Part shown: one piece after another, positions 1 through 64,000 of the stretch
Numbering within the stretch: the first letter of the stretch is position 1
Layout: the number at the start of each line of letters is the position of its first letter
From: Kaistella yonginensis
GTDB lineage: Bacteria; Bacteroidota; Bacteroidia; Flavobacteriales; Weeksellaceae
Assembly: GCF_030409525.1 (NCBI RefSeq)
Contig: NZ_JAUFQB010000022.1
Coordinates: 62,001-126,000 of the forward strand
Reading direction: 5' to 3'
DNA length: 64,000 bases
The notes under the pieces: generated by a model
What the model was told of the DNA's origin: nothing
Database searches by the model: none
Seen by the model: the letters and a program-made list of their open reading frames with translations, nothing else
Position numbers and translations under genes: made by a program

Positions 1-73
1 CTTGTGATTTCGATTCAAAGAAAAACAATAATAAAATGAGTACTGCAAATATATTTTTCATCTTCGATTTCAT
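1..73 (-). CDS. N-terminus of a secreted protein (partial, runs off left edge)
   Basis: Reading leftward from the ATG at 71-73 gives 24 residues before the window ends, with no stop. A second in-frame ATG at 59-61 is followed by Lys-Asn and a strongly hydrophobic stretch (IFAVLILLLFFF), ending in SKSQ. This is the shape of a signal peptide with the cleavage after Q that is common in Flavobacteriia. The frame starts 31 bases after the stop of the upstream ABC ATPase gene and lies on the same strand, so the two are probably cotranscribed. Nothing of the mature protein is visible, so no function can be given. Confidence 0.6.
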   Translation of the reverse strand, partial: MKSKMKNIFAVLILLLFFFESKSQ

Positions 74-104
74 AAACGACCGTACCTAAAAGTTTTATCC
101 TTTT

Positions 105-770
105 TTAAATGATCATTCCATCTTTCATAACCAACTTTCGATCGGTTGTGTCTGCCAGATACGTGTTGTGCGTTACGATTACAAAGGTTTGATGGTATTT
201 ATCTCGCAAATCAAAAAACAGTTGGTGCAAATCATCGGCGTTTTTCGAATCTAAATTTCCTGTTGGTTCATCGGCGAAAATAATTTTAGGTGAATTGATT
301 AACGCTCTGGCAACGGCGGTTCTTTGGGCTTCACCGCCCGACATCTCATTCGGTTTATGGTGAATTCGATGTGCGATATTCAAATCTTCAAAAAGTGAAT
401 AGGCTTTATCTATTGATTCTTTTTCGTTTTTTCCGGCAATTTTCGTGGGTAATAAAACATTCTCTAAGGCAGAAAATTCGGGCAAAAGTTGGTGAAACTG
501 AAATACAAATCCGATATTTTCATTGCGGAATCGAGATAATTGCCGATCGTTCATATGGACAAATGATTGCCCAGCCAATTCCAGAACGGTATTAAATTTC
601 TTTGGATGAGTGGGTTTATCTAAAGTTCCTAAGATTTGTAACAAAGTTGATTTCCCAGCACCGGATTCTCCGACAATAGAAACCACTTCACCTTCTTTGA
701 TGTGAATATCAACTCCTTTCAACACTTCTAAATCGCCATAGGATTTATGAATATTACGCGCTTTTATCAT
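105..770 (-). CDS. lolD: LolD-like ABC transporter ATP-binding protein
   Basis: This 221-residue protein is an ABC ATPase of the LolD/MacB class, which powers extraction of lipoproteins or other substrates from the inner membrane. It shows a Walker A motif GESGAGKST at residues 34-42, a Q-loop (FVFQFHQLLP), the signature MSGGEAQR, a Walker B IIFADEP followed by TGNLDS, and the H-loop VIVTHN. The length matches LolD (about 220-230 residues). The frame stays open upstream to 944, but homology begins at MIKARN, so the ATG at 768-770 is chosen. No membrane-spanning partner is adjacent. The next gene downstream encodes a secreted protein. Assignment to LolD rather than MacB or FtsE-like paralogues is by overall resemblance only. 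Confidence 0.85.
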   Translation of the reverse strand: MIKARNIHKSYGDLEVLKGVDIHIKEGEVVSIVGESGAGKSTLLQILGTLDKPTHPKKFNTVLELAGQSFVHMNDRQLSRFRNENIGFVFQFHQLLPEFSALENVLLPTKIAGKNEKESIDKAYSLFEDLNIAHRIHHKPNEMSGGEAQRTAVARALINSPKIIFADEPTGNLDSKNADDLHQLFFDLRDKYHQTFVIVTHNTYLADTTDRKLVMKDGMII

Positions 771-775
771 GGTTT

Positions 776-783
776 CAAAAATA
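776..783 (-). promoter_or_regulatory. Candidate -7 box upstream of lolD
   Basis: On the minus strand this reads TATTTTTG, a perfect match to the Bacteroidota -7 consensus TAnnTTTG. It ends only five bases before the lolD ATG, so transcription would start at or next to the start codon (a leaderless message). No good TTG -33 box is seen. Confidence 0.4.
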
Positions 784-830
784 GTGAATTGAATTTGATA
801 TTTGGGTAATATTTGCGAGTTTTTGCGCAA

Positions 831-942
831 GGGCGTAGTGCATTGTTGGAGTTCCTTTTTGTTTTTTCGCAGAAAAAACAAAAAGAACGACTGCACGTAG
901 ACCGACCCGAGAAGCTGCCAAGCGGTGGCGAGGGAGGCGCCC
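831..942. other. GC-rich foldable intergenic element
   Basis: This stretch is visibly richer in G+C than its surroundings and can fold into nested helices. An outer stem pairs GGGCG (831-835) with CGCCC (938-942). An inner stem pairs GTGCA (838-842) with TGCAC (892-896). A long hairpin pairs 851-867 with 873-888 (16 pairs, one bulged C, loop CGCAG). A small hairpin pairs GCCA (917-920) with TGGC (926-929). It lies between the terminator of the pdh genes and lolD. It may be an interspersed repeat or a structured RNA; strand and function are unknown, and no second copy was seen in this window. Confidence 0.4.
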
Positions 943-977
943 AAATAAAAATCCTTTCAAACTGAATTGAAAGGATT
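941..977 (-). terminator. Rho-independent terminator after pdhC
   Basis: An 11-bp perfect stem (950-960 with 967-977) with a six-base loop is followed on the minus strand by a T-rich run. It sits 25 bases past the pdhC stop codon. Confidence 0.8.
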
Positions 978-1001
978 CTATAAAAGTTTTTCCAGAAAAA
1001 C

Positions 1002-2654
1002 TTAGAGTAACAGGGTTAGAGGTTGCTCTAAATAGGTTCTTAATGTTTGCAAAAACTGCGCTCCGGTTGCACCATCAACTACTCTATGGTCACACGCCAT
1101 GGAAAGTTTCATAACATTTCCGACCACGATTTGAGCGTCTTTAACAACAGGTTTTTCAACGATTGCACCTACGGAAAGGATCGCCGAATTTGGTTGGTTA
1201 ATAATGGAGGTGAAGGTTTCAATACCGAACATGCCCAAATTAGAGATAGAGAAGGTTGAGCCTTCCATTTCATTGGCTTTTAGTCCTTTGGATTTTGCTC
1301 TTCCGGCCATGTCTTTTACGCTGGCAGAAATTTGATTGTAATTCATCTGGTCTGCGTTTTTCAATACAGGAACGACCAATCCATCAGGGATTGCAACAGC
1401 TACCCCGATATTGATGTTTCCGTGGTGAATAATTTTATCTGCTTTCCAGCTCGAGTTCACTTGCGGATGTTTTCTTAAAGCCATCGCCGTAGCTTTGATG
1501 ATCATATCATTGAATGAAATCTTGGTATCTGGCAGTGCATTGATTTCTTTTCTGGCTTGTATCGCCTTGTCCATATTGATTTCTACAATCAGATAATAAT
1601 GTGGCGCTGTGAATTTGCTTTCGGAAAGACGTTTGGCGATGATATTTCTTACTTGAGAATTAGGAGTTTCGGAATCTTCACCTTGTACAAAATTCATGGC
1701 CATTGTTGCTGGTGCAGCAACTGCTGGGGAGCTGGCAATTTTTTGTAGTGCTGGTGCTGCGGTAGTTGGTTGATAATTTTCGATGTCTTTTTTTACGATT
1801 CTGCCATTTTCGCCAGAACCTTGCAAGGAATGAATATCAATACCTTTGTCCTCTGCCATTTTCTTAGCCAAAGGAGAGATGGCTAATCTTTCGGTAGATG
1901 AATTTGCAACAGGTTGTTGTTCTTTATTTTCTGCAGCGGAAACATTCTCGGATGATTGTTCAGCAGTAGGTTTTGCAGCAGCTTTTTTTGTTCCTCCAGA
2001 AGTGAGACCAGAAACATCAGTTCCGGCAGGTCCTATAATGGCTAAGACGGTATCAACTGGACTAGCTTCTCCTTCGGAAACGCTAGTGTACAGCAAAGTT
2101 CCATTGACTTCTGATTCAAAATCCTGAACTGCTTTATCGGTTTCTATTTCTGCCAGAATATCGCCTTCTTTAATTTGATCACCTACTTTGAAATGCCATT
2201 TTGCTACTTTTCCTTCGGTCATGGTATCAGAAAGTCTCGGCATGGAAATTACTTCAACGCCCGCTGGAATTTCGGCATTTTCTGTACTTTCTTTTTCTCC
2301 TGCTTTGTTCGTTTCAATATCGGTTACTTTTCCTTCCGTTTTATGTTCTTCAGGAATGGTGTTTTCGGTTTTTGGGTCTGCAGAATTTCCTCCTTTTAGG
2401 GCTGAAATATCTTCGCCTTCTTTACCAATGATTGCTAGCACCGTGTCTACGGGCGAGGAACCACCTTCTTCTGTGCCAATATATAATAATGTTCCATTGA
2501 TTTCTGATTCAAAATCTTGTACGGCTTTATCAGTTTCGATCTCGGCCAAGATATCTCCTTCTTTTACTGTATTTCCTACTTTCTTGTGCCATTTCGCCAC
2601 TTTACCTTCCGTCATCGTATCAGAAAGACGGGGCATTGTTATTACTTCTGCCAT
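1002..2654 (-). CDS. pdhC: Pyruvate dehydrogenase E2, dihydrolipoamide acetyltransferase
   Basis: This 550-residue protein is the E2 core of a 2-oxoacid dehydrogenase complex, transferring acetyl groups from lipoamide to CoA. Two lipoyl domains are present (about 1-80 and 133-212), with the lipoylated lysine in ETDKA at K43 and K174. Each is followed by a flexible linker rich in Ala, Glu, Lys and Pro. A peripheral E1/E3-binding domain spans about 256-293 (RLAISPLAKKMAEDKG). The catalytic domain ends with DHRVVDG at about 522-528, which carries the active-site His. The gene follows pdhA in the same direction, 74 bases away, so both are likely one operon. The two lipoyl domains are nearly identical, suggesting recent internal duplication. 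No E1-beta or E3 gene is in the window. Confidence 0.95.
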   Translation of the reverse strand: MAEVITMPRLSDTMTEGKVAKWHKKVGNTVKEGDILAEIETDKAVQDFESEINGTLLYIGTEEGGSSPVDTVLAIIGKEGEDISALKGGNSADPKTENTIPEEHKTEGKVTDIETNKAGEKESTENAEIPAGVEVISMPRLSDTMTEGKVAKWHFKVGDQIKEGDILAEIETDKAVQDFESEVNGTLLYTSVSEGEASPVDTVLAIIGPAGTDVSGLTSGGTKKAAAKPTAEQSSENVSAAENKEQQPVANSSTERLAISPLAKKMAEDKGIDIHSLQGSGENGRIVKKDIENYQPTTAAPALQKIASSPAVAAPATMAMNFVQGEDSETPNSQVRNIIAKRLSESKFTAPHYYLIVEINMDKAIQARKEINALPDTKISFNDMIIKATAMALRKHPQVNSSWKADKIIHHGNINIGVAVAIPDGLVVPVLKNADQMNYNQISASVKDMAGRAKSKGLKANEMEGSTFSISNLGMFGIETFTSIINQPNSAILSVGAIVEKPVVKDAQIVVGNVMKLSMACDHRVVDGATGAQFLQTLRTYLEQPLTLLL

Positions 2655-2728
2655 AATATTCTGTTATTTTTTTGATTCAATAAATGAAATCTGACTTTAA
2701 GCAAAATCAGATTTCAGATGAATTATTT

Positions 2729-3733
2729 TTAGTTATTTTCTAATTTATTGATGAAAGGATAATCTTCCTGCGCATAGACATAGTCATATACTTTGTTCAA
2801 ATCTGGATACGGAGACTCTTCCATAAAGTCCACACATTCTTCTACGAACGCTCTAGATTTTTCGTCTAAGGCTACTAATTCATCTTCATTTGCCCATTGG
2901 TTATCCAGGATTCTTTGCTTTACAATTTCTATTGGGTCGCTTTTTTTATATTCTGCAACTTCATCTTTGCTTCTATACGGTTCGGCATCAGACATGGAGT
3001 GTCCTCTGTATCGATAGGTTCTGGCTTCGATGAAGGTTGGGCCGTCGCCTCTTCTTGCTCTTTCGATCGCTTCAAAAGCAACTTCAGCAACTTTTACAGG
3101 ATCCATAGCATCTACAGGTAGGCAAGGCATTTCATAACCCAATCCTAATTTATAAATATCTTCGTGGTTTGCGGTTCTTTTTACAGAAGTTCCCATGGCA
3201 TAGCCATTATTCTCTACAACAAATACAACAGGCAGCTTCCAGTTCATGGCCATATTAAAGGTTTCGTGTAGTGATCCTTGGCGAGAAGCACCATCTCCGA
3301 AGAAACAGATATTCACGGCATTTCTGTCGAAATATTTATCAGCAAACGCGATTCCGGCACCTAATGGAATTTGCCCACCTACAATACCGTGCCCACCATA
3401 GAAACGGTGTTCTTTACTGAAGATGTGCATAGAACCGCCCATTCCGCCAGAAGTTCCTGTGGCTTTACCACAAAGTTCGGCTAAAATTCTTTTTGGATCT
3501 ACACCCATTGCCATCGGATGAATATGACAACGGTAAGCGGTAATCATGCTGTCTTTCGATAAATCCATCGCATGGGCAAAACCTGCCGGAATTGCTTCCT
3601 GACCGTTATATAAATGTAAAAATCCTCTGATTTTTTGTTTTAGGTAAAGAGAACGGCATTTGTCTTCAAACCTTCTCCACATTGTCATTTCTTCATACCA
3701 CTTCAGGTAGACCTCTTTCGAAAATTCTTTCAT
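2729..3733 (-). CDS. pdhA: Pyruvate dehydrogenase E1 component, alpha subunit
   Basis: This 334-residue protein is the thiamine-diphosphate-binding alpha chain of pyruvate dehydrogenase E1, which decarboxylates pyruvate and passes the acetyl group to E2. The thiamine motif begins with GDGASRQG at 146-153 and ends with ENN at 174-176. The YRYRGHSMSD segment matches the conserved E1-alpha loop near the active site. The length is normal for the bacterial alpha subunit. It precedes pdhC, and the beta subunit must be encoded elsewhere, as is usual in flavobacteria. Branched-chain oxoacid dehydrogenase is the main alternative, but the GFAHAMDLSKDSM and GGMGGSMHIF segments favour pyruvate dehydrogenase. 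Confidence 0.93.
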   Translation of the reverse strand: MKEFSKEVYLKWYEEMTMWRRFEDKCRSLYLKQKIRGFLHLYNGQEAIPAGFAHAMDLSKDSMITAYRCHIHPMAMGVDPKRILAELCGKATGTSGGMGGSMHIFSKEHRFYGGHGIVGGQIPLGAGIAFADKYFDRNAVNICFFGDGASRQGSLHETFNMAMNWKLPVVFVVENNGYAMGTSVKRTANHEDIYKLGLGYEMPCLPVDAMDPVKVAEVAFEAIERARRGDGPTFIEARTYRYRGHSMSDAEPYRSKDEVAEYKKSDPIEIVKQRILDNQWANEDELVALDEKSRAFVEECVDFMEESPYPDLNKVYDYVYAQEDYPFINKLENN

Positions 3734-3800
3734 GTGTTAACTATTGCTTTTTAATAACAGCATGCAACCGAACGGTTTCATGTTCATTGTAAATATTTAG

Positions 3801-3808
3801 CAAAAATA
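3801..3808 (-). promoter_or_regulatory. Candidate -7 box for pdhA-pdhC
   Basis: The minus strand reads TATTTTTG followed by C, matching TAnnTTTG. It lies 67 bases upstream of the pdhA ATG, leaving a leader of about 60 bases. No clear TTG is found at the usual -33 distance. Confidence 0.45.
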
Positions 3809-3875
3809 ATAAAAATCTTTGTCTTTATTGCTAGCATAAGAAAACAAAGTTCTGATATTAGTCATTTAAAAATAT

Positions 3876-3883
3876 TACTTTTG
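3876..3883 (+). promoter_or_regulatory. Candidate -7 box for the PAP2-like operon
   Basis: TACTTTTG matches TAnnTTTG and ends 17 bases before the ATG of the PAP2-like gene. A clear TTG -33 box is not visible. Confidence 0.45.
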
Positions 3884-3900
3884 AAAGTATAAATTGATTT

Positions 3901-4500
3901 ATGCTAAAAAGCCCTTCGCCTACACTGATAAAAGTCTCTAAATACCTATCGGAAATTTTTAATCCCATGAATTCTTTAATCATCTATTTTATCGTCTTCA
4001 GCTCTGCAAACTTTTCAATTGAAGAATCCGTACGCCAGTTCTTACCATTATTACTCCTCACCATTATTCCTATTTCATTTTGGATTATATACCATGTAAA
4101 AACTAAAAAATATACTGATACTGATGTCTCTGACCGTAAACAGAGAAAGGGATTTTATTTTTTTATTGCAGCCTCTATTCTTACTTATTTAACATTTGTT
4201 TATTTACGATATGAAAGAACTGATTTTGTTTTGATTTTTCTCCTCATTTTATTAATCGCGATGCAAATCAGCAATTATTTTATTAAAAGTTCCATGCATA
4301 CTGCTCTTAACTTATTTGTAGCAGCATTGATGGTGACCATAAATCCGCTGTACGGACTTATTTGGTTAGGGATTACAATTGCTGTGGGATTCAGCCGCAT
4401 TGTTTTAAAAAGGCATACTCGGGCCGAAGTTCTCAGCGGTGCTGTTATCTCGAGTTTCGTTTCTTTTATTTATCTTTATACGCAGATCCAAACCCAATAA
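3901..4500 (+). CDS. PAP2-superfamily-like integral membrane protein
   Basis: This 199-residue protein has about five to six hydrophobic segments. It carries a degenerate PAP2 (acid phosphatase/lipid phosphatase) signature: SDRKQR in place of the first KX6RP motif, KSSMHTA where PSGH is expected, and SRIVLKRHTRAE corresponding to the SRX5HX3D motif, with Glu instead of the final Asp. Family members dephosphorylate lipid phosphates such as undecaprenyl pyrophosphate or phosphatidylglycerophosphate. The altered motifs leave catalytic activity uncertain. The gene ends six bases before the BlaI-like regulator, so the two form an operon. The His residues of both catalytic motifs are kept, which supports the family call. 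Confidence 0.7.
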   Translation: MLKSPSPTLIKVSKYLSEIFNPMNSLIIYFIVFSSANFSIEESVRQFLPLLLLTIIPISFWIIYHVKTKKYTDTDVSDRKQRKGFYFFIAASILTYLTFVYLRYERTDFVLIFLLILLIAMQISNYFIKSSMHTALNLFVAALMVTINPLYGLIWLGITIAVGFSRIVLKRHTRAEVLSGAVISSFVSFIYLYTQIQTQ

Positions 4501-4506
4501 TACATT

Positions 4507-5004
4507 ATGAAAATAAGTCAACTGACTCCAAGCGAAGAATTATTAATGAATGTTTTGTGGCGGCTCGATTCGGCATATATGCGAGAAATCATCGCGCAAT
4601 ATCCCGAACCGAAGCCTCATCCCAATACGATTTCCACCTTTTTGAAAATTTTGGTTGAAAAAGAATTTCTGAGCACCCATAAAGACGGCCGGGTTTTTCA
4701 ATATACCGTAGCCATTCCGTTTGATGATTACAGAATCTATTTATTGAAGCAGTTTTTGCAAGACTACTTTAATAATTCTTCTACACAACTCATCCAAATA
4801 TTGGCTGCAGAAAAGCTTTTAGATCATCAAAATCCTAAGCAGTTGTTTGAGATCAAATCATCGACAATTTCGCCACAAAGAAAAGAAGAAGACACTGACC
4901 TGACTGAATTTATCAACGAAATCATTTCGTTCAAGAGGAAGAAAAAAAAGAAAAAAAAGAAAAAAGGCGAAAAGAAAAAAAATAAAAAGAAAAAGAATTT
5001 GTAG
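4507..5004 (+). CDS. BlaI/MecI-family winged-helix repressor with polylysine tail
   Basis: This 165-residue protein begins with LTPSEELLMNVLW and continues through PHPNTISTFLKILVEKEFL and HKDGRVFQYTV. That is the winged-helix DNA-binding domain of the BlaI/MecI/CopY family, which represses targets until cleaved by a BlaR1/MecR1-type sensor protease. The dimerisation helix follows (about 80-115). The C-terminus is abnormal: residues 143-165 contain 17 lysines, nine in a row at 145-153, encoded by an A-rich tract. No BlaR1-like M56 peptidase gene is adjacent, which is unusual. Neighbours are the PAP2-like protein upstream and a DUF4153 membrane protein downstream. The family call is firm; target and signal are unknown. 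Confidence 0.8.
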   Translation: MKISQLTPSEELLMNVLWRLDSAYMREIIAQYPEPKPHPNTISTFLKILVEKEFLSTHKDGRVFQYTVAIPFDDYRIYLLKQFLQDYFNNSSTQLIQILAAEKLLDHQNPKQLFEIKSSTISPQRKEEDTDLTEFINEIISFKRKKKKKKKKKGEKKKNKKKKNL

Positions 5005-5052
5005 ACTGTTTCAAAAATGCGATTGTTCTTCATCACCTAATACCTACACCTA

Positions 5053-6831
5053 ATGATTAAAAAATTTAAAGAAATTTTCGGGAAAACCGAGGCGATTCTT
5101 GGCGCGTACCCTATGGTCCTAGTGATGGCTTTTCTGGCAGCGGTTTCCGCAATGTTTTATATCAATTATGATTACAACAGTCGTGAGTATTCCTTTTTTT
5201 ATGTGAAATTTGGTCTGGTAGCTGCTTTAGGAATATCGGTGATGTATGCGCTAAAGATGTTGGCACAAAGAATCGGAAAAGAAATACTGTTTCAATTGTT
5301 GGGTATTTTATTTTTGGTCTTTTTTTACTTTTTATTGCCGAAAACCGAAGAAAGATTTACGGAAGTTTACGCTTATATTATCTTTCCTACCTTTATTCTA
5401 TCCCACTTACTGGTTTCTTTTATCGCATTTATTAAAAAAAATAGCGAGATCAGTTTTTGGCATTACAACAAAAACTTATTCATCAATCTATTTCTGACGG
5501 TTGTCTTCACCGGAATTTTAACGGGCGGAATTATGCTTGCCATTGTAGCAGTCGATAATTTGTTTGATTTTAATTTTAATGGGCGTTATTATTCTTACAC
5601 CTTTAGCTTCCTATCCATTTTCGGTAGTACCTTTATTTTTCTTCTTTTCAATGAAGAAGGATTGCCTTATTTAGAAAAAAATGGTGAATATCCTGTGATT
5701 TTAAAGTTTTTCACGCAATATGTATTAGTTCCTCTATTACTGATCTATGCGGTCATTCTTTATTTTTATTCTGCTAAAATTCTGATCAATTGGGAATTGC
5801 CAAGAGGTTGGGTTTCTTATTTGATTCTTGCCTACTCCGTTGTTGGGATTCTCGCCATTCTCTTGGTTCATCCATTAAGGGAAGATTTTACAAAATCATG
5901 GGTTAAGATTTTTTCTAAAATTTTCTATTATACTTTGGCACCTTTAATCGTCCTATTATTTACAGCCATATTTACACGAATTTTAGAATACGGGTATACA
6001 GAACCTAGGTATTTCGTGCTGTTGCTGGCTCTTTGGCTTACAACGGTTGTTCTTTATTTTATTTTCAGCCGTAAACAAACCATCAGATTTGTACCAATTA
6101 GTTTATTCATATTTGGTTTATTTTCTTTGATTTTCCCTTATCTCAACGCTTTTTCTGTAGCCAAGAGAAGTCAGAAAAGTGAGCTGCTAAAAACTTTAAA
6201 AGATAATAAGGTATTGGCCAACGGCACTATTAATTTTGATAAACAAATTTCGAGCACCGCTGTTAATGATGTTTCTGACAAGTTTGCTTTTCTTGCGAAA
6301 AGAGAAGAAAACGACTTCTTGTTAAGTTTGCTGCCAATGACCCTTAGAAATGATTATGCTAAAGATCTGGCGGAAGGAAATATTTGGAGTTTTAACAGTA
6401 TACATTCTGAGTTTGAAAATGTAAAATATGATAATGACCATACAGCAGATTATCAAAGGATGCGGTTAAAATCAAAGACATTTGCCGCAGATATTTCACA
6501 ATATCGTTATTTAAGCAAGATCGATCGGTCGCATACCTCATTTCAATTTGAAAATAATACCTTTAAGGTTGAAGCTCCTGGAAGTATTTTAAGAAATAAT
6601 TTTACGGTTGAATTTAATGATGCCGAAATAAATTTATTACCAGAAATTATAGCATTATTTAAAAATACGTCTTCAATTGGAGATAAAACGGTGGATCATC
6701 TTGAGCTTACCAAAAAAATTGGCCCGTATGAGGTTAAAATTATATTTGATGCTGTTATTCGGATAAAAGCACCTGACCAAGTAGTAGAATACATTATCGA
6801 TTCCGAGTCTATCATTGTTTTAATTAAATAA
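5053..6831 (+). CDS. DUF4153-type polytopic membrane protein
   Basis: This 592-residue protein has an N-terminal half (about 20-390) of some ten to twelve hydrophobic segments and a soluble C-terminal domain of about 200 residues. The layout matches DUF4153 proteins of Bacteroidota, whose function is not known to me. It follows the BlaI-like repressor by 48 bases on the same strand, so it may be part of the same transcription unit or a target of that repressor (inference). The ATG at 5053 is preceded by no Shine-Dalgarno sequence, as elsewhere in the window. The gene converges on holB, and no clear terminator lies between them. Confidence 0.65.
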   Translation: MIKKFKEIFGKTEAILGAYPMVLVMAFLAAVSAMFYINYDYNSREYSFFYVKFGLVAALGISVMYALKMLAQRIGKEILFQLLGILFLVFFYFLLPKTEERFTEVYAYIIFPTFILSHLLVSFIAFIKKNSEISFWHYNKNLFINLFLTVVFTGILTGGIMLAIVAVDNLFDFNFNGRYYSYTFSFLSIFGSTFIFLLFNEEGLPYLEKNGEYPVILKFFTQYVLVPLLLIYAVILYFYSAKILINWELPRGWVSYLILAYSVVGILAILLVHPLREDFTKSWVKIFSKIFYYTLAPLIVLLFTAIFTRILEYGYTEPRYFVLLLALWLTTVVLYFIFSRKQTIRFVPISLFIFGLFSLIFPYLNAFSVAKRSQKSELLKTLKDNKVLANGTINFDKQISSTAVNDVSDKFAFLAKREENDFLLSLLPMTLRNDYAKDLAEGNIWSFNSIHSEFENVKYDNDHTADYQRMRLKSKTFAADISQYRYLSKIDRSHTSFQFENNTFKVEAPGSILRNNFTVEFNDAEINLLPEIIALFKNTSSIGDKTVDHLELTKKIGPYEVKIIFDAVIRIKAPDQVVEYIIDSESIIVLIK

Positions 6832-6947
6832 ATCTAAACATTTATCATCTGCAGTAGATTTTCAAACCAATGCGATTTTCACAACTTTTTTATAAAATTT
6901 AATTAAAGGTGTTTTAAGTTGCAATGTAGAATTTAAAAAAACTTGTT

Positions 6948-8066
6948 TTAGGGCTTTTTATGAATATACCTCGAGAGTTTAATTCCTAAATCCGTCCAGA
7001 TGATTTTGGTGTTTCCGTTTCTTTCCAGGTGGTAATCTGCGGATGAAATTTCTTCTAAAATCGCCTCAATATTAGCTCCATGAATGAATCTAGAGAAGCT
7101 ATCCCATTTAAAACCATCGGTCTCTATTTTTTTATACACCAAACGATCGTTGCCATAATTTTGGAGTAAAGCCAATCGAAACATTTCCGAACAATATTCT
7201 AGAAAAGACAATTGTTTTTCTTTGTTCCAGCTGGCAATATTCCGACCCCAAAGAACGATATTCTTTAAAAACTCGGGTTTCTTTTTTACTTGAAAGGCCT
7301 CGCGAACCCACTTGATAAAATGCTCTTCAAATTCATTATTCCCATTTTCAGAATGCAACATTTTCTGAGCGGTATTCCAATTTCCTTGGGCTTGAAAAAC
7401 AATTTCTTGGGTCCTCTCGGAACTTACGCTCCCTTTTTTCTGTAAAATATGACCCAGGTCTTCTTCTTTGATGCTGGGGATTTCCACGATTTGCGTTCTC
7501 GACAATATGGTGGGAAGCATAAAATCTGTCGTTGAGGCGGTAAGAATAATGTAGGTGTTTTTTGGTGGCTCTTCCAAAAATTTCAAAAATTTATTAGCGG
7601 CCTCGGTATTCATTTTATCGGCTTGCCATACAATTAGAATTTTACTTCCACCTTCAAAACTCTTTAAAGCAAATTTCTTATTGATTTCATCAATTTCTTC
7701 GACGTAAATACTGAGCTGCTTATTTTCTGATTCTAAAATAGCGTTCCAATCTTCATTATTTGAATAGGGATTTTTTAACATCATTTCCCGAAATTCATCA
7801 AAAAACTGAGCGGATAAACCGTTTTTACTGGCTTTGAAAACAGGAAAACTGAAGTGCAAATCCAGATGATTAAGATGGTCTACTTTTGAGGAAGAATGTT
7901 CATTTTCTTTTCGTAAAATTTCTTTCGCAAAAGCCATTGCCAATGCCATGGTGCCATACCCGTCTTTACCAACAAATAATTGTGCGTGGCTTATGCGATT
8001 GCTGCTTATGCTGTCTTTCAGCAGGTTTTTCAGTTCATGATGACCTATAATTTGTTCCCAATTCAT
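6948..8066 (-). CDS. holB: DNA polymerase III delta-prime subunit
   Basis: This 372-residue protein is a clamp-loader subunit of the AAA+ fold. It opens with the typical WEQIIGHHELKNLL and SHAQLFVGKDGYG. The P-loop is degenerate: the usual GK(S/T) is GTM, so ATP binding is not expected, as in other delta-prime subunits. The zinc-binding cysteines found in the E. coli protein are absent; DLHFSFPV follows directly. Later motifs are KILIVWQADKMNTEAANKFL and LEEPPKNTYIILTA with the arginine-finger region LSRTQ. Delta-prime acts as the stator when the sliding clamp is opened and loaded. It stands alone, transcribed away from the outer-membrane protein gene at 8366. Confidence 0.9.
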   Translation of the reverse strand: MNWEQIIGHHELKNLLKDSISSNRISHAQLFVGKDGYGTMALAMAFAKEILRKENEHSSSKVDHLNHLDLHFSFPVFKASKNGLSAQFFDEFREMMLKNPYSNNEDWNAILESENKQLSIYVEEIDEINKKFALKSFEGGSKILIVWQADKMNTEAANKFLKFLEEPPKNTYIILTASTTDFMLPTILSRTQIVEIPSIKEEDLGHILQKKGSVSSERTQEIVFQAQGNWNTAQKMLHSENGNNEFEEHFIKWVREAFQVKKKPEFLKNIVLWGRNIASWNKEKQLSFLEYCSEMFRLALLQNYGNDRLVYKKIETDGFKWDSFSRFIHGANIEAILEEISSADYHLERNGNTKIIWTDLGIKLSRYIHKKP

Positions 8067-8070
8067 GCTT

Positions 8071-8078
8071 CAAAGATA
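8071..8078 (-). promoter_or_regulatory. Candidate -7 box upstream of holB
   Basis: The minus strand reads TATCTTTG, fitting TAnnTTTG, and ends four bases before the holB ATG (8064-8066). A leaderless or near-leaderless transcript would follow. No TTG -33 box is obvious. Confidence 0.35.
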
Positions 8079-8365
8079 AATGTTTTTGTTGGATGATTCG
8101 AAAGAAAAAAATGCTTATAATGTTAAAATTCGGTCGAAGGAAATCCAGCTCATTATTAAAATTTAAGTCCAATTAAAATGTAAGAATACGAAATGCTTTC
8201 TTGAAAATATTGAAATACGACTTCCGGTAAAATCCTTATAACATATGATTATTACCTCTGTTGTGATGAAAAAAATATTGAATAAGCTTAACAAACTTTA
8301 ACCAAACTTATTTTCACAGTTCAGTATTATTTAAGATATTTGCGCATTATTTTTAAAAATAGAGA

Positions 8366-9640
8366 ATGAAAAGATTTTTTGTATTGCCATTGATTGCTGC
8401 AGGTTATTTACTTAATGCACAAACTATTGGTAATTCTCCATATGCTGCCTTTGGGATCGGTGATGTTAAGTACGATAATACGACCGATATCAGCTCGATG
8501 GGTGGCGTTTCTACCGCATATATTTGGGATTTTAACAACAGTTTTAATTTCAGCAATCCAGCAGCGAATAAAAATTTAGAGTTAACCACTTTAAAAGTTG
8601 AAGGAAGTAATGAAAATAACTTCTTCAAATCCGATTATGATAATATGAGTGTTACCAAACATTCTTCTTATTTGTCGAATATTTCAATTGCCTTTCCAAT
8701 TTCAAAAAAAGTGAAATTTGGGATGGGCTATCAACCGTACAGCTCAAAAAAATACAATGTTTTAACGACCGCAGTACTGGATGGAGGGAATAAACAAGCG
8801 AGTCTTTATCGCGGTGAAGGAACAATCAGCACCGTACAAACCGCAGTTTCCTACCAGATTACACCAGAGTTCGCCTTGGGTCTTCGATCCAATTTTTTCT
8901 TCGGTAATGTTTATGATATTAATGAATTGACTTTTTCAGATGCTGAATTAATCAATGGATATGAAACTAAAAATAAAGTAAAAACTTTTAATTTCACTTT
9001 GGGTACGGCCTATCAGAAAAACCTCGAGAAAGACCGAAAGTTAACTTTAGGTGCCACGTATACGTTTGGGAATACGGGTCAGATGGAAACCCGATACATG
9101 AACAGCACCTATTATTACGGTGCGGGAGATTTTAAAAATAATGTAAGTATTATTGAGGAAAAACTCAGCGAAGATAAAAACTTGATCCCAATGGAATTCT
9201 CTCTGGGTGCAGGTTATGGCAAAGATGCCAAATGGTTTGTGGGTACACAAGTCGATTATAAAAAAGGCGAAACCATTCAGTTTTTAGGAAAACCTTTTGT
9301 AAACGAAAATTCTTATAAAGTTTCTGCCGGAGGTTGGTATTTACCGAACTACAATAACTTCAGAAATTATTTTTCACGGGTTACCTACCGATATGGAGCC
9401 TATTACGAAAAAGGAAGCTTAGCATTTAACGGAACAAATATTAATCAATTTGCGATTACGGGTGGAATGACTTTTCCTTTCGAAAATAAAAGTGCCAGCA
9501 GAATGAGCGGAATCGATTTGGGGATTGAATTGGGAAAACGAGGAACTTTGGATAATAATTTGATCCGTCAAAATTTCGTGAACTTGAAAATAGGAATTAA
9601 TTTTGCTGATAAGTGGTTTAACAAACGACTTTATGATTAA
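8366..9640 (+). CDS. Outer-membrane beta-barrel protein, unassigned
   Basis: This 424-residue protein has a signal peptide (MKRFFVLPLIAAGYLLNAQ, cleavage expected after AQ). The rest consists of alternating amphipathic strands rich in Tyr, Phe, Asn and Gly, ending LKIGINFADKWFNKRLYD, typical of an outer-membrane barrel. Segments such as GNSPYAAFGIGDVKYDN and SSMGGVSTAY followed by NPAAN recall the FadL/PorV-like start of flavobacterial barrel proteins. Its stop is two bases before lptC, so the genes are translationally close and cotranscribed, hinting at an envelope role. A possible -7 box GATATTTG (8335-8342, one mismatch) lies upstream. The substrate or function is unknown. Confidence 0.7.
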   Translation: MKRFFVLPLIAAGYLLNAQTIGNSPYAAFGIGDVKYDNTTDISSMGGVSTAYIWDFNNSFNFSNPAANKNLELTTLKVEGSNENNFFKSDYDNMSVTKHSSYLSNISIAFPISKKVKFGMGYQPYSSKKYNVLTTAVLDGGNKQASLYRGEGTISTVQTAVSYQITPEFALGLRSNFFFGNVYDINELTFSDAELINGYETKNKVKTFNFTLGTAYQKNLEKDRKLTLGATYTFGNTGQMETRYMNSTYYYGAGDFKNNVSIIEEKLSEDKNLIPMEFSLGAGYGKDAKWFVGTQVDYKKGETIQFLGKPFVNENSYKVSAGGWYLPNYNNFRNYFSRVTYRYGAYYEKGSLAFNGTNINQFAITGGMTFPFENKSASRMSGIDLGIELGKRGTLDNNLIRQNFVNLKIGINFADKWFNKRLYD

Positions 9641-9642
9641 AA

Positions 9643-10233
9643 ATGAATTTCATTAAAGAAATATTTTATAAAAATATAGCCGTCTTTTTAAGTTGCGCTA
9701 TATTTTTTGCTTTAATCTCTTGTGATGAAGATCTTGCCCTCATCAATAAAAATAGAAACACCAATTTTCCGTCGCAGATTATCAATAATGCCAATATTGT
9801 GCAACGGGATTCTGGGCTGATTAAGCTGCGTGCTACGGCTCCACTTATCGAGAAATTCGAGTATATTGATTCGCCTTACATCGTTGCCAGAAAAGGAATT
9901 AATATTCTTTTTTATGATAAAAAGAAACCAGATGTTCCTGGAAAAATATCGGCGAAATATGCGAAATTTAATGAAAAAAAGAAATTTTACGAAGCCAAGG
10001 GGAATGTAAAGATCATCAGCAATGAAAATCAGATGTTTGCCATGCAGTCGGTTTATTGGGATCAGGTGAAAAAGATTATCTATACGACCGATACGGTGTA
10101 CGTAACTGATAAAGATGGTTCTACTTTGGTTGGCGCCAACGGGATGACCGCAAAAGATGATTTTTCTGAATACACGTTCTACAACAATTCTGGCGACATC
10201 AATGCTCAGAAAATTCCAGAAAAAGGCCGCTAA
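9643..10233 (+). CDS. lptC: LPS export protein LptC (lipoprotein form)
   Basis: This 196-residue protein has an N-terminal hydrophobic segment ending in the lipobox-like LISC with Cys27, so it is probably a lipoprotein rather than anchored by a transmembrane helix as in E. coli. The body has the LptC/OstA pattern of repeated short strands: IKLRATAPLIEKFE, GKISAKYAKFNEKKKFYEAKGNV, MFAMQSVYWDQVKKIIYTTDTVYV and LVGANGMTAKDDFSEYTF. LptC receives LPS from the LptBFG transporter and passes it to LptA in the periplasm. It sits two bases after the outer-membrane protein gene and 62 bases before anmK. Confidence 0.88.
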   Translation: MNFIKEIFYKNIAVFLSCAIFFALISCDEDLALINKNRNTNFPSQIINNANIVQRDSGLIKLRATAPLIEKFEYIDSPYIVARKGINILFYDKKKPDVPGKISAKYAKFNEKKKFYEAKGNVKIISNENQMFAMQSVYWDQVKKIIYTTDTVYVTDKDGSTLVGANGMTAKDDFSEYTFYNNSGDINAQKIPEKGR

Positions 10234-10295
10234 TAAAACGATTTAGACGATTATTTTTCAACAAAAATTCATACATTTAAGTAAATTATAATTTT

Positions 10296-11345
10296 ATGAA
10301 TTTCTACGCTTTGGGTTTAATGTCTGGTACCAGTCTCGATGGGTTGGATATTTGTCACGCTTCTTTTAAAAAAAATGCCCTTGGTAAATGGACTTTTGAA
10401 ATCCTACATGCTGCTACTTTTCCTTATTCTAAAACATGGGAAAATCGGCTTCGGAATGCCATTCATTTAACTTCCTTAGAAATTTTTGAACTCCATACCG
10501 AGTACGGTTTTTATTTGGGAGAAAAAGCAAAACAATTTATTGAAAATTATGATTTAAAAGAAGTTGATTTCATCGCTTCGCACGGTCACACCGTATTTCA
10601 CCAGCCACATAAAAAGTTCACCGTTCAAATAGGAGATGGTCGGGCGATTAAAATGTGTACTGATGTTCCCGTAATTTACGATTTTAGAAGCCAAGATGTT
10701 CTCATGGGTGGCAACGGTGCACCCTTAGTTCCGATCGGTGATGAGTTGCTTTTTTCTGAATATAATGCGTGCTTAAATATTGGTGGTTTCTCAAATATTT
10801 CTTTCAAAGACAAAGGAAAGAGGATCGCATTTGATATTTGCCCGGTGAACATTGTACTGAACCATTTGGCCAAAATATTAGGAAAAGAATATGACGAAAA
10901 TGGTGACTTTGCCAGAAATTCAAACATTAATGAAAACCTTTTAAATTCCTTGAACGCTATTCCCTACTATCAAGAAAGTCCACCGAAATCTTTAGGAATA
11001 GAATGGGTTACAGAAAATATTTTGCCCAAGTTTAAAGCTGAAAATCCAGCGGTAATTTTAGCTACTTTTACGGAACATGTGGCAACACAGATTGCGCAGG
11101 TTTTTAATCACTATAAAATTAATAATGTCTTATTTACAGGTGGTGGAACGTATAACTCGTATTTAATTGAAAGAATACAAAGTAAAACACAAACAAAAAT
11201 CATGATTCCTACGCCAGAAATAATCGACTTTAAAGAAGCGTTGATTTTTGCGTTCATGGGTGTTTTGAAAATAAATAATATAAATAATGTGCTTTCTTCA
11301 GCAACGGGCAGTTTGCGCGATCACTGTAGTGGCCTATTAGTTTAA
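10296..11345 (+). CDS. anmK: Anhydro-N-acetylmuramic acid kinase
   Basis: This 349-residue protein phosphorylates and opens 1,6-anhydro-N-acetylmuramic acid released from peptidoglycan turnover, giving MurNAc-6-phosphate for recycling. It shows the ASKHA-type ATP site GLMSGTSLDGLD at the N-terminus, the SHGHTVFHQP segment, IGDGRAIKM, the second glycine-rich motif CLNIGGFSN and the C-terminal FTGGGTYNSYL. The length is typical for short AnmK forms. No murQ etherase gene is next to it. The following gene, 22 bases downstream, encodes a GNAT-nitrilase fusion and is probably in the same operon. Confidence 0.93.
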   Translation: MNFYALGLMSGTSLDGLDICHASFKKNALGKWTFEILHAATFPYSKTWENRLRNAIHLTSLEIFELHTEYGFYLGEKAKQFIENYDLKEVDFIASHGHTVFHQPHKKFTVQIGDGRAIKMCTDVPVIYDFRSQDVLMGGNGAPLVPIGDELLFSEYNACLNIGGFSNISFKDKGKRIAFDICPVNIVLNHLAKILGKEYDENGDFARNSNINENLLNSLNAIPYYQESPPKSLGIEWVTENILPKFKAENPAVILATFTEHVATQIAQVFNHYKINNVLFTGGGTYNSYLIERIQSKTQTKIMIPTPEIIDFKEALIFAFMGVLKINNINNVLSSATGSLRDHCSGLLV

Positions 11346-11367
11346 ACAAAAAAAATTAAAAAGATCG

Positions 11368-12891
11368 ATGCAAATAGATATTAGACCTTTGAAAATTGAG
11401 GATTATGAAGAACTCAGAGAGACCATGCAAAAAGCCTATCCGGCAATGTCGGAAAGTATTTGGTCTAAGACGAGTATAAAAAAATTGATAAAGCTCTTCG
11501 CAGACGGCCAAATCTGCATTACAGTTGATGACAAAATTGCAGCGGTTTGTCTTTCTTTAATTGTTCAATATGAACTGTACGGTGATGATCACACGTATAA
11601 AGAAATTACTGGGAATTACACCTTTAACACCCATTCTGACACCGGAAATGTGTTGTATGGAATTGAGGTATTTGTAGATCCAGAATTCAGAGAACTACGT
11701 TTAGCCAGGAGATTGTATGATGCCCGAAAAGAATTGTGTGAAAAACTTAATTTAAAATCAATTATCGTAGGGGGAAGGATTCCAAACTATCATTTGCACA
11801 GCAAAGATCTTTCGCCGCGACAATATATACAGCAGGTAAGAAAAAAAGAATTATACGATCCCGTTTTAAGTTTTCAGTTGGCCAATAACTTTTTACCAGT
11901 TCGCGTGCTAAAAAATTATCTGCCAGAAGATTTACATTCTGCCGAAAATGCGGTTTTGTTGCAATGGAATAATATTTATTATAGCAAGAAACCCAATACC
12001 ATGCAGGATTCGGTTATTCGGCTCGGTTTGGTTCAATGGCAAATGCGTCATTTTAAAGATATTGATGCGTTTTTTGAACAGGTTGAGTTTTTTGTGAATG
12101 TGATGGCCGATTACAAATCAGATTTCATCATGTTTCCAGAGTTTTTCAATACGCCTCTACTCGCTCCATTTAATGATTTAAGCGAAAGAGACAGCATGTT
12201 TAAATTGGCTGAACTTACGGAAGCCATTAAAAATAAACTTTCTCAGTTAGCGATTGGTTACAACATCAATATTATTGGTGGAAGCATGCCTTTAGTGGAA
12301 AATGAAGAATTGTACAATGTAAGTTATCTGCTTCACCGCGATGGCAAAATTGATGAACACCGCAAAGTTCACATTACGCCAAACGAGAAAAAATTCTACG
12401 GAATGAAAGGTGGCGATCAAATAAAAGTGATTGATACCGATTGCGGAAAAGTGGGCTTGGTCATTTGCTATGATGTAGAATTCCCAGAATTGCCAAGACT
12501 TCTGGCAGATCAAGGAATGAAAATTTTATTTGTTCCCTACCTGACAGATACGCAAAATGCCTACATGCGTGTTCGTAATTGTGCCTCTGCCAGAGCGATT
12601 GAGAACGAATGTTATGTTGCAATTGCGGGATGTGTAGGTAATTTACCGGGGGTAAATAATATGGATATTCAATATGGACAAGCTGCGGTTTTCACACCTT
12701 CTGATTTTGCCTTCCCATCCAATGCGATTAAAGGGGAAGCAACGCCAAATACCGAAATGACTTTAATCGTCGATGTAGATTTAAATTTGCTGAAAGAATT
12801 ACATCATTACGGCGCCGTACGAACGATGAGCGACCGCCGGAAAGATTTGTATGACACGATTTCATATCGTAATGATCCGGATGCCGAGTAA
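11368..12891 (+). CDS. GNAT acetyltransferase-nitrilase fusion protein
   Basis: This 507-residue protein joins two enzymes. Residues about 1-165 form a GNAT N-acetyltransferase domain, with the acetyl-CoA region around VFVDPEFRELRLARRLYDAR. Residues about 215-505 form a carbon-nitrogen hydrolase (nitrilase superfamily) domain with the full catalytic triad: E258 in FPEFF, K333 in HRKVHITP and C367 in VICYDVEFPE. Such fusions are a known family, but I know of no settled substrate; amide hydrolysis coupled to acyl transfer is the simplest guess. The gene follows anmK closely and ends just before a strong terminator. Confidence 0.85.
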   Translation: MQIDIRPLKIEDYEELRETMQKAYPAMSESIWSKTSIKKLIKLFADGQICITVDDKIAAVCLSLIVQYELYGDDHTYKEITGNYTFNTHSDTGNVLYGIEVFVDPEFRELRLARRLYDARKELCEKLNLKSIIVGGRIPNYHLHSKDLSPRQYIQQVRKKELYDPVLSFQLANNFLPVRVLKNYLPEDLHSAENAVLLQWNNIYYSKKPNTMQDSVIRLGLVQWQMRHFKDIDAFFEQVEFFVNVMADYKSDFIMFPEFFNTPLLAPFNDLSERDSMFKLAELTEAIKNKLSQLAIGYNINIIGGSMPLVENEELYNVSYLLHRDGKIDEHRKVHITPNEKKFYGMKGGDQIKVIDTDCGKVGLVICYDVEFPELPRLLADQGMKILFVPYLTDTQNAYMRVRNCASARAIENECYVAIAGCVGNLPGVNNMDIQYGQAAVFTPSDFAFPSNAIKGEATPNTEMTLIVDVDLNLLKELHHYGAVRTMSDRRKDLYDTISYRNDPDAE

Positions 12892-12899
12892 ATTAAAAT

Positions 12900-12931
12900 C
12901 CCGAAATTCTTCAATTTTCGGGTTTTTTTTA
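12900..12931 (+). terminator. Terminator after the GNAT-nitrilase gene
   Basis: The stem CCCGAAATT (12900-12908) pairs with AATTTTCGGG (12913-12922, one bulge) and is followed by eight T residues. It closes the operon starting at the outer-membrane protein gene. Confidence 0.85.
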
Positions 12932-12970
12932 TTAGTGACTTGGTTCCTATCATTTATAATTTTTTAATCT

Positions 12971-13828
12971 TCAATATTCATCATATTCTCCGGAAAGAAT
13001 GTACGCTGAGTGTTTATCTAAAAAATAAGTTTTCAGTAATTCGTATTGCTTCTGTTCTTTTTCGGTCGTACTATTTTTGGTAATGAGCGTTGTGGTTTTT
13101 TCAGCTTTATTGAAATAGTTGATGCTATTGATACTTATTTTGAAACCATCTAAACTAAAACCATAAGTAACTATTGCTGTTTGCCTTCCCTCTTCATTGT
13201 CCAAAGTATATTTTACACTGTACAAATTATCTTCTGGCGTTGATCCGAGATATTTCACATCATAGGCGTCTTTTAGAACAATATCTATGTATTCTGTCGC
13301 TAATTTTTTAGATTGCTTTCTGGTTAATTTTTCAGAAAAATACTTATTTACGCTGTCGTAATTTTGTGTTTGGTAAGTGTTGTCAGGTTTTTTGAGGGTG
13401 TTGTTTTCAGTTATCTTTAAACGTCTAAAAAAATTGGTGATCATTGCTTTTTCTAAATATTCATACAAATCTCTTTTTTCTTTCATCGTTTCATTTTCAG
13501 CGAGAGAAACTGTTTTTACATCATCAATACTAAAAGTAGATTCTACAAGGGTAACGAGTACTTTATCTTGTAAAAATTGATAATGCACTTTGGTAATTAA
13601 AGTTAATCCTACATGGTTTTTCTCCCATTTTTTTTCGAAATCGTATTTATTTTTGATGTTTAAAAGAGACATTTTAAATTTTGAAGCATGCATGTCTTCA
13701 TCATAATTTTTCACCTCTTTCATAACCGCATCTCTAGTTTGATTTTTTGAATAATAACCAATTTTGGTTGCAGAATAAGCGGTAAATGTGAATACAAAAA
13801 AGAATAGTATGGAAAATAGATTCTTCAT
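12971..13828 (-). CDS. Secreted paralogue A of a four-gene array (unknown)
   Basis: I do not recognise this 285-residue protein as a named family. It has a signal peptide (MKNLFSILFFFVFTFTAYS) followed by IGYYSKNQTRDAV, a motif shared with the two genes upstream. The body appears to be two similar halves. A YxF strand pair and a closing helix occur first as VHYQFLQDKVLVTL ... RDLYEYLEKAMITNFF and again as VTYGFSLDGFKISI ... KQYELLKTYFLDKH. The C-terminus DKHSAYI corresponds to DKHANYI in paralogue C. It is transcribed 31 bases after paralogue B, so both are one unit. Probably periplasmic or surface exposed; no Cys lipobox, catalytic motif or sorting domain is visible. Confidence 0.8.
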   Translation of the reverse strand: MKNLFSILFFFVFTFTAYSATKIGYYSKNQTRDAVMKEVKNYDEDMHASKFKMSLLNIKNKYDFEKKWEKNHVGLTLITKVHYQFLQDKVLVTLVESTFSIDDVKTVSLAENETMKEKRDLYEYLEKAMITNFFRRLKITENNTLKKPDNTYQTQNYDSVNKYFSEKLTRKQSKKLATEYIDIVLKDAYDVKYLGSTPEDNLYSVKYTLDNEEGRQTAIVTYGFSLDGFKISINSINYFNKAEKTTTLITKNSTTEKEQKQYELLKTYFLDKHSAYILSGEYDEY

Positions 13829-13859
13829 TTTATAAATTTTATTTTAAATAATTCAAAAT

Positions 13860-14717
13860 CTATTTCGGCGAAATATAATTTGCATGACCATCTACAAAAG
13901 AACTTTTCATAAATTCATAGAACTGTTTTTGGGGTTCTGTGCTGATGTACTTATTAACTATAACCTTGCTTTTATCAATATCTTTTATCACTTCTAAAGA
14001 TTTTATATAAATAGAAAAATCTTTGTTATAAAACTTATAGTTTACAATTATAGTGGTAGAAATTTCTCCTTCATCATGTTTAAAATATTTTACATCAAAA
14101 TTATCAGAATTTTTATCAGATAGAAAAGTTACCTGAAATGTAGGTTTGATAACATTTAGAATATATGACAGATTTTTCTCTTTCGCCATTTCTTTGGTTT
14201 GATTGGCTTTGTAGTTTCTTGTAACGAAATCATATCCATTTTCAATGAAAAGTTCTTTAGTCTCGTTTTTTACAGAAGCATGAGTTGGCTTTGTTTCGCT
14301 CAATTTTAAATTGGTAAAAAAGCTAAAAACAATCATGTTTTGTAAAGCTTCGTACAAATTTTTTTTCGTTGGATTAGAATCCTCTTCGGTAAGGTTAATT
14401 TTTGCTTTACCATCAGGAATAAGTCCTGCTTCCAAAATATGTATAACGACACGATCATCAAAAAATTGATAATGAACCCTAGCGGTTAAGACTGCATTAT
14501 TTGATGGATATCGCCAATCATTTTCATAATTGTATTTAGAATTACTTTTAACGGTAGCAATTTGAACACCTTTTGAAGTATACAGTTTTTCATATTCCTT
14601 TGCGTAATTCCAAACAGATTCTTTGGTTTGTGTACCCTCAAAATAGCCTGTTCTAGGTCTTGCAAAAGCAACAATACTAAAGAGACCAATGAAGAGAAAG
14701 ACCATTAATTTTTTCAT
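13860..14717 (-). CDS. Secreted paralogue B of a four-gene array (unknown)
   Basis: This 285-residue protein has a signal peptide (MKKLMVFLFIGLFSIVAFA) and then RTGYFEGTQTKESV, the family's N-terminal motif. The first half contains VHYQFFDDRVVIHIL and NLYEALQNMIVFSFF, the second VNYKFYNKDFSIYIKSLE and KQFYEFMKSSFVDGHANYI, the same order as paralogues A and C. It is the most divergent of the three full-length members in the middle region. A terminator upstream separates it from paralogue C, so A and B may have their own promoter, though none with a clear TAnnTTTG box was found. Function unknown. Confidence 0.8.
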   Translation of the reverse strand: MKKLMVFLFIGLFSIVAFARPRTGYFEGTQTKESVWNYAKEYEKLYTSKGVQIATVKSNSKYNYENDWRYPSNNAVLTARVHYQFFDDRVVIHILEAGLIPDGKAKINLTEEDSNPTKKNLYEALQNMIVFSFFTNLKLSETKPTHASVKNETKELFIENGYDFVTRNYKANQTKEMAKEKNLSYILNVIKPTFQVTFLSDKNSDNFDVKYFKHDEGEISTTIIVNYKFYNKDFSIYIKSLEVIKDIDKSKVIVNKYISTEPQKQFYEFMKSSFVDGHANYISPK

Positions 14718-14781
14718 AATTTTTATTCTTTTGTATTTTCTATTATGATTTTAAAATGAAAAATTTTGGTATTGGTATAAT

Positions 14782-14820
14782 AAAAAAGACACGTACTCTA
14801 TTGTAGATGAAACGTGCCTC
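14782..14820 (-). terminator. Terminator between paralogues C and B
   Basis: On the minus strand AGGCACGT (14819-14812) pairs with ACGTGTCT (14794-14787) through one G-T wobble, followed by a run of T. It lies about 40 bases past the stop of paralogue C. Confidence 0.7.
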
Positions 14821-14860
14821 TAATTATCATTGATAATATTTTATACTTTAAGCAATTTTA

Positions 14861-15715
14861 TTATGCAGCTCCCGGCGCAATATAATTGGCATGCTTGTCT
14901 ATGAAGTAATCTTTTATTAAGTTGTAAAATTTAGAAGTTGCTTCTGTGTTACTTTCTTTAGAAATTACCGTGTTGGTTTTGTTGCCTTTATGATAATAGT
15001 TAATCGATTTTAATTTGATGGTAAAACTTTTGGGACCAAATACGTACGTGACCACTGCTGTTGCAATACCGCTTTCATCTTCCAAAGTATATTTTATTTC
15101 TTGACTGTCTGCTGTTGAAGAACTAATGTAGTTTACCACATATGCTTTTTTCAAAACTTGATCTACATATTCTGCAGAATATTTTTTCCCAGCATCTTTG
15201 TTGTCAGTGGATAAGTAATTTGCAGTAATTTGATCATACGTTGCACCAGTTGTACGCGTAGGAGCAACGGAAGACGAAGTGGCTGTTTTTGTTTCAGAAA
15301 CTTGCAAATATTTAAAAAACACAGTAACCATAATGTTTTCCAAACTTTCATACACTTTTCTTTTTACTTCTGTTGGGTCATTTTCTTGCAAAGGAATTTT
15401 TGTTCCTTCTTTAGAGATAAACATGGCGTCGGACATGGTTACTACTACTCTATCATCATAAAATTGATAGCGCATTGTTGCGGCACTTGTAGCACCTGCA
15501 CTCATGTAAGACCAAGATTGGGAATAATCATATTTGCTGGTTCTCCTTTCTGCATCTTTGGAGTATTTGTACTCCAACATGTCTTTTTCAAATGTTTTTA
15601 CATTTTCCAAGACTGATTCTCTGGTTTGTCCAGCGGTATAATATCCTGTTCTGGATGCCGCAAATGTTACGATAGACAGGAATAATACGAATAATAGGGC
15701 GAGTGATTTTCTCAT
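14861..15715 (-). CDS. Secreted paralogue C of a four-gene array (unknown)
   Basis: This 284-residue protein has a signal peptide ending near FAAS, then RTGYYTAGQTRESV at 22-35. First half: MRYQFYDDRVVVTM (81-94) and a helix around VYESLENIMVTVFF (121-134). A Thr/Ser-rich linker (140-160) follows. Second half: VVTYVFGPKSFTIKLKSINY (221-240) and the closing helix FYNLIKDYFIDKHANYIAP (263-281). The linker suggests two folded domains joined flexibly. It looks like the best-conserved member, matching A and B in the N-half and D in the C-half. No enzyme motif is visible. A TBP-like DUF4468-type fold is conceivable but not established. Confidence 0.8.
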   Translation of the reverse strand: MRKSLALLFVLFLSIVTFAASRTGYYTAGQTRESVLENVKTFEKDMLEYKYSKDAERRTSKYDYSQSWSYMSAGATSAATMRYQFYDDRVVVTMSDAMFISKEGTKIPLQENDPTEVKRKVYESLENIMVTVFFKYLQVSETKTATSSSVAPTRTTGATYDQITANYLSTDNKDAGKKYSAEYVDQVLKKAYVVNYISSSTADSQEIKYTLEDESGIATAVVTYVFGPKSFTIKLKSINYYHKGNKTNTVISKESNTEATSKFYNLIKDYFIDKHANYIAPGAA

Positions 15716-15801
15716 GATAGTTTATTTTTGAGTTTATATTTTAATCAATGTTTCTTTTAAATTTAGAAAAGTTAGATATTTAACTGATTTTATTAATTCT
15801 C

Positions 15802-16245
15802 TCACTCATTTAAATCTGGGGCAATGTAATCAGAATGTAAAGTAAGCAGAAGTTTTTTTGTGTTGTCATAATATTCAGAAATCCATTGATCAGTACTATT
15901 GCTAGTAACTGGCATTACTTTGCCATTTATTTTGCTTTCATAATTCAGCGATTTTAATTTCAGGGTAAAATCGTTGGCTCTGAAATCGTAATTGATGAGG
16001 ATAATTGCAAAACCTAATTTATCTTCAACGGTATACTCTATATCGTAATTATTGCTTTCTGGATCTCCGATCGTTCTCAGGGTATATTTTTTAGATAAAA
16101 CATTCTCAATATATTCCTTAGAAAAGTTTTTCGCCGAGGTTATATTATCTTCAGCCAAATATTTTTTGGTCACCGATTCTTGCGCATAAAGAAAAATACA
16201 AGCGATAAAACTAAAAAATAGTAAATGTTTTTTCATTAGTAACAT
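15802..16245 (-). CDS. Secreted short paralogue D: C-terminal domain only
   Basis: This protein has its own signal peptide (MKKHLLFFSFIACIFLYAQ, best start the ATG at 16234-16236 rather than 16243-16245) joined directly to a domain equivalent to the second half of paralogues A-C. Corresponding segments are KYLAEDNITSAKNFSKEYIE (as NYLSTDNKDAGKKYSAEYVD in C), INYDFRANDFTLKLKSLNYE and the C-terminal LHSDYIAP. The N-terminal QTRESV domain is missing entirely rather than decayed, so it is a single-domain version and not a pseudogene. It is the first gene of the array in the direction of transcription. Confidence 0.75.
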   Translation of the reverse strand: MLLMKKHLLFFSFIACIFLYAQESVTKKYLAEDNITSAKNFSKEYIENVLSKKYTLRTIGDPESNNYDIEYTVEDKLGFAIILINYDFRANDFTLKLKSLNYESKINGKVMPVTSNSTDQWISEYYDNTKKLLLTLHSDYIAPDLNE

Positions 16246-16681
16246 TCTTTATGGTTATTGTATTCTTCAAAAATTTGTAAACTGAAAAAGCAAGCTAGCT
16301 TTATTTAAAATACTCAAGCAAATTCACGGTGCTAAAATTCATTAAACCTGATTTCTAAAATTCTCTAAAATTAAAATGATCAACTGTACTAAAAATATAT
16401 TGCACAATGATCGTTGAGCCGAACTTTATACTTAAACTTTAAATATAGCTTTAGTAAAAATAATTATAATTTTAATTCTGACAATAGGTGAAAACACCCT
16501 TTTTTGTTGAATTTCCTCCCATAATCTTTAAAATGTGATTAATGGTCTAACATTTTTGATAAATTATGTATTTTCAACCAAAAAAAATCTTAAAAAACAA
16601 CTTTATGAGTTTTATGTTTTAGCCGAAATAAATATGATCTATTTATTTTAGCAGCATTTTAAATAATCAATATAAGATATA
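16246..16681. other. 436-base intergenic region, nothing recognised
   Basis: Very AT-rich spacer between the paralogue array and the VOC protein gene. I see no credible reading frame, tRNA or perfect promoter. A short GGTG-AAAA-CACC hairpin followed by T residues (about 16487-16506, plus strand) exists, but no gene leads into it. Confidence 0.6.
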
Positions 16682-17092
16682 TTATGCAAAAATTTCATCA
16701 TTTTTTGAAAATGATTTGAATTCTAGAGGATTGCCACTATAGTCAAATACAAACATCGTCATTTGTTCCCCGGTTTTTCCTTCATATCTTTTATAGGGTT
16801 TTACGAGAAATTCAATGTTTTCAGTCCGTAATTTTTCCAATATTTTATTGAACAACTCCTTTTCGAGTAAACACCCAAAATGCGGAATCGGTACCATAAC
16901 TCCGTCTACATTTCCGCAATAATCCAAATCAGGCAAATTTTTACTGACATGGGCAGAAAGCTGGTTTCCGAAAAAATTAAAATCAATCCAATTTTCAGTA
17001 GAACGTCCTTCCTCACATCCCAAAATCTCTACATAAAATTTTCTGGTCGAATCGATATCTTTTACTTTGAAAGCGTAATGAAATGCTGACAT
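16682..17092 (-). CDS. VOC-superfamily (glyoxalase/bleomycin-resistance-like) protein
   Basis: This 136-residue single-domain protein begins FHYAFKVKDIDSTRKFYVEILGCEEG, written here as the family start HYAFKVKDIDSTRKFY followed by LGCEEGR. It continues with WIDFNFFGNQLSAHV, VPIPHFGCLL and MFVFDYSGNPLEFK. These are the paired beta-alpha-beta-beta-beta units of the vicinal oxygen chelate fold, with candidate metal ligands His (HYAF, SAHV) and Glu (PLEFK). Members include dioxygenases, glyoxalases and resistance proteins; the length and motifs do not settle which. It stands between the paralogue array and the TonB-dependent receptor and is probably transcribed alone. Confidence 0.8.
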   Translation of the reverse strand: MSAFHYAFKVKDIDSTRKFYVEILGCEEGRSTENWIDFNFFGNQLSAHVSKNLPDLDYCGNVDGVMVPIPHFGCLLEKELFNKILEKLRTENIEFLVKPYKRYEGKTGEQMTMFVFDYSGNPLEFKSFSKNDEIFA

Positions 17093-17155
17093 TCTTTTTA
17101 AATTAATAGGGAACTTCTACAAACCAGGGCTCTTTTTACTTTTTTCTTGGCTGCT

Positions 17156-19585
17156 TTATAACTTAAATTCTAACTTCACGTTGAAAAACCTGCCCGTCAA
17201 TCGCACGGGAACTGGATAATTATACCCTGAATTCACATCATTTACCCATTGGTTTGCAACGGTATTACTAATATTGAAGGCATTGAAAATCTGAACACCC
17301 AAAGTAAGTTCCTTAAAGTTACCCCAGAAACCACCGTTTACTTTATTGTCTTTTTGGTCGATAAAAACTTTAGATAAGCCAATGTCTACTCTTTTATAAG
17401 ACGGCAAAGTTCGCTGGTATTTATAAGGCGCTTCAAAATCTGGTTGGCCATTTTCATTTAAAGAAATTGGTGTTCCAGAGGGAAGTCCATTCGCATAAAC
17501 CAAAGTCAAATTCACGCGCATAGAGGGGAATTTTGGCATGTAATCTTGATAGAACATCGAGAATCTAAATCTTGGATCGGTCGGTCTTGGAATATCGCCG
17601 CGCCCATCAATATTTTCATATACTCTGGCATAACTTGCAGAAACCCAAGAATCAACTCCTGGTACAAATTCGCCAAATAATCGGGTATCAATTCCGTACG
17701 CATATCCTTCAGAATTATTTTCACCAGAATATCTAATTCTTACATTATCTAAATAATAAGGAATCAAATGATCCATTTTCTTATAATACAATTCTGTAGT
17801 TAACTTAAAGGGACGATCAGCCATTTGAAATTCATAATCATTGGCTAAAATAATTTGCATCGAACGTTGTGATTTGATATTTGGATTAAAGTTTCCATCA
17901 ACATCCTTTATTTCTTTATAGAACGGCGCTTGGTAATAAACTCCACCAGATACTTTGAACAACATGTCCATATCCCAGTTTGGTTTAACGGCAATTTGAG
18001 CCCTTGGCGAAATAATTGTTTCATCATTAAAATCCCAATGAGCAGCACGAACTCCAGCATTGATAAATACGCGGTTGTCCCCCCAATAGAATTTTTTAGA
18101 ATATTGCATATATCCAGAAAGTCGGGTCGGTTCAATATGATTGGCGCCAGAGATACTGTAGCGCAAGCGCAGTTGCGACGGATCCAAAGTCCCAGGATTT
18201 ACATAAGTCCTAGGCGTACTGTAGCCTAAGGAATCTACCAATTGCCATTCATTCGTAAAATCTCTTAGGTTTTCTTTTTCAAATTTCAATCCCAGTTCAA
18301 AATCTGTATTTACATCAGGCGAAAATTTTGTTTTCAGTTGTGCACCGTAGGTTTTAACCAATAAATCATTTCTGGCGTGATCGATTTGTCCACCAACATC
18401 ATAAGACGTAATGGGTGCTCCGGTAATCGGATCGAATGTTTGTAACAGATAACCAGAAGCGATGGAATAATATTCACGCTCACGATTTTGGTAAGCGAAA
18501 TTATCTAAAGTAAATGCCCATTTTTTATTGGGTTTAAAATTAATGGATGCCGTACCCATCATATTTTTATACTTGTCGTCCTCTTTTCCATTGTAGAAAA
18601 CGCTCAGTTTCAAAGGGGATTGTAAGGTTCCGAATTCCACTTCTTTCACTTTCGGAATCATTTCATAATCGTTTTTACTCCAATATCCAATGAAAGAAAA
18701 ACCCCATTTATCATTTAATTTATAATTAATATAGGTTTGGAAATCCAGGTATTGCGGATTAAAATCGGTGTCTTCATTCAGTGTATTTAAAACCAAGTTG
18801 GTATTTCTGTACCGTCCGGAAATCATGGCAGATAATTTTTTATCCTTGGAGGCGAATCCCGTAGTGAGTCTTCCACCAATCAAGCTCGCTTCTCCAGAAA
18901 GTTCAAATTTTGTAGGCTGTCTGTAATAAATATTTAGCGCAGATGACATTTTATCGCCATATTTCGCTTCGAAACCACCGGCGGAAAAGTTAATGGCTTT
19001 TACCATATCTGGATTAATGATGCTCAACCCTTCCTGCAAAGAATTGCGAATTAAAAAGGGGCGGTAAATTTCTATATCATTAATATAGATTAGGTTTTCA
19101 TCGTAATTTCCGCCTCGCACCATGTATTGCGAAGAAAGTTCTGCATTAGAGTTTACGGAAGGCAGCGTTTTCAGAAGACCTTCAACTCCGCCGGAAAGAG
19201 ATGCTACTTGCTGTGCTTCTTTCGCAGAAATTTCCATCGAAGTAAGATCGGTTACTTTTGGTTTTCCTTTCTTTTGAAAAACAACCTCTTCAATCTCGGT
19301 TTCTCTTTCCGCTTTGACAAAGAGAACATTGATGTTTTGAACTTTGGGTGTACTTTTAATATTTTTATTAAAGCCCCTGAAACTCGCTTTTTGAACCGAT
19401 AAAAGTTGCTCCGATTCTGCGAGCGGAATTTTTACAAAACCTTTATCGTCTGTTGTAAAGGTTTGATTGTTATAGGTAACATTGGCTTCAGAAATAGGCT
19501 GCCCATCTTCATCTAAAACTTTCAGATTAATTTGCGCAAAGGCAAAAATTGGCAGAACCGACAGGAATAAAAGGATTTTTTTCAA
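17156..19585 (-). CDS. TonB-dependent outer-membrane receptor
   Basis: This protein of about 809 residues imports an unknown substrate across the outer membrane using TonB energy. After a signal peptide (KKILLFLSVLPIFAFAQ) comes a carboxypeptidase-like regulatory domain (INLKVLDEDGQPISEANV). Next is a plug domain with LSGGVEGLLKTLPSVNS and YMVRGGNYDENLIYINDIEIYRP, and then a 22-strand-type barrel ending GRFFNVKLEFKL. The open frame has TTG codons at 19615 and 19585. The second, TTG AAA AAA, starts a standard signal peptide and is preferred. kdsA lies 33 bases upstream on the same strand, so the receptor is probably read from the kdsA promoter. No SusD-like partner is present. Confidence 0.9.
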   Translation of the reverse strand: MKKILLFLSVLPIFAFAQINLKVLDEDGQPISEANVTYNNQTFTTDDKGFVKIPLAESEQLLSVQKASFRGFNKNIKSTPKVQNINVLFVKAERETEIEEVVFQKKGKPKVTDLTSMEISAKEAQQVASLSGGVEGLLKTLPSVNSNAELSSQYMVRGGNYDENLIYINDIEIYRPFLIRNSLQEGLSIINPDMVKAINFSAGGFEAKYGDKMSSALNIYYRQPTKFELSGEASLIGGRLTTGFASKDKKLSAMISGRYRNTNLVLNTLNEDTDFNPQYLDFQTYINYKLNDKWGFSFIGYWSKNDYEMIPKVKEVEFGTLQSPLKLSVFYNGKEDDKYKNMMGTASINFKPNKKWAFTLDNFAYQNREREYYSIASGYLLQTFDPITGAPITSYDVGGQIDHARNDLLVKTYGAQLKTKFSPDVNTDFELGLKFEKENLRDFTNEWQLVDSLGYSTPRTYVNPGTLDPSQLRLRYSISGANHIEPTRLSGYMQYSKKFYWGDNRVFINAGVRAAHWDFNDETIISPRAQIAVKPNWDMDMLFKVSGGVYYQAPFYKEIKDVDGNFNPNIKSQRSMQIILANDYEFQMADRPFKLTTELYYKKMDHLIPYYLDNVRIRYSGENNSEGYAYGIDTRLFGEFVPGVDSWVSASYARVYENIDGRGDIPRPTDPRFRFSMFYQDYMPKFPSMRVNLTLVYANGLPSGTPISLNENGQPDFEAPYKYQRTLPSYKRVDIGLSKVFIDQKDNKVNGGFWGNFKELTLGVQIFNAFNISNTVANQWVNDVNSGYNYPVPVRLTGRFFNVKLEFKL

Positions 19586-19618
19586 GGCTGGAAATTTAGA
19601 TTTTAAAGGTAACAAAAA

Positions 19619-20428
19619 TTACAGTATTGCTTCTCTTACTCGGGTTAATTTCTGCAATAATTCTTCCAGCTTATCTAATCGAAGCATATTTGCGCCATCG
19701 GAAAGTGCTTTGCTTGGATCAGGATGAGTTTCAATAAAAAGACCATCTGCACCAACAGCAATTCCGGCTTTTGCAATGGTTTCGATGAGCTCTGGTCTTC
19801 CGCCAGTTACACCCGAACTTTGATTCGGCTGCTGCAACGAATGGGTGACATCTAAAATCACAGGTGCGTAATTTCTCATGGTAGGAATTCCCCGGAAATC
19901 TACGACCAAATCGGTATAGCCAAAAGAATTGCCTCTTTCTATAATCGCCGTTTTTGGATTACCAGAATCTTGTACTTTTTGTACCGCAAATTGCATAGAT
20001 TCTGGGGAAAGGAATTGTCCTTTTTTCAAACTTACACATTTTCCGGTTTTTGCAGCTGCAATCAATAAGTCGGTTTGCCGCACTAAAAAAGCGGGGATTT
20101 GCAAAACGTCCACATAATTTGCAGCAAGTGCAGCATGTTCGTTTTCATGAATATCAGTCGTAGTGGGAATATTAAAAGTCTCGCCAACTTTCTTTAATAT
20201 TTCTAAAGATTTTTCTTCTCCAATCGTGGTGAAAGAGTCTACCCGACTTCGGTTTGCTTTTTTAAAACTCCCTTTAAAAAGGTATGGAATTTCATATTTA
20301 TTGGTCATTTCTACAATTTTCTCGGCGATCTGTAAGGCCATTTCTTCGCCTTCAATAATGCATGGACCGGCAATAAGAAAGAAATTTTTAGAATTTTTGT
20401 GGTGGATGTTATCGAGGTATTGAATCAT
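19619..20428 (-). CDS. kdsA: 3-deoxy-8-phosphooctulonate (KDO8P) synthase
   Basis: This 269-residue enzyme condenses phosphoenolpyruvate with arabinose-5-phosphate to KDO-8-phosphate, the precursor of the LPS inner-core sugar. The sequence starts FLIAGPCIIEGEEMAL and continues with LFKGSFKKANRSR (substrate phosphate binding), TTDIHENEHA, KKGQFLSPESM, ERGNSFGYTDLVVD, VILDVTHSLQQP and GLFIETHPDPSKALSDG. These are the full set of KdsA motifs. ILDVTHS carries Asp where metal-independent enzymes usually have Asn; the class should be checked. The TonB receptor follows closely. With lptC it forms part of the LPS assembly genes in this window. Confidence 0.95.
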   Translation of the reverse strand: MIQYLDNIHHKNSKNFFLIAGPCIIEGEEMALQIAEKIVEMTNKYEIPYLFKGSFKKANRSRVDSFTTIGEEKSLEILKKVGETFNIPTTTDIHENEHAALAANYVDVLQIPAFLVRQTDLLIAAAKTGKCVSLKKGQFLSPESMQFAVQKVQDSGNPKTAIIERGNSFGYTDLVVDFRGIPTMRNYAPVILDVTHSLQQPNQSSGVTGGRPELIETIAKAGIAVGADGLFIETHPDPSKALSDGANMLRLDKLEELLQKLTRVREAIL

Positions 20429-20463
20429 TTTTTTTATTTGGATTGATGTAATTTTAAGAGGAA

Positions 20464-20495
20464 CAAAAATACGGAATTTTTCGGTCTATTTTCAA
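20464..20495 (-). promoter_or_regulatory. Candidate kdsA promoter
   Basis: On the minus strand TTG (20495-20493) is separated by 21 bases from TATTTTTG (20471-20464). Both boxes fit the Bacteroidota consensus. The -7 box ends 35 bases upstream of the kdsA ATG. Confidence 0.5.
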
Positions 20496-20566
20496 TGGTA
20501 CTATTTACCTCTAATAAAAATTTTAGTCAATAATAATAAACTAAATGTAGATTTTTTTATTAAATG

Positions 20567-21124
20567 TTAATTTTTAAATTCACCCTTCTCAAAATAGGAT
20601 GTTTCTAACAATTTCCCATTGACATCGTAAATATGTACCGTTCCAAGCCCATTTTTATAGGTACCTTTATCTAAATCGTTTCCTTTTCCGTCGACACAAA
20701 TTATTATTTCAACCAGTTTACCATCCTTCCATTTTCTTTCTGTAAAAATATTTCCATTTTCAAAATACCATTTCCAGATTCCAGTTTTCCTCCCGTCCTC
20801 TAAGTGTCCGCTTCCTTGTTGATTACCATTTGAATAAAAGAAATTCCATTCTCCATTTTGTTTACCGTTGTTAAAACTTCCAAATTGCTTAATTTTTCCG
20901 TTTTCGTGATATATTTTCCATTCGCCAATTTCTTTCCCATTGAAGTAATTTCCCATTTCATAAAGTTCTCCTGTTTCATAGAATAATTTCCATTTCCCAC
21001 TCTTCAGACCATTTTCAAATTTTCCTTTCCCTTTCAAATTTCCACTTTCATAAAACTCCTTTTGTAAATTGCATGACAAGAAAGTCAACAAAATTATTAA
21101 TGTATATAGAATTTTTTTTATCAT
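20567..21124 (-). CDS. YwqK/MORN-repeat lipoprotein
   Basis: This 185-residue protein has a signal peptide with the lipobox FLSC (Cys19), then five copies of a roughly 23-residue MORN-like repeat with the core NGxxxGxWxxYxxNGxxxxxGxF. Examples are NGLKSGKWKLFYETGEL, NGKEIGEWKIYHENGKI and NGKQNGEWNFFYSNGNQ. Databases often call this family YwqK antitoxin, a name that has little bearing on a secreted lipoprotein. It is likely an envelope beta-sheet protein for binding other molecules. It lies 18 bases after the DUF1697 gene on the same strand, so the two are likely cotranscribed. Confidence 0.75.
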   Translation of the reverse strand: MIKKILYTLIILLTFLSCNLQKEFYESGNLKGKGKFENGLKSGKWKLFYETGELYEMGNYFNGKEIGEWKIYHENGKIKQFGSFNNGKQNGEWNFFYSNGNQQGSGHLEDGRKTGIWKWYFENGNIFTERKWKDGKLVEIIICVDGKGNDLDKGTYKNGLGTVHIYDVNGKLLETSYFEKGEFKN

Positions 21125-21142
21125 TATTTATAAAAAATTAAT

Positions 21143-21670
21143 TTAAAACTTCTTTGAAATTTTCTCCAAAGTATTGATATTCCTAGATGTCATTTGAGAT
21201 TTCAGAGATTTTTTACCCAGAACCTTTCCAAAATTAGAATCCAATGTGTTTCCTTTTTCAATTTGCCAATAGAACGTATTTCCTACAATTTTACCGTCTT
21301 CGTTCTTTGATTTTAGGGTTAAATTAAATTCTTTTAAAAGTGAATTTTCAATTTCTTCTGTTCCAATGAATACATAAATATGCAAATCTTCGGATTTTAC
21401 AAATGGATTATTAGTACATATTTCTGTAATTTCCTGTTTGGTTTTCAGGAATAGAAATGCTTCATAATCAAAATATTCCGAAAGTACTTGCTGTAAAATC
21501 CTCTTTAGGTCTGATCGATTTTTATCAGAAGAAAATAAGATATTTCCGGTGGCTAAAACGGAAGAAACTTCTTTCATTCCTGCCTCAGTAAATATTTTGC
21601 ATCCTTCTACCATTTTCATAGAAGTACCCTTAACATTAACACCACGAAGAAAAGCACAATATTTTTTCAA
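21143..21670 (-). CDS. DUF1697 protein
   Basis: This 175-residue cytosolic protein starts CAFLRGVNVKGTSMKM and continues with SVLATGNILFSSD, characteristic of DUF1697 (an uncharacterised alpha-beta family). The C-terminal part (ITSRNINTLEKI-like, read here as QMTSRNINTLEKISKK) is also typical: the NxRTxxTxxKL block near the end of the family. The function of DUF1697 proteins is not known to me. It lies between the propeptide-like secreted protein gene (24 bases upstream) and the YwqK lipoprotein gene, all on the minus strand. Confidence 0.8.
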   Translation of the reverse strand: MKKYCAFLRGVNVKGTSMKMVEGCKIFTEAGMKEVSSVLATGNILFSSDKNRSDLKRILQQVLSEYFDYEAFLFLKTKQEITEICTNNPFVKSEDLHIYVFIGTEEIENSLLKEFNLTLKSKNEDGKIVGNTFYWQIEKGNTLDSNFGKVLGKKSLKSQMTSRNINTLEKISKKF

Positions 21671-21693
21671 GACTTGGGTTTAATTTCTATTAA

Positions 21694-22134
21694 CTATTTT
21701 ATATAATCTTCAATTTGTCCTACTTCAATTTTTTTATCGATCTCCGGTTTTGTATACACTTTATAATGATTACAACTTCCTTTTACAGCTTCGATAAAAT
21801 ACTGAATGCCTTTTTCTAAGTATGCACCGCTCATGGTTTTTGGTAAGATGGTCAATGTGATTATCTTTGTATCATCTGTTGATTTTCCTTTAAAAATTTT
21901 AATATCTGGAACGTTCACTTCTGAAATACTTTTCTCTTGTACTTCAAATAAAACGGCTTTTCCATTAACATCAAAAAGATTGATAGAAACCATTCCATCT
22001 TTAGTTGGTTTATGTTGTTTTAAAAATTCTTTGTTCCATTTTTTCACATTAAATTTAAAGACATATTCCTGCTTATTTTGGCCTAAAACTAAGCCAAAAC
22101 AAAATATACCTGTTAGTACTAAAATAAATTTCAT
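21694..22134 (-). CDS. Small secreted protein resembling a metalloprotease propeptide
   Basis: This 146-residue protein has a signal peptide (KFILVLTGIFCFGLVLGQ) and no named domain. Residues 50-129 align without gaps to residues 55-134 of the metalloprotease encoded just upstream (22187-25186). By eye about 20 of 80 positions are identical, including SI-L, G--V, V-D, F-G-STD and the closing Y--Y. That part of the protease is its presumed propeptide. This gene therefore looks like a stand-alone propeptide, which could inhibit or chaperone the protease (inference). It ends without a protease domain, sorting signal or lipobox, and a terminator lies between the two genes. Confidence 0.7.
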   Translation of the reverse strand: MKFILVLTGIFCFGLVLGQNKQEYVFKFNVKKWNKEFLKQHKPTKDGMVSINLFDVNGKAVLFEVQEKSISEVNVPDIKIFKGKSTDDTKIITLTILPKTMSGAYLEKGIQYFIEAVKGSCNHYKVYTKPEIDKKIEVGQIEDYIK

Positions 22135-22149
22135 AAATGCTAATATAAA

Positions 22150-22178
22150 GAAAAAGCCACCTTTACGATGGCTTTTTC
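22150..22178 (-). terminator. Terminator after the metalloprotease gene
   Basis: GAAAAAGCCA (22150-22159) pairs perfectly with TGGCTTTTTC (22169-22178); on the minus strand the stem ends in a T-rich run. It begins nine bases past the protease stop codon. Confidence 0.8.
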
Positions 22179-22186
22179 AAAGTTAA

Positions 22187-25186
22187 TTATTTTTTAATTA
22201 TTTTTTCTCGATGAATTACTTTTCCATTATTTAATAATATTAGCATGTAATTTCCGGTTTTTAACCGACTAAAATTGATGGTTTCATTGTTTAAAACATT
22301 GGTCTCAATGAGTCTTCCGGAAATATCTAAGATTTGGTAACCGGATATTTTTTGTTTACTCTTGACAGTCAGATAATTATCGACTGGGTTTGGAGCGAGC
22401 ACAAAATCTTTACCTGTATATGGATTTTCGATCGAAGCTAAAGTAGTATCGATGATCAAAGATCTTTCATTTCCACTAAGCGCAAAACAAGTTCCGGCGC
22501 TTGCCAATTCTGCAACTGTTTGATTTACAAAAAGTGAACTATTGGTTGCCGTAGGGAAAGAAATTCCTTTTACAGTATATTCCCCAACTGGTAAGGTAGA
22601 GAAATTTGCTGTAGAACTTACCGCTTTAATTTTACTGTCTGAATTGTTAATCGCTATGAAAGTATAACTGTAACCAGCTGGTGTTGTCACCGGATTGTAT
22701 AAATTTCCGGATCCAGAACTGGTAATATCGTACGTTAAATTATTTGCAGGATTGCTAAAATTACATAGTACTGCGTAATAGGTTACCCCTTCTTGTAATA
22801 CCATACTTTGGGTTGATGCAGCCGAAGAATAACTACCACCACCTGTATTATATGCATTAGAAGCAACAAAATTACCTGTCGAATAAGGGGATCCAGAATG
22901 AATGGTTACGATTAAAAAAGCGCCTGTTTTACTAAATACATAATTTCCGGTTTTGGTCACTCTAAAACTATAAGTTACGGAAGGATAATTATTAGTGACC
23001 AAGGTAGGCGTTGATTTTGTAGCATCGCTGTAAGCCACGATATTATTTGATGTTGCAGTACTGTAATCGATATTTTTAACAGTGAAAGAATTACTTGCTG
23101 CCGAAGGTGCAGTCATGCTTAGATTACTAGCCGCAGATCCAACACTTGTAGTTACTGCTGTGGTAGGATTAATAAAGGATTGATAAGCGTTACAAGCAGA
23201 GCTGATGGTAAAATCTTTATCGGAAACATCAAAAAACTCTGCATTGGGATTAATAACTGCTACAATTTTGACCCTTGCAGTTGTAGTTCCAGGAACATTT
23301 GGAATCGTGACCGATTCTGAGCCATCGTTTGGCGTATTCATCGCTAATTGGTATGGGTAACTGCTTCCACCATCTACTGAAAGTAAAATATTTACTGTTG
23401 ATTTTAAAGCGTTTGTCCCATTCACATTCCATGTAATAATTGTTCCAGTTGAAGCTGCTATTGTAATACCTGTTACTGACGGATAGGTAACCACTAGCGG
23501 TCCACTATTGTCTACAGCCACGACGATTTCATCTGAATCTACACCGCCAGACAAGGCATTATTATCTCTTACCGTAAATCTAAATTTCATGTTTCTCGCC
23601 ACGCCGGGAAGCACTTCTGCATCATTAACCGGTGGTAAATTTTGGTTATTTAAAACATAGATCAGCTTAGGAAAAGTTCTTTCGGTGCTTGAAGTACTTT
23701 GTTCTGATCTAAACAAGGGAGCACTGGCTGTACTGCTACTTGCAACATAACCACCTGCACCAGCGATAGTGCTGCCAAAAGCACCTTTATCATTTGCACT
23801 TGCATTATCTGCCTGTTCCCACGTGTAAGATAAATTGGTATCATTCGGATCAGAAGCCGTACCATTTAATTTAAAAGGAGTGTTTTTTGGAATCGTAATA
23901 TCTACTCCAGCATTAGCAACAGGTGCCTGATTTGCCGTATTTTCTACATTATAGCAATTTCCTGGACCCGCTAAATTAGCAGTAATCTGATCCAGACTTT
24001 TTGCATTGAAATAACTTAAACCATTATTCCCCGTATTGGTTTGATTAGCGGGAACCGTACAGTTATTTCCATAGCTCATGATCGTTGTACCAGCACCTGG
24101 TTCTACGGCTGCTGTACTGCTCCATCCAGAAGTACAGAAAGTTGGGCTACCGCTGGTTCCACCTACTGCATTGTAGGTATGGCCTGCAGTAAATTGATGA
24201 CCCATTTCATGAACAATAAGATTTGCAGTAATTGCTTTGGGCATGGTGATATTCCACTGGCTCCAAGCTCTTGCTTTAAATGAAGAATTGCAGGGTTGAT
24301 TTCCTGCTTGTCCTTGTGCACCACCACCTGTCATAATATGGAAAGTGTGGCCAATATCATATAAAGAATAGGCCAAAGTTCCGTTGGTATTCATGGTATT
24401 AAAACCGGTTTGGGAATTGGCAGCACTCGCAAATGAAGGATCTACTGTAAAGGGATCAGTATTGGGATCTGTAAATATTAAGGTTTTATCCGTAGTTTTT
24501 GATATTACGTTGAAGCTAATGGACACTTCAGATTCGTAAATCAAATTGATTAAATTAAGCATACTTAATGCTTCTGCTAAGGCATTATTCTGATTTCCGG
24601 CAAAAGCTTGTGTAAATTCCCCTGTCGTAGCGATTGCCATTCTGAATTTTCTTAATTGATTTCCATAAGGAAAATTAGGTGCAGATTGTCTTGAAGAAAG
24701 GTTGTCTTTTACGGCAATCAATTCTTGCAATAAATCGGGGTCTACAGCATTATCACAACTGAAATTTACTCCAAAATCAGCGAACGCCGGATAAATTCGA
24801 TAATTTCCAGAAGAAGTTTTGTAGGGTTCCACATAAAAATATCCATCCTTATTTTTCACAATTGCTACAAGATGATCTTGAAATAAAGAAAGCTTTAATT
24901 TGGAATTTCCGTCGGTAGATACTCCATCGAAAGTGGTAACATCTGCAACTCTTTCATGGGTTAAATCATTTTCAGTTAAATTGTAATTCACTTTTTCACC
25001 AGAAAAATTGGGCAAGGTAATGCTCAAATTTTTAATTCGTTTAGGTGATGATTTCTGCGTCTTAACAGAATTTTGCAAAGAAAGGATTGTAATAGGATAC
25101 ACCTTTCCCGGGATTTCGTTTTCTGTGCTTTGTTGGGAATATAGCATTCCGAACGAAAGCATACAAATAAGTAATAATTGTTTCAT
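22187..25186 (-). CDS. T9SS-secreted reprolysin-like zinc metalloprotease
   Basis: This 999-residue protein has a signal peptide (KQLLLICMLSFGMLYSQ), a propeptide region (about 20-165) and a metzincin catalytic domain. The zinc motif is HEMGHQFTAGH at 326-336, with the Met-turn IMSYG around Met370. A PKD/Ig-like region follows (ANQAPVANAGVDITIPKNTP, then SYTWEQAD). After further beta-rich repeats comes a C-terminal type IX sorting domain of about 75 residues (APNPVDNYL, YQILDISGRLIET, LKTGNYMLIL). It is therefore exported by the T9SS and either released or attached to the surface. Its likely role is degradation of external protein. A T9SS component, PorQ, is encoded at 42032. Confidence 0.92.
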   Translation of the reverse strand: MKQLLLICMLSFGMLYSQQSTENEIPGKVYPITILSLQNSVKTQKSSPKRIKNLSITLPNFSGEKVNYNLTENDLTHERVADVTTFDGVSTDGNSKLKLSLFQDHLVAIVKNKDGYFYVEPYKTSSGNYRIYPAFADFGVNFSCDNAVDPDLLQELIAVKDNLSSRQSAPNFPYGNQLRKFRMAIATTGEFTQAFAGNQNNALAEALSMLNLINLIYESEVSISFNVISKTTDKTLIFTDPNTDPFTVDPSFASAANSQTGFNTMNTNGTLAYSLYDIGHTFHIMTGGGAQGQAGNQPCNSSFKARAWSQWNITMPKAITANLIVHEMGHQFTAGHTYNAVGGTSGSPTFCTSGWSSTAAVEPGAGTTIMSYGNNCTVPANQTNTGNNGLSYFNAKSLDQITANLAGPGNCYNVENTANQAPVANAGVDITIPKNTPFKLNGTASDPNDTNLSYTWEQADNASANDKGAFGSTIAGAGGYVASSSTASAPLFRSEQSTSSTERTFPKLIYVLNNQNLPPVNDAEVLPGVARNMKFRFTVRDNNALSGGVDSDEIVVAVDNSGPLVVTYPSVTGITIAASTGTIITWNVNGTNALKSTVNILLSVDGGSSYPYQLAMNTPNDGSESVTIPNVPGTTTARVKIVAVINPNAEFFDVSDKDFTISSACNAYQSFINPTTAVTTSVGSAASNLSMTAPSAASNSFTVKNIDYSTATSNNIVAYSDATKSTPTLVTNNYPSVTYSFRVTKTGNYVFSKTGAFLIVTIHSGSPYSTGNFVASNAYNTGGGSYSSAASTQSMVLQEGVTYYAVLCNFSNPANNLTYDITSSGSGNLYNPVTTPAGYSYTFIAINNSDSKIKAVSSTANFSTLPVGEYTVKGISFPTATNSSLFVNQTVAELASAGTCFALSGNERSLIIDTTLASIENPYTGKDFVLAPNPVDNYLTVKSKQKISGYQILDISGRLIETNVLNNETINFSRLKTGNYMLILLNNGKVIHREKIIKK

Positions 25187-25200
25187 GGCGTTGTTTTTTA

Positions 25201-25208
25201 CAAATGTA
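25201..25208 (-). promoter_or_regulatory. Candidate -7 box for the metalloprotease gene
   Basis: The minus strand reads TACATTTG, matching TAnnTTTG, ending 14 bases before the ATG. No clear -33 TTG. Confidence 0.4.
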
Positions 25209-25288
25209 ACAAAACGTCATTAAATTTATTGGGTTATTACACCTTTTTTCAGAAAAATATTAAAGTATAAATAAGGCTAAAAAGCTAA

Positions 25289-25311
25289 CAAAAAAAGCTA
25301 ACATATTAGCC
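25289..25311 (-). terminator. Probable terminator after the deaminase gene
   Basis: GCTAA (25297-25301) pairs with TTAGC (25306-25310) across a four-base loop, followed on the minus strand by six or more T residues. The stem is short. It lies about 85 bases past the deaminase stop. Confidence 0.5.
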
Positions 25312-25395
25312 AGCCCTTTATTTTTAAATCTAAAAAAAATGATCATAGTAAATTTTAAGTAGTAAAAATTTAACTATAATTGATAATATCGCTAC

Positions 25396-26385
25396 TTAAA
25401 TCCGCTCCAAAAATTTCTTTTTCTCTTGCTCAGATAAGAAAGAATATTCAAAAGAATTGCGAACCAACTGCTTAACTTCGTCTAAAGATAAATCAAGTGC
25501 TTCTATACAACTGATGTAATTTTGCGTAAGATAACCACCGAAATAGGCGGGGTCATCTGAATTCACAGTGACTTTCAAGCCCAAATCCAACATTTTTTTC
25601 AGCGGGTGATTATTGAGGTGATCAACATTTCGAAGGGCTGTATTTGATAGTGGACATACCGTTAAGGCCATTTTCTCTTGAACCAACCGATCAACCAATT
25701 TAGAATCAGATAGACAATTGTTTCCGTGATCAATTCTGGCAACTTTCAACAAATCCAAAGCTTCGTAAATATATTCTGCGGGACCTTCTTCACCTGCATG
25801 AGCCACAGGAACATAACCTTCTTTTATCGAAGCTTCAAAAACCTTTTGGAACTTCGAAGGTGGATTTCCTTTTTCAGAAGAATCCAAGCCTACTGCTTTA
25901 ATTAAATGCTTGTACGGAAGTGATTGTCGTAAAGTTTCAAAGGCATCTTCTTCTGATAAATGGCGCAGGTAGCTCATAATCAAAAGCGAAGAAATACCAA
26001 ACTGAGTTTCTGCCTCTTCTCTTGCACGCTGGATTCCATTAATAATGGTAGAAAATGCGATACCTCTTTTGGTATGGGTCTGCGGATCGAACATGATTTC
26101 GGTATGAAGCACATTTTCTTTGGCACATTGTTTAAAATAAGCCATCGTTAAATCGTAAAAATCCTGTTCATAGATAAGAACATTTGCACCAGCATAATAA
26201 ATATCCAGAAAATCCTGTAAGTTACTAAATTGATAGGCTTTTTTCAAATCTTCGATGCTTGCGTACGGAATTTCGATCTTATTTCTTAGTGCAATTTCAA
26301 ACATCAATTCTGGTTCAAAACTACCTTCAATATGAAGATGTAATTCTGCTTTCGGAACTTTTTTAATATAATCTAATACGGTCAT
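25396..26385 (-). CDS. Adenosine/adenine deaminase family, adenine-type motifs
   Basis: This 329-residue metal-dependent hydrolase of the adenosine deaminase family hydrolyses an amino-purine. Metal and catalytic residues are present: H16 and H18 (ELHLHIEGS), H196 and E199 (VAHAGEE), H220 (DHG) and D277-D278 (NSDDPAYFGGY). The residues around them (HIEGSFEPELMF, and SDDPAYFGGY instead of a TDDP-type site) match adenine deaminases such as yeast Aah1 and its bacterial relatives better than true adenosine deaminases (HLDGS, NTDDP). I therefore lean to adenine deaminase (adenine to hypoxanthine, purine salvage). It follows the DUF2723 gene by 30 bases and may be cotranscribed with it. Confidence 0.85.
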   Translation of the reverse strand: MTVLDYIKKVPKAELHLHIEGSFEPELMFEIALRNKIEIPYASIEDLKKAYQFSNLQDFLDIYYAGANVLIYEQDFYDLTMAYFKQCAKENVLHTEIMFDPQTHTKRGIAFSTIINGIQRAREEAETQFGISSLLIMSYLRHLSEEDAFETLRQSLPYKHLIKAVGLDSSEKGNPPSKFQKVFEASIKEGYVPVAHAGEEGPAEYIYEALDLLKVARIDHGNNCLSDSKLVDRLVQEKMALTVCPLSNTALRNVDHLNNHPLKKMLDLGLKVTVNSDDPAYFGGYLTQNYISCIEALDLSLDEVKQLVRNSFEYSFLSEQEKKKFLERI

Positions 26386-26415
26386 TTAATTTGATTTTTT
26401 ACGTTTAAGATTTTT

Positions 26416-29400
26416 TTACTGCGTTGCTTTCATCATTGCAGCGGTAATTTGACTTTCCTTTTCTTCTGAATAGGTCGAGTCGTAAGGCTCCATAATATCA
26501 AACAAATAGGTGTAAAAAGGAGTTATTTTTTTTACTTTATCAGCTTCATTAAAAGCTTTTTCTTTGCCCATTGTTTGCAAATGTTTAACAAATGCGCTAA
26601 ACTTTTTGTCAATAGGTTCTATTGATTTTACCAAATAATCATATCCTTTTACTTTCTGTCCTGTTTTCGCATACGCATCTGCTACGGCTCCAACCACTAA
26701 GGAGTATTCCATGGGTTTTGCTCTCATTTGGCGGCTTACAAAACGTTGTTCTTTTTCTGATAAACTGTTGTAATATTCATATTCCGTAAAAATTCCTTTT
26801 TTCAGTTCTTCTGCAAGCGCCAATCCTTTCTGTTCTTGGCCAGCCACGATATATCCGTAGACCATAGAACTTAGCGAGCGTGGATCATTATATTTTGCCA
26901 CAGGAATTTCTTTCGAGGCCAGATCCAATATTTCTGCTGCTTTTCCTTTTTGCCCAGACAACGCTAAGGCTTCGGCTGCACGGCTTGCAGAACTCCTATA
27001 ACTTACAATGTTTTGGGTGCAAGTTTCATCAAAATGCACACTCAGATCTTTGAAATTTCCCCACTTGTAATTTTTAACAATTTGATACAATGAATTGGCG
27101 TCAACTCTGCCCATTTCCCCATCCTCTCGTTCTTTGGTTTCAATGGGAACCAAGCGGTAACTGAATCCATCATATTGTAAATAATCACCCAAAAAGAATA
27201 GATTTTCAGGGTCGTAAATTCCACCTGAAGAAAAATTAATCGGCCGTTTCCAATCGAAATTTGCCAAGATATCCATCAAAATTAAATTATTTTTGAACAT
27301 GCTGGTTTTCTTATAATTAATGGTGATTTGATCCACGGTATTTGCTAAATCTTTCTGTGCAATCGTTCCAGATTTTACAGCATTTTGTTTATTCACCGGT
27401 AAAATAAATTTAGAGACCGGCAAGAAATTAAATTTCTCGTATTTTGCTTCACCAAAAATCATTTTTAATATTTGATCTTTATTATCCGATTTCATTTTAA
27501 TAAAATTCACGGCTTCTTTCATGGTCATCGCATCCTGAGTCAAATATTTTTTAAATTCCGAAAAGGTGTTATCTGGCGCACCTTGCTCTTTCATATTTGC
27601 AAAAATATTTTCCCAATCTTTTTTATTCATTACGAAGATTTGATCATTGGTTCCATCTCGATAATCTTCATGAACAAAAGTTGAGGGAACTGGCATTGAA
27701 TTGTAAGTTCTTCTCTTCACCTGATCAATGTTCCAAGGGGTTGAAAGCAAAGTGAAGTTAACCACTTTAACATCGTCTCTAAAACCAGAAGTTTCCTGCA
27801 TTCCCCAAATAGGATACGTGTCATTATCACCATAAACAAATAGGATATCATCTTTTGGTAAAGATTTTAAAGTAGAATAAGCGTAATCATAAGCGGTGTA
27901 GCGACCACTTCGATCATGAACATTATAATTCTGGAAGCCCATCATTAAAGGAATTCCGAGAAGAACCAGGCCAGCAACGATATTTAAAGCATCTGATTTT
28001 ACTTTCTCTTGTATATACCAAAGTATGGCGCCTGCTCCCAAGCCAATCCATACCGCAAAAGCGTAAAAGGAACCGACCATCGCGTAATCTCTTTCCCGTA
28101 CTTCAAAAGGTTTCACACCGGTATAGAATATAATGCCAACACTGGTAATGATAAATAAGGACAAAATCGCATAGAACCGACCGAAATCTCTATTGAGTTG
28201 GAAGAAAAACCCAATAAGTCCTAATAATAAAGGCAGGAAGAAAAAAGCAACGGTACTTTCGTTTTTAAATTTCGCTGGCATTTTGCTTTGATCACCATAC
28301 ATGGCATTATCAATAAATGAAATACCAGAAATCCAATTCCCACGGTTGTTTTCCATGTTTCCTTCTAAGTCGTTTTGGCGACCCACAAAATTCCACATCA
28401 GGTATCTTACAAAGTAATATCCGTTCTGAAAGGTGAAGAAATAATTCAAGTTCTGGCTTAAGGAAGGCCTTTGCACATTGATTAAATTATAAGGTTTCAC
28501 TTGTAAATAATCAGCGGCTTTGATACTTCCTTCTTCATACTTTTTTCTGAGATCATCAAAAATTTGAAGGGCCTCTGGATTATCGGCCACCTCTTCATTA
28601 CCATAATTAAAGGAAAAATCTGGCGCACCGTACATGGAGATATAATTTTCCATCACCGATGGATCTTCATTAAACATACGAGGTAAAAAGCTTATATGTT
28701 CTTTACTGTACACATAATTAAACCGCTCGCCCACTTTCCGGTACATTTGTGTCTTTTCATCTTTTTCGTACACATCACCAGTTTTAGTGGTTTTATAACT
28801 TCCGTCTTCATTTTTTTGAATTCCATTTGCATCCAGATGTGCCGTGTAGTTTTGTCCGTAGGAAGTTGGCCAATCACCATATTGTTCACGATTATAATAA
28901 TCCAACATGCCAATGGCGTTATCCGGATTGTTCAAGTTCATTGGTGGATTAGCATTGGCTCGAATCGGAATTACCATCCAACAAGAAAAACCAATCATCA
29001 TATAGACCACGGAAAGAACAATGGTTTGATAAATGCTTTTTTTAGTTGTACGGGCATATTTTAAGGTAAAATAACAAATTGCAATGAGAATCATAAATGC
29101 AATTATCGTCCCAGAATGGAAAGGAAGTCCGATTCCGTTCACGGCAAAAACTTCCATTTTTCCGAATAAAGTCATTATTAATGGGAAAATTCCTTTGAAT
29201 ACCGTGGCTAAAATTATTAGAGTGACAATATTTGCCCACATAAAACTCTTCCAAGTAAACTCATAATTGCGCGCATAATAGATAAAGCAAACGGCTGGTA
29301 TTGCCAACATTCCCATCATGTGAACGCCTACAGATAAACCCAGAACAAAGAATATTAAAATAATCCAACGTTCGTTATCGTTTTCCAGGTATTCATTTTC

Positions 29401-29901
29401 CCATTTGGTAATTAACCACAGCAATAGAGCGATAAACATGGAGGCCATTGAATACACTTCACCTTCTACCGCAGAAAACCAAAACGTATCAGAAAAGGTA
29501 AAACATAACGCTCCAATGACGCCGGCGAAAAGAATAGAAATTTCCTGATGTTTGGTAATCTCATGAAAATCTTTATGCAACAACCTTCTCACAAGATGTG
29601 TAATGGTCCAAAATAAAAACAAGATGGTAAATGCGCTGAAAAGAGCCGACATTGCATTGATAACGACCGAATAATTTTCGCCATTTCCAAAAGCAAATAC
29701 CGCGAAAACAGCACCAACCAACTGGAAAAGTGCAGCTCCTGGAGCGTGGGTAACTTCTAGTTTTACCGCAGAAGAAATATATTCGCCCGTATCCCAGAAA
29801 CTAAAATTAGGTTCGATGGTTGCTAAATAAGTAAAAAATGCAATAACGAATACCACCCATCCTATTAAAGTATTCCACTGTTTAAAAGACCAATTTTTCA
29901 T
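26416..29901 (-). CDS. DUF2723 family GT-C-type membrane glycosyltransferase
   Basis: This 1161-residue protein has about twelve hydrophobic segments in its first 700 residues and a soluble C-terminal region with TPR-like helices (about 980-1160). Near the N-terminus it carries SFWDTGEYISSAVKLEV followed by HAPGAALFQL. This acidic loop after the first membrane helix is characteristic of DUF2723 (GT-C fold, related to TMEM260 O-mannosyltransferase). Members are predicted to glycosylate proteins using a lipid-linked sugar, and general protein O-glycosylation is known in Bacteroidota; the donor and targets here are unknown. The gene is divergent from the cysteate synthase-like gene and is followed by the deaminase gene. 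Confidence 0.85.
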   Translation of the reverse strand: MKNWSFKQWNTLIGWVVFVIAFFTYLATIEPNFSFWDTGEYISSAVKLEVTHAPGAALFQLVGAVFAVFAFGNGENYSVVINAMSALFSAFTILFLFWTITHLVRRLLHKDFHEITKHQEISILFAGVIGALCFTFSDTFWFSAVEGEVYSMASMFIALLLWLITKWENEYLENDNERWIILIFFVLGLSVGVHMMGMLAIPAVCFIYYARNYEFTWKSFMWANIVTLIILATVFKGIFPLIMTLFGKMEVFAVNGIGLPFHSGTIIAFMILIAICYFTLKYARTTKKSIYQTIVLSVVYMMIGFSCWMVIPIRANANPPMNLNNPDNAIGMLDYYNREQYGDWPTSYGQNYTAHLDANGIQKNEDGSYKTTKTGDVYEKDEKTQMYRKVGERFNYVYSKEHISFLPRMFNEDPSVMENYISMYGAPDFSFNYGNEEVADNPEALQIFDDLRKKYEEGSIKAADYLQVKPYNLINVQRPSLSQNLNYFFTFQNGYYFVRYLMWNFVGRQNDLEGNMENNRGNWISGISFIDNAMYGDQSKMPAKFKNESTVAFFFLPLLLGLIGFFFQLNRDFGRFYAILSLFIITSVGIIFYTGVKPFEVRERDYAMVGSFYAFAVWIGLGAGAILWYIQEKVKSDALNIVAGLVLLGIPLMMGFQNYNVHDRSGRYTAYDYAYSTLKSLPKDDILFVYGDNDTYPIWGMQETSGFRDDVKVVNFTLLSTPWNIDQVKRRTYNSMPVPSTFVHEDYRDGTNDQIFVMNKKDWENIFANMKEQGAPDNTFSEFKKYLTQDAMTMKEAVNFIKMKSDNKDQILKMIFGEAKYEKFNFLPVSKFILPVNKQNAVKSGTIAQKDLANTVDQITINYKKTSMFKNNLILMDILANFDWKRPINFSSGGIYDPENLFFLGDYLQYDGFSYRLVPIETKEREDGEMGRVDANSLYQIVKNYKWGNFKDLSVHFDETCTQNIVSYRSSASRAAEALALSGQKGKAAEILDLASKEIPVAKYNDPRSLSSMVYGYIVAGQEQKGLALAEELKKGIFTEYEYYNSLSEKEQRFVSRQMRAKPMEYSLVVGAVADAYAKTGQKVKGYDYLVKSIEPIDKKFSAFVKHLQTMGKEKAFNEADKVKKITPFYTYLFDIMEPYDSTYSEEKESQITAAMMKATQ

Positions 29902-30061
29902 ATTAAATTTTCAATGTTGCGAAAATAAGGTTTTTAACTTATTATCCATTGATTTTAACAAAATTTAAGCATGAATTCTGCTTTTTACCTACTGCCAAAT
30001 CGCCGAAAACAAGAATAGAGAATGATATATCTCATAGAATAAATACAAAGTTCTGGATTTA

Positions 30062-30092
30062 TTGTTGAATTATTTATTTTTTAGTATTTTTG
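30062..30092 (+). promoter_or_regulatory. Promoter of the cysteate synthase-like gene
   Basis: TATTTTTG at 30085-30092 is a perfect -7 box. Two overlapping TTG candidates lie at 30062-30064 (20-base spacer) and 30065-30067 (17-base spacer). The -7 box ends 33 bases before the ATG. Confidence 0.6.
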
Positions 30093-30125
30093 CAGACGGT
30101 TTTAATTGACTAAAATGACGAAATA

Positions 30126-31163
30126 ATGACTAATGTTCACGATAACATTCTGGGTTTAATAGGTAACACTCCTTTGGTTAAACTAAATGAAGTTACTAAA
30201 GAGATTCCGGCTACAGTATATGCTAAATTAGAATCTTGTAATCCTGGCCACTCCACGAAGGATAGAATTGCAATGCATATCATTGAAGCTGCTGAGAAAA
30301 AAGGACTCTTGAAGCCTGGTTCTACGGTAGTTGAGACTACTTCCGGAAATACCGGATTTTCAATTGCTATGGTTTGTATTATCAAAGGTTACAAATGTAT
30401 TCTAGCCGTAAGTGATAAAACAAAGAAAGAAAAAATCGCCTATTTAAAGGCCTTAGGTGCAGTGGTCTATATTTGCCCAGCAAATGTGGCGGCTGATGAT
30501 CCAAGATCTTATTATGAAGTAGCTAAAAGAGTAGCCAGTGAAACCCCTGGCTCAATTTATATCAACCAATATTTTAATGAGTTGAATATTGATGCACACT
30601 ATCAAACAACTGGTCCCGAAATCTGGAAACAGACCCAAGGTAAAATCACCCACCTTATTGCTTGTACAGGAACTGGAGGGACACTTTCGGGCTCTGCAAA
30701 ATTTTTAAAGGAACAGAATCCCCATATTAAAATAATCGGTGTTGATGCTTCTGGCTCAATTTTGAAAAGCTTCCATGAAACAGGAGAAATTCACAATGAA
30801 GATATTCATCCGTACCAAATTGAAGGAATGGGAAAAAATCTAATTCCTGCGGCTTTATTATTTGATAAAATCGATGAATTTGTTCGCGTTAATGATGAAA
30901 TGGCAGCCTACAGAACGCGCGAAATTGCTTTGAAAGAAGCCATCATGGGAGGTTATACCACCGGTGCAGTTACCCAAGGACTTTTACAATATGCAAATTC
31001 TCATGAGTTTACAGAAAATGATCTGGTAGTTGCCCTATTCCCGGATCATGGATCCAGATATATTACCAAAGTATACAGCGACGAATGGATGGCAGAACAA
31101 GGATTCATCAATAATTGTGTTCATAATTATGATGAAGTATATAAAACAGAATTTGTTAAATAA
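30126..31163 (+). CDS. Cysteine synthase-fold PLP enzyme, probable cysteate synthase
   Basis: This 345-residue PLP enzyme belongs to the cysteine synthase/cystathionine beta-synthase fold. The PLP lysine is K45 in NPGHSTKDR, which differs from the usual NPGGSVKDR. The substrate loop is TTSGNTG (71-77) and the PLP phosphate loop ACTGTGGTLSG. It is followed by a gene for a serine palmitoyltransferase-like enzyme. In Bacteroidota this pair makes sulfonolipids: a cysteate synthase converts O-phosphoserine and sulfite into cysteate, which the second enzyme acylates. The pairing supports cysteate synthase, while ordinary cysteine synthase remains an alternative. A strong promoter precedes it and a terminator follows it. 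Confidence 0.75.
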   Translation: MTNVHDNILGLIGNTPLVKLNEVTKEIPATVYAKLESCNPGHSTKDRIAMHIIEAAEKKGLLKPGSTVVETTSGNTGFSIAMVCIIKGYKCILAVSDKTKKEKIAYLKALGAVVYICPANVAADDPRSYYEVAKRVASETPGSIYINQYFNELNIDAHYQTTGPEIWKQTQGKITHLIACTGTGGTLSGSAKFLKEQNPHIKIIGVDASGSILKSFHETGEIHNEDIHPYQIEGMGKNLIPAALLFDKIDEFVRVNDEMAAYRTREIALKEAIMGGYTTGAVTQGLLQYANSHEFTENDLVVALFPDHGSRYITKVYSDEWMAEQGFINNCVHNYDEVYKTEFVK

Positions 31164-31187
31164 CAAAATAAAGAGAAACACTAGAAT

Positions 31188-31219
31188 AAACCTTTTTGTA
31201 GTAAGCGAAAGGTTTTTTT
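31188..31219 (+). terminator. Terminator between the two sulfonolipid genes
   Basis: AAACCTTT (31188-31195) pairs with AAAGGTTT (31208-31215) around a 12-base loop, followed by a T run to 31219. Some or all transcripts of the first gene should stop here. Confidence 0.7.
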
Positions 31220-31231
31220 AGTTTAAATAAT

Positions 31232-31239
31232 TAACTTTG
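31232..31239 (+). promoter_or_regulatory. Candidate -7 box for the acyltransferase gene
   Basis: TAACTTTG fits TAnnTTTG and ends 23 bases before the ATG at 31263. The -33 region overlaps the T run of the preceding terminator and lacks a clear TTG. Confidence 0.4.
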
Positions 31240-31262
31240 AGTATTTAAAACCAAAAAAAATA

Positions 31263-32537
31263 ATGAAAGATATTTTTGATCGCCTTAGAGAAAACCCAGG
31301 TCCATTGGGACAATTTGCAGATTATGCAGAGGGTTATTTTGTATTCCCAAAACTAGAAGGTCCGATCGGTCCACGAATGATATTTCAAGGAAGAGAGGTG
31401 ATTTTCTGGAGTGCGAATGATTATTTGGGACTTTGTAACCACCCAGAAGTTTTAGAAGCTGATGCAAAAGCAGCCGCTGAATATGGGATGTTTTATCCAA
31501 TGGGCGCCAGAGCAATGTCTGGTGAAACAGATCAGCATCAACAATTAGAAAGAGAATTAGCAGAATTTGTTGAAAAAGAATCTGCTTATCTTTTAAATTT
31601 TGGTTATCAGGGAATGGTTTCTACCATTGATGCACTCGTTGGAAGGCACGATGTAATCGTTTATGATGCCGATTCACATGCCTGTATCGTTGATGGCGTG
31701 CGTCTTCACATGGGTAAAAGTTTTACTTATAAGCACAATGATATTGCAAGTTTAGAGAAAAACCTTGTTAGAGCGACCAAAGTTGCACAAGAACAAGGTG
31801 GTGGCATTCTAGTGATTACCGAAGGGGTATTTGGGATGCGCGGAATGCAGGGTAAAATCAAAGAAATTTGTGATTTAAAATCAAAATTCGATTTCCGTTT
31901 ATTGGTTGATGATGCGCATGGATTTGGAACTTTAGGAAAAACTGGTGCCGGTGCTGGTGAAGAGCAAGGTTGCCAAGATCAAATCGATGTTTACTTCTCT
32001 ACTTTCGCCAAATCAATGGCTGGTTTTGGAGCCTTCATTGCCGCAGATAAAGATATTATTAGAATTTTAAAATATAATTTACGGTCACAGGTTTTTGCAA
32101 AATCGTTAACGATGCCTATGGTGATCGGCGGTTTAAAACGACTAGATCTTTTGCGTTCGCGCCCGGAAATCAAAGCAAAACTTTGGGAGAATGTTCATAA
32201 ATTACAAAATGGGTTGAAAGAAAGAGGGTTTAACTTAGGTGGGTCTGATACTTGTGTAACCCCAGTAATGATGGAAGGTTCTACCGTTGAAGCTACCCTA
32301 CTTTCTAGAGATTTAAGAGAGAATTTTGGAATCTTTACATCGGTAGTAATCTATCCTGTAATTCCTAAAGGGATGATTTTATTACGATTAATTCCAACTG
32401 CTTCCCATACCGATTCGGAAATAAACGAAACGCTGGCTGCATTTGAAGCCATTCATGAAAAATTAGTTTCTGGCTTTTATAAAGAGCAGGAGCAAAAATT
32501 AATGGAGGAGAAAAACCTTCACTTTAAGAACTCGTAG
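31263..32537 (+). CDS. Alpha-oxoamine synthase, probable cysteate acyltransferase (capnine synthesis)
   Basis: This 424-residue PLP enzyme is an alpha-oxoamine synthase, the group containing serine palmitoyltransferase, KBL and BioF. It shows WSANDYLGLCNHPEV, the PLP-stacking His139 in DADSHACIVDG, the Asp of VDDAHGFG (D217) and the PLP lysine K250 in STFAKSMAGFG. Members condense an amino acid with an acyl thioester with loss of CO2. In flavobacteria close relatives use cysteate to give 3-ketocapnine for sulfonolipids, needed in Flavobacterium johnsoniae for efficient gliding. The adjacent cysteate synthase-like gene supports that role over serine palmitoyltransferase. The ketocapnine reductase is not recognised here. 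Confidence 0.8.
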   Translation: MKDIFDRLRENPGPLGQFADYAEGYFVFPKLEGPIGPRMIFQGREVIFWSANDYLGLCNHPEVLEADAKAAAEYGMFYPMGARAMSGETDQHQQLERELAEFVEKESAYLLNFGYQGMVSTIDALVGRHDVIVYDADSHACIVDGVRLHMGKSFTYKHNDIASLEKNLVRATKVAQEQGGGILVITEGVFGMRGMQGKIKEICDLKSKFDFRLLVDDAHGFGTLGKTGAGAGEEQGCQDQIDVYFSTFAKSMAGFGAFIAADKDIIRILKYNLRSQVFAKSLTMPMVIGGLKRLDLLRSRPEIKAKLWENVHKLQNGLKERGFNLGGSDTCVTPVMMEGSTVEATLLSRDLRENFGIFTSVVIYPVIPKGMILLRLIPTASHTDSEINETLAAFEAIHEKLVSGFYKEQEQKLMEEKNLHFKNS

Positions 32538-32564
32538 AATTTTCAGAATATATTCCTAATATAG

Positions 32565-32592
32565 ACCGTTTGAAAAATTCAAACGGTTTTTT
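32565..32592 (+). terminator. Terminator after the acyltransferase gene
   Basis: ACCGTTTGAA (32565-32574) pairs perfectly with TTCAAACGGT (32578-32587) across a three-base loop, followed by six T residues. Confidence 0.9.
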
Positions 32593-32609
32593 ATTTAAAA
32601 CCTATTATT

Positions 32610-33020
32610 ATGAGCCAAGTTATTATTACCAAACAAGATTTTAATAAAATCCACCGATCCATTACCGATGCTAAAGCAAAAAACAGCATTAAAAAAGATG
32701 AAGCGGAAAAATTACTCGCCGAACTAAAAGCTGCTAAAATTGTAGAGCAAGACCAAATTGAAAGTGATGTGGTCACCATGAATTCAATTGTAAAGATTCA
32801 CTTTCAAAATAATAAAACTTCGATGGAGTTTCAACTGGTGTATCCTGCAGAAGCTGATTTAAAACAAAAGAAAATATCAATTTTTTCCTCTGTTGCAGCT
32901 GCTCTAATCGGCTACAGAGTTGGAGATGAAATCGATTGGCTGATTCCTTCAGGAATGACCAAAATCGTGATCGATGAAGTTGTTTATCAGCCAGAAGCTG
33001 CGGGAGATTTTGATTTGTAG
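32610..33020 (+). CDS. Rnk/GreA-GreB-like factor
   Basis: This 136-residue protein has a short helical N-terminus (about 1-48) and a GreA/GreB C-terminal (FKBP-like) domain: VTMNSIVKIHFQN, FQLVYPAEADLKQKKISIFS, AAALIGYRVGDEIDWLIPSG and IDEVVYQPE. This is the layout of Rnk (regulator of nucleoside diphosphate kinase) and related RNA polymerase-binding proteins that lack the long coiled coil with the transcript-cleavage tip. A role in modulating transcription is likely but not shown by the sequence. It begins 18 bases after the preceding terminator, with no visible promoter of the TAnnTTTG type. Confidence 0.8.
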   Translation: MSQVIITKQDFNKIHRSITDAKAKNSIKKDEAEKLLAELKAAKIVEQDQIESDVVTMNSIVKIHFQNNKTSMEFQLVYPAEADLKQKKISIFSSVAAALIGYRVGDEIDWLIPSGMTKIVIDEVVYQPEAAGDFDL

Positions 33021-33198
33021 ATAGAAGTTTACACCAAAAAATTACCAAAAAATTCACGCCAGAAAGTTTTACTAAGAGAATGAAAATTGAGAAGAACCAT
33101 ACTTTTTCCTTCCGTCGCCATTTAACACATAACTCACAGATTATTTGTGACTTTTACTGTTTAAAAAATTTAATGGTTCTAAACTCCAAGATTTAAAA

Positions 33199-33206
33199 TA
33201 AATTTG
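33199..33206 (+). promoter_or_regulatory. Candidate -7 box for the radical SAM gene
   Basis: TAAATTTG fits TAnnTTTG, followed by C, and ends 14 bases before the TTG start at 33221. No -33 TTG is seen at the expected distance. Confidence 0.4.
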
Positions 33207-33220
33207 CAAAAAGAAAACGC

Positions 33221-35416
33221 TTGAAAGATCTGCTCCTCATTACGCCGCCTTTTACCCAACTCAACACGCCTTATCCGGCAACGGCTTACATTAAAGGTTT
33301 TTTGAACACCAAAAATATTTCAAGTTATCAGATTGATTTGGGAATTGAAGTGATTTTAGAATTATTTTCGAAAAATGGAATCCAAAAAGTATTTTCAAAA
33401 AGCATCAATTTAACTCAAACTTCAGAAAATTCAAAGCGCATTTTTGCTTTAAGGGAAGAGTATATTAAAACCATCGATCAGGTTATTCTTTTCCTACAGA
33501 ATCAAAATCCGACTTTGGCAAGACAAATCTGCAGCATGAATTTTCTGCCGGAAGCTTCCCGTTTTAATCAGTTAGATGATATGGAGTATGCCTTCGGAAA
33601 TATGGGCTTACAGGATAAAGCAAAGCACTTGGCAACACTATTTCTAGAGGATATTTCTGATTATATTGTCGAAAATATCGATGCTGATTTTGGGTTCAGC
33701 CGCTATGCCGAACGCATTGGGCAAAGTGCCAATTCCTTTGATGAATTGTACGAAAAATTAAATGCTCCGCAAACTTTTACTGATGAATTTACCTTAAAAT
33801 TACTAAAGGAAAAATTAGATTTAGCACAACCGAAATTAGTGTGTTTTTCGGTTCCTTTTCCGGGTAATTTATATTCAGCCTTTAAATCCGCGCAGTTTAT
33901 CAAAGCCAATTATCCAGGACTTAATATTGTGATGGGCGGTGGTTTTCCAAATACCGAATTACGAGAATTAAAGGATCCACGCGTTTTTGAATTTTTCGAC
34001 TTTATCACTTTGGATGATGGTGAATTACCTATTGAATTAGTTTTTGAAAATGTTAGTTCAGGAAAAAACAGTTCAGATAGCGAATTCAAAAGAACGTTCA
34101 TTTTAGAAAATCAACAAGTCAGCTATAAAAATAATACCAAGAGATCAGATTATAAGCAGGCTCTTATAGGAACTCCTGATTACACCAACTTACTGTTAAA
34201 CCAATATATTTCCGTTATTGAAATCGCCAATCCGATGCATAGTTTATGGAGCGACGGACGTTGGAATAAGCTCACCATGGCGCACGGTTGCTATTGGGGA
34301 AAATGTACTTTTTGTGATATTTCTTTGGATTACGTTAAATTATATGAACCCATTTCTGCCAAAATTTTGGTAGATCGAATGGAAGAATTGATTGCTCAAA
34401 CTGGAGAGTCGGGTTTTCATTTTGTAGATGAAGCGGCGCCACCAGCTTTGATGAGAGAAGTTGCTTTAGAAATTCTACGCCGGAATTTGGTTGTTACGTG
34501 GTGGACGAACATTCGATTTGAAAAAAGCTTCAGCAAAGATTTGTGCTTTTTACTGAAAACATCCGGGTGTGTTGCCGTTTCTGGCGGCTTAGAAGTCGCA
34601 AGTGACCGCTTATTAAAACTTATAGACAAAGGAGTTTCTGTAGATCAGGTGGCAAATGTAACACGAAATTTCACGGAAGCCGGAATCATGGTGCACTCCT
34701 ATTTAATGTACGGATTTCCTACGCAAACCATCCAGGAGACGGTAGACTCTTTAGAAATGGTCCGGCAACTCTTTGAAATGGGAATCGTGCAGAGTGGTTT
34801 CTGGCACCAGTTTTCGATGACGGCGCACTCACCGATTGGGAATAATCCAGAAGAATTTGGGGTTAAACCGGTAAGAAAAGAAATCCTTTTTGCACATAAC
34901 GATGTGGAGTTTATTGACGAATCGGGGCTCGATCACAGCCTATTTAGTTTCGGTTTAAAGAAATCGCTCTTCAATTACATGCATGGAATCAATTTTGATC
35001 TTCCATTGAAAGATTGGTTTGATTTTAAAATTCCGAAAACTACCATTCACCCCGATTATATCCACGACTGTCTTTTGGAAGAAGAGGAAATTATTTTTAA
35101 AGGAAACTCCAAGTTAGTATTTTTCGATAAAAATGCAAATGTCGAGAACTTTGTAAAAAGCACAAGAGCCGGTTCTTTCGAACTGACACGATTGACTTTC
35201 CATCTAAAAACCAATATTGTTAAAATAGAATTGGAAAGAGATTACGCAGATTGGCTCATGAAAATATTCAGCGATAATTTTACCGATAATCCCAAAAAGA
35301 TTACCCTTCAACAGCTTAAAAATCAGTTTGAAGAAGTTTTTGAGGATTTTGAATCATTTTGGTTTTCAAAACCAATTTTACAATTAAGACGGAACGGCGT
35401 AATTTTGAGTTTGTAA
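33221..35416 (+). CDS. B12-binding-domain-like radical SAM protein
   Basis: This 731-residue protein starts with TTG. It has a B12-binding-like N-terminal domain: LLLITPPFTQLNTPYPATAYIKG shortened here to LITPPF and PYPATAYIKGFL, then LVCFSVPFPGNL and IVMGGGFPNTEL with DDGELP. The radical SAM core around residue 345 has MAHGCYWGKCTFCD, a CX4CX2C cluster motif rather than the common CX3CX2C. Later blocks are FVDEAAPPALM, SGGLEVASDRLL and MYGFPTQTIQETVDSL. No DXHXXG cobalamin-ligand motif is visible, so cobalamin binding is doubtful. The substrate is unknown, and neighbours (Rnk-like factor, COG4705 membrane protein) give no clue. Confidence 0.85.
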   Translation: MKDLLLITPPFTQLNTPYPATAYIKGFLNTKNISSYQIDLGIEVILELFSKNGIQKVFSKSINLTQTSENSKRIFALREEYIKTIDQVILFLQNQNPTLARQICSMNFLPEASRFNQLDDMEYAFGNMGLQDKAKHLATLFLEDISDYIVENIDADFGFSRYAERIGQSANSFDELYEKLNAPQTFTDEFTLKLLKEKLDLAQPKLVCFSVPFPGNLYSAFKSAQFIKANYPGLNIVMGGGFPNTELRELKDPRVFEFFDFITLDDGELPIELVFENVSSGKNSSDSEFKRTFILENQQVSYKNNTKRSDYKQALIGTPDYTNLLLNQYISVIEIANPMHSLWSDGRWNKLTMAHGCYWGKCTFCDISLDYVKLYEPISAKILVDRMEELIAQTGESGFHFVDEAAPPALMREVALEILRRNLVVTWWTNIRFEKSFSKDLCFLLKTSGCVAVSGGLEVASDRLLKLIDKGVSVDQVANVTRNFTEAGIMVHSYLMYGFPTQTIQETVDSLEMVRQLFEMGIVQSGFWHQFSMTAHSPIGNNPEEFGVKPVRKEILFAHNDVEFIDESGLDHSLFSFGLKKSLFNYMHGINFDLPLKDWFDFKIPKTTIHPDYIHDCLLEEEEIIFKGNSKLVFFDKNANVENFVKSTRAGSFELTRLTFHLKTNIVKIELERDYADWLMKIFSDNFTDNPKKITLQQLKNQFEEVFEDFESFWFSKPILQLRRNGVILSL

Positions 35417-35471
35417 GTTTTAATAGGGCTCAAAATAAATCCTTGAATTTAAACCGACTCCACCTTAAAAA

Positions 35472-35530
35472 GGTTTATTTTTACTAAAGAATTCTGACTT
35501 AAAATTCAGGTATTGAAATTTAAATAAACC
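35472..35530 (+). promoter_or_regulatory. Inverted repeat abutting the COG4705 start codon
   Basis: GGTTTATTT (35472-35480) is the exact reverse complement of AAATAAACC (35522-35530), which ends at the base before the ATG. A nested pair GAATT (35489-35493) and AATTC (35503-35507) lies inside. In RNA this would form a hairpin touching the start codon, a possible translational control element; it could also be an operator. Confidence 0.3.
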
Positions 35531-36304
35531 ATGATGAACTCCGCACAAGAATTTACCCTGAACAAAATAGCCAAAATCACCCTGCTTTTTTGGCTGATGA
35601 AAATTATTGCCACCACCTTAGGTGAAACTTTAGGCGATTTTATTGCTCAAACCTTGAATTTAGGATATTTGGTAGGTATAGCAATTACCTTGGTTTTCTT
35701 TTTATTGACCCTTTTTCTGCAACTTTCTGCCAAGAAATACACACCCGTTTTTTTCTGGTTGGTGATTATCGGAACTACGACTTTAGGAACTGAAATTTCT
35801 GATTTCATCGATCGAAGTTTACATTTGGGTTATGCCTTAGGAAGTATGGTGCTGCTTGCCTTTTTGCTCTTAACGCTTTTTTTATGGAATAAAAAATATG
35901 GCAATCTGGAAGTCTCCCCTATTTTTGAAAAGCAAAAGGAAATTTATTTTTGGATCGCCGTACTATTTTCCAACAGTTTGGGAACTGCTTTCGGAGACTA
36001 TTTAAACGATGGTTTGGGTTTAAGTTATTTGACTGGTGCAGTGATCACTTTAGCTGTAATACTCTTTGTTATTACGCTGCACTATTTTACAAAACTTAAT
36101 CCTATTATTTTATTTTGGATTGCCTTTGTTTTCACCCGTCCTTTCGGTGCTACCTTCGGAGATTTTCTAACCAAACCAATCGCAAAGGGTGGCTTGGATT
36201 TAGGAACATTGCCCGCTTCATTGGTTTCTATTGCGATCATGATTGTATTGATCTTCGTTTCACACCGTCAACTTTCAAAAGAAAATACGGCGAGTGATTT
36301 ATAA
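35531..36304 (+). CDS. COG4705-type four-repeat membrane protein
   Basis: This 257-residue protein has eight predicted membrane segments arranged as four repeats. Each repeat holds a (T/S)LGxxxxDFxxxxLxLGY block: TTLGETLGDFIAQTLNLGYL, TTLGTEISDFIDRSLHLGYA, NSLGTAFGDYLNDGLGLSYL and RPFGATFGDFLTKP. The acidic residues recur at equal positions and lie in or near the membrane, which suggests transport or binding of a cation. This is inference; the family (COG4705) is annotated only as membrane-anchored protein. The gene is monocistronic, between the radical SAM gene and the convergent atpC, with a bidirectional terminator after it. Confidence 0.75.
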   Translation: MMNSAQEFTLNKIAKITLLFWLMKIIATTLGETLGDFIAQTLNLGYLVGIAITLVFFLLTLFLQLSAKKYTPVFFWLVIIGTTTLGTEISDFIDRSLHLGYALGSMVLLAFLLLTLFLWNKKYGNLEVSPIFEKQKEIYFWIAVLFSNSLGTAFGDYLNDGLGLSYLTGAVITLAVILFVITLHYFTKLNPIILFWIAFVFTRPFGATFGDFLTKPIAKGGLDLGTLPASLVSIAIMIVLIFVSHRQLSKENTASDL

Positions 36305-36360
36305 AAAAAGTTTCAAAAATAGAATAGGCTTTTAGTTTTAAAATTCAGTTTTACACCAAA

Positions 36361-36394
36361 AAAATTCCCGTCTTCTAAAAAAGACGGGAATTTT
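36361..36394. terminator. Bidirectional terminator between COG4705 gene and atpC
   Basis: A perfect 14-bp stem (36361-36374 with 36381-36394) with loop CTAAAA, flanked by A on one side and T on the other, serves both convergent genes. Confidence 0.9.
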
Positions 36395-36411
36395 TATCTG
36401 TAATAAAGCTC

Positions 36412-36693
36412 TTATTCCGCTAGAATAATTCCTTTGTTATTGCTAAATTCTACCACTCCACTTTTCATAACAAAAGAAAATACACTTTCTTTTTCGTTTT
36501 CTCTGGTGAAATGTTGGCTATATTCTTCCTTAATCTGATCCGTATACACTTTAATTTTTCCTCCGTTTAGGGAAGTAACAATAGCGGCGTGATCTTTCAT
36601 GATATGGAATTCACCATTTTTTCCAGGAAGTAAAACTGATTTTACATCACCTTCGAAAATTACAAATTCGGGAGTTAAAATTTTAATATTCAT
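36412..36693 (-). CDS. atpC: F1Fo ATP synthase epsilon subunit
   Basis: This 93-residue protein is the epsilon subunit, which links the F1 rotor to the c-ring. It contains LTPEFVIFEGDVKSVLLPGKNGEF written here as its hallmark parts IFEGDVKSVLLPG and HAAIVTSLNGGKI, followed by the strand FVMKSGVVEFSNN. It covers only the N-terminal beta-sandwich. The C-terminal helical hairpin that in other bacteria can inhibit ATP hydrolysis is missing, as is common in Bacteroidota. It lies 81 bases after atpD. The other F1Fo genes are not in the window. Confidence 0.93.
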   Translation of the reverse strand: MNIKILTPEFVIFEGDVKSVLLPGKNGEFHIMKDHAAIVTSLNGGKIKVYTDQIKEEYSQHFTRENEKESVFSFVMKSGVVEFSNNKGIILAE

Positions 36694-36774
36694 TCTTTAA
36701 AATTATAGATTATAGATTTTAAATTTTAAAATGCTTTCACAATCTAAAATCTAAAATTTATCATTTAAAATTAT

Positions 36775-38364
<1,590 letters not shown>

Positions 38365-38425
38365 CACAAAGTTATTTAAAGGCTTTTTTTAAGGCAAATA
38401 TTTCCACTCTTAGCAAGAATTTCAG

Positions 38426-39346
38426 TTGAAAATTACAGAAAACTTCACAGATTCACTTTCAGAATATCCTTTAGTATTATCCATTGGGATGTTTGATGGG
38501 GTGCACATAGGACATCAAAGTATAATCCAGAAACTCAACGTAATTGCTGCTACAAAAAATTTGCAGTCTGCCATTCTTACTTTTTGGCCACATCCGAGAA
38601 AAGTTTTTAATCCTAATGAGGATTTAAAATTGTTGAACACCATTGATGAGAAAAAATATCTGCTTCAAAAAAACGGTTTACAACAACTGTTTTTAAAAGA
38701 ATTTAATCAAGATTTCAGAAATTTAACAGCCGAAGAATTTGTAAAGGAGATTTTGGTAGAGAAACTACAGGTAAAGCATTTAATTGTAGGATACGATCAT
38801 ACGTTTGGAAAAAACAGAAGTGGCGATTTTGCATTATTAAAGAAGATGGGTCCAGAATTCGGTTTTGAAGTAGAGCAGGTACAAGCTGTAAATTATAACG
38901 ACCATCATATAAGTTCTACCCAAATTAGGAATGCTTTGTCAAATGGTAACGTAATTTATGCCAATGAAATGCTGGGTTACAACTACTCTATTTCAGGTAA
39001 AGTAATTCACGGTAAAAAAATCGGAAGAACCATTGGTTATCCAACAGCGAATATTGAAGTTGATCTGATAAAATTATTGCCAAAAAAAGGTGCATATATT
39101 GTTGATGCCTTTGTAAAAAACCTGCATTATAAAGGAATGCTGAGTATTGGAACTAATCCAACCGTTCAGGGAGATTCACTTTCTGTAGAAGTTTATCTTT
39201 TAGATTTTGATGAAGATATTTACGGCAAAGAAATTTCCGTAAACTTCAGAAAATTTTTACATGAAGAAATTAAATTTAATGGTTTAGAAGAACTGATGGT
39301 GAGATTAGATGAGGATCGAAGATTGACCTCTGAATTCAATTTTTAG
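38426..39346 (+). CDS. ribF: Bifunctional riboflavin kinase/FAD synthetase
   Basis: This 306-residue protein makes FMN from riboflavin and then FAD. The N-terminal FMN adenylyltransferase domain has LSIGMFDGVHIGHQ, LTFWPHPRKVF and IVGYDHTFGKNRSGD, with ISSTQIRNAL. The C-terminal riboflavin kinase domain has GKVIHGKKIGRTIGYPTANIEV shortened as KKIGRTIGYPTAN, and later GMLSIGTNPTV and YGKEISVNFRKFLHEE. The start is a TTG directly followed by AAA; no upstream ATG fits. It is divergent from atpD, and its stop codon overlaps by four bases the end of the convergent YjbR gene. No FMN riboswitch is visible upstream. Confidence 0.94.
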   Translation: MKITENFTDSLSEYPLVLSIGMFDGVHIGHQSIIQKLNVIAATKNLQSAILTFWPHPRKVFNPNEDLKLLNTIDEKKYLLQKNGLQQLFLKEFNQDFRNLTAEEFVKEILVEKLQVKHLIVGYDHTFGKNRSGDFALLKKMGPEFGFEVEQVQAVNYNDHHISSTQIRNALSNGNVIYANEMLGYNYSISGKVIHGKKIGRTIGYPTANIEVDLIKLLPKKGAYIVDAFVKNLHYKGMLSIGTNPTVQGDSLSVEVYLLDFDEDIYGKEISVNFRKFLHEEIKFNGLEELMVRLDEDRRLTSEFNF

Positions 39347-39696
39347 GAATTCAACAACTCTTCTTTTTTTTTCTTTGTTAAAGAAGCTACGACCAGATCA
39401 TACGAATGATCGATCAACTCAAAAATCAATTCCTTTTTCAAACCCTCGCACCGCACCGAGTTCCAATGGGTTTTATTCATGTGATATGCTCCAGTAATTT
39501 GTGGGTATTGCTCCCGAAGTTCTGCACTTTTTTCGGGATCTGCTTTTAGTGAAAGATTTACAGGTTGTTTTTCTAAGGGAATTAAAGCAAACATTTTCCC
39601 AGCTACTTTTACGACCAAAGTCTCTGGATTAAAGGGAAAGGTTTCTTCAACTCCTTTTTTGCGCTGGCAATAATCTAAAATTTCGGTTACATCCAT
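39343..39696 (-). CDS. MmcQ/YjbR family protein
   Basis: This 117-residue protein has the YjbR/CyaY-like pattern: KGVEETFPFNPETLVVKVAGKMFAL given here as EETFPFNPETLVVKV, then LSLKADPEKSAELREQY, GAYHMNKTHWNSVRC and LIDHSYDLVVASL. The family is called DNA-binding because of a structural likeness to wHTH-related folds, but its role is unsettled. Length is normal. The gene overlaps the 3' end of ribF by four bases, with no terminator between the convergent genes, so their transcripts may overlap. A possible -7 box TAAATTTG lies at 39753-39746. Confidence 0.85.
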   Translation of the reverse strand: MDVTEILDYCQRKKGVEETFPFNPETLVVKVAGKMFALIPLEKQPVNLSLKADPEKSAELREQYPQITGAYHMNKTHWNSVRCEGLKKELIFELIDHSYDLVVASLTKKKKEELLNS

Positions 39697-39819
39697 CTTT
39701 TTAAGTTATGCGTAATAAGCAATTAGTTATGGGTTAAATCTACCACAAATTTAGTAATTTTATAATTCGCAATCTCAGAAAAGATGACCAACTAATTATT
39801 ACCTCTTACTTATTTATAT

Positions 39820-40473
39820 ATGATCGCACTAATCATCGGCGCAACAGGTGCCACCGGAAAAGATCTCGTAGCACAATTGCTTGCAGATGACACTTTTAAA
39901 GAAGTTCATGTTTTCGTAAGAAAACCTTTGAAAACAGACCATTCTCAACTGAAAGTTCATATCGTAGATTTCGAAAAACCTGAGGAGTGGAAAGATTTGG
40001 TGAATGGCGATGTTGCTTTTTCTTGCCTGGGAACTACGCTGAAAGCGGCTGGAAGTAAAGAAGCTCAGAAAAAAGTAGATGTTGATTATCAATATAACTT
40101 TGCAAAAAGTGCGAAGGAGAATAATGTAGAAGATTTTATTCTGGTTTCTGCCTATGGAGCCAATGCCAATTCTAATGTATTTTATTCCCGAATTAAAGGA
40201 CAACTGGAGCGAAAAATCAAAGAATTGCACTTCAATAAAGTCACCATTTTTCAACCGGGAATGTTGGAGCGAAAACATTCAAATCGTTTTGGTGAAGTCG
40301 TCGGCGCAAAAGTCATTCACTTTTTAAATTCATTTGGCCTATTAAAAAGTCAGAAACCCTTACCCACTAGCGTTTTGGCTCATGCAATGATTAATGCTGC
40401 CAAGATAAAGTCCAATGGTTATTCTAAAATTAAATTGGGAAGTATTTTCAGTTTTGCGCAGAAACATAACTAA
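39820..40473 (+). CDS. NAD(P)-binding atypical SDR (HTATIP2-like)
   Basis: This 217-residue Rossmann-fold protein starts ALIIGATGATGKDLVAQLL, the dinucleotide-binding GxxGxxG. It has HVFVRKPLKTDHSQLKVHIVDF, of which the arginine after VFV suggests NADP preference, then DVAFSCLGTTLKAAGSKEAQ, VDYQYNFAKSAKENNVEDF and LVSAYGANANS with a YSRIKGQLE segment. These match the TIP30/HTATIP2-like atypical short-chain dehydrogenases, many of which lack known activity. It might be suggested as a ketocapnine reductase because of the sulfonolipid genes, but nothing in its sequence or position supports that. Confidence 0.85.
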   Translation: MIALIIGATGATGKDLVAQLLADDTFKEVHVFVRKPLKTDHSQLKVHIVDFEKPEEWKDLVNGDVAFSCLGTTLKAAGSKEAQKKVDVDYQYNFAKSAKENNVEDFILVSAYGANANSNVFYSRIKGQLERKIKELHFNKVTIFQPGMLERKHSNRFGEVVGAKVIHFLNSFGLLKSQKPLPTSVLAHAMINAAKIKSNGYSKIKLGSIFSFAQKHN

Positions 40474-40521
40474 GAAGGTAATTGCAAAAATACCGATGAT
40501 ATTGTGATATTTTTAAGAAAA

Positions 40522-40554
40522 AAAAGCCGTTTCAACCAGGCTGAAACGGCTTTT
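40522..40554. terminator. Bidirectional terminator between SDR gene and frr
   Basis: A perfect 13-bp stem (40522-40534 with 40542-40554) with a seven-base loop, flanked by A and T runs, ends both convergent transcripts. Confidence 0.9.
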
Positions 40555-40573
40555 ATGTTGCAAATACAAAAGG

Positions 40574-41128
40574 TTAGATTTTCATAATCTCGGCTTCTTT
40601 CACTTTTAAATGATCGTCACACATTTTGATATATTTGTCGGTCAATACTTGAATTTTTGCTTCTTCATCTTTAATTAAATCTTCAGAAACACCATCTAGC
40701 TTGCGTAATTCTTTCATTCCATCTTGTCGTGCGTTACGAACCGTAATTTTTGTAGATTCTGCTTCTACTTTCGCTTGTTTTGCCAGTTCACGTCTTCTTT
40801 CTTCTGTTAAAGGCGGAACATTTAGAATAATGTTCTCTCCGTTATTAGAAGGGGCAAAACCAAGATTAGAATTGATTATTGCCTTTTCAATTGCGCCAAT
40901 CGCTGTTTTGTCCCAAGGTTGAATGGAGATTGTCATCGCATCGGGAACCATCACATTGGCGACTTGGCTCAATGGTGTTGGCGCACCGTAATATTCTACC
41001 ATAACATCTTGTACCATGGTTGTAGAAGCCCGGCCGGCTCTAATTTTCTGAAAAGCATGTTCCAAATGTTTAATGGCCGCATCCATTTCCTGCTTGACCA
41101 TCCCTGCAATAAGTTCTAATTCTTCCAT
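40574..41128 (-). CDS. frr: Ribosome recycling factor
   Basis: This 184-residue protein splits post-termination ribosomes together with EF-G. It carries MDAAIKHLEHAFQKIRAGRASTTMV in part (HLEHAFQKIRAGRAS), the YYGAPTPLSQVANV block, ISIQPWDKTAIGAIEKAI, NSNLGFAPSNNGENI, the PPLTEERRRELAKQAK helix and VRNARQDGMKELRKL. Length matches the family exactly. It follows pyrH by 60 bases on the same strand, the conserved pyrH-frr order, so they share the pyrH promoter. rpsB and tsf, which often precede pyrH, are not adjacent. Confidence 0.97.
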   Translation of the reverse strand: MEELELIAGMVKQEMDAAIKHLEHAFQKIRAGRASTTMVQDVMVEYYGAPTPLSQVANVMVPDAMTISIQPWDKTAIGAIEKAIINSNLGFAPSNNGENIILNVPPLTEERRRELAKQAKVEAESTKITVRNARQDGMKELRKLDGVSEDLIKDEEAKIQVLTDKYIKMCDDHLKVKEAEIMKI

Positions 41129-41188
41129 TATATCTTAAATTTCTGTTTTACTAATTAAAATGAAGTATTCAAAAATAGGATTATTTTT

Positions 41189-41896
41189 TTATAAATTCAC
41201 TAAAGTACCGATAGTTTCGCCTTGCACCACACGCAGAAGATTACCCTCCTTGTTCATATCAAACACGATGATTGGTAATTTATTTTCATGACTTAAGGTA
41301 AAAGCAGTCATGTCCATTACTTTCAGACCTTTTTCATATACTTGTTCAAAAGTAAGTGAATTGTATTTTACGGCATCCGCATTTTTTTCAGGATCAGAAT
41401 CATAAATTCCATCAACCCGGGTTCCTTTTAAAATAACATCGGCATCAATTTCAATCGCTCGCAAAGTTGCTGCGGTATCAGTTGTGAAATAAGGATTCCC
41501 AGTTCCAGCCCCGAAAATAACCACTCTGCCTTTTTCTAAATGACGCACTGCTTTTCTTTTAATAAAGGGCTCTGCTACTTTATCCATTTCTATGGCACTT
41601 TGCAAACGGGTAAATATTCCAGCATCTTCTAAGGCACCTTGCAATGCCATTCCATTAATAACCGTTGCCAGCATGCCCATGTAGTCGCCCTGAACTCGAT
41701 CCATTCCGGTGGCAGCACCAGCAAGACCTCTAAAGATGTTTCCACCACCGATTACAATCGCCACTTGACAACCGATATCGACTACTTTTTTGATTTCTGC
41801 GGCATATTCTTTCAGTCGGTCATTATCGATTCCGTATTGGCGGTTTCCCATTAAGGCTTCACCGCTTAATTTTAGAAGAATTCGTTCGTATTTCAT
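41189..41896 (-). CDS. pyrH: UMP kinase
   Basis: This 235-residue hexameric enzyme phosphorylates UMP to UDP using ATP. It starts [21 protein letters not shown], cited by its parts [11 protein letters not shown], and has [54 protein letters not shown] and [18 protein letters not shown]. All are UMP kinase signatures in the amino acid kinase fold. It is divergent from porQ, and both have TAnnTTTG boxes in the 135-base gap. Confidence 0.97.
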
Positions 41897-41925
41897 TTTT
41901 ACAGTTTTATTACTTTTTTACGCTG

Positions 41926-41933
41926 CAAATATA
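41926..41933 (-). promoter_or_regulatory. Candidate -7 box for pyrH-frr
   Basis: The minus strand reads TATATTTG followed by C, an ideal -7 box, ending 29 bases before the pyrH ATG. A TTG at the proper -33 distance is not seen. Confidence 0.5.
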
Positions 41934-41984
41934 AGGAAACACAAATAATTTCGTTAATAGATTTATATTTACACCGAAATAATT

Positions 41985-42014
41985 TTTGAAAAGTACATAA
42001 ATAAATTATTTTTG
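41985..42014 (+). promoter_or_regulatory. porQ promoter
   Basis: TTTG (41985-41988), an 18-base spacer and TATTTTTG (42007-42014) match the Bacteroidota consensus at both boxes. The -7 box ends 17 bases before the TTG start of porQ. Confidence 0.65.
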
Positions 42015-42031
42015 CATCTTTACCAACACCA

Positions 42032-43030
42032 TTGAAAAAAAATATTGCTTTTACCACGCTATTAATTGCTGGCTTATTTACTGCTCAGGAAGGAACCAAC
42101 GTGTACCCTTTTCTGAATATTCCTGTTTCTGCCAGACAAGCAGCTTTGGGCGGTGACGCAGTTTCTGTACGTGATTTTGATGTGAGTTTTGCGGCAGTAA
42201 ATCCCGGGTTGATGAATTTAGAGCAAGATGAAATGATTTCGGTAAACTACGCGTCTTACCTCGCCGACTCAAAATACGGAACCATCAGTTATGTAAGGGA
42301 TTTGGCAGAAGGACATCTGATCGGTTTTAATGCCCGCTACATGGATTATGGTAAAATGCCAAGAACTGATGAAAGCGCAGAGATCAATGGTGATTTTGGT
42401 GCGATGGACGCCTCCATTGGCTTGTCCTACGCCTATCAGTTTGATGAAAATTTCACCATCGCTGGTGGTGCAAATTTTATCACTTCTAAAATCGATAGCT
42501 ATACCTCAATGGCCGTAGTCGGTACCGCTGGAATTACCTACCACAACAATAAAAGTCGGGAAACATTGGCTTTGGTTTTTCGTAATTTCGGTTATCAATT
42601 CAAATCTTTTAACGGGACCCGGGAAAATGTGGCTTTTAGGGTGGATTTAGGATACACCAGAATTTTAGATGAATTTCCGTTGGCCTTTACCATTACCGCA
42701 CATGACTTGCAAAAGCTCAATATTTCGCAGGATTTGAATAATAACGGCCAACCCATTAACTGGACCCGAAAACTTGCAGATCATATTTCTTTGGGTGCCG
42801 AACTTTTCCCTGAACAGGCTTTTAATATCCGATTTGGCTATAACATCCGTCGCGGTAATGAACTTGCTGTACTGGACCAAAGAAGTTTCGCAGGTTTGTC
42901 TGCCGGTTTCGGCATCAAGATTTCAAGTTTTCGTTTCGATTATGCGCATGTAAGGTATCATAATGCCTCTAATATTAATATGTTCGGGATCACTTTAGAT
43001 TTAATCGAAGTTTCTGGGAATCGCAGATAA
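42032..43030 (+). CDS. porQ: Type IX secretion system protein PorQ
   Basis: This 332-residue outer-membrane protein has a signal peptide (KKNIAFTTLLIAGLFTAQ) and then the PorQ/PorV-like start YPFLNIPVSARQAALGGDAV and NPGLMN. The rest is a predicted 14-strand-type barrel ending FGITLDLIEVSGNRR. PorQ belongs to the T9SS attachment complex with PorU, PorV and PorZ, which removes sorting domains and anchors cargo on the cell surface. The start is TTG followed by AAA AAA, the only start that keeps the signal peptide. cmk follows 94 bases downstream, a linkage common in Bacteroidota. Two T9SS cargo proteins are encoded in this window. Confidence 0.88.
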   Translation: MKKNIAFTTLLIAGLFTAQEGTNVYPFLNIPVSARQAALGGDAVSVRDFDVSFAAVNPGLMNLEQDEMISVNYASYLADSKYGTISYVRDLAEGHLIGFNARYMDYGKMPRTDESAEINGDFGAMDASIGLSYAYQFDENFTIAGGANFITSKIDSYTSMAVVGTAGITYHNNKSRETLALVFRNFGYQFKSFNGTRENVAFRVDLGYTRILDEFPLAFTITAHDLQKLNISQDLNNNGQPINWTRKLADHISLGAELFPEQAFNIRFGYNIRRGNELAVLDQRSFAGLSAGFGIKISSFRFDYAHVRYHNASNINMFGITLDLIEVSGNRR

Positions 43031-43124
43031 ATCTGTATTTTTATTCCTGTCTTTTATTAGGTTTTCTCAGCCAAACCACCCTTAATAATTTTTTTCATTC
43101 AAATATTTTCAGGAAATTTGCCTT

Positions 43125-43799
43125 ATGAGAAAACCTGTAATTGCTATCGACGGCTACTCCTCTACTGGCAAAAGTTCGATTTCGAAAATCATTGCACAAA
43201 AGCTTGGCTTGGTCCATTTGGATACTGGGGCTTTGTATCGTGGAATTACTTATTTTGCCTTAAATCATTGTATTGGTGAAGATGGTCAGATCAACTTATC
43301 TGATCTTTTTAGCAGGTTTAAAGAAATTCAACTCGAATTTAAACCCATCGATACAGAATTGGTGATGTTTCTAAATGGACAGGATGTCGCAAAAGAAATC
43401 CGAAGCAATGAGGTGAATGAAAATGTGAGTTTAATTGCCAGACAAAAAGAAGTTCGTGATTTCCTGCTCGATGCGCAAAGAAAGATGGCTGAAAAAGGTG
43501 GCGTAATAATGGATGGCCGCGATATTGGCACTGTGATTTTACCCAACGCCGATTTTAAGTTCTTTTTGACAGCAAGTGTAGAAGAACGGACAAAAAGGCG
43601 CTATTTGGAGTTGAAAGGTTTAGGTATCAAAACCGATGAAAACACCGTTCGTGAAAACCTAATTTCCAGAGATAAAACAGATAGCGAAAGAGAAGTTGCA
43701 CCCTTGAAAAAAGCTGATGATGCAATTGTTATCGATAATTCACTTTTTACAAAACAAGAAACAATTGATTTGATTTTGTCTTACTTAAAAACTTTTTAA
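43125..43799 (+). CDS. cmk: Cytidylate kinase
   Basis: This 224-residue enzyme phosphorylates CMP and dCMP. The P-loop is IDGYSSTGKSSISKIIA (GYSSTGKSS where G-S-S-x-G-K-S is the norm), followed by LVHLDTGALYRGITYFAL. Later come IARQKEVRDFLLDAQRKMA, the NMP-binding VIMDGRDIGTVILPNADF and the lid region KRRYLELKG with SRDKTDSEREVAPLKKADDA. All are standard for Cmk. It follows porQ in the same direction, and together with pyrH gives two pyrimidine nucleotide kinases flanking porQ. Confidence 0.96.
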   Translation: MRKPVIAIDGYSSTGKSSISKIIAQKLGLVHLDTGALYRGITYFALNHCIGEDGQINLSDLFSRFKEIQLEFKPIDTELVMFLNGQDVAKEIRSNEVNENVSLIARQKEVRDFLLDAQRKMAEKGGVIMDGRDIGTVILPNADFKFFLTASVEERTKRRYLELKGLGIKTDENTVRENLISRDKTDSEREVAPLKKADDAIVIDNSLFTKQETIDLILSYLKTF

Positions 43800-43906
43800 C
43801 AAAACATTAATACCCCTACTTTTTTCTTTGGTATATTAATTGTAACTTTATAAGAGATGAAGAAATTCATTCGGTAATCATTATTAACTATTAAAAATTA
43901 AGTAAG

Positions 43907-44290
43907 ATGTCAAAGAAAGGTAATAACGCAGCAAGTGTATTAGCAGGTTTATTAGCTGGAGCAGCAGCAGGAGTTGTTCTGGGAATGCTTTATGCTCCAG
44001 AAGAAGGTGCAGAAACGAGAAAAAAAATCAAGAGCAAAGCGAATGATTTAAAAGATCAAGCAGTTGATCAATATGGAAAAGTTTCTGAAAAAGCAAAAGA
44101 GCAATTTGAAGACGTATCTGGTAAAGTAAAAAACCAATACGAAAATATTTCAACTCAAGTTAAAGAAACGGCTGACAAAGTAGTAACTTCTGTAAAAGAC
44201 GGTTATGATAAATACAAAGATCAAGCGGTTGCTAAAACAAAAGAAGTTGTAGAAGATGTAGAAAGTGAATTAGACGGAATGAGATCATAA
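43907..44290 (+). CDS. YtxH-domain membrane-anchored coiled-coil protein
   Basis: This 127-residue protein has one glycine/alanine-rich membrane helix at the N-terminus (VLAGLLAGAAAGVVLGMLYAP) with the YtxH motif LYAPEEGAETRKKIK. A long charged amphipathic helix with a repeating K-D-x-V/A-x-x-x pattern follows, to about residue 120. YtxH proteins are stress-linked envelope proteins without a known enzyme activity. The layout also resembles E. coli YqjD/ElaB in reverse orientation. A terminator follows, but the next two genes are on the same strand and the trio is a probable functional set. Confidence 0.8.
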   Translation: MSKKGNNAASVLAGLLAGAAAGVVLGMLYAPEEGAETRKKIKSKANDLKDQAVDQYGKVSEKAKEQFEDVSGKVKNQYENISTQVKETADKVVTSVKDGYDKYKDQAVAKTKEVVEDVESELDGMRS

Positions 44291-44317
44291 TCTCAAACCT
44301 GTTTTATTCCTAAAAAT

Positions 44318-44347
44318 AAAAAGGAACTTAATTTAAGTTCCTTTTTT
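44318..44347 (+). terminator. Terminator after the YtxH gene
   Basis: AAGGAACTT (44321-44329) pairs with AAGTTCCTT (44335-44343), a nine-base stem with a five-base loop, followed by a T run. Confidence 0.8.
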
Positions 44348-44368
44348 TGTAACTTTAAAAAAAATATT

Positions 44369-44677
44369 ATGGTTGACATTGTAAAAGAATTTGCCACAAA
44401 GAAAATTGATCTTCTTAAAATGGAGATGACCGAGAAATCATCGATTACCGTTGGAACATTAACCTATCTTTTATTAGGAACGGTAGCGGCTTTATTCTTT
44501 ATCATACTATTTAATATTGGATTGGGGTTGTTACTTGGCTCTTGGTTAGGGAATTATGGCTACGGAATTTTAATGATGGCAGGTTTTTATTTATTGATTT
44601 TACTGTTGATTTTTGCCCTCCGAAATTCAATTAAATATAAGATAGCTGATACAATTATTAAATTTATAAATTCTTAA
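44369..44677 (+). CDS. Holin-like (YqjE/Phage_holin_3_6) membrane protein
   Basis: This 102-residue protein has a short amphipathic N-terminus (VDIVKEFATKKIDLLKMEM) and two membrane helices (about 32-55 and 65-87), arranged as in the Phage_holin_3_6/YqjE family. That family is named after holins but occurs in chromosomal envelope operons with no phage. Nothing else here points to a prophage. Its stop is two bases before the ATG of the next gene, so translation is coupled. Confidence 0.75.
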   Translation: MVDIVKEFATKKIDLLKMEMTEKSSITVGTLTYLLLGTVAALFFIILFNIGLGLLLGSWLGNYGYGILMMAGFYLLILLLIFALRNSIKYKIADTIIKFINS

Positions 44678-44679
44678 AG

Positions 44680-45177
44680 ATGAGCGCAAAATATAATAGT
44701 TTGGAGGAACTTAGACGTAAGAAAGCATTGCTAAAAAAGGAAGTATCTGAGTTAGAAGATCTTCTTACCTTTGACAACACCAAAGAAAGTTTAAGTGTTT
44801 TGACCAATGGCTTTACCGATAAATTTCTGCAACAAGATACCAACCTCGAGGGCGAAACCACAATCTCCCTTAAAACGAATGAAATTGTGAAAGAAATCTC
44901 CGGTAGTATTAAAGATTCTTTGCTAAGCAGAAGTTCTGTGTTGAATTTTGCAAAAAGCGAAGGAGGAATGAGCATTGTAGAAAATGCCATGAAATTAGGT
45001 GCGGTAACTTTTGTCGGAAATTATGCCAGAAAAAGTCTTTACAATAAAAGTTGGAAAAAAAAACTAATTGGGTTGGCGCTTATTTACCTGGCTCCTATTG
45101 CTTTACGATTTATCCGTAAAAAAATTGAAGACTATGAAAAATCAAAAACGACCTCTAGTTTTGAACAATTAATATAA
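44680..45177 (+). CDS. Small helical membrane-associated protein, unassigned
   Basis: This 165-residue protein has a coiled-coil N-terminus (SLEELRRKKALLKKEVSELE) and a hydrophilic middle. A hydrophobic helix follows near 130-145 (KLIGLALIYLAPIALRFI), then a charged tail. I do not recognise a named family. Position directly after a YqjE-like gene suggests it is the functional counterpart of YqjK-type partners. Translation is coupled to the holin-like gene (two-base gap). A bidirectional terminator shared with trmH follows. Confidence 0.7.
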   Translation: MSAKYNSLEELRRKKALLKKEVSELEDLLTFDNTKESLSVLTNGFTDKFLQQDTNLEGETTISLKTNEIVKEISGSIKDSLLSRSSVLNFAKSEGGMSIVENAMKLGAVTFVGNYARKSLYNKSWKKKLIGLALIYLAPIALRFIRKKIEDYEKSKTTSSFEQLI

Positions 45178-45182
45178 GATAC

Positions 45183-45210
45183 AAAGTCGGTTTTTACCGG
45201 CTTTTATTTT
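45183..45210. terminator. Bidirectional terminator between the envelope triad and trmH
   Basis: AAAGTCGGT (45183-45191) pairs with ACCGGCTTT (45196-45204) with one T-G wobble, followed by T residues on the plus strand and, on the minus strand, a T-rich run. The stem overlaps the trmH stop codon. Confidence 0.65.
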
Positions 45211-45932
45211 TGTTTGAAAATTTGTCCTAGGATAATTCCCGCCGACATCGCCACATTTAAACTCTCCGTAGCCCGCGACTTGCCAAAGCGAGGAACCGTT
45301 ATTTTATCCGTGAGCAGTTTTTCTATTTCAGGCCTAATTCCGTTTCCTTCATTTCCCAAAACCAAATTAAAATTTTTTGGAAATGGATACTCATAAAAGC
45401 TGGTGCCGTTCATATCAGTTCCGATAATGGGTTGCGTATTTTCAGCAAGATAACTTTCTAAATCCTGATAAACTATATTCACCCGGAGGAAAGATCCCAT
45501 ACTTGCCTGAATAACTTTTGGATTGTAAAAATCTGCCGTATCATCACTACAAATGATTTGCGAAATCCCAAACCAATCTGCCAATCGAATGATGGTACCA
45601 AGGTTACCAGGATCTTGTATCCCATCTAAAATTAATTGCACACCAGTTTCTTTTAACAATGATTCTTCTTTAAGTTCACAAACCGCCACTGAATCTTTAG
45701 GATGCTGTAAAAAACTTATTTTTTTTAATTCAGCAGAAGATATTGGGGTAATGGATTGGCTTTCCAGAATTAAGTCAGACGGATTTACAGAAAAAATTTC
45801 ATTAATTCTGTAGGTCGAAGCGGGTATTTCTTTGATCGTTTTATTGCCCTCAACCAAAAACAAATTGTATTTTTGTCTGAACTTCTTTTTATCAAGAGAT
45901 TGTAAAATTTTTATTTTATGAGCCGTAAGCAT
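45204..45932 (-). CDS. TrmH/SpoU-family RNA 2'-O-methyltransferase
   Basis: This 242-residue SPOUT-fold enzyme methylates a ribose 2'-OH in tRNA or rRNA using SAM. The three family motifs are LILDGIQDPGNLGTIIRLAD (motif 1), LVLGNEGNGIRPEI (motif 2) and RATESLNVAMSAGIIL (motif 3). An N-terminal substrate-binding domain (about 1-85) begins KIKILQSLDKKKFRQKYNLF. The exact target is unclear; this domain layout is common to 23S rRNA and tRNA Gm methylases. Its first 15 bases overlap the start of tamL on the other strand, and its candidate promoter lies inside tamL. Confidence 0.88.
   Translation of the reverse strand: MLTAHKIKILQSLDKKKFRQKYNLFLVEGNKTIKEIPASTYRINEIFSVNPSDLILESQSITPISSAELKKISFLQHPKDSVAVCELKEESLLKETGVQLILDGIQDPGNLGTIIRLADWFGISQIICSDDTADFYNPKVIQASMGSFLRVNIVYQDLESYLAENTQPIIGTDMNGTSFYEYPFPKNFNLVLGNEGNGIRPEIEKLLTDKITVPRFGKSRATESLNVAMSAGIILGQIFKQK
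45844..45875 (+). promoter_or_regulatory. tamL promoter inside trmH
   Basis: TTG (45844-45846), a 21-base spacer and TATTTTTG (45868-45875) fit both boxes. It lies within the trmH coding region and ends 42 bases before the tamL ATG. Confidence 0.5.
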
Positions 45933-48485
45933 TTTTCAAAATATTTTCAAAAGTATTACTTATTTTTTTCATCTGCAATCACTATCCTCTTTTTGTACGC
46001 CTGTAGCACGACAAAAAAAGTTCCTGATGGCGAGTTTCTGTTGACCAAAAATAATTTTAGATATGAAGGAAAAAAGGTTCATGAAGAAGAAGTATCCGAC
46101 CATGTAAATCAAAAACCGAACAAAAAACAACTCTACTTTCTGCCCTTCGGTTTATGGATGTATAATGCCACCAATCCCAAATACGATTCAATTCTTGCGG
46201 AATATATGACCTATCCTACAGAAATGAGAGATCAAAAACTACGAGATTCACTTTTTGTAAAGTTTGAGCATCCGGAATATGTGGGCAAAAGTCTTTTTTA
46301 TGAAAGATTCTTACAAAGTATTGGCCAGCCGCCGGTTATTTTAGATCAAGGAAAAACTGAAGAAAGCGCCAATTCTGTTCGGAAATTCTTGGTGTATAAA
46401 GGATATTGGGATGCCGATGTAAAATACAGTCAAGATTTGGATTCTGCAGCGAAGAAAGCACAAGTCAATTATTTAATTACACCTAAAGATCCAACCTACA
46501 TTAGCGATTACTATTATAATATTCCAGATTTAGCCATTAAAAATATTTATGAACAAAACCTGAATAAGAGTTTCGTGCGCGGCAAAAAAGTACTCGACCA
46601 AGCTGTTTTGGAAAAAGAAGTGAAGAGAATTAATGATTTGATGAAAGACAGAGGTTACTATAAATTTAATAATTCTAACGAAGAAATATATTTTACGGCA
46701 GATACGTTGCAGAGTAGAAAAAATGTTCCCTTGACGATGGATATCCACCAGGATTCTGCTGATTCCCGTTATAAATTAACTACCATTGGCAAGGTAAAAG
46801 TTCACTTGCTTGAAAAACTTTCAGATTCCACAGATACCGTAAAAGATTCGCTGCTAAGAATTAATTTCTATAAACTCGACAATCAGTATAAAACCATGTC
46901 TTTGTGGCGACCGATTATTTTACGCCCGGGTGAAATTTACAGTCAGAAAAATTTAGACCTTACCAAGAGAAATATTGCTGCAACCAATAATTTCAGTATT
47001 ATTAAATATGATGAAATTCTACGGAAGTCTAATGATAGTATTTTAGATGTAACCTATTTTTTAGCGCCGCTACCAAAATATGATTTAAAAATTGCAACTG
47101 ATCTTAATTATTCGCAAATTTTAAATTTCGGTGTATCACCCTCTGTTGATCTTACCAGTCGAAACCTTTTTGGCGGTGCAGAAAACTTAACCACCAGCCT
47201 TTCGGGTATTTTTGGTTCGGTCATTAGTTCTAAAAATACCGATAAAAGAACCTTAGCGTATGAGGTCTCTGCGCAAACGCAACTCAATTTTCCGCGCTTA
47301 TTGCTCCCTTTTCAAACCTGGAAAGTAGTGCCCAAAAGGTATTCGCCCACTTCTTCTATTAATTTAGGAACTTCTGTTCAAGATAATATAGGCTTAGGAC
47401 GCATTGGCTTTAACGCAAGTTTAAATTATTTTGCCAATGCCAATGATATTGTTTCCCACCGGCTGTCGATTTTTAATACGCAGTTAAGTTTGACCCGAAA
47501 TAAAGATCGATATTATGATTTCTTTCCCCGTGATGCAGATGTTCGCGACCGCATTTTTGAAATTTACTCTCCTACGTTATACCAAGATTTTATAGCCGGA
47601 AACATTAGTTCTGATGAATTTTCTACCCTGATTGTAGCAGATCAAAATTTTCAGCAATCCTTAACTGGCGATAATCTTAATGCATTGAATACGTTTCTTC
47701 AATCATTGATTAACAAAGACCGGCAGACCCAAAACATCCTGATTTCATCCATGATTTATAATTTTGTGTATAATGAAATTGGTAAAAAAGACCGCCCAAA
47801 TCCGTTTTACTTTAACGGAAAAGTAGAACTTGCGGGCAATATTTTCAGTATTTTCAACAGCAGCAGAAGAGACGATGGGATAGTTTCTGGACCATCCAGA
47901 ACAATTTTTAGTATTCCTTATTCTCAATTCGTAAAATTTGATATTGATGTTCGAAAATATTTCACCTTTAATAATGAAAAACAAACCCTTGCTTTAAGAC
48001 AATTTGTAGGAATCGGGATTCCGTATGGAAATTCATCAACCATGCCTTTTGTACGTTCCTATTTTAATGGTGGATCAAATGATATTAGAGCCTGGCGCGT
48101 TTTTGGCGGTCTAGGCCCTGCAGATTCCCAACTCGATGAAAAAGTGCGCTCCTACGTTATGGATAATGTAAAGCTGACCACCAACATCGAATACAGAATG
48201 CCTTTTACAGAGATGTTTGAAGGTGCGGCCTTCGTAGATGCCGGTAATATTTGGAGTTTAAAAGACAGTGGTTTTGGTGATCAATTTAAGTTTAGCAAAT
48301 TTATTTCGCAAATGGGAGTCGGTACCGGTGTAGGTTTAAGAATTAATGTGGCATATATTACTTTGCGCTTAGATGCTGCATATAAAGTGTATGATCCCAA
48401 TAAACCTAGTGGTGATCGCTGGGTAATTGGTAAATGGCAACCGTTAAAACCAGTGCTGAACTTTGCCTTCGGCTATCCTTTTTAA
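45918..48485 (+). CDS. tamL: TamL, BamA-related outer-membrane lipoprotein
   Basis: This 855-residue Omp85-type protein has a lipobox LYAC (Cys29) and the conserved N-terminal segment VPDGEFLLTKNNFRYEGKKV, of which VPDGEFLLTKN is the hallmark. Three POTRA-like domains follow (to about 390), then a 16-strand barrel beginning near YDLKIATDLNYSQILNFGVSP. The barrel contains the FFNGGSNDIRAWR-type lid motif (YFNGGSNDIRAWRVFGGLGP) and ends VLNFAFGYPF. TamL replaces TamA in Bacteroidota, working with TamB in outer-membrane biogenesis. tamB is not adjacent here. The ATG overlaps the start of trmH on the other strand. Confidence 0.92.
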   Translation: MSRKHFSKYFQKYYLFFSSAITILFLYACSTTKKVPDGEFLLTKNNFRYEGKKVHEEEVSDHVNQKPNKKQLYFLPFGLWMYNATNPKYDSILAEYMTYPTEMRDQKLRDSLFVKFEHPEYVGKSLFYERFLQSIGQPPVILDQGKTEESANSVRKFLVYKGYWDADVKYSQDLDSAAKKAQVNYLITPKDPTYISDYYYNIPDLAIKNIYEQNLNKSFVRGKKVLDQAVLEKEVKRINDLMKDRGYYKFNNSNEEIYFTADTLQSRKNVPLTMDIHQDSADSRYKLTTIGKVKVHLLEKLSDSTDTVKDSLLRINFYKLDNQYKTMSLWRPIILRPGEIYSQKNLDLTKRNIAATNNFSIIKYDEILRKSNDSILDVTYFLAPLPKYDLKIATDLNYSQILNFGVSPSVDLTSRNLFGGAENLTTSLSGIFGSVISSKNTDKRTLAYEVSAQTQLNFPRLLLPFQTWKVVPKRYSPTSSINLGTSVQDNIGLGRIGFNASLNYFANANDIVSHRLSIFNTQLSLTRNKDRYYDFFPRDADVRDRIFEIYSPTLYQDFIAGNISSDEFSTLIVADQNFQQSLTGDNLNALNTFLQSLINKDRQTQNILISSMIYNFVYNEIGKKDRPNPFYFNGKVELAGNIFSIFNSSRRDDGIVSGPSRTIFSIPYSQFVKFDIDVRKYFTFNNEKQTLALRQFVGIGIPYGNSSTMPFVRSYFNGGSNDIRAWRVFGGLGPADSQLDEKVRSYVMDNVKLTTNIEYRMPFTEMFEGAAFVDAGNIWSLKDSGFGDQFKFSKFISQMGVGTGVGLRINVAYITLRLDAAYKVYDPNKPSGDRWVIGKWQPLKPVLNFAFGYPF
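45948..45978 (-). promoter_or_regulatory. trmH promoter inside tamL
   Basis: On the minus strand TTG (45978-45976), a 20-base spacer and TACTTTTG (45955-45948) match the consensus. The -7 box ends 15 bases before the trmH ATG, within the tamL coding region. Confidence 0.55.
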
Positions 48486-48491
48486 AAATTC

Positions 48492-48519
48492 AATCGCAGG
48501 TTATTCTGCGATTTTTTTT
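48492..48519 (+). terminator. tamL terminator
   Basis: AATCGCAG (48492-48499) pairs perfectly with CTGCGATT (48506-48513) around a six-base loop, followed by a T run to 48519. It starts seven bases after the tamL stop. Confidence 0.88.
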
Positions 48520-48521
48520 AT

Positions 48522-48529
48522 TACATTTG
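48522..48529 (+). promoter_or_regulatory. Candidate -7 box for the M28 peptidase gene
   Basis: TACATTTG fits TAnnTTTG and ends 27 bases before the ATG. The -33 region overlaps the tamL terminator and has no TTG. Confidence 0.4.
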
Positions 48530-48556
48530 TTAGGTCACTAAAAAAAGCAATTATTT

Positions 48557-50779
48557 ATGAGTTGGTCAAAATCGATATTAAAAATCACATTTTTAGGTTT
48601 TTCGGCATTTTTATATTCACAGGAGCATAACCTTCGAAATATTCAGAAATTAACTTTTGGGGGCGATAATGCCGAAGCCTATTTTTCACCAGATGGTAAG
48701 AAATTAACCCTGCAGGTTACAAATCCATTAATTGGTGCGCATTGCGATCAGATTTATCTTTTGGATCTCCACAAAAAAAATATTGATACCAAAGATTTAC
48801 AGCTTGTTTCTACGGGATATGGCCGAACCACTTGCTCATTTTTCATGCCAGATGGCAAACATATTCTGTATGCTTCTACGCATGATTCCAATAAAGAATG
48901 TCCACCAAAACCAGTGCCTCGGGCAGATGGTAAATATTTATGGCCGGTTTACGCAGAATTCGATATTTATATGGCAGACCTTAAAGGAAAAATAGTAAAG
49001 AAACTCACCAATGAACCTGGTTATGATGCAGAAGCCGTAGTATCACCCGATGGAAAGTACATTGTGTTTACGTCCAGCAGAAGTGGTGATTTGGAACTTT
49101 GGCGCATGGATATCGATGGTAAGAACTTAAAACAATTAACAACTGGGTTGGGATATGATGGTGGAGCTTTCTTCTCTCACGACTCGAAGAAATTGGTTTT
49201 CAGATCATCACGCCCTACAACTTCCGACGATATTAATGAATACAAACAATTGTTGGCTCAAAATCTTGTGGCGCCTACAAATATGGAAATCTACACCATG
49301 AATATTGATGGCACAGCGTTGAAACAAGTTACGCACTTGGGAAAAGCGAATTGGTCACCTTATTTTCATCCCTCTGATCAAAAGATTTTGTTTTCCTCAA
49401 ATCATCATTCCACTAGAGGGTACGATTTTCAGATCTATTCCGTAGATCTCGACGGAAGTAATTTGAGACAAGTGACTTATGAAAGTATGTTCAATGCATT
49501 CCCTATGTTTTCTCCTGATGGAAAAAAATTGGTTTTTTCTAGCAATCGTGAGGGTGAAAAACCAAATGAGACCAATGTCTTTATTGCCGATTGGGTGGAG
49601 ACAGATATGGCCGAAAATGTTTCAGAAAAAAATCTTAAAAATCATATTACTTATCTCGCTTCCGATGATTTACAAGGCAGGTTAGCCGGAAGCTTGGGCG
49701 AAAAAAAAGCGGCTGCATATATTAGCAGCGAATTTTCTAAACTACGGTTGAAACCATTTATGGGTAAGGACTTTATTCAAACTTTTGACTATTCCATAAA
49801 ACTAAATCCACACGAAGAAGGTTCATCTGTAAAAATAAATGCCAGAAATGTCATTGGTTATTTGGACAATAAAGCGAGCAAAACAATTGTGATCGGAGCG
49901 CATTATGACCACTTGGGCTTAAACGAGCACCACAACTCTACTTTGATGAATTCTGCGGGGCAAATTCATAACGGAGCTGATGACAATGCTTCCGGAGTTT
50001 CGGCCGTGCTAGAATTGGCAAGAATGTTTTCTACCAATAAAACAACCGAAAAAGCCAACTATATTTTTGCTCTTTTCTCTGGAGAAGAAGATGGATTAAT
50101 GGGCTCTAAATATATGGCGGACCATTTACCAAAAGGAACAAATATCGATTTAATGATTAATTTGGATATGGTCGGCCGCTTGAACAAAGACAAAGATTTG
50201 TCAGTGGGTGGTGTTGGCACCTCACCAGATTTTTCCAAGTATATTCATCGTTATAAACCCGCCGGAATTAATTTAGCCATTGATAGTTCTGGTGTTGGAC
50301 CCTCTGATCATACCAGTTTCTATCTGAAGGATATTCCTGTTTTATTTATGTTCACCGGGACACACAGCGATTATCATAAACCGAGTGATGATACGGAAAA
50401 AATCAATTTCTATGGGGTGAGAATGATTACCAATTATATTTTCGGTTTAGCGAATGCCCTGTCGGAGTCAGATAAAATTACTTTTACCAAAACCAAAATG
50501 AGCGCCAGCAAATCGGTTCCTAAATACAAAGTGACTCTAGGAATTATGCCGAGTTATGCAGATAGCCAAGATGGACTGCATGTTGATGGCGTGACGGAAA
50601 ATCGGCCCGGCGCAAATGCAGGAATGGTAGCCGGAGACGTACTCACCAAAATCGGTAGCTGTGAGATCAAAGAAGTTTATTCTTATATGGACTGTTTAGC
50701 AAAAATCAACTCCGGAGACGAACTTGCGGTGACGGTTATACGCGATGGTAAGGAAGTCATTTTAAAAGTGAAGTTTTAA
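48557..50779 (+). CDS. M28 aminopeptidase with TolB-like propeller and PDZ domain
   Basis: This 740-residue exported protein has a signal peptide (KITFLGFSAFLYSQ). Residues about 25-355 hold PD40/TolB-type propeller blades, each with the pattern AxFSPDGKKLVF (SPDGKYIVFTSSRSGDLELW, FSPDGKKLVFSSNREG). Residues about 365-630 form an M28 zinc peptidase with ligands in GAHYDHLG, NGADDNASG, SGEEDGLMGS, NLDMVGRL and HSDYHKPSDD. A C-terminal PDZ domain (about 645-740) ends the protein. It probably trims peptides in the periplasm or outer membrane. No T9SS sorting domain is present. It stands alone between two terminators. Confidence 0.92.
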   Translation: MSWSKSILKITFLGFSAFLYSQEHNLRNIQKLTFGGDNAEAYFSPDGKKLTLQVTNPLIGAHCDQIYLLDLHKKNIDTKDLQLVSTGYGRTTCSFFMPDGKHILYASTHDSNKECPPKPVPRADGKYLWPVYAEFDIYMADLKGKIVKKLTNEPGYDAEAVVSPDGKYIVFTSSRSGDLELWRMDIDGKNLKQLTTGLGYDGGAFFSHDSKKLVFRSSRPTTSDDINEYKQLLAQNLVAPTNMEIYTMNIDGTALKQVTHLGKANWSPYFHPSDQKILFSSNHHSTRGYDFQIYSVDLDGSNLRQVTYESMFNAFPMFSPDGKKLVFSSNREGEKPNETNVFIADWVETDMAENVSEKNLKNHITYLASDDLQGRLAGSLGEKKAAAYISSEFSKLRLKPFMGKDFIQTFDYSIKLNPHEEGSSVKINARNVIGYLDNKASKTIVIGAHYDHLGLNEHHNSTLMNSAGQIHNGADDNASGVSAVLELARMFSTNKTTEKANYIFALFSGEEDGLMGSKYMADHLPKGTNIDLMINLDMVGRLNKDKDLSVGGVGTSPDFSKYIHRYKPAGINLAIDSSGVGPSDHTSFYLKDIPVLFMFTGTHSDYHKPSDDTEKINFYGVRMITNYIFGLANALSESDKITFTKTKMSASKSVPKYKVTLGIMPSYADSQDGLHVDGVTENRPGANAGMVAGDVLTKIGSCEIKEVYSYMDCLAKINSGDELAVTVIRDGKEVILKVKF

Positions 50780-50799
50780 AATCTCTAAAAATTTACGCA

Positions 50800-50829
50800 A
50801 AAAGAGACGCTCCACAAAGCGTCTCTTTT
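50800..50829. terminator. Bidirectional terminator between M28 gene and parC
   Basis: A perfect 12-bp stem, AAAAGAGACGCT (50800-50811) with AGCGTCTCTTTT (50818-50829), loop CCACAA, serves both convergent genes. Confidence 0.9.
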
Positions 50830-50855
50830 ATATTTCTTCAGTTTTTTAAACCGTC

Positions 50856-53468
50856 TTACTCTTCTGGAAATTCAAACAGATCACCGATGGTTCCTTCTTC
50901 TGGAATTTCTTCATCTTTTACATCTTCATCGATGAAACTGATATGGCCTTCTGTAGTTTCTACCAAATCAAAGCCTTCATTGATTTCTTCCACAACTTCA
51001 GGAATCGTTATATTAATGGATTTTACTTTTTCTTTAATGAATTGATTTCCGAGGGCTTTAATTCCTTTAACCGCGATAAATTCATCAATATTAATGGTTT
51101 CTGGGTCTTTCTCTAAACCTTTTACTTTAACAAAAGTAATTTCTGCCGTGGCATTATTCGCTACCAAAATATTTTCGACGAAAGATTTTGGATGGTCTGA
51201 AGGCATGAAATTCTGTATGTTGGTCGTATGCTCTAGCAAGAATCTTTTGATAAAATAAATCTGCTTCTCTCCATCAAAATAAATACAGGTAATCGGTTGC
51301 TCTGGTTTCCATTTTTCTAAAATTAAATAGTCGTCATCAAAACGGTTGCTTAATTCAAAACTTACTAATTTAGCTTCTCCTTGGGCATTGATGGTCAATA
51401 TTTTATCATCACCTTTGAAAGTTCCTAGTAAAGTTCCACGTGCATCTGCATTTAATCGTCGAACCGTATCATCAAACCAAATTTTTCGGGGCGCCAAAGT
51501 AGAATGACCTTCTTCTTTAAGATCTACTTTTTTTACGGTATATTTCGTGACTAGATTTCCTTTGGAATCACGGCCTTTTATTGTTAATTCAGAAAAATCA
51601 ATATCAATTTTATTTTTTCTAACACGTGCATTGGGTTTTAATAAAACACTTACTTTTTCTGCTTCACCATTAGGATTTGCAGAAAAATATAACATATCCG
51701 AACCTTTCTTATCAGAGGCCAATTTATAGTCGGTATTTCTAGTGACACCCGTCACAGAAAAGCGTTTCATATAGTAAGATCCGTCTTTCCCCTCCCGATA
51801 AATCATATTATAAACGGTACGTTTATCGTTCTTTTTCCAAATGGCGACGTGCACGATATTTTTACCGATGAAAGTTTTGGCTTCCACTTTTACCACTTTC
51901 ATTGTTCCGTCTTTTTGGAAGGTTATAATATCATCAATATCAGAACAATCAAATAAATACTGATCTTTCTTCAGCGATGTCCCGATGAAACCTTCTTCAA
52001 AATTGGCGTAGAATTTTTCATTTGCTACCGCAACTTTCGTCGCATCGATGGTATCAAAAATCCTTAGTTCTGTTTGACGTTCTCTTCCTTTGCCATATTT
52101 TTTTTGAATATTTGCGTAATAGTCAATGGCATACGGAATCAGATGTTCTAAGTGGTGTTTTACTTGCTCTATTTTTCCTTCGAGTGCAAGAATATTTTCT
52201 TTGAATTTATCCAGGTCAAATCGGGAAATTCTCTTAATTCGAATCTCGGTCAATCGCAGAATATCTTCCTCGGTTACGGCCCGCAATAAATGTTGGGTAT
52301 GCGGTTTCAATCCTTTGTCAATGGTCGCAATGACCTCGTCCCAAGATTTAACTTCTTCAATATCGTGGTAGATTCTGTTCTCGATAAAAATTCTTTCCAA
52401 CGAAGAAAAATGCCAATTTTCTTGCAATTCATGCAACTCAATTTGCAGTTCTTTTTTAAGTAAAGAAACGGTATGATCTGTATTTTGTCTCAGAATTTCC
52501 GAAACATTCAGAAACATTGGTTTATTGCCAACAATCACGCAGGCATTGGGCGAAATTGGGATTTCGCAATCGGTGAAAGCGTATAACGCGTCAATCGTTT
52601 TATCTGGTGAAACATCATTGGCCAAGAAGATATTGATTTCAACTTCATCTGAAGTGTTGTCTTCAATTTTCTTGATTTTAATTTTCCCTTTTTCATTGGC
52701 TTTAATAACGGAATCAATTAAATCTCCCGTATTTTTACCAAATGGAAGTTCGGTGATGCAAAGTGTATTTTTATCTTTTTGAATAATTCGGGCTCGGGCA
52801 CGGATTCTTCCACCCCGTTCACCATCATTATAATTAGAAACATCGAGCATTCCACCGGTAATAAAATCCGGAAAAATCTGAAATTTTTTACCTTTTAAAT
52901 GGGCGATAGAAGCATCAATAAGCTCATTAAAGTTATGAGGCATAATCTTGGTAGAAAGTCCGACGCCAATTCCCTCGACACCCTGAGCAAGCAATAAGGG
53001 AAATTTTACGGGTAAATCAATGGGTTCATTATTTCTGCCATCATACGATTTAGCCCAATCGGTGGTCTTTGGATTAAAAACGACTTCCAAAGCAAATGGC
53101 GTTAATCTGGCTTCAATGTATCTGGCGGCGGCGGCAGAATCTCCGGTGAAAATATTTCCCCAGTTTCCTTGGGTATCAATTAATAATTCTTTTTGACCAA
53201 TTTGCACCATCGCATCCGTAATTGAGGCATCACCGTGCGGGTGATACTTCATGGTGTTTCCTACGACATTCGCTACTTTGTTATATCTGCCATCTTCCAA
53301 CTCCCGCATGGAGTGCATTATTCTTCTTTGTACAGGCTTAAACCCATCAAAAATAGAAGGAATGGCGCGGTCTAAAATTACATATGAGGCGTAATCTAAG
53401 AACCAGTCTTTATACAGACCTGAAACTTTTCTTAGGGATTCTTCTTTGTGATTTTCTTGCTCTTCCAT
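50856..53468 (-). CDS. parC: Topoisomerase IV subunit A
   Basis: This 870-residue type IIA topoisomerase subunit cuts and rejoins DNA to unlink chromosomes. It has RAIPSIFDGFKPVQRRIMH, YHPHGDASITDAMV and the catalytic Tyr117 in AAAARYIEARLTP. The ATP-binding partner is parE upstream. The C-terminal region is a beta-propeller-like domain without a gyrase GQRGGKG box, which supports ParC rather than GyrA. The ATG at 53466-53468 is chosen over a TTG one codon earlier. That ATG overlaps the stop of the preceding membrane protein gene (TGATG), so translation is coupled. The C-terminal tail is very acidic. Confidence 0.93.
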   Translation of the reverse strand: MEEQENHKEESLRKVSGLYKDWFLDYASYVILDRAIPSIFDGFKPVQRRIMHSMRELEDGRYNKVANVVGNTMKYHPHGDASITDAMVQIGQKELLIDTQGNWGNIFTGDSAAAARYIEARLTPFALEVVFNPKTTDWAKSYDGRNNEPIDLPVKFPLLLAQGVEGIGVGLSTKIMPHNFNELIDASIAHLKGKKFQIFPDFITGGMLDVSNYNDGERGGRIRARARIIQKDKNTLCITELPFGKNTGDLIDSVIKANEKGKIKIKKIEDNTSDEVEINIFLANDVSPDKTIDALYAFTDCEIPISPNACVIVGNKPMFLNVSEILRQNTDHTVSLLKKELQIELHELQENWHFSSLERIFIENRIYHDIEEVKSWDEVIATIDKGLKPHTQHLLRAVTEEDILRLTEIRIKRISRFDLDKFKENILALEGKIEQVKHHLEHLIPYAIDYYANIQKKYGKGRERQTELRIFDTIDATKVAVANEKFYANFEEGFIGTSLKKDQYLFDCSDIDDIITFQKDGTMKVVKVEAKTFIGKNIVHVAIWKKNDKRTVYNMIYREGKDGSYYMKRFSVTGVTRNTDYKLASDKKGSDMLYFSANPNGEAEKVSVLLKPNARVRKNKIDIDFSELTIKGRDSKGNLVTKYTVKKVDLKEEGHSTLAPRKIWFDDTVRRLNADARGTLLGTFKGDDKILTINAQGEAKLVSFELSNRFDDDYLILEKWKPEQPITCIYFDGEKQIYFIKRFLLEHTTNIQNFMPSDHPKSFVENILVANNATAEITFVKVKGLEKDPETINIDEFIAVKGIKALGNQFIKEKVKSINITIPEVVEEINEGFDLVETTEGHISFIDEDVKDEEIPEEGTIGDLFEFPEE

Positions 53469-53956
53469 CAACTAATCTGCGTGCTCTTTTTTTCTTTGTT
53501 ATTTTTAATGACTTTGCTGAGCGAAAATTTTAAGTCATTGAGTTCTTTTTTTGAAAGATAGGAAATATCATATCTTAATATTAGTGAATTGCTTCTTTTA
53601 CTGGCAATCGTAAGGTATAACCTTTTCAAAACAAGGCCATTTATTACTTCATAATGTAATAATTTATACTTCGGAAATTCATCATTAAGGTTTTTATCTA
53701 AAAATGAAATTACGTTTCTATTCTTAAAGTTTAAGGCTTCACCATCGCTGTCATATTCAAAAATTTGCCTGCCTCTGAAAAAAAATATTCCCATCAAAAG
53801 CAGCGGGATTATAAGGAGTAACCATTGTGACCAACCGAAGTAATCATAAATAAAATATTCAAACAAAAAGGCGGTTAAACCAAAAACCCAAACCACAATC
53901 ACCAAAGTACTCAAGAAATTAAAGTAGTCGGCTTTGTTTTTATTATTAAGTCTCAT
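53468..53956 (-). CDS. Two-helix membrane protein between parE and parC (unknown)
   Basis: I do not recognise this 162-residue protein. It has two hydrophobic helices (about 14-38 and 43-60) in the N-terminal part. A soluble domain of about 100 residues follows, with several predicted strands (ILRYDISYL, LYLTIASKRSNSLIL), somewhat like a PH-type bacterial domain, and a basic tail. It begins 16 bases after parE and its stop overlaps the parC start codon by one base, so all three are made together. A membrane protein inside a topoisomerase operon is unexpected. Whether it has anything to do with DNA topology or segregation cannot be told from the sequence. Confidence 0.8.
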   Translation of the reverse strand: MRLNNKNKADYFNFLSTLVIVVWVFGLTAFLFEYFIYDYFGWSQWLLLIIPLLLMGIFFFRGRQIFEYDSDGEALNFKNRNVISFLDKNLNDEFPKYKLLHYEVINGLVLKRLYLTIASKRSNSLILRYDISYLSKKELNDLKFSLSKVIKNNKEKKSTQIS

Positions 53957-53972
53957 TTAGGAAGGTATTCTG

Positions 53973-55868
53973 CTAGTTATTTTCAACTGAATCAATTTCT
54001 ACGGCGATTTCTTTTTTATCAATATCTGGATCTTCAACAACCAAATTGTCGAGGATAAATAACTGGCGATCCGGCGTATTTTTACCCATGTAAAATTCTA
54101 ATAATTGGTCAATGGTCTGATCTTTTCCGATAACAACAGGTTCTAGGCGAATATCCTTGCCAATAAAATGTTTAAATTCATCAGGGGAAATTTCTCCCAA
54201 TCCTTTAAATCGCGTGATTTCGGGGTTTTTTCCTAATTCATCTAAGGCTTTTATCCGTTCTATTTCAGAATAGCAATATCGGGTTTCTTTTTTATTTCGA
54301 ACCCTAAACAACGGCGTTTGCAGGATATATAAATGTCCGTTTTTAATTAAGTCAGGAAAAAATTGCAGAAAGAAAGTGATCATCAATAGTCGGATGTGCA
54401 TTCCGTCAACATCCGCATCAGTGGCGATTATCACATGATTATACCGCAAGTCTTCCAGTGAATCTTCAATATTTAAAGCAGCTTGAAGCATGTTAAATTC
54501 CTCATTTTCATACACGACTCTTTTGGTCAGACCATAACAATTCAAAGGTTTTCCTTTTAACGAAAACACTGCCTGAGTTTCCACATCCCGAGATTTGGTA
54601 ATTGAACCAGAAGCAGAATCACCCTCGGTGATAAAAATCATGGTTTCTGCTTTTCTTAAAGCTTTTTGATCGTTGTAATGTTGTCGGCAATCACGCAATT
54701 TTTTATTGTGCAAAGAAACTTTCTTGGCTCTTTCGCGGGCTAATTTCTGAATTCCAGAAAGTTCTTTTCTTTCTCGTTCAGAAATAATAATTTTCCGGTG
54801 AATGGCTTCTGCAATATCCTGATTTTGGTGCAAGAAATTATCGAGTTTATTTTTTAGGAAATTGGTAATAAAGGTTCTGACTGTTTCTTTGCCAGGTTCA
54901 ATTTCGTTGGATCCCAATTTTGTTTTGGTTTGCGATTCGAACACCGGTTCAATTACTTTAATCGCCACCGCCGCAATGATTGATTTGCGAATATCGGCTG
55001 CCTCGAAATTTTTGTTAAAATATTCCCGAATGGTTTTTACATAGGCTTCCCGAAATGCGTTTAAGTGCGTTCCACCTTGCGTGGTGTTTTGCCCGTTAAC
55101 AAAAGAGAAATAGGTCTCCGACTGTGACTTATCGGAATGCGTAATTGCGACTTCTATATCTTCATCTTTTAAATGAACGATCGGATATAAAATTTCACCT
55201 TCAATTTCTTCTTGCAGCAAATCTTTCAATCCATTTTCAGAGAAGTAGGTTTCGCCATTAAAAATTATTTTCAGGCCAGGATTGAGGTAGCAATAATTTT
55301 TGAGCATTTTCTCGATATACTCTTTTCTAAATTTGAAATGGGTGAATATCGTGGTGTCAGGAATAAACGTGATTTCCGTACCGTTTCTATCGGTGGACTC
55401 TGCCTCTTTAAACTCTTTGGTAATGAGACCTTGAGAGAATTCAGCGATTTTCATTTTTCCATCGCGAATTGATTTTACTTTGAAAAATTCTGAAAGGGCA
55501 TTTACCGCTTTCGATCCTACTCCATTTAATCCCACGGATTTTTTAAAGGCTTTGGAATCATATTTTCCACCGGTATTCATTTTAGAAACCGCATCGACTA
55601 CTTTGCCTAAAGGAATACCACGACCATAATCACGAATGGTTGCTTGGCCATCGTCAATTTTTATTTCGATTCTTTTTCCAGATTTCATAACGAATTCATC
55701 GATGGAGTTATCGATAATTTCTTTGAGCAAGATATAAATTCCATCGTCCGCCGAAGAACCATCACCCAACTTGCCGATGTACATTCCCGGTCGAAGTCGG
55801 ATATGCTCTTGCCAATCGAGGGTTCTAATATTATCTTCGGAATAGTTCACAATAGTGTTTTCGCTCAT
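53973..55868 (-). CDS. parE: Topoisomerase IV subunit B
   Basis: This 631-residue ATPase subunit of topoisomerase IV contains the GHKL ATP site with [22 protein letters not shown] and [14 protein letters not shown], the [10 protein letters not shown] loop, and the TOPRIM motifs ITEGDSASG and [10 protein letters not shown]. It begins [21 protein letters not shown]. The length is that of ParE or a standard GyrB without an insert; pairing with parC in one operon favours ParE. A -7 box TATTTTTG lies 37 bases upstream. The gene is followed by a small membrane protein and parC. Confidence 0.93.
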
Positions 55869-55904
55869 ATTTTGATGGGACTGTTTTATAAAATCAGTAA
55901 CTCA

Positions 55905-55912
55905 CAAAAATA
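55905..55912 (-). promoter_or_regulatory. Candidate -7 box for parE-parC
   Basis: The minus strand reads TATTTTTG, a perfect -7 match, ending 36 bases before the parE ATG. No TTG at the usual -33 spacing. Confidence 0.45.
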
Positions 55913-56023
55913 GGGAAAGCAAACCAATTTTAAAAATTTTGGGGAGAAATAATTTTAAAGTTTTAAAATATGGAACTCAAGCTTGAATTGATTCATTTTC
56001 TATAAACCTTAATTCAAGTAGAT

Positions 56024-57085
56024 TTATGTTTGTGGCAATGATTGGTGGTTGGCAGATTCTTGGTCAAGAATACTTTTTTCAATTTTATAAATTCTATAAA
56101 GAATTCCGGGTAAAGAGAGCATTACTGGACCGAAAACCAATCCCATCACTCCAAAAATCTTTAAGCCTAAAACAACTCCAAAAACGGTGATCAGTGGATG
56201 TATATCGGCCATCTCTTTCATCAGTGTAAATCTCAGAACATTATCGATGCCGCCCACGAAAATTAAACAGTACCCCGTTAGAATTAAGCCGCCACTAACA
56301 TCGCCGCTGGCAATTTGGTAGATACAAACCGGAATATAAACAAACATGGTTCCCAAAACAGGAACAATGGATGCTGCGCCCGTGAGCAACCCCCAAAAAA
56401 TCGCATTGTCGACCCCAAAGATGGAATAACCGATGATAGCGATGACCCCCTGACTGAAACCTAAAATCGGAATTCCGTATGCATTGGATTTAATAAGCGC
56501 AATATTTTCCTGAATTAAAAATCGCTTACTTGCTTTAGATAGTGGTAGAAGTTCTTTCAAAATCGCTTCCATACTTCGGGCCTTTAAAAGCATAAAATAA
56601 AGAATAAAAAGAGCGACGAAAATATTCGCAAAAGTTTGTCCCACCCATTGCACTGTTGAAGGAATATAGGAGGCCACTTTATTGACCAATTGTAAAACTT
56701 GGGAATGTGTCACACTGAAATCAAACCGCTGCAAAAATTCATTATTTTCAAGTAAGATACGAACGGCATTGAATTTTTCTACAATAACTTCTCTGTTGCT
56801 GATGAGTTCATTGATTTTCGGCACCAGTATTTCAAGAATAATCCACAATGGTATCGCAAAGGTGATGATGATTAAAAAAATAATCAGGGAAATTGATAGG
56901 TTTTTGTTGTATTTTTTTATTTCGATCAGTTTTAAATAAAATTTTCTTGTTAGCACATACAAAGTAATGGCGCCTAATAAGCCGGAGACAAAATAGTTTA
57001 ATTCAATTAAAATAATCAGAATGAGCAGAAGCGCAATAAATAGAAGGGCTTTCTGAACATTTATTTTCTCAAAAAGTTTTTGCAT
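56024..57085 (-). CDS. AI-2E family transporter-like membrane protein
   Basis: This 353-residue protein has about eight membrane helices: two pairs at the N-terminus, a hydrophilic segment with helices near 95-140, then ALFILYFMLLKARSM, GFSQGVIAIIGYSIFGV and the later helices with VVLGLKIFGVMGLVFGPVML. This is the PerM/YdiK/TqsA (AI-2E) family, whose members export autoinducer-2 or act as cation/proton exchangers. Substrate assignment is not possible here. It is separated from the Ca-type ATPase gene by 69 bases and is probably cotranscribed with it or read from its own -7 box at 57104-57111. Confidence 0.85.
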   Translation of the reverse strand: MQKLFEKINVQKALLFIALLLILIILIELNYFVSGLLGAITLYVLTRKFYLKLIEIKKYNKNLSISLIIFLIIITFAIPLWIILEILVPKINELISNREVIVEKFNAVRILLENNEFLQRFDFSVTHSQVLQLVNKVASYIPSTVQWVGQTFANIFVALFILYFMLLKARSMEAILKELLPLSKASKRFLIQENIALIKSNAYGIPILGFSQGVIAIIGYSIFGVDNAIFWGLLTGAASIVPVLGTMFVYIPVCIYQIASGDVSGGLILTGYCLIFVGGIDNVLRFTLMKEMADIHPLITVFGVVLGLKIFGVMGLVFGPVMLSLPGILYRIYKIEKSILDQESANHQSLPQT

Positions 57086-57103
57086 ACTTCATTAATTTAC
57101 AAT

Positions 57104-57111
57104 CAAATGTA
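57104..57111 (-). promoter_or_regulatory. Candidate -7 box for the AI-2E gene
   Basis: The minus strand reads TACATTTG, fitting TAnnTTTG, and ends 18 bases before the ATG. No -33 TTG is evident. Confidence 0.35.
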
Positions 57112-57154
57112 TAAAACATTACTTAATTAAGTTTGATGAAAACGGGATAAATTT

Positions 57155-59806
57155 TTATTTTTTAAATCTCCATAGTATTTTATACAATTCTATAACCGTT
57201 AATGGTAGCAGTCCCAAAAAGAACGCCATGAGCCAGCCTTTTTGATCCAACATGTGAAGCTTAAATGCGTCGCGTAATATTGGGAGTGAAAGCACCAAAA
57301 CCTGTAGTAAAATCCCCAGAATAATGGATCCAATTAAATATCTATTGCTGAATAGTCCGATAACATATAGTGGTTTCTTGCTGTTTCGCAAGCCTAAAGA
57401 ATAGAAAAGCTGTGCAAAGACTAAAACCATGAAAGCCAAAGTTCGTGCATTTTTCAAAACTTCATCGGGAATGTTTTTATCCATAGGGGAATAGCCGAGT
57501 TCATAAAAGCCGTACCAAAACGCAAAGATGCTGATTAAGCCAATAAAAATTCCGCCCAAAACCGCTTGCAGGCCAGCACCATGAGAAAAGAAATTCTCTG
57601 TGGTTTCACGGGGTTTTTCTTTCATCACATCAGGGTCATCATTATCCATCCCCAAGGCAATGGCAGGTAAGGAATCGGTAATTAAGTTAATCCACAAAAG
57701 TTGTGTCGCAATCAGTGGTGAAGCCCAACCGATGAGTAAAGCAATAAACATCAGAATCACTTCACCCAGATTGCAAGTAAGTAGAAATAGGACTGATTTT
57801 TTAATATTGTTATAGATATTTCTGCCCAATTCAATCGCTTTGATAATGGTTGAAAAATTATCATCCGTCAAAATCATATCGGCTGCGCCTTTGGCAACAT
57901 CAGTTCCGGTAATTCCCATAGCAACACCGATGTCGGCCGCGTTAAGAGAAGGCGCATCATTTACGCCATCGCCGGTCATAGAAACCACGTTTCCATTGGC
58001 CTTTAAAGCACGTACGATTTTTACCTTATGTTCGGGTGATACTCTGGCATAGACCAAATAATTGTCTACGTTCTTTCGTAATTCTTCGTCACTGAAGTCA
58101 TCGAGCTCAGGACCTGTAAGAACTTCACTCAGGTGTGCTGCAATGTTCAAATCTTTTGCAATGGCAAAGGCGGTATTTTTGTGATCACCGGTAATCATGA
58201 TGGTTTTTATCCCGGCCTCTTTTGCTCGTTTTATGGCAGGTTTTACTTCATCTCTAGCAGGATCGATCATTCCTACCAAACCGAGCAAAACCAAATCCTC
58301 CTCCATTTCTTCAGGTTTTGTTTCCTGTGATGCTGGTTTATAAGCCAAAGCCAAAGTGCGCAATGCTTGATCGGACATTTCTCGGGCGGCTTTGCTAAAG
58401 TTTTTTAAATCGAGCTCGGTAATAGGCCGAATTTCACCATCTGCAAAAATTCTGGTGCTAATTTTATTGAGGCTTCCCAAGGCACCTTTTGTAAAAATCT
58501 TGTAGTCGCCATCTTCTTCTCTCATCAGAACCGACATCATTTTTCTATCGCTGTCGAATGACTGTTCATCGATTCTTTTTGTATTAATTTTTAGAAATTC
58601 GCGGTTAAGCCCAATGGTATCGCCGAGTGCTAAAAGTGCAACTTCTGTGGGATCGCCCGTTGAGTCACCCTTTTCAAGAGTGGCGTCTGAACAAAGAATC
58701 ATTCCTTTCGTTAAAAACCGGACAGAATGCGGAAGGTTATTTTTCTGTGTAAGCTCAATATCGATAAGTCCATCGGCGGTATAAACCTGGGTAACGGTCA
58801 TTTTATTCATCGTTAATGTTCCCGTTTTATCCGAACAAATTACATTTACAGAACCTAAAGTTTCCACCGCCGGAAGTTGTCTGATAATGGCATTTTTCTT
58901 TGACATTGAAGTAACTCCTATGGAAAGGACGACTGCAACAATCGCTGCCAAACCTTCAGGAATAGAAGCCACTGCCAACGAAACCGAGATCAGAAACATT
59001 TCCGCTAAATCTCTTCCTTGAAACCAAGAAATGATAAAAATAAAAATACAAATTGCAACGGCGATTTTGCCCAGCATTTTTCCCAGTTGATTTAGGCGTT
59101 TTTCGAGCGGCGTTTTACTGTTTTCTTCATGATCAATTAGATGCGCAATTTTGCCCATCTCGGTTTTCATCCCTGTTTCTACAACCACACCAAGCCCTCG
59201 TCCGGCGGTGATAATGGAAGACATAAAAGCCTGATTCTTCTTTTCACCCAAAGGAATTTTCACCGCTTCGAAAATCGGTTCGGTCATCTTATTTTGCGGA
59301 ACAGATTCCCCGGTCAGGGCAGATTCTTCACTCTGGAGGTTGGCGGCTTCGATGAGGCGTAAATCTGCTGGCACAATTCTACCCGCTTCCAATATAACAA
59401 TATCGCCGGGTACAAGTTCAGCACTGTCAATTTCAGTGGTATGAGAATCTCTCTTTACCAATGCTTTTGGAGAGGACATTTTCATCAGTGCTTCGATGGC
59501 TTTTCCCGCCTGAACTTCTTGATAAACACCAATCCCAGCATTGATGAGAATTACTAAAATAATGATTATGGAATCCACGTATTCCCTCATAAAAAAAGTG
59601 ATGACTACGGCTGCTAACAATACAAAAATCAGCCAGTCATTCAATTGAGAAAGAAAAATCTGAAAAACTGTTTTCTTTTTTTTAGCCTCTAATTGATTCG
59701 GACCGTATTTCAGTTTTCTTTGATGAACTTCTTCGGAAGAGAGTCCTGTTTCGGGGTTAACTTTAAGTTCTTTTAAAGTGTCTTTTATCGATTTTGTAAA
59801 CCACAT
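57155..59806 (-). CDS. Calcium-type P-type ATPase
   Basis: This 883-residue P2-type cation pump has an N-terminal cation-ATPase domain and the TGES motif in ALTGESVP (164-171). The ion-site motif is SIPEGLAA (281-288), the phosphorylated Asp326 is in CSDKTGTLTMNK, and the hinge is MTGDGVNDAPSLNAADIG. The C-terminal helices carry NLGEVILMFIALLIGWASP and LLWINLITDSLPAIALG. PEGL and NLITDxxPA are typical of SERCA/PMCA-like Ca2+ pumps, so Ca2+ export is the best guess; Mn2+ or Na+ cannot be ruled out. It ends in a hydrophobic segment without a calmodulin-binding tail. The AI-2E-type gene lies upstream relative to neither, being downstream on this strand. Confidence 0.92.
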   Translation of the reverse strand: MWFTKSIKDTLKELKVNPETGLSSEEVHQRKLKYGPNQLEAKKKKTVFQIFLSQLNDWLIFVLLAAVVITFFMREYVDSIIIILVILINAGIGVYQEVQAGKAIEALMKMSSPKALVKRDSHTTEIDSAELVPGDIVILEAGRIVPADLRLIEAANLQSEESALTGESVPQNKMTEPIFEAVKIPLGEKKNQAFMSSIITAGRGLGVVVETGMKTEMGKIAHLIDHEENSKTPLEKRLNQLGKMLGKIAVAICIFIFIISWFQGRDLAEMFLISVSLAVASIPEGLAAIVAVVLSIGVTSMSKKNAIIRQLPAVETLGSVNVICSDKTGTLTMNKMTVTQVYTADGLIDIELTQKNNLPHSVRFLTKGMILCSDATLEKGDSTGDPTEVALLALGDTIGLNREFLKINTKRIDEQSFDSDRKMMSVLMREEDGDYKIFTKGALGSLNKISTRIFADGEIRPITELDLKNFSKAAREMSDQALRTLALAYKPASQETKPEEMEEDLVLLGLVGMIDPARDEVKPAIKRAKEAGIKTIMITGDHKNTAFAIAKDLNIAAHLSEVLTGPELDDFSDEELRKNVDNYLVYARVSPEHKVKIVRALKANGNVVSMTGDGVNDAPSLNAADIGVAMGITGTDVAKGAADMILTDDNFSTIIKAIELGRNIYNNIKKSVLFLLTCNLGEVILMFIALLIGWASPLIATQLLWINLITDSLPAIALGMDNDDPDVMKEKPRETTENFFSHGAGLQAVLGGIFIGLISIFAFWYGFYELGYSPMDKNIPDEVLKNARTLAFMVLVFAQLFYSLGLRNSKKPLYVIGLFSNRYLIGSIILGILLQVLVLSLPILRDAFKLHMLDQKGWLMAFFLGLLPLTVIELYKILWRFKK

Positions 59807-59911
59807 CGTGAGATTATATTTAAAAATAAGGGTACATAAAATGAAGTTGAAATTTAAGGATAATTCTTTTATTAAAAGGTATTTTCATGAGGATTAAAGG
59901 ATGAATTAATC

Positions 59912-59943
59912 CATAAAAAAAACCTTTCGTTAGAAAAGGTTTT
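59912..59943 (-). terminator. Terminator after the FMN reductase gene
   Basis: AAAACCTTT (59919-59927) pairs with AAAGGTTTT (59935-59943); on the minus strand the stem is followed by a T run. It begins about 18 bases past the reductase stop. Confidence 0.8.
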
Positions 59944-59960
59944 TGAAAATAGTTGGATTT

Positions 59961-60506
59961 TTAGAATTTGTAAACCCAATTTGCATAAGCATCAATGTAG
60001 GTTTTTAGGAATTTTTCGGTTCTTTCGATGACAGTTTTTCCATCTTCTTGGAATAATTCGTGAACTTTGCCAAGGTACATTTCCGGTTGTTGCATCATGG
60101 GAACATCAAGAAAAACCACGGCCTGACGGATGTTATGGTTAGCTCCGAAGCCACCAATACCACTTGGAGAAGCAGTTACCACCGAACCCGGTTTTCCTTT
60201 CCAAACACTTTTTCCACCCGGTCGAGAAGCCACATCAATGGCATTTTTCAGCACGGCGGGAATGGTGCGGTTGTATTCTGGCGAAACGAAAAGTACGCCA
60301 TCCGAATTTTTAATTGTTTCCCGAAAATCAGTCCATTGTTTTGGTGGATTTTCCTCTAAATCTTCATTGTAAAATGGCAAATCCCCAATTTCTACAAGCT
60401 CCATATTTAAAGATTTAGGTGCTAAACGAATCAGCTCCATGGCGATTTTTCTGTTGAATGATTCTTTACGTAAACTTCCGACTAAAACGGTGATTTTCTT
60501 TTCCAT
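59961..60506 (-). CDS. NADPH-dependent FMN reductase-family protein
   Basis: This 181-residue flavodoxin-fold protein begins ITVLVGSLRKESFNRKIAMEL, cited as VGSLRKESFNRK, and has VLFVSPEYNRTIPAVLKNAIDVASRP and KPGSVVTASPSGIGGFGANHNIRQ. These are the FMN phosphate-binding loop, the SPEYN motif and the GGxG segment of the NADPH-dependent FMN/azo/quinone reductase family (ChrR/YieF/SsuE-like). It would reduce quinones, FMN or metals with NADPH, and the natural substrate is open. The gene is monocistronic. Confidence 0.9.
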   Translation of the reverse strand: MEKKITVLVGSLRKESFNRKIAMELIRLAPKSLNMELVEIGDLPFYNEDLEENPPKQWTDFRETIKNSDGVLFVSPEYNRTIPAVLKNAIDVASRPGGKSVWKGKPGSVVTASPSGIGGFGANHNIRQAVVFLDVPMMQQPEMYLGKVHELFQEDGKTVIERTEKFLKTYIDAYANWVYKF

Positions 60507-60642
60507 ATTTTTAATTTGAACTCAAGATACGAATACTCGTTCTTACATTTCGATTCCAAATTATTTTTAACATAATTTTAATATCATTTCCTTAAAAAAG
60601 TAAAAGAATTACTCTTCACTTCGCTAAAATTTGTATTTGATT

Positions 60643-61446
60643 TTAATTTTTAATAAACTTCCTTGAAATTACTTCATTTCCATAATAAACATTAAGAATA
60701 TATTGCCCGTTGGAAAGATCTTTAACATCAACAGTAGCGGAAGAAGTTTCCTTTACTTTTTTCCCAGTCATGTCAAAAATACGTACATTTTGTAATCCTT
60801 TTACATTTTGAATGTTCAGAAAGTCAGAAGTTGGATTTGGATAAATTGATAATTGGATTTTGTTTATAGCCGCAACACCCATATTTTCTTGGAAAACCAC
60901 TTGTACATCATCTAAACCAATGAAGGCAATATCTGTACAGTTGTAATGACGGAACACCAATTTCACTTTTTGGCCCGTATAAGCTGAAATATCTACAGAA
61001 ATATTTTTCGCAACTTGCGTGTAACCTGCATCTAAAGTTTCTTCAAAAACCGGAGTTTCTGTTCCGGTGAATGTTGCGTTTTCTGAAATGACGTAGACGG
61101 CATAATGTTCCTCAAATATTTCTTCATCAAAAGCGCCAACTTTAAATCGAAGAGTGAGCTGCCCGGAACTATTTGGCAAAGTAAATACGGGACTTGTTAA
61201 GGTGTTATCGGGCGTGAACGCTTCAAAATACCAAGACCAAGAGGTTGCAAAATCACCTGTGAATGCAGGCATATCATCTTCTTCTGCATTATAAAATTCC
61301 CATTTTTGACCATCTCCATCACGATCCGTATTTTCCCATAACGCCACTTTTACAGGATCATTAAAATTGTCTTCAAAAACTACCGTTTGCGAAAATCCCA
61401 AAATCCCAAAAGTCAGCATTGAGAGCACTAATAAATTTTTTGTCAT
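60643..61446 (-). CDS. T9SS-exported protein with MAM-like domain
   Basis: This 267-residue protein has a signal peptide (KNLLVLSMLTFGILGFSQ) and a beta-sandwich domain (about 20-185). That domain carries VVFEDNFNDPVKVALWENTDRDGDG-type features (EDNFND, DRDGDGQKWEFY, LTSPVFTLPNSSGQLTLRFK), as in choice-of-anchor J/MAM-like domains. A type IX sorting domain follows (about 195-267): SIYPNPTSDFLNIQNVKG, VRIFDMTGKKVKETS and LSNGQYILNVYYGNEVISRKF. It should be exported by the T9SS and may bind carbohydrate or the cell surface. No enzyme motif is visible. Confidence 0.88.
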   Translation of the reverse strand: MTKNLLVLSMLTFGILGFSQTVVFEDNFNDPVKVALWENTDRDGDGQKWEFYNAEEDDMPAFTGDFATSWSWYFEAFTPDNTLTSPVFTLPNSSGQLTLRFKVGAFDEEIFEEHYAVYVISENATFTGTETPVFEETLDAGYTQVAKNISVDISAYTGQKVKLVFRHYNCTDIAFIGLDDVQVVFQENMGVAAINKIQLSIYPNPTSDFLNIQNVKGLQNVRIFDMTGKKVKETSSATVDVKDLSNGQYILNVYYGNEVISRKFIKN

Positions 61447-61461
61447 AATATCAATTTATTT

Positions 61462-61469
61462 CAAATATA
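61462..61469 (-). promoter_or_regulatory. Candidate -7 box for the T9SS cargo gene
   Basis: The minus strand reads TATATTTG, a perfect -7 match, ending 15 bases before the ATG. No suitable -33 TTG was seen. Confidence 0.45.
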
Positions 61470-61530
61470 CAAATCGCAATTTAATCTGATAGCATATTAC
61501 TGAAAATGCCTGATATTTTTGATTAGACAG

Positions 61531-61555
61531 AAAAAAGCGAGCTCAGGAGCCCACT
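61531..61555 (-). terminator. ychF terminator
   Basis: On the minus strand AGTGGGCT (61555-61548) pairs with AGCTCGCT (61543-61536) through two wobble pairs around a four-base loop, followed by a T run. It lies 27 bases after the ychF stop. Confidence 0.65.
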
Positions 61556-61582
61556 TTACGATCTATATTATGTAAAATGAAA

Positions 61583-62674
61583 TTATACGTTGAAGCGGAA
61601 GTTCATCATATCGCCATCTTGAACAATGTATTCTTTTCCTTCCACCGATAATTTTCCGGCTTCTTTTACTTTGGCTTCTGAACCAAATTTTAAAAAATCT
61701 TCATATTTAATAACTTCTGCACGGATAAAACCTTTTTCGAAATCGGTATGAATCACGCCCGCTGCTTGCGGAGCAGTCCAACCTTTTCCAATGGTCCAGG
61801 CACGAACTTCTTTTACCCCGGCTGTAAAATAGGTTTGTAAATGTAGTAAGTCGTATGCTTTACGGATCAATCGGTTCACTCCAGGTTCAGCTAAACCCAG
61901 TTCTTCCAGAAACATTTGTCTTTCTTCAAAGGTTTCCAGCTCATTAATGTCGGCTTCGATTTGTGCTGCAAGAACTACCACTTCAGCATTTTCCAGGGCA
62001 GCCATTTCTTCTATTTTAGCGATCCACTCATTTCCATTTTTAATGGAATTCTCATCTACATTACAAACATAAAGAACCGGTTTGTTGGTCAATAACTGCA
62101 CATCGGCAATAATAGCTTTCGAAAAATCATCGGTTGGAAATTCGCGTGCATTTTTGCCTTCTTCTACAAATTTCTGTAAATTAAGGAGCGTTTCATAAGT
62201 CATCACATCATCTTTCTTCCCAGATTTAATGAATTTTTTTGCCTTTTCAACTGCTTTTGCCAGGGTTTCAATATCTTTTAATTGAAGTTCGATATCGATA
62301 ATTTCTTTATCGCGCATTGGATCTACTGAACCTTCCACATGAACAATATTTCCGTTTTCGAAACATCTTAGCACATGAATAATCGCTTCACATTCTCTAA
62401 TATTAGCCAGGAATTTATTTCCTAAACCTTCTCCTTTACTGGCTCCTTTTACCAATCCTGCAATATCTACGATTTCTACCACTGCAGGTAAAACTCTTTC
62501 AGGTTGTACTAATTTTTCCAGTTCAAACAAACGTTCATCTGGTACAGAGACCGTCCCGATATTGGGTTCTATGGTACAGAAAGGATAGTTAGCAGATTGC
62601 GCTTTGGCGTTGCTTAAACAGTTAAAAAGGGTTGATTTGCCTACATTGGGTAAACCTACGATTCCACATTTCAT
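61583..62674 (-). CDS. ychF: YchF/OLA1-type ATPase
   Basis: This 363-residue P-loop protein is an Obg-related ATPase that binds the ribosome and prefers ATP over GTP. Motifs are GIVGLPNVGKSTLFN (G1), IVDIAGLVKGASKGEGLGNKF split here as DIAGLVKGASKGEG (G3), and the altered G4 YVCNVDENS (NVDE in place of NKxD). The NVDE form explains the ATP preference in this family. A TGS domain is at the C-terminus (about 275-360), with FTAGVKEVRAWTI and GFIRAEVI. The sequence is complete, with conserved length. It is monocistronic with its own -7 box at 62730-62737. Confidence 0.95.
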   Translation of the reverse strand: MKCGIVGLPNVGKSTLFNCLSNAKAQSANYPFCTIEPNIGTVSVPDERLFELEKLVQPERVLPAVVEIVDIAGLVKGASKGEGLGNKFLANIRECEAIIHVLRCFENGNIVHVEGSVDPMRDKEIIDIELQLKDIETLAKAVEKAKKFIKSGKKDDVMTYETLLNLQKFVEEGKNAREFPTDDFSKAIIADVQLLTNKPVLYVCNVDENSIKNGNEWIAKIEEMAALENAEVVVLAAQIEADINELETFEERQMFLEELGLAEPGVNRLIRKAYDLLHLQTYFTAGVKEVRAWTIGKGWTAPQAAGVIHTDFEKGFIRAEVIKYEDFLKFGSEAKVKEAGKLSVEGKEYIVQDGDMMNFRFNV

Positions 62675-62729
62675 ATCTTGAGTTCAAAGTTTAAAATTGA
62701 AGGCTTTATACCTTATTATTAAGAATGGG

Positions 62730-62737
62730 CAAAGATA
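62730..62737 (-). promoter_or_regulatory. Candidate -7 box for ychF
   Basis: The minus strand reads TATCTTTG followed by C, fitting TAnnTTTG, and lies 55 bases before the ATG. No -33 TTG is evident. Confidence 0.4.
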
Positions 62738-62907
62738 AAGATTTTGATTGGGTTTTAAATAAAAAAAGGACAATTCTGGATAAAGTAGTCTTTAGAATAA
62801 TGATTTTACCGATGATCGCGGTTTTCTAAAATTACTGATAATATTCATCATTCTTTAGACTGGATTTTTCTTAACTTTAAGGTATTAAATAATTAAAAAG
62901 TATCGTC

Positions 62908-63141
62908 ATGGAAAATCACAATCTCACCAACGAATTCCCTGAACTGGCAGAAAAAATCAACACCTTTAAATTGAATGACGACGTTTTCAAAAAAATGTAT
63001 GTGAATTACGAAGAAATCAATGCACTCATTCAGCATTACGAAGAAGGCGACCAAAATCATACGACTGATGAACACTTAACGGATTTACGAAAAAAAAGAG
63101 TTCATTTAAAAGATGATCTTTATTCCTATTTAATGAAATAA
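62908..63141 (+). CDS. DUF465 (YdcH-like) small helical protein
   Basis: This 77-residue protein is almost wholly helical and charged. It reads ELAEKINTFKLNDDVFKKMY, then VNYEEINALIQHYEE and LTDLRKKRVHLKDDLYSYL, the pattern of DUF465/YdcH (two helices folding back on each other). The function is unknown to me. It has no signal peptide. It is divergent from ychF and ends before a terminator, so it is a single-gene unit. The ATG at 62908 is the only start before the conserved region. Confidence 0.8.
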   Translation: MENHNLTNEFPELAEKINTFKLNDDVFKKMYVNYEEINALIQHYEEGDQNHTTDEHLTDLRKKRVHLKDDLYSYLMK

Positions 63142-63169
63142 AACATTTCGTTTAAAAATTTCATTTCTG

Positions 63170-63196
63170 AAGCGGTCTTATAGATCGCTTTTTTTT
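63170..63196 (+). terminator. Terminator after the DUF465 gene
   Basis: AAGCGGTC (63170-63177) pairs with GATCGCTT (63183-63190) with one wobble, loop TTATA, followed by T to 63196. Confidence 0.8.
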
Positions 63197-63324
63197 GATG
63201 AAGCGGCACTCTTTTTCAGCGTAGTTGATTGGTAAAGAGAAGGTCAATATTAAATTTTCTTTAATTTTTAGGATAAAATTTTAGTAAATTCAAATAGATG
63301 GGTTCGTTTTTCACGAAAAAAGAT

Positions 63325-63332
63325 TACTTTTG
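63325..63332 (+). promoter_or_regulatory. Candidate -7 box for typA
   Basis: TACTTTTG followed by C matches TAnnTTTG and ends 18 bases before the preferred typA ATG. No clear -33 TTG. Confidence 0.5.
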
Positions 63333-63350
63333 CACCGTCAAAAAATGATT

Positions 63351-64000
63351 ATGCAAAACATTAGAAATATCGCAATTATTGCGCACGTTGACCACGGTAA
63401 AACAACTTTGGTTGACAAAATCATCCACGCTACCAGTGTTTTCCGAGAAAATCAAGAATCGGGAGATCTTATTATGGATAATAACGATCTGGAACGTGAG
63501 CGAGGAATTACCATTTTATCAAAAAACATCTCGGTAACCTATAAAGACACCAAAATTAATGTAATTGATACCCCTGGTCACGCCGATTTCGGTGGTGAAG
63601 TAGAACGGGTTTTGAAAATGGCAGACGGTGTACTTCTTTTAGTAGATGCTTTTGAAGGGCCAATGCCACAAACGCGTTTCGTCCTGCAAAAAGCTTTGGA
63701 ATTAGGATTAAGACCAGTGGTGGTGATCAACAAAGTTGATAAGCCAAACTGTCGTCCGGATGAAGTTCATGATCAGGTTTTCGATTTGTTTTTTAACTTA
63801 GATGCAACAGAAGAGCAATTGGATTTCCCCACGTTCTACGGTTCCTCTAAACAAGGTTGGTTTAACACGTCCTTAGAGCCTGCAGAAAATATTTTCCCAT
63901 TATTAGATGGAATTTTAGAGCATGTCCCCGCTCCAGAAGCTAAAGAAGGTCCGCTAAGAATGCAGATTGTATCTTTGGATTTCTCTTCATTTTTAGGAAG
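63351..64000 (+). CDS. typA: Translational GTPase TypA/BipA (3' end missing)
   Basis: This reading frame runs off the right edge after about 216 codons and gives the GTPase domain of TypA/BipA. This EF-G-like factor acts on the ribosome during stress and large-subunit assembly. Motifs are [18 protein letters not shown] (G1), RGITILSKN (G2), [15 protein letters not shown] (G3), VVINKVDK (G4) and a YGSSKQGW segment (SSKQGW for G5). TypA is about 600 residues, so roughly two thirds is missing. ATG codons occur at 63345 and 63351; the second gives [10 protein letters not shown], the usual start, and is chosen. A -7 box lies just upstream. Confidence 0.95.

Follow-up and report, generated by a model that had tools for sequence, protein, structure and literature searches.

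Four old exported paralogues in Kaistella yonginensis carry a domain of predicted TBP-like fold, duplicated within three of them

The described proteins which, judged by predicted models, come closest in fold to those considered here are DUF4468 (Pfam PF14730, solved as PDB 4e6f) and the TBP-like protein BDI_3606 (PDB 4jhy), both of which are Bacteroidota proteins. DUF4468 proteins have, by eye, leader-like N-terminal starts; in that portion of the full-text literature covered by our search DUF4468 was barely mentioned, and the function of such exported proteins seems to be unstudied. A two-layer alpha/beta arrangement also characterizes the N-terminal helix-grip domain of BamC, a lipoprotein of the BAM complex, and among two-layer folds such as Bet v 1-like and BamC many bind ligands or partners. 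The present analysis assigns four nameless genes of K. yonginensis to one family, for which it defines a repeat unit and, according to the models, a known fold.

The window, i.e. the whole stretch of 64,000 nucleotides that was analysed, contains an array of four intact minus-strand open reading frames in its ORF list, representing the paralogues D, C, B and A (Table 1). The encoded proteins are 26-37% identical to each other in pairwise comparison, and a protein search with B as query returned D at E 8.6e-53, C at E 1.1e-49 and A at E 5.9e-19, which at the level of sequence places their homology far beyond chance. All four possess a hydrophobic N-terminal leader, as called by crude hydropathy. 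The intact reading frames, the hydropathy and the E-values bear out the earlier note, which had described four neighbouring minus-strand genes for exported paralogues. That note also had a terminator separating D-C from B-A; the hairpin between B and C is indeed stable (-18 kcal/mol, z -4.8, equalled by 0 of 200 shuffles) and is followed by a T-run, and from it we infer termination itself, two transcription units, A-B and C-D, being likely on this basis. The structure was not returned by a simple terminator scan, the loop limit of which is 8 bases. The Bacteroidota-type -7 box consensus TAnnTTTG does not occur within 250 bp upstream of any of the four genes, and their promoters could therefore not be placed.

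Table 1. Coordinates of the array, its hairpin and its surroundings in the window.
Feature	Position	Strand	Description	Basis
Gene D	12971-13828	-	285 aa; exported; two tandem domains (N + C) of predicted TBP-like fold	ORF, alignment, hhalign of halves
Gene C	13860-14717	-	285 aa; exported; two tandem domains of predicted TBP-like fold; 31 bp upstream of D	ORF, alignment
Gene B	14861-15715	-	284 aa; exported; two tandem domains of predicted TBP-like fold; model elements 22-137 and 162-279	
Gene A	15802-16245	-	147 aa; exported; single C-type domain	
Hairpin and T-run, B/C intergene	14770-14840	-	probable terminator; would place A-B and C-D in separate units	
Block: array and VOC-like gene	12971-17092	.	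not found at this site in congener loci read (n=15)	
VOC-like gene	16682-17092		part of block	named by eye
Nitrilase-GNAT gene	11368-12891	+	flanks block	
TonB-dependent receptor gene	17156-19615	-	flanks block	

The presence of a C-terminal block in all four proteins and of an N-terminal block in three (D, C and B), as previously proposed, was confirmed, and comparison of the halves by hhalign coupled with AlphaFold2 models established that both blocks are copies of one domain of approximately 125 residues. The N and C halves matched with 97.1% probability (E 1.2e-10, 125 columns), the best of 100 column-shuffled controls reaching 0.46% and the reversed control 0.07%, and in the predicted models a strand-helix-strands-helix order is common to both domains. 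One-domain proteins from genome G303 matched the N half at 99.4% and the C half at 94.3%, while for G001-type one-domain proteins, the loosest relatives used, the corresponding values were 65.0% and 3.3%; weak profile matches were counted as members only where the locus had been read (G001, G313, G326, G303, G377, G103 and G527). The AlphaFold2 model of A has a mean pLDDT of 85.1 and a pTM of 0.76, and that of B a mean pLDDT of 80.7 and a pTM of 0.49, the arrangement of its two domains being uncertain. For both models the top solved structures by Z were 4jhy and 4e6f (10.9 and 10.7 for B, 11.4 and 11.4 for A), with an rmsd of 3.5 over 124-128 residues (for 4e6f, rmsd 3.5 over 126 residues of B and 128 of A). 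The next other fold scored 9.9 for B, which being within 1 counts as tied by the rule of the tool, and 9.8 for A, which is clear. Foldseek placed the TBP-like/DUF4468 structures in the first two ranks for A and at ranks 12 and 13 for the two-domain B, with probability 1.00. The models thus point to a known TBP-like fold for the array domain, and the earlier expectation of an undescribed fold was not upheld. FatA, an acyl-ACP thioesterase that came first by E-value in Foldseek for B, was rejected (TM ~0.13, rmsd ~18 for the two-domain model). YwmB (2fpn) and KICSTOR chains were matched by A with Foldseek probabilities of 0.97-1.00.

The claim that no named family fits holds for sequence libraries, although not for fold. 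Nothing significant was found in Pfam (only DUF5406 for D, E 0.91, far under the cut-off), NCBIfam (only ExtJ for B, E 0.37), PADLOC (best E 0.023) or PHROGs (best E 0.032); a sequence search of the PDB gave no match for B and one chance-level row (E 0.12) for the alignment profile of the array family, and Rfam at gathering thresholds returned nothing in 12800-17200. Membership of DUF4468, a first guess from sequence pattern, was rejected, as the fold agrees but the sequence does not: PF14730 was absent from the hmmscan rows up to E 5 for all four proteins, a PF14730 search of the K. yonginensis genome gave 0 matches, and hhalign against an alignment of 37 DUF4468 ORFs yielded 0.13% for the N half and 0.64% for the C half. 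The one-domain G303 relatives reached 15.4% in the same comparison, a hint in favour of membership. Unlike DUF4468, three of the array proteins have two domains; furthermore, a C-terminal DW, which is an observation of this analysis rather than a published criterion, is present in six of the eight DUF4468 proteins shown to their end and in none of the four array proteins.

Relatives in other genera indicate the age of the array. B is 73% identical to a protein of Frigoriflavimonas asaccharolytica (L006:8001-8867; dN 0.174, dS 1.247, dN/dS ~0.14), and A shares 59% identity over 126 aa with the C-domain portion of a G303 protein (L083:8394-9227; dN 0.377, dS 1.857, dN/dS ~0.20). Both pairs look constrained, and the differences between the paralogues are therefore old; the array did not arise by recent local expansion, and what has been shown is a set of four old paralogues, three of which contain the domain in duplicate and the fourth once. 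Among the paralogues themselves, dN/dS values of 0.36-0.56 at a dS of 1.2-2.0 are too saturated to argue either way. Copy number varies, as had been anticipated, from four here to one in Frigoriflavimonas, with one two-domain and two one-domain genes in G303, and with B as query relatives were found in 0 of 35 congeners; taken together, the genome searches covered 1833 of 2000 genomes. The convergent nitrilase-GNAT and TonB-dependent receptor genes are near neighbours in 14 of the 15 congener loci read, where they are separated by at most 136 bp (11 of 14) or by 0.7-1.1 kb with other cargo (3 of 14), and in K. yonginensis this gap is filled by the array and the VOC-like gene. The block was probably gained between these two conserved genes. 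A repeat search of 12860-17200 gave no convincing flanking direct repeat, and no integrase was seen among the block ORFs of at least 80 aa.

The earlier note had taken tandem expansion of secreted proteins to reflect either variation in response to a partner (host, prey, phage or competitor) that itself changes or a multi-component surface structure. The former would accord with the variable copy number, the low identity between the paralogues and the AT-rich composition over the array as a whole, but the orthologues of A and B in other genera appear constrained, which speaks for old differences and not for a fresh arms-race expansion; moreover, PADLOC gave no significant match, and at the sensitivity used no relative was found in the plasmid and phage collections (tblastn) or in IMG/VR (pattern scan). 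We regard this reading as improbable. That the four are subunits of one surface structure is less probable again: they are co-oriented, leader-bearing paralogues in one cluster, yet in Frigoriflavimonas there is just one such gene, the block showed no further exported gene and no surface-structure Pfam domain was found in the four proteins, our analysis having found nothing in favour of this proposal. It is very improbable that the proteins are BamC-like accessories of outer-membrane protein assembly. The BamC N-terminal domain was among the next best fold matches, with Z up to 9.4 (B) and 9.5 (A), but these values lie below those of the TBP-like/DUF4468 structures and close to what common arrangements reach, and the family is patchily distributed. 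B, C and D lack cysteine altogether and are thus not lipoproteins; the single cysteine of A, at position 16 inside the leader, fits the usual lipobox poorly, the case against A as a lipoprotein being less strict.

A candidate partner emerged from the surroundings of the domain relatives. In Frigoriflavimonas (G300), G303, G103 and G377 these lie within ~2.6 kb of an orthologous TPR histidine kinase and a LuxR-type regulator, and in Frigoriflavimonas domain gene, kinase and regulator are adjacent and co-oriented. The Frigoriflavimonas kinase has TPR, HisKA_3 and HATPase matches in Pfam; by hydropathy, all four kinases have a membrane segment near residue 350 and three of the four a flagged leader. 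As query it gave matches in 15 of the 320 genomes of the family at E<=1e-80, 14 of which had their loci read: domain relatives lie close to the three nearest kinase orthologues (Frigoriflavimonas, G303 and G103), and also to that of G377, which came from an order-wide search, and a domain relative was detectable at 0 of the 11 more distant loci (<=315 bits), of which L142 ends at a contig end. The array occupies another chromosomal site than these kinase/regulator pairs of Flavobacteriales, and the K. yonginensis genome has no match to the kinase at E<=1e-40; among window ORFs of at least 120 aa none was similar to the kinase or the regulator at E<=1e-5. The array would therefore be an orphan in this genome, in which the kinase subfamily is missing.

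Our best guess, to which we assign a probability of roughly 0.4, is that the array proteins serve as periplasmic accessories to envelope sensing and have become orphaned in this genome. They would be small periplasmic modules that bind either a cell-envelope ligand or the TPR region of the sensor, which should face the periplasm in a kinase with one inner membrane segment; the modules may feed or tune envelope sensing, and the array would be an orphan set with another partner or composed of stand-alone binders. The exported TPR sensor region thereby offers a testable candidate partner for array-type exported proteins. It is doubtful whether this extends to a hitherto unnamed family of TBP-like domains in the periplasm, occurring singly or in tandem, that presents signals to exported-TPR sensor kinases in Flavobacteriales, with genomes swapping, multiplying and orphaning modules as in this four-gene array. 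Alternatively, and this is a tenable if tentative reading, the proteins could be stand-alone periplasmic or secreted binders for a niche-specific ligand, with no signalling tie and a kinase neighbourhood that reflects only the sharing of operons among exported proteins. Other two-layer folds, Bet v 1-like and BamC among them, match both models at lower Z, and in five of the nine loci with domain relatives that were read at length the DNA covered contains no such kinase, namely the window, L083 (G303 A-type), L146 (G022), L147 (G001) and G527 (L086 with L165). The G527 operon, akin to that of G103, runs on into unrelated genes where the kinase would be, which slightly lowered the envelope-sensing reading and raised that of plain binders. 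Against the latter, the two closest family kinase orthologues beyond that of the query itself, in G303 and G103, do have a domain relative nearby. Independent support for the kinase link is thin: the query itself came from Frigoriflavimonas, the operons of G103 and G377 are of a common type, and it was in these same loci that the link first came to notice. The kinase-less G303 A-type locus contains two other gene families common to the operons of G103, G377 and G527. Neither kinase, regulator, domain gene nor hemN was found in the 15 kb around the secDF of K. yonginensis itself; the hemN-secDF site carries domain relatives in both Frigoriflavimonas and G303.

All four minus-strand open reading frames that the earlier note had described, encoding proteins A to D, are present in the window. 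The genes are separated by gaps of 86 bp (A-B), 143 bp (B-C) and 31 bp (C-D), and as the 143-bp gap holds a stable hairpin followed by a T-run (-18 kcal/mol, z -4.8, with 0 of 200 shuffles as stable), the suggested split of the array into two transcription units is plausible. Each of the four proteins starts with a hydrophobic leader; B, C and D contain no cysteine, while the only cysteine of A is located within its leader in a poor lipobox, and the likeliest location of all four is the periplasm or, after release, the medium, as soluble proteins.

Genes of the array in window coordinates
Gene	Position	Strand	Description
A	15802-16245	minus	ORF, first in transcription order
B	14861-15715	minus	ORF, second in transcription order
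C	13860-14717	minus	ORF, third in transcription order
D	12971-13828	minus	ORF, last in transcription order

The sequence blocks previously seen to be shared between these proteins are copies of one domain, as shown by hhalign comparison of the N half and the C half of a six-sequence alignment (A3), which matched at 97.1% probability (E 1.2e-10, 125 columns) as compared to 0.46% for the best of 100 column-shuffled versions and 0.07% for the reversed control. For one-domain proteins of genome G303, the match probability was 99.4% with the N half and 94.3% with the C half. AlphaFold2 models of B and A, which rest on shallow alignments of 5 sequences, have the element order strand, helix, run of strands and long helix in both halves of B and in A. 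The half-versus-half match and this common order therefore establish B, C and D as two-domain proteins and A as a single C-type domain, giving seven domain copies in total.

The top solved structures by Z for both models were 4jhy (TBP-like, Parabacteroides distasonis) and 4e6f (DUF4468, Bacteroides ovatus), with Z 10.9 and 10.7 for B (rmsd 3.5 over 124 and 126 residues) and Z 11.4 each for A (rmsd 3.5 over 126 and 128 residues); the next other fold scored Z 9.8 for A and Z 9.9 for B, the latter a tie with 4e6f under the 1-unit rule of the tool. Foldseek ranked the 4jhy and 4e6f proteins first and second for A and twelfth and thirteenth for B at probability 1.00, with TM-scores of 0.31-0.57. 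Sequence comparison places the array outside DUF4468: PF14730 was absent from the match lists of A-D up to E 5 and had no match in the Kaistella yonginensis genome, and hhalign against 37 DUF4468 ORFs gave only 0.13% for the N half and 0.64% for the C half. The array may nevertheless be remotely tied to DUF4468, as the one-domain G303 relatives reached 15.4% in this comparison. Full-text literature searching for DUF4468 yielded two papers with a single mention each. Among the matches listed for TBP-like exported proteins, TPR histidine kinases and helix-grip, BamC or TBP-like folds, none was recognisably about the array's protein family, and a search on Frigoriflavimonas returned no publication.

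With B as the protein query, none of the 35 congeners yielded a relative, nor did the 24 other genomes of the same 60-genome set. Profile searching matched 14 of 320 family genomes at E<=0.01, three of them strongly and at full length, namely that of K. yonginensis itself, Frigoriflavimonas asaccharolytica (G300) and G303; the order-wide (7 of 395 genomes, E<=0.01) and class-wide (5 of 395, E<=0.001) searches gave partial matches only beyond the K. yonginensis genome. The genus does have more distant one-domain relatives, since a query from G001 retrieved itself and a G022 protein (81%) in 2 of 60 genomes, their tie to the array being looser (65.0% to the N half and 3.3% to the C half by hhalign). 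B shares 73% identity with the lone Frigoriflavimonas gene, and A shares 59% over 126 residues with the C-domain part of a two-domain G303 protein. A 16-domain tree recovered the B/Frigoriflavimonas pairing (C domain 90/94, N domain 98/97) and that of A with G303 (93/92), of which the N-domain pairing alone passes the tool's support mark of 95 and 80, with 6 of 13 inner branches open. The identities agree with the tree in that A and B each have a closer counterpart in another genus than among their array neighbours, and the array paralogues are thus older than the genus. The N domain was probably lost from A, the reverse direction being possible.

The DNA beside the nitrilase-GNAT gene was read in 15 of the 35 congeners, and a convergent TonB-dependent receptor adjoins this gene in 14 of these. 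The gap between the two is at most 136 bp in 11 of the 14, most of which have an inverted repeat that looks like a terminator by eye, and 0.7-1.1 kb in the other three (L070, L071 and L072), where the cargo, named by eye, is a RelE/ParE-like pair (n=2) or a small lipoprotein-like protein (n=1). The corresponding gap of the window (12891-17156) measures 4.3 kb and contains the array together with a VOC-like gene. G+C content is 30.3% for the array, a value not exceeded in 5 of 304 overlapping windows, as compared to 35.7% for the window and 35.6% for gene B by itself. The favoured reading is that the array was gained at this variable spot, loss in the other congeners being the formally possible alternative; neither a flanking repeat nor an integrase was found at the array block. 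The spot is an apparent minor insertion hot spot with cargo that differs between species. In the fifteenth congener, G016 (L068), the nitrilase is the closest among congeners (96%), different genes follow it and the 10 kb read contains no TonB receptor, so this region is rearranged. At locus L074 (11193-11941) the match to the TonB receptor is split into two parts approximately 600 bp from each other beside the variable spot, possibly owing to an insertion near the end of the receptor.

In four other genomes, domain relatives were found close to a histidine kinase with a TPR region and a LuxR-type regulator. In Frigoriflavimonas the kinase, with TPR, HisKA_3 and HATPase domains, starts 140 bp past the B-type gene, with a one-base overlap between kinase and regulator; G303 has two one-domain genes upstream on the same strand, the nearer at 0.5 kb, and in G377 and G103 the domain genes lie approximately 2.5 kb upstream in one-strand gene runs. 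Identity of these three to the Frigoriflavimonas counterparts is 41-44% for the kinases and 58-68% for the regulators. A hydrophobic segment near residue 350 in all four kinases, together with a leader flagged in three, suggests that the TPR region would lie on the periplasmic side. The Frigoriflavimonas kinase retrieved 15 of 320 family genomes at E<=1e-80, and 14 of these loci were read, G320 being left out. Domain relatives are close by at the three best-scoring loci (390 bits or more), among them the query source itself, and none was detectable at the remaining 11, which score 315 bits or less and where hhalign of each ORF of at least 100 aa within 5 kb gave 10.4% at best. G377, from another family and found by the order-wide profile search, is a fourth case, with an operon akin to the one in G103. 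The A-type gene of G303 (L083) has no kinase beside it but occupies the hemN-secDF site where the Frigoriflavimonas set also lies, and the two genes next to it have relatives in the operons of G103, G377 and G527. Three genomes (L085, L086 with L165, and L087) have related runs of exported genes, one with an RHS repeat match and one near DUF4424; the TPR kinase and LuxR-type regulator are present in the runs of L085 and L087. More distant pairs of this type in one genus (L135-L139) have other co-oriented, exported-looking proteins nearby, and no domain relative was detected near them.

From these neighbourhoods, A-D would most likely be small alpha/beta modules of the periplasm whose task is to bind a ligand or partner and to present this to a sensor, the K. 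yonginensis genome having kept four of them as a set without that kinase and in two transcription units; we assign this reading a probability of approximately 0.4. A signalling role for the window array would be an extrapolation from the relatives. Against the link, the kinase was not found in the window, the whole genome gave no match to it at E<=1e-40, and of nine domain-relative loci read at length the kinase is found in four and absent from the DNA read at five (the window, L083 of G303, L146 of G022, L147 of G001 and G527). The G527 operon, akin to that of G103, has unrelated genes (L165) where the kinase is expected, one of them DNA adenine methylase-like by eye. That the proteins are plain binding proteins with no signalling role is a nearly as likely alternative. 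Arms-race variation as the explanation of the array is improbable: the orthologous branches are under constraint with no sign of diversification, as dN/dS is approximately 0.14 for B/Frigoriflavimonas and 0.20 for A/G303, with dS values (1.2 and 1.9) near saturation. Among the four paralogues dN/dS is 0.36-0.56, too saturated for use.

Elsewhere in the window, a small ORF at 4507-5004 that by eye resembles a repressor has a long run of lysines at its end, which may represent a slippage site or a sequencing artefact.
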